A stretch of 7,775 bases of DNA from an uncultured Planctomycetaceae bacterium (lineage in GTDB: Bacteria > Planctomycetota > Planctomycetia > Planctomycetales > Planctomycetaceae). The position numbers and the translations under genes were made by a program. Positions 1 to 7,775 of the stretch are shown one piece after another. Position 1 is the first letter of the stretch. Every line of letters begins with the position of its first letter. The notes below the pieces were generated by a model. It was not told where the DNA came from, made no database searches, and was given only the letters and a program-made list of their open reading frames with translations. The stretch covers positions 1-7,775 of the forward strand of contig CAIJTL010001658.1 in NCBI GenBank assembly GCA_903823545.1, given 5' to 3'.

Positions 1-1994
1 CCATCGACTTCGATCGACAACGCGGCGACTCGTCCCAAACCGCGATACCAAAATGCCAGCCACGGCGCGTTGTACTCGTCTGTTGAAATGACCGCACCAG
101 TCGCTTCCGGCTTGAGGTAGCTCAGGTTGTAACCGAGCGTCGGCGGAAACGCGGACGAACCGAAGTCTCCCATCAGCCGCGCGTCAGCAAGTATCTTGCC
201 ATGAATGCCATCAGCCGGATGCACCTCTTTGTCATGCTTGATGAAGGTGTTGCGGGCGATGCTCATCGTGTCTTGAGTAAAGAGACGCGGTAGCTCTTCG
301 GGGTCGTTGCTAAACATGATGTTGCCGCCGCCGAGCTTCGCAATATCCTTCAACAGCTCGGCGTGAACGTCGTGGTCTGTGCCCAGCCCGATGACGCTGA
401 CGGTAATCCCGGCATCGGCATACTTCTTCAAAAGATCGGCATACGCACCCGGCTCTTCGCTGTCGCACGCATCCGAAAACAAAATGATGTGCCGAGTCTG
501 ATAGTCCCCCGCCTTCATCAGTTGCTCGCCCGCCGCGACGAGCGCTTCATAAACGAAGATGCCGCCTCCCATGCTTTGAATCCGCAACACTTGCGAGCAG
601 ATCGCCTCGGGATCATCGACGGTTCGCAGGTCTTGAATCACATGCGGCGAGCTATCGACGGCGATGACCGCGATCTTGTCCTGCGGCGACAGCATCCTCA
701 CGACTTCGGCCGTGCCGATGTTCGCGAGGTCCATCTTCACTTTGCCCCCTTTGACGGGGACGGCCATGCTCCCCGATCGGTCGAGAGCTACGGCAATCGC
801 CACACGGTTTTTACGATGCTCCTCGCGCAGTTCCATCGAGACCGGCAGAATTTCATCGAGTGGGCTCTTGAAATAGCCGCCAACACCGAAGCTTCGCTCA
901 CCACCGGTCACTAACAAACCGCCGCCGAGGTCTTCGACGTACTGCGCCAATCGCTCCATCTTCAACCGCCCGAAGTCCGCCGCCGGAACGTTCTCGACGA
1001 TGACCGCTCGGTATCGGTCGAGTGAATCGAGCGTCAGCGGATGTGACTTCGACTTTGCGACATCAACCGGCAGTCGAGCCGACTGCAACGCGCGGATCAA
1101 ATTGTCTTCCGCCCCATCGGCATTCAGCACGAGCACTCGCGGAGCCGCCTCGACACGCACAACACCCGCCCCGAAGTTGTTCTCTTCGAGCGGATCGTTT
1201 TCCACTTCCAACACTGCCGAGTAGCTCTTCAGACCGCCGTCTTCGAGCAGATCGCGAAACAGCACACGATTCAGACCCGGCAGAAAATCCTTTTCGAGCT
1301 TCGCGATTTCCTCGCCATCGCGCAGCACTCGAACCGCCCCGTGAGCCTCACGACTGGCATGAACCCAAACTGCAAACTGAAACGGCTCGCGCGGCGAAAT
1401 GACTTCGGGCAACGCAATCGATTCGATCGCGATATCGCCGATTCGATTTCGTTCAAACAACCGAAAATCAACAGGAACTCCGACCTCGCGAGCGCGCCGA
1501 GCGGCCGTCAGCGGCGATGCACCGTTCGCCTCGCCGTCTGACATCACCAGAATCCGGGCCGGTCGAGTCGGTTCCACCAAGTTCAAAGCAGCCGAGATCG
1601 CATCATTCAAATCCGAACCGTCCGGCATCACCGGTCGTGTGTAAGCTCCTTGCTCACTGCTCGCGTTGAGTATGTGCTCAACTTCCGCTCGGCTGCCGAA
1701 CGTGACCAGCCCGATCCGATCACCTGACTTCCGGTTCTTTTCCAAATCGCGAATGAACGACCGAATGGACTCGTCCGCTTTCCCGGGCAGTGACCGCGAA
1801 CGATCGGCCACGACGACAATATCGATCCCCTCTCCACCAAGATTCCACCGCGGTCCCGTTAACGCCAGCTGCAGCAGCAACAACAACGTCACCCGCAAAA
1901 CGCCAGTCATTCCCCGGGCCTGCCCCCACCGCCGATACGCGAACCCTAGCGGAATCGCCAACAACAGCAGTTCGGGATATTGAAACTGAACCAT
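1..1994 (-). CDS. Double-VWA membrane protein with GATase-like middle domain (3' end outside window)
   Basis: The frame is open from ATG at 1994 to the window edge (664 full codons, no stop seen). The N terminus (residues 6-20 and about 32-46) has two hydrophobic segments of the BatA/aerotolerance-regulator type. VWA domain 1 (about 57-190) keeps a MIDAS: D64-x-S66-x-S68, S127 in a GSD turn, and D153 in MSDGE. Residues about 285-390 resemble the class I glutamine-amidotransferase-like domain (DUF1355 type), with the DLGGGLLVTGGERSFGVGGY signature and no visible nucleophilic Cys. VWA domain 2 (about 398-580) has a classical D405-x-S407-G-S409 MIDAS and D508 in LFSDACD. GAGG lies 5 nt before the ATG, which supports this start. 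Proteins of this architecture are common in planctomycetes, have no established function, and presumably act at the membrane as metal-dependent protein-binding modules. The gene follows the antitoxin-like gene by 25 nt, so it is probably co-transcribed; a functional link to the CHAT module is not shown. Confidence 0.9.
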   Translation of the reverse strand, partial: MVQFQYPELLLLAIPLGFAYRRWGQARGMTGVLRVTLLLLLQLALTGPRWNLGGEGIDIVVVADRSRSLPGKADESIRSFIRDLEKNRKSGDRIGLVTFGSRAEVEHILNASSEQGAYTRPVMPDGSDLNDAISAALNLVEPTRPARILVMSDGEANGASPLTAARRAREVGVPVDFRLFERNRIGDIAIESIALPEVISPREPFQFAVWVHASREAHGAVRVLRDGEEIAKLEKDFLPGLNRVLFRDLLEDGGLKSYSAVLEVENDPLEENNFGAGVVRVEAAPRVLVLNADGAEDNLIRALQSARLPVDVAKSKSHPLTLDSLDRYRAVIVENVPAADFGRLKMERLAQYVEDLGGGLLVTGGERSFGVGGYFKSPLDEILPVSMELREEHRKNRVAIAVALDRSGSMAVPVKGGKVKMDLANIGTAEVVRMLSPQDKIAVIAVDSSPHVIQDLRTVDDPEAICSQVLRIQSMGGGIFVYEALVAAGEQLMKAGDYQTRHIILFSDACDSEEPGAYADLLKKYADAGITVSVIGLGTDHDVHAELLKDIAKLGGGNIMFSNDPEELPRLFTQDTMSIARNTFIKHDKEVHPADGIHGKILADARLMGDFGSSAFPPTLGYNLSYLKPEATGAVISTDEYNAPWLAFWYRGLGRVAALSIEVD

Positions 1995-1999
1995 GACCG

Positions 2000-2003
2000 C
2001 CTC
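2000..2003 (-). promoter_or_regulatory. Ribosome binding site of the double-VWA gene
   Basis: GAGG on the minus strand lies 5 nt upstream of the ATG at 1994, in the short gap after the antitoxin-like gene. It supports the chosen start, as does the membrane-type N terminus that immediately follows. Confidence 0.55.
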
Positions 2004-2019
2004 GTGACGCTGCTGAGAT

Positions 2020-2208
2020 TCAAGCGGTCTTCGCTGGCAGAACGTTGGGTTTCATCGGCGGGCGCGGTGCTCGACGAACGACCGGCCGATCACCAAGAAG
2101 GTCGCGCTGTCGCGCGTCTTCCCCAATGGCATCGACGTCGTAATTGAATTTGGCGGCGATCTCATCACGGATTTTGCGGATTTCCTCGACAATCGGGTCA
2201 GTATGCAT
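2020..2208 (-). CDS. Small antitoxin-like protein partnered with PIN toxin
   Basis: A 62-residue protein beginning MHTDPIVEEIRKIRDEIAAK. This N-terminal pattern (TDPIVEE-(I/V)-R-x-(I/V)-RDE-x-AAK-x-x-Y-D-x-DAI) is one I recognise from a widespread family of small proteins in cyanobacteria and planctomycetes that are often encoded beside PIN-domain genes. They are presumed antitoxins. The first half should be helical; the tail is basic and proline-rich (RRAPRPPMKP) and looks longer than usual. The start codon lies inside the 3' end of the PIN frame (11-nt overlap), and GGAGA 6 nt upstream is also inside that frame, so translation is probably coupled. The toxin-first order is the reverse of classical vapBC. 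The antitoxin role is inferred from context; no DNA-binding fold is evident. Confidence 0.72.
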   Translation of the reverse strand: MHTDPIVEEIRKIRDEIAAKFNYDVDAIGEDARQRDLLGDRPVVRRAPRPPMKPNVLPAKTA

Positions 2209-2683
2209 CGTTGATCTCCAAGAGTTCTTGCGGAGTGCAAATCACGGGAGGTTCGCAGTTCATTTCCCGACAGCAGAATTCGATTCTCGATCTCAGCGCC
2301 GGGTTGGCAATGTGCTTGCAATTCCAAGTCACTAGGTACTCTACACCATGAATCGCTGCCACTGAAATGTGGTACGCATCGACTGCCCCTTTCGGCGGCA
2401 GCGGCACCCCTTTCAGCAGTGCTTTCGCGAGGGTGTCGGCAGTTCGGCTGACCTCCAACAGCGGAACGCCTTGCAGAAAGACGAGTCGTTCTTGAGCGGC
2501 AACTGGATCACCTCGCGAGCATTCATCGACCACTTAACGTGAAATGAACAGGTCGTATCGTTCCCGATGATTGTCCCACCAGTCGCGCGTGATTTGTTGA
2601 TTGGCCGCAATCCGCAGCACACCACTCAGACGCATGGCCAAGCAGCCGATCACGCTCGTTTCGAGGTAAATGGAAGGCTTCAT
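2198..2683 (-). pseudogene. PIN-domain (VapC-like) toxin gene interrupted by an in-frame TAA
   Basis: Translation from ATG 2683 (GGAGGA 7 nt upstream) begins MKPSIYLETSVIG and runs 49 codons to DLFISR. It then meets TAA at 2536-2534 and continues in the same frame, from VVDECSRGDP to TGA at 2198. Reading through the stop gives a 161-residue protein with the full layout of the PIN subfamily marked by YLETSV at the N terminus, DAYHISVAAIHG in the middle, TWNCKHIAN near the C terminus and a CTPQELLE tail. PIN domains are Mg2+-dependent ribonucleases. The presumed acidic residues are E8, D53/E54 and D102, with N121 at the fourth position. The stop separates E8 from the rest, so neither fragment should be an active nuclease. 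A GTG at 2533 directly after the stop could start a 111-residue remnant, but that is more likely chance. A sequencing error or stop readthrough are alternatives. The frame is otherwise undamaged, suggesting the change is recent. Confidence 0.85.
2215..2219 (-). promoter_or_regulatory. Ribosome binding site of the antitoxin-like gene, inside the PIN frame
   Basis: GGAGA on the minus strand lies 6 nt before the ATG at 2208, within the last codons of the PIN reading frame. With the 11-nt overlap it suggests translational coupling. Because the PIN frame is interrupted upstream, ribosomes may now have to initiate here independently. Confidence 0.5.
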
Positions 2684-2690
2684 GACGAGT

Positions 2691-2696
2691 TCCTCC
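2691..2696 (-). promoter_or_regulatory. Strong ribosome binding site of the interrupted PIN gene
   Basis: GGAGGA on the minus strand lies 7 nt upstream of the ATG at 2683. It is the strongest Shine-Dalgarno match in the window and shows that the PIN gene starts here, upstream of the TAA, rather than at the GTG at 2533. Confidence 0.7.
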
Positions 2697-2723
2697 AGCT
2701 CCCTTTAACTCATCGAGAAAGTC

Positions 2724-5700
2724 TCAATGACTTGGTCCCAGCAACACAAACGAAGCCCAATAGAACGGGGCCTGCCAGCGTGGATCGTTGCGGACTTTTA
2801 ACTTCGCGGCGTGCAGCGAAGAAGTCACATCGAAACGATCAGAGTTTGCGAGATCTTCGGAAATGAGTTCAAAGAGGCCAGCCACAAGCTCGGCGGTCGA
2901 ATCATCGGAGACTTTCCAATGACTGGCGATGACTCGACGAGAGCCTGCCGCCAAGAACGCTTGAGCCAAGGTAGAACCCGCTTCTAACGGGCGATCGGGA
3001 CCGACGTTGGTTTGACAGGCACTCAACACGGCCAGTTCGCAATCGACGAGCGGCAGTTGCAGGATTTCGTTGTACGACAGGAATCCGTCGTTCCCTTCGT
3101 TCAACGTCGTGTCCATCGGTGGCGTGAGTGCGATCGCTCCGAAGAGATTGCCATATCGCTCATCCACGAGTCCGTGAGCGGCCAAGTGGACAAGGCCGTA
3201 ACCGCGGACACTCTCGACGAATTTCGCTTCCGTCGCGTTCGTAGCCAACAAAGATTTGACCGTCATGTCACGTCGTTCAAAGCATTCGGCCAAACGAGCA
3301 CATTCTCTCGCCGTACCGGGCAACGGCGGCAACGAACCTCGCAAGCCATACATCACGTCGCGCGTGAGTTCTTCCCCGCGATCTGCTGCGGCCACCGCTG
3401 TTTCTGCCGATGAGTCGATCGCTGAATCCGCTGACGAATCAGTACTCTTGGCGACACCAGCTTGCATTCGGTATTGCGGGTTGCCGAGCGTCAGTAAGCG
3501 ACGTCGGCTCTCAGACGATGTCGCAGGACGGTGAATCAGATTGACCAAGATATTTGCCGACGGCGCGTAAGCGATCGGTGGAAACTCATCGAGCACAAAT
3601 CGCGGCGAGTCACTTCCAGTTGTGTCACCCGCGCGAATCAACAACGCCTCAAACGGAAGGTTGTGCAACGCTCCGTCGGGAATGATGACCAACTTTTGCG
3701 GACTTCGTTCACGAATGAGCTTGCGAAGCTGTTCCGGGAACAAAATGTCGGCAACGGCGACCAACGATGTTGTTGCAACCGCAGTACCTTTTGTCGTCTC
3801 GACGGTACCGCCAATGCCGCGCGTTGGGTCGAACTGTTTCTGACGCAGCACCTGGCGATACCACGCGACAATGTCCGCTCCCTTACGTCGAGTCAGCGGC
3901 CCTGCGGTGACTTCCGATTGCTCTTTGTCGGCCTCGATCTTTTCCCCCTTCTCAGTTTCTACCGTTCCGCCAATGCCACGCTGAGTGACTTCCTGCGCGG
4001 CTTGTCTGAGTCGTGGCAGATCGGGAAGCAGCGCCGATTGATTGGACGTCACTTTCAGCGGTACCGCAACAACCGGCTGTGTTTGATCCCCGATGACCAG
4101 CACTGTGCTTTGCTGTGAGCCCAAGTGATAGAACAGGACCAACGTGTCCGGAGCGATGATCTCGCGGCGAATTTGGTCGAGCGTCCAAACGGTTCGCTCC
4201 TGCGTGAGCAGCTTGGAATAGAGCTGACTTGAGTCACGCATCTCATTCCACACTTGCGCGTAATCTGCTTGAGTCTGATGCAGTTCGCGCGTGAGGCTTT
4301 GCCATTCGGGCGATTGATTCGAGTGTTCTGGCAGCAGCTTGGCTTGAATGCGCAGACGCTGAAGTTGCAACCGCAACTCTTGCTCGCGAGGCAACAGCCG
4401 TTTGGCCACGTCTTCGGGCAACGTCTTGCGCAAATCAACGCCTGCCAGATTGAGTTGATCCAAGAAGGTTCGATTGCGGCTCTGTTCGGCAGCGACGAAC
4501 GCCGCGTCATAATTCTTGTCTTCGAGTAGCCATTGCACCTGCATGTCGAACGCGGAAGCGAACTGAGCGAGGAACTTCGCGCGTCCTTGTTCCGCTTCGC
4601 CAAACGTTTCGGAACGGAACGCTTCCGGAATCTCAATTGCCTGACGTAGCGCGGCGAGCGCCTCTGCCGTGCGACCAACTTTTCGATAAACGGCAGCCAA
4701 ATTGCAGAGCGTGTTGTACTGGTCTTGAGGAGAGACCTCGGCCTCATCGTGAAGTTGCCGAGCATCTTCAAAGAACTGCTTCGCCTCCACGATGCGATCT
4801 TGCTGATAGGCCAGCAACCCAAGCATGTTGAGCGTGAATGCAACCGAGGCAGTTTGCTGATTGTCGCGTTGAATGCGGAGGGCCTGTTGCCAATGGGACT
4901 CGGCCGTTTCATACGCCTTTCCCAAGCAGGCCACGATGCCGATCTGCGTATGCGCCGACGCGGCAGCGAGATGATCCGCTTGCTGATGCTTTTCACAAAC
5001 GGATAACGCTTTCAATGCCCAGCGATACGACCCGGCATAGTCCCCTTGTCCGCGAGCCATTGTCGCTAGCGCGTTGTAGTGGCCGACCGACGCCATCGTC
5101 TCCCGGCCTACCGACTCTTCCAGCAGCGCCAAAGATTGCTGACACAACTCCGCGGCACGCTCGAACTGTCCCTGTGATTTGTAGGCCATCGCCAGATTCA
5201 GCAGCGTCACACTTTGCAGCCCGTTGGCGCGTGGACCACGTTCGCGACAACGCTCCAAGACCTCTTGATACAACTGAATGGCCCGCTTGAATTGTCCTTG
5301 AACGAGACAAACGCTGGCCAGATTGTTGTAAGAAGTCGCCAGTTCTGGATCGTCTTTCGACAAATGCTCTCGGCGAAGTTGCAGTGCCTCATCAAACGAC
5401 TTCATCGCCAACGCGAACTCACCGACGCCTCGCTCCACCGCTCCGAGATTATTGAGCGCTCGAGCCAACAACTCCGGAGACTTATCAGACTTGCGGTAGG
5501 TTTCCACCACCTCGCGCAAGAGCGGTCGAGCTTTTCCGTAGTTGCCCGACGCGCCGTGCAAGCTGCCGAGCACAGAATTCGACTCCATCACCAACGGATG
5601 CGATGGCCCCAATTCCGTGATCTGCTTCAGCAACAGTTTCTCACCAACAGAGATGGCGTCCGAAGTACGGCCAAGCTGCTGATACAAGTTCCGCAGTTGC

Positions 5701-6779
5701 TTCCAGTCAGAAGCTGACGCCGCCGTGTCAGCGACAACCTGCTGCAAACACTCGGCCGCCATCGTGAGTTCCGCAAGAGCTTTGTTTCGCAGTTGTTGTT
5801 CGCGGTAAGCGTTCGCCAAGAGTTGATGAATCTGCGAAGCACCACGCGGGTTCTCTTGGGGAGAAACGAATTCGAGTCCCTCACGGAAATGTTTTTCGGC
5901 GCGAATAAAATCTTTTCGCAACGAAGCATGAGTCCCCAATTCCAGTAACGCTCGCAGTTGCCTCTGCTTTCCGTCTGGCATTCGCGAGAGCTTTTGTTGC
6001 AACGCGGCCAGCATCTGATCGGCGGCGTCCGTTCGATCGAGAGCCTCTTGGCATTCCACCAAGCGGACGATGACCAAGACCCCCTCGTCGGGGTTCAGGC
6101 TCTTTTCAAATTGCTTGAGAAAGTCGCGTCCCAGCTTTTCCGCTTCACGCCAATGTTCCGCCGCTGACTCCGCGTGATCAGTCAGATGTTCGACGGTTGC
6201 CAACGTGACCAGCACAGGTAACTTTCGCAGGTCTTTGAGCTTCCCATATCGATTCGCCAACAACTCTTCCAGCGTGGCACGTGCTTCCGAAAAGTTGGCC
6301 AACGCGATCTGGCATTCCGCAATCCCGATCGCATTTTGCTGTAAGAACTCTTTGAAGTCGGCGTTCGAAACCGCTTTGAGTTCTTCGCGGTATTCAATCG
6401 CGTATCTCAGCGCATCCGAATGCTGCCCCAATCGCCGATTGGTTTCCGCCAACATCAACAAACAGCGCCGTCGCACTCGCACCTTTTCGTCTGAGGACGG
6501 TCCTTGCGTGACACTCGCCAAGACTTGAGCAAACTTGTCATCCGCCTGTGCCCAAGCGCCTCGTCGAAAAAACTCTTCCGCAGACAACAAGTCCCGCCCA
6601 CGGTCTTGAGCAATCACCAACCCGTTGCCCAAGTGCAACTCAATCACGAAGGCACATAGCAGCCACAGGTGCGTAGCCGTCACGCTCCGCGTGACGTGCT
6701 GGACCCTCCCCAAAGCTCTGATCAACGTCCGGCTCGTCACGCGGAGCGTGACGGCTACGTATAGGCAGTTCGCTCGCAT
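2724..6779 (-). CDS. Exported TPR-CHAT protein, putative caspase-like protease
   Basis: 1351 residues. After a 37-residue leader comes a hydrophobic stretch (about 38-57, LWLLCAFVIELHLGNGLVIA) with a plausible signal peptidase site (VIA|QD), so export is likely. Residues about 65-720 are tandem TPR helices with typical A/G/Y/A positions (e.g. LNNLGAVERGVGEFALAMKS, YNNLASVCLVQGQFKRAI). A charged, probably coiled-coil segment follows (about 782-870), then a CHAT domain (about 1000-1349, preceded by an associated alpha/beta part from about 877). The catalytic dyad is intact: H1202 in HLAAHG and C1255 in VLSACQTN. CHAT is a caspase/gingipain-related cysteine protease fold; TPRs usually bind a partner or regulator. 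Two RGIGGTVET motifs (934-944, 987-997) sit in apparent loops before the core, and an S/D/A-rich linker (1112-1133) precedes the His. The start is uncertain: ATG 6779 lies 6 nt after the DUF4384 gene with no clear Shine-Dalgarno, and an 88-bp palindromic element is read as codons 7-36. GTG at 6683 is an alternative. The substrate is unknown. Confidence 0.92.
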   Translation of the reverse strand: MRANCLYVAVTLRVTSRTLIRALGRVQHVTRSVTATHLWLLCAFVIELHLGNGLVIAQDRGRDLLSAEEFFRRGAWAQADDKFAQVLASVTQGPSSDEKVRVRRRCLLMLAETNRRLGQHSDALRYAIEYREELKAVSNADFKEFLQQNAIGIAECQIALANFSEARATLEELLANRYGKLKDLRKLPVLVTLATVEHLTDHAESAAEHWREAEKLGRDFLKQFEKSLNPDEGVLVIVRLVECQEALDRTDAADQMLAALQQKLSRMPDGKQRQLRALLELGTHASLRKDFIRAEKHFREGLEFVSPQENPRGASQIHQLLANAYREQQLRNKALAELTMAAECLQQVVADTAASASDWKQLRNLYQQLGRTSDAISVGEKLLLKQITELGPSHPLVMESNSVLGSLHGASGNYGKARPLLREVVETYRKSDKSPELLARALNNLGAVERGVGEFALAMKSFDEALQLRREHLSKDDPELATSYNNLASVCLVQGQFKRAIQLYQEVLERCRERGPRANGLQSVTLLNLAMAYKSQGQFERAAELCQQSLALLEESVGRETMASVGHYNALATMARGQGDYAGSYRWALKALSVCEKHQQADHLAAASAHTQIGIVACLGKAYETAESHWQQALRIQRDNQQTASVAFTLNMLGLLAYQQDRIVEAKQFFEDARQLHDEAEVSPQDQYNTLCNLAAVYRKVGRTAEALAALRQAIEIPEAFRSETFGEAEQGRAKFLAQFASAFDMQVQWLLEDKNYDAAFVAAEQSRNRTFLDQLNLAGVDLRKTLPEDVAKRLLPREQELRLQLQRLRIQAKLLPEHSNQSPEWQSLTRELHQTQADYAQVWNEMRDSSQLYSKLLTQERTVWTLDQIRREIIAPDTLVLFYHLGSQQSTVLVIGDQTQPVVAVPLKVTSNQSALLPDLPRLRQAAQEVTQRGIGGTVETEKGEKIEADKEQSEVTAGPLTRRKGADIVAWYRQVLRQKQFDPTRGIGGTVETTKGTAVATTSLVAVADILFPEQLRKLIRERSPQKLVIIPDGALHNLPFEALLIRAGDTTGSDSPRFVLDEFPPIAYAPSANILVNLIHRPATSSESRRRLLTLGNPQYRMQAGVAKSTDSSADSAIDSSAETAVAAADRGEELTRDVMYGLRGSLPPLPGTARECARLAECFERRDMTVKSLLATNATEAKFVESVRGYGLVHLAAHGLVDERYGNLFGAIALTPPMDTTLNEGNDGFLSYNEILQLPLVDCELAVLSACQTNVGPDRPLEAGSTLAQAFLAAGSRRVIASHWKVSDDSTAELVAGLFELISEDLANSDRFDVTSSLHAAKLKVRNDPRWQAPFYWASFVLLGPSH
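3381..3446 (-). other. Ser/Asp/Ala-rich linker inside the CHAT domain
   Basis: This encodes residues 1112-1133 of the TPR-CHAT protein, a low-complexity acidic stretch (pattern DSSADSAIDSSAET) made of imperfect short repeats. It falls between the strand ending GNPQY and the LPPLPGTARE segment that leads to the catalytic His. Many CHAT proteins have a variable loop here, so this is probably a flexible exposed loop. Whether it is a processing linker cannot be told from sequence. Confidence 0.6.
3789..3821 (-). repeat. RGxGGTVETxK motif copy 2 (TPR-CHAT residues 987-997)
   Basis: Encodes RGIGGTVETTK, followed by GTAVATT. It lies between a helix-like segment (VAWYRQVLRQKQ) and the helix leading to the CHAT core (ADILFPEQL), so it is probably an exposed loop. 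Against copy 1, seven codons differ synonymously and one differs in meaning (E to T). Confidence 0.85.
3948..3980 (-). repeat. RGxGGTVETxK motif copy 1 (TPR-CHAT residues 934-944)
   Basis: Encodes RGIGGTVETEK, followed by a charged stretch (GEKIEADKEQ). It follows a helix ending AAQEVTQ and begins 53 residues before copy 2. The charged, gap-like sequence after it looks like an insertion relative to ordinary CHAT proteins. Confidence 0.85.
6672..6759. repeat. Palindromic REP/MITE-like inverted-repeat element within the TPR-CHAT 5' end
   Basis: Two perfect 25-nt inverted arms lie at 6672-6696 and 6735-6759, separated by 38 nt. Each arm is itself a hairpin: CGTCACGC, a 3-nt loop, then GCGTGACG. 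This composite of two outward-related hairpins resembles BIME/REP pairs, and I associate the arm sequence (GTAGCCGTCACGC...) with dispersed repeats in planctomycete genomes. The element has no coding capacity of its own. It is translated in frame as part of the CHAT leader, without a stop. No second copy is seen in the window, so dispersal is recalled rather than shown. Confidence 0.8.
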
Positions 6780-6785
6780 GAGACT

Positions 6786-7775
6786 TCACTCGTGAGGAAA
6801 GACAATTCCGGTATAGCTGTCGAAGATATGACTCAGCCGCTCGGTGAAGTCTTCAATTTCAACAGGCAAGACTTTGTCGGTCTCAACGGTCCCACCGAAA
6901 CCCCGATCGCGGTCCTCTCGCCCAAACGCCATGAGCTGCGGTTTATTTCCCTTAACCACGGAAGGCTTCACACGCAGCGAATCAACGACTTGCAGATCAG
7001 CCTGAGTCAACGGCTTCAACGAGGTTGCGACCAAGACCGTCTCATGTCCTTTGAGTGCGTCCAAAAAATACATCCGCTGCTTCCGGCCTTCGTCCGCGAG
7101 CGGCGGTGCCCAAACCTCTTTCACCGGTTGCTGCTGGTGAAGCCCTTCCGATGTCTCTGGCCACAGCCGAGTGGGAGTCCCCGTCGTGTCGATGAGGTAT
7201 AGATAAACATAACTCAGCCCATTCAACGTCACATGAAATTGCAGCTTGTCCTTCGCACGAAGAGGCATCGATTTCTGACTCAGGACCTCAAATCCCGCTT
7301 CCTGATCCGCTCGTTGCAGATGGGTTTCTAAAACCGGATCAGCCTCGACGGGTTGATTGTTCGGTTTCGTGTTATCACCGATTTTGGAGCCAGTCACGGC
7401 AGCAATCTGTTTCGTTGCAGCGGATGAACTCGGTGAATCGTCACTCTTCGCAACATCCGATTTCACAACACTCGCGGCCGTCGTCAACTGGTGAGTCGAA
7501 GCACTCGATTTCGTGTCTTGATTTGGACTGCGATTCAGCCAAGCGGCAAACAACAGCACCGCGACGAGAGCCACACTAACACCGATCAGTCCGCGATTTG
7601 TTTTGACGCCCACCTGACTGGCTGCTGCTGCATGGTCGCTAGCAACCGGTTTGCTCACCGACTGAGTTGTTCCTTCGTTGAAATCAGCCCGTTTGAATGA
7701 GGGGTCAGGCACCGCAGAATTCAGAATTGGCGGGCGCGAACTTCCATGACCGACAATGTCACCCTCCGCCAATTC
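6786..7775 (-). CDS. Single-pass membrane protein with extracytoplasmic DUF4384-like domain (5' end outside window)
   Basis: The frame is open at the window edge. A TTG at 7772 is possible but the codon before it (GAA) is also open, so the true start is probably upstream. Numbering from 7772: residues 1-60 are polar, 61-79 form one transmembrane helix (GLIGVSVALVAVLLFAAWL) preceded by K57/R60, and 80-150 are a Ser/Thr/Ala-rich linker. Residues about 165-255 resemble DUF4384 (FHVTLNGLSYVYLYLIDTTG, then RLWPE). DUF4384 often accompanies caspase-like or kinase signalling proteins; its molecular role is not established. Charge distribution suggests N-in, C-out, placing the domain on the same side as the exported CHAT protein. 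Residues 290-300 are RGFGGTVETDK, the motif found twice in the neighbour. The stop at 6786 is 6 nt from the CHAT ATG, so the two are surely co-transcribed. A cytoplasmic N-terminal domain (for example kinase or anti-sigma type) may lie beyond the edge, but cannot be seen. Confidence 0.8.
   Translation of the reverse strand, partial: ELAEGDIVGHGSSRPPILNSAVPDPSFKRADFNEGTTQSVSKPVASDHAAAASQVGVKTNRGLIGVSVALVAVLLFAAWLNRSPNQDTKSSASTHQLTTAASVVKSDVAKSDDSPSSSAATKQIAAVTGSKIGDNTKPNNQPVEADPVLETHLQRADQEAGFEVLSQKSMPLRAKDKLQFHVTLNGLSYVYLYLIDTTGTPTRLWPETSEGLHQQQPVKEVWAPPLADEGRKQRMYFLDALKGHETVLVATSLKPLTQADLQVVDSLRVKPSVVKGNKPQLMAFGREDRDRGFGGTVETDKVLPVEIEDFTERLSHIFDSYTGIVFPHE
6873..6905 (-). repeat. RGxGGTVETxK motif copy 3 (in DUF4384-type protein)
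   Basis: Encodes RGFGGTVETDK, preceded by GREDRD and followed by VLPVE, about 28 residues from the C terminus. Against copy 1 nine codons differ synonymously and two differ in meaning (I to F, E to D). It lies C-terminal to the DUF4384-like domain. Confidence 0.85.

Follow-up and report, generated by a model that had tools for sequence, protein, structure and literature searches.

A short arginine-led peptide connects a planctomycete TPR-CHAT protein with the Ser/Thr-kinase-DUF4384 protein encoded directly upstream of it, with two copies in loops of the former and one in the tail of the latter. Its residues covary between the two proteins lineage by lineage, which strongly supports the functional link between them that a preliminary description of this DNA had proposed. 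From the sequences compared here, we lean toward reading the peptide as an Arg|X processing site that begins at the near-invariant arginine and would be cut both in cis (two CHAT loops) and in trans (kinase tail).

Gene content of the window

The window, meaning the whole stretch of DNA analyzed, is a contig of 7775 bases, and Pfam was run on three of its ORFs (Table 1). The CHAT domain (PF12770) was recovered with E=3.4e-51 and 174.8 bits against a cut-off of 24. The partner had initially been called a DUF4384-type protein; by homology to longer relatives, what the window holds of it is the C-terminal portion of a kinase-DUF4384 protein. A kinase domain is found in orthologues and in relatives L054, L073 and L075, the window copy being lost beyond the contig edge. 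What remains in the window has a hydrophobic segment (residues 62-80) followed by a sub-threshold DUF4384 domain (PF14326; 23.4 bits, 26.2 in a second run, gathering cut-off 27), with L073 (39.3 bits) and L075 (34.0) exceeding that cut-off, and no DUF4384 match listed by Pfam for L054 at E<=0.001. Motif copy 3 spans residues 291-301 of this protein counted from the contig edge, or 290-300 from the first TTG, and its arginine is the 39th residue counting back from the C-terminus.

Table 1. Positions of the genes, motif copies and putative S1 residue in the window
Feature	Position	Strand	Remarks
Ser/Thr kinase-DUF4384 protein, C-terminal 329 residues	6786..7775	-	5' end truncated by contig edge
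TPR-CHAT protein, 1351 aa	2724..6779	-	CHAT domain 1008-1348; putative catalytic dyad H1202/C1255
Motif copy 1, RGIGGTVETEK	3948..3980	-	CHAT residues 934-944, loop 1
Motif copy 2, RGIGGTVETTK	3789..3821	-	CHAT residues 987-997, loop 2
Motif copy 3, RGFGGTVETDK	6873..6905	-	kinase-DUF4384 tail
Glu1044 codon (LPFE)	3648..3650	-	putatively equated with the separase S1 acid

For the CHAT protein, PADLOC returned two TPR hits together with a weak hit to BovA; it returned none for the kinase-DUF4384 partner. By eye, no CRISPR-like genes, including gRAMP/Cas7-11 and Csx30, were present among the window ORFs.

The window's CHAT protein has a hydrophobic N-terminal segment, as do 80 of 112 long CHAT homologues, and a hydrophobic segment occurs in all 15 kinase loci examined. 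These segments predict a common extracytoplasmic location for the CHAT protein and the kinase-DUF4384 ectodomain, where a third protein, another protease or a receptor, could read the peptide as a tag in both. We regard such a reader as rather improbable, given that it needs a third coevolving gene, of which none was found, and that the strict motif occurs in no third protein of the assembly.

Motif copies and selection on the peptide

All three copies lie at the positions first reported, with the codon pattern first described. Across 11 codons, copies 1 and 2 have 3 identical, 7 synonymous and 1 replaced; copies 1 and 3 have 0, 9 and 2, and copies 2 and 3 have 3, 6 and 2, respectively. Copies 1 and 2 have 3 of their first nine codons in common, against 3.02 +/- 1.41 expected from codon usage, so that the peptide accounts for the likeness at the DNA level and no recent copying of DNA need be invoked. 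Although the copies are similar inside each genome, this agreement with expectation argues against gene conversion or a small DNA duplication keeping them alike for no shared function, an explanation that we find scarcely credible.

Throughout the 7.2 Mb assembly (87.93% complete), a 24-nt degenerate pattern found the three window copies and no others, with 0 matches for a reversed-pattern control. A slightly wider pattern matched in 3 of 40 genomes, namely the window's own and two congeners, and in the congeners it fell in the two CHAT loops only, at the 159-bp spacing seen in the window; scattered hits lacking any CHAT association were not found with the strict pattern among the 40 genomes. 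Profile searches matched at least 1 of 392 genomes phylum-wide (E<=1e-60; own genome only) and at least 1 of 397 class-wide (with P0042), both counts being lower bounds from a first look that scored 2-4 candidates per genome.

Relative to the congeners, the CHAT motif codons carry 0 replacements and 5-7 synonymous changes per 9, next to 2-5 replacements per segment in the loop 1 flanks and in the 11 codons after loop 2; the 10 codons preceding loop 2 have 1 and 0 replacements against the two congeners. This purifying selection on the CHAT copies again weighs against gene conversion and, with the covariation described below, strongly supports the earlier suggestion that selection acts on the peptide. 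The kinase copy has 2 of 9 codons replaced relative to each congener, both congeners reading RGIGGIVET.

Covariation between the loops and with the kinase tail

Loop 1 and loop 2 were compared in 120 of 908 matching proteins (the window's own among them) and four added loci, at least one of which (L042) has loops equal to those of a listed protein. Loop motifs vary across lineages, with RGIGGTVET, RAPVGTVLS, RGLVYKSAG and RGVAGVAEL as examples, and both loops are still alike within each protein. An R site stands in both loops in 82 of 124 rows, from which 37 representatives below 60% identity were drawn. Among these, offsets +1..+10 after the arginine covary between the loops (z=10.3, 0 of 20,000 permutations), most strongly at +2 (z 6.2) and +4 (z 5.8) and without covariation at +5 and +9. 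No significant matching was seen at offsets -5..-1 (z=1.1), and offsets -10..-1 gave z=2.5 (155 of 20,000 permutations). The matching block starts at the arginine and comprises it and about 11 following residues, while the preceding residues hardly covary. Loop 2 has R[GASE] in 119 of 124 rows; of the 89 rows with a loop 1, 87 have it there. The preliminary description had allowed either the leading R or the terminal K as the P1 residue; R is the better supported, as it opens the matching block and stands in R[GASE] in nearly every loop 2 row, and K was dropped because it varies where R is near-constant.

A motif common to two neighboring proteins, one of which has it twice, with like binding like, also recalls amyloid-type signaling, where copies of one motif template one another in parallel register (NLR/effector pairs). 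This is very unlikely here, considering the near-invariant leading arginine, the prolines and K/R runs found in several lineages (RAPVGTV, RGLKRQR), and the placement of the sites in internal loops rather than at protein ends.

The CHAT loop motifs also have a matching counterpart in the adjacent Ser/Thr-kinase-DUF4384 protein, 20-60 residues short of its C-terminus, and this matching is seen in Planctomycetota, Krumholzibacteriota and Eisenbacteria. Fifty-nine loci were examined (the window, 33 of 80 loci in one set and 25 of 30 listed in another), 24 of which have the kinase directly upstream; three kinase rows look duplicated (L065/L133, L056/L157, L057/L156), leaving 21 distinct, and 13 representatives below 70% identity entered the permutations. 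When whole partners were scanned, these 13 scored 29.1 with their own partner versus 19.2 (partner shuffling, 0 of 50,000), although 4 of the 13 partners ranked 4th or lower for their own CHAT protein. In 21 of 24 cases (exceptions L057, L138 and L147), the best match anchored on R anywhere along the partner lay 29-53 residues from the C-terminus. A tail site chosen blind to the CHAT sequence gave z=6.6 (0 of 50,000 permutations), and such a site was found in 24/24 partners versus 172/404 other ORFs of >=300 aa. Ahead of the arginine there was little matching between CHAT and kinase (z=1.4 for offsets -5..-1, z=1.9 for -10..-1).

The other 35 of the 59 loci lack a directly upstream kinase, which counts against the processing reading. 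Contig edges account for some of these, but not for the Symmachiella type (L064, L152-L154), L071, some Gemmata relatives (L137, L140 and L141) or the RG-loop CHAT loci from other phyla (L069, L072, L074, L078 and L082). No convincing partner site was found beside the examined kinase-less loci, bar an unlinked one for L140. One motif-bearing kinase lies 2.2 Mb from its CHAT gene; such an unlinked partner (G035) disfavors local gene conversion. In the Symmachiella type, the CHAT loops have a GLKR match in a small DUF4384 protein that looks secreted; this match was set aside as coincidental because TGLK[RN]xTSL is a conserved family segment, also present in L185. At another locus, L187 (G054), a kinase-DUF4384 gene directly precedes a CHAT gene that matches only weakly (E=6.6e-32); its loops were not located by the automated search, and the locus is counted neither for nor against.

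Predicted structure and active site

In the predicted CHAT model, copy 1 occupies model residues 155-165 (block pLDDT 36-44) and copy 2 residues 208-218 (block pLDDT 52), and copy 3 falls within segment 273-306 of the AlphaFold2 kinase-DUF4384 model (pLDDT <50), a model of low overall confidence (pLDDT 62.7, pTM 0.49) that was used for local low confidence and the core only. All three sites are presumably flexible. Such flexible sites would also suit the main rival explanation, a docking short linear motif in which the arginine and the next residues lie as an extended strand in a CHAT pocket, the loops serving as internal pseudo-ligands with which the kinase tail competes. Docking would fit a matching block that takes in the arginine and what follows but hardly any of the preceding residues, and an extended strand could give the pattern of strong +2 and +4 and absent +5 and +9 between the loops. 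By itself, though, it leaves the conserved putative catalytic residues and the Arg-protease-like fold unexplained, and we consider it a secondary possibility.

That fold is apparent from the Foldseek neighbors of the CHAT model, with separase at rank 1, Csx29 of Craspase, DdvA, and the Arg-gingipain RgpB at rank 30. The top match (5fby, separase; E=1.2e-11, TM 0.37/0.42, 11% identity) is modest and nearly equaled by Csx29, and separase was not among the six PDB sequences matching by sequence at E<=0.001. In aligned rows, the catalytic His is present in 173/173, the Cys in 170/173 and a Glu at the Glu1044 position in 166/173. From its WE/FE context after the first strand, we infer that Glu1044 corresponds to the separase S1 acid, which in a computational model is Glu917 (PMC4626109). 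Seven rows lacking the loop 2 arginine still have Glu1044, so the presence of the Glu does not depend on the motif; in four R[GASE] rows the position holds another residue (two Ala, one Val, one Asp).

Tree-aware tests of motif against cleft covered 147 of 173 rows. Offset +1 co-changes on the tree with near-catalytic columns above all 162 background columns (0/162 as high). Offsets +1, +3, +6, +8 and +11 fell in the top 5%, but so did control offsets -4 and -7, and +2, +4, +5 and +7 were not unusual. A looser near-active-site column set, picked after the motif-cleft mutual information had been seen, gave p=0.007 for +4, the stricter set being columns within 5 residues of four chosen residues. 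The striking mutual information between +4 and the cleft was discarded as evidence, since it is mostly one clade split.

Proposed mechanism and implications

Under the processing reading, the CHAT protein's own active-site cleft would read the lineage-specific motif, with the arginine as P1 and a cut after it at all three sites. Cutting the two CHAT loops would bring about maturation or switching of the protease, and a cut in the kinase tail would nick the extracytoplasmic domain ahead of the final helix and strand, altering signaling. This follows a separase-style logic, given that separase autocleavage sites resemble its substrate sites. Matching on the primed side only is unusual for this protease clan and counts against cleavage; in caspases and separases, P1-P5 are thought to set specificity (PMC4626109). 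A fuller picture, which we put forward tentatively and with some doubt, is that of an Arg-led primed-side "password" in planctomycetes and related bacteria, with two copies in the protease and one in the sensor kinase's outer domain, rewritten jointly as lineages diverge, such that each protease would cut only itself and its own kinase, forming a private, envelope-crossing channel of caspase type.

For a large group of bacterial caspase relatives with mostly unknown targets, the analysis offers a substrate and a site predicted from sequence, and names a residue to mutate. If cleavage is true, caspase-clan proteolysis would regulate bacterial membrane kinases, and a primed-side specificity code, naturally diverged many times, would be readable from sequence alone. 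Even if the motif serves docking, the covariation pinpoints the partner pair and the binding peptide.

Comparison with known systems

Several systems resemble parts of this arrangement. In amyloid NLR/effector pairs, a short motif is common to receptor and effector and occurs in many motif families; those motifs self-template, in contrast to the near-invariant arginine and internal-loop sites of the CHAT motif. The genes of such pairs adjoin each other.

Gingipain R and clostripain are Arg-specific proteases of clan CD, RgpB being a fold match to the window's CHAT protein. Clostripain undergoes linker processing, and we know of no matching site in a partner gene for either type. DdvA, a CHAT-containing transmembrane anti-sigma factor matched by both sequence and fold, has a membrane signaling role according to its structure title.

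In Craspase, the TPR-CHAT protein Csx29 cuts its partner Csx30 in a small flexible loop (PMC10028731). Its sites are non-Arg and lack conservation among orthologues (A|S, L|D, M|K; PMC11106740). A Craspase chain has His at the Glu1044 position where the window's CHAT family has Glu, in an aligned stretch scoring below significance.

Separase, which acts on SCC1 (clan CD, family C50), likewise joins a TPR-like region to a caspase-type protease and gives the top fold match. Separase reads residues before the arginine (ExxR), whereas in the planctomycete CHAT pair the matched residues follow it, and ExxR-type non-primed recognition was not found in the CHAT family at offsets -5..-1. The separase partner is cohesin, and the CHAT partner here is a kinase-DUF4384 protein. 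Separase has several autocleavage sites within a flexible insert; they resemble its substrate sites, dock as these do, and have Arg at P1 (PMC12609080).

The motif-bearing proteins

The TPR-CHAT protein of the window combines TPRs with a CHAT domain (Pfam profile PF12770, E=3.4e-51), and both members of the putative catalytic dyad, H1202 and C1255, are present. The short protein encoded beside it scores 23.4 bits for DUF4384, below the Pfam cut-off of 27; by homology it represents the C-terminal portion of a Ser/Thr kinase that also has a hydrophobic segment and a DUF4384-like domain, since longer orthologues include a kinase domain and relatives at loci L073 and L075 exceed the DUF4384 cut-off. 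The hydrophobic segment was found in all 15 kinase loci examined, lying between the HRD motif of the kinase domain and the RG motif in 14/14 loci that include this domain, and a hydrophobic 17-mer falls within the first 75 residues of 80 of the 112 long CHAT homologues. Given these segments, the motif-bearing parts of both proteins are predicted to be extracytoplasmic. A further small ORF follows the CHAT gene, and we take its product, by eye, to be PIN-like.

In the CHAT model (pLDDT 83.6, pTM 0.87), the segments holding the two motif copies are of low confidence (block means 36-44 and 52), and the elements on either side of them are well modelled. The model of the kinase tail has a low overall score (62.7) but a confident DUF4384 core, and its motif is placed in a stretch scoring below 50 (residues 273-306), ahead of the last helix and strand.

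Coordinates of the features discussed
Feature	Location	Strand	Remark
Kinase-DUF4384 protein, last 329 residues only	window 6786-7775	-	ORF reading of the window
TPR-CHAT protein, 1351 residues	window 2724-6779	-	ORF reading of the window; ATG at 6779
111-residue ORF 3' of CHAT	window 2198-2533	-	no Pfam match at E<=0.001
Second TPR-CHAT protein, same genome (L048)	G000:C966:1-7493
CHAT fragment copy	G004:C6:63691-64365		two frames, internal TAA; 62-72% identity to window protein
FG-GAP repeat protein, 1754 residues	L051:3-5264	+	immediately 5' of kinase
Unlinked kinase-DUF4384, tail RGVVVKKAGA	L182:4629-6746	+	same genome as the CHAT gene at L140, 2.2 Mb away
Small DUF4384 protein	L185:6677-7495	+	TTRGIIRAG shortly after hydrophobic N-terminus

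Lineage-specific likeness of two CHAT loops

The preliminary description placed three motif copies in the window, two in the TPR-CHAT protein and one in its DUF4384-type neighbour, and re-reading bore out their positions. Its codon counts for copies 1 and 2 were also right: of 11 codons, 3 are identical, 7 differ synonymously and 1 is replaced. Identical codons between these copies (3/9) match the 3.02 expected from codon usage alone, which makes recent copying at the DNA level unnecessary as an explanation; gene conversion is a less likely source of the likeness. Under a strict degenerate pattern, the three copies are the sole matches in the 7.23 Mb assembly (87.93% complete), of which the window is one entire contig (C1658), and a slightly wider pattern matches in 3/40 genomes, its own included; in both congeners, which share the operon, these matches lie in CHAT loops only. 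Compared with the congeners, the CHAT motif has 0 replacements in 9 codons and 5-7 synonymous changes, and the kinase copy has 2/9 codons replaced against each.

Among 124 CHAT rows (the best 120 of 908 proteins plus four loci), most carry an Arg-led motif in the same two loops, with R[GASE] in loop 2 of 119/124 and in loop 1 of 87/89 that have this loop. The motif differs widely between lineages and is alike inside one protein, for example RGIGGTVET/RGIGGTVET, RAPVGTVLS/RAPVDVAWA, RGLVYKSAG/RGLVFVTKN and REVVGTDST/REVVGTEQT (loop 1/loop 2). In 37 representatives under 60% identity, a protein's own loop 2 resembles its loop 1 far more than a foreign loop 2 does (offsets +1..+10 from the Arg, z=10.3, 0/20,000), most strongly at +2 and +4 (z 6.2 and 5.8). 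The matching starts at R, with z=1.1 for offsets -5..-1 and z=2.5 for -10..-1 (155/20,000). The second TPR-CHAT protein of the window's genome has its own loop pair, RGIVGRLSVDKG / RGLSGTVATIKG, unlike that of the window, and a CHAT fragment copy occurs in genome G004.

A matching site in the kinase tail

We compiled 59 loci (the window, 33 of 80 loci and 25 of another 30 listed, some duplicated). In 24 of these (21 distinct), the gene directly upstream in the same orientation encodes a kinase. An R[GASE][ILVFMPA] site lies 20-60 residues from the kinase C-terminus in 24/24, compared with 172/404 other ORFs of >=300 aa of these loci, many probably not genes. Among 13 representatives sharing less than 70% identity, a scan of the whole partner at every R gave own CHAT-kinase pairs a score of 29.1, vs 19.2 for other pairs (0/50,000 permutations); the top-scoring site falls 29-53 residues short of the kinase C-terminus in 21/24 rows. 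A tail site chosen blind to CHAT gave z=6.6 for the residues following R and 1.9 for those preceding it. Matched CHAT/kinase pairs include RAPVGTVLSK/RAPVGVVASR (L056), RGLVYKSAGQ/RGLVYKKAAS (L065, Gemmata), RGLGSDPVRV/RGLGSNPVFA (L066), RGVAGVAELD/RGVSGVAAMP (L075, Krumholzibacteriota) and RGVSGIADAG/RGVSGITTAR (L073, Eisenbacteria).

Gene order varies: at L061 the matching kinase (RGQVRRLKTI/RGTVKRLKGA) is downstream of the CHAT gene, at L062 the opposite strand carries a possible match (RSLASKTVVS/RGLGGKVVSS), and in the Gemmata relative G035 a motif-bearing kinase lies 2.2 Mb away from the CHAT gene; the tail of this unlinked kinase (L182) indicates that partners need not be linked. The RG[ILV] tail site is absent from three DUF4384 proteins that are not linked to CHAT (L183, L184, L186). 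Two points weaken the pairing: the own partner ranked 4th or lower in 4/13 (L055, L057, L076, L136), and 35/59 loci have no kinase directly upstream, contig edges accounting for some only.

Several neighbouring genes deserve mention. Upstream of the kinase, L051 encodes an FG-GAP repeat protein; L052 has an upstream ORF of similar length and L066 a long Calx-beta protein. In other phyla, L069, L072, L078 and L082 encode single-loop CHAT proteins (SRGLKRRKA, SRGLVERTR, SRGVAAVTD and TRGLIKVGG), with no kinase found directly upstream. The L185 small DUF4384 protein, with no CHAT gene found in the region examined around it, carries the same motif as loop 2 of CHAT homologue P0060 (SRGIIRAGA) and is perhaps a second substrate type.

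Proposed Arg|X processing and its alternatives

We favour Arg|X processing, that is, predicted cleavage after the motif Arg, both in cis and, on the partner, in trans. What chiefly speaks against it is the restriction of matching to the primed side, the residues after the cut; CHAT might read primed residues, or the new N-termini could have a role after cutting. An uncut docking peptide, the leading rival and in our view the less probable reading, would account for this restriction. A third reader of the motif and amyloid-type templating are less likely still.

In a plain mutual-information scan, +4 was associated with neighbours of H1202 and C1255, a signal that cross-tabulation resolved into a clade split. 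Under a tree-aware control +1 stands out (0/162 background columns as high); +3, +6, +8 and +11 reach the top 5%, but control offsets -4 and -7 do likewise. These results hint that the CHAT cleft reads the motif.

Comparison with known proteases

The best structural matches of the CHAT model are separase, Csx29 and DdvA, with Arg-gingipain at rank 30 and modest TM-scores. In the computational model described in PMC4626109, the P1-Arg of separase (the residue before the cut) has two acidic partners, Glu917 and Asp1082, the former just past the first strand, beside Trp916 and ahead of Pro920. The corresponding CHAT segment, likewise past the first strand, reads LPFE, and its Glu1044 is Glu in 166/173 rows; we infer that Glu1044 is the counterpart of Glu917, and equate no CHAT residue with Asp1082. 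A Craspase chain has His at this position, in an aligned stretch scoring below significance; for Craspases, PMC11106740 reports the cut sites A|S, L|D and M|K.

According to PMC12609080, the autocleavage sites of human separase lie in a flexible insert and dock on the enzyme in the way its substrate sites do. Protease self-site and partner site are alike in separase, as are the putative ones of the CHAT-kinase pair; unlike separase and caspases, the latter shows matching on the primed side only. Among the papers listed from the open literature on DUF4384 with CHAT, planctomycete CHAT and CHAT proteases (titles and abstract starts, with preprints and most subscription papers outside this scope), a CHAT-DUF4384 kinase pairing is not described. 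Likeness of self-site and partner site would be known already, and what appears new relative to separase logic is a primed-side motif rewritten by lineage, together with a kinase partner.
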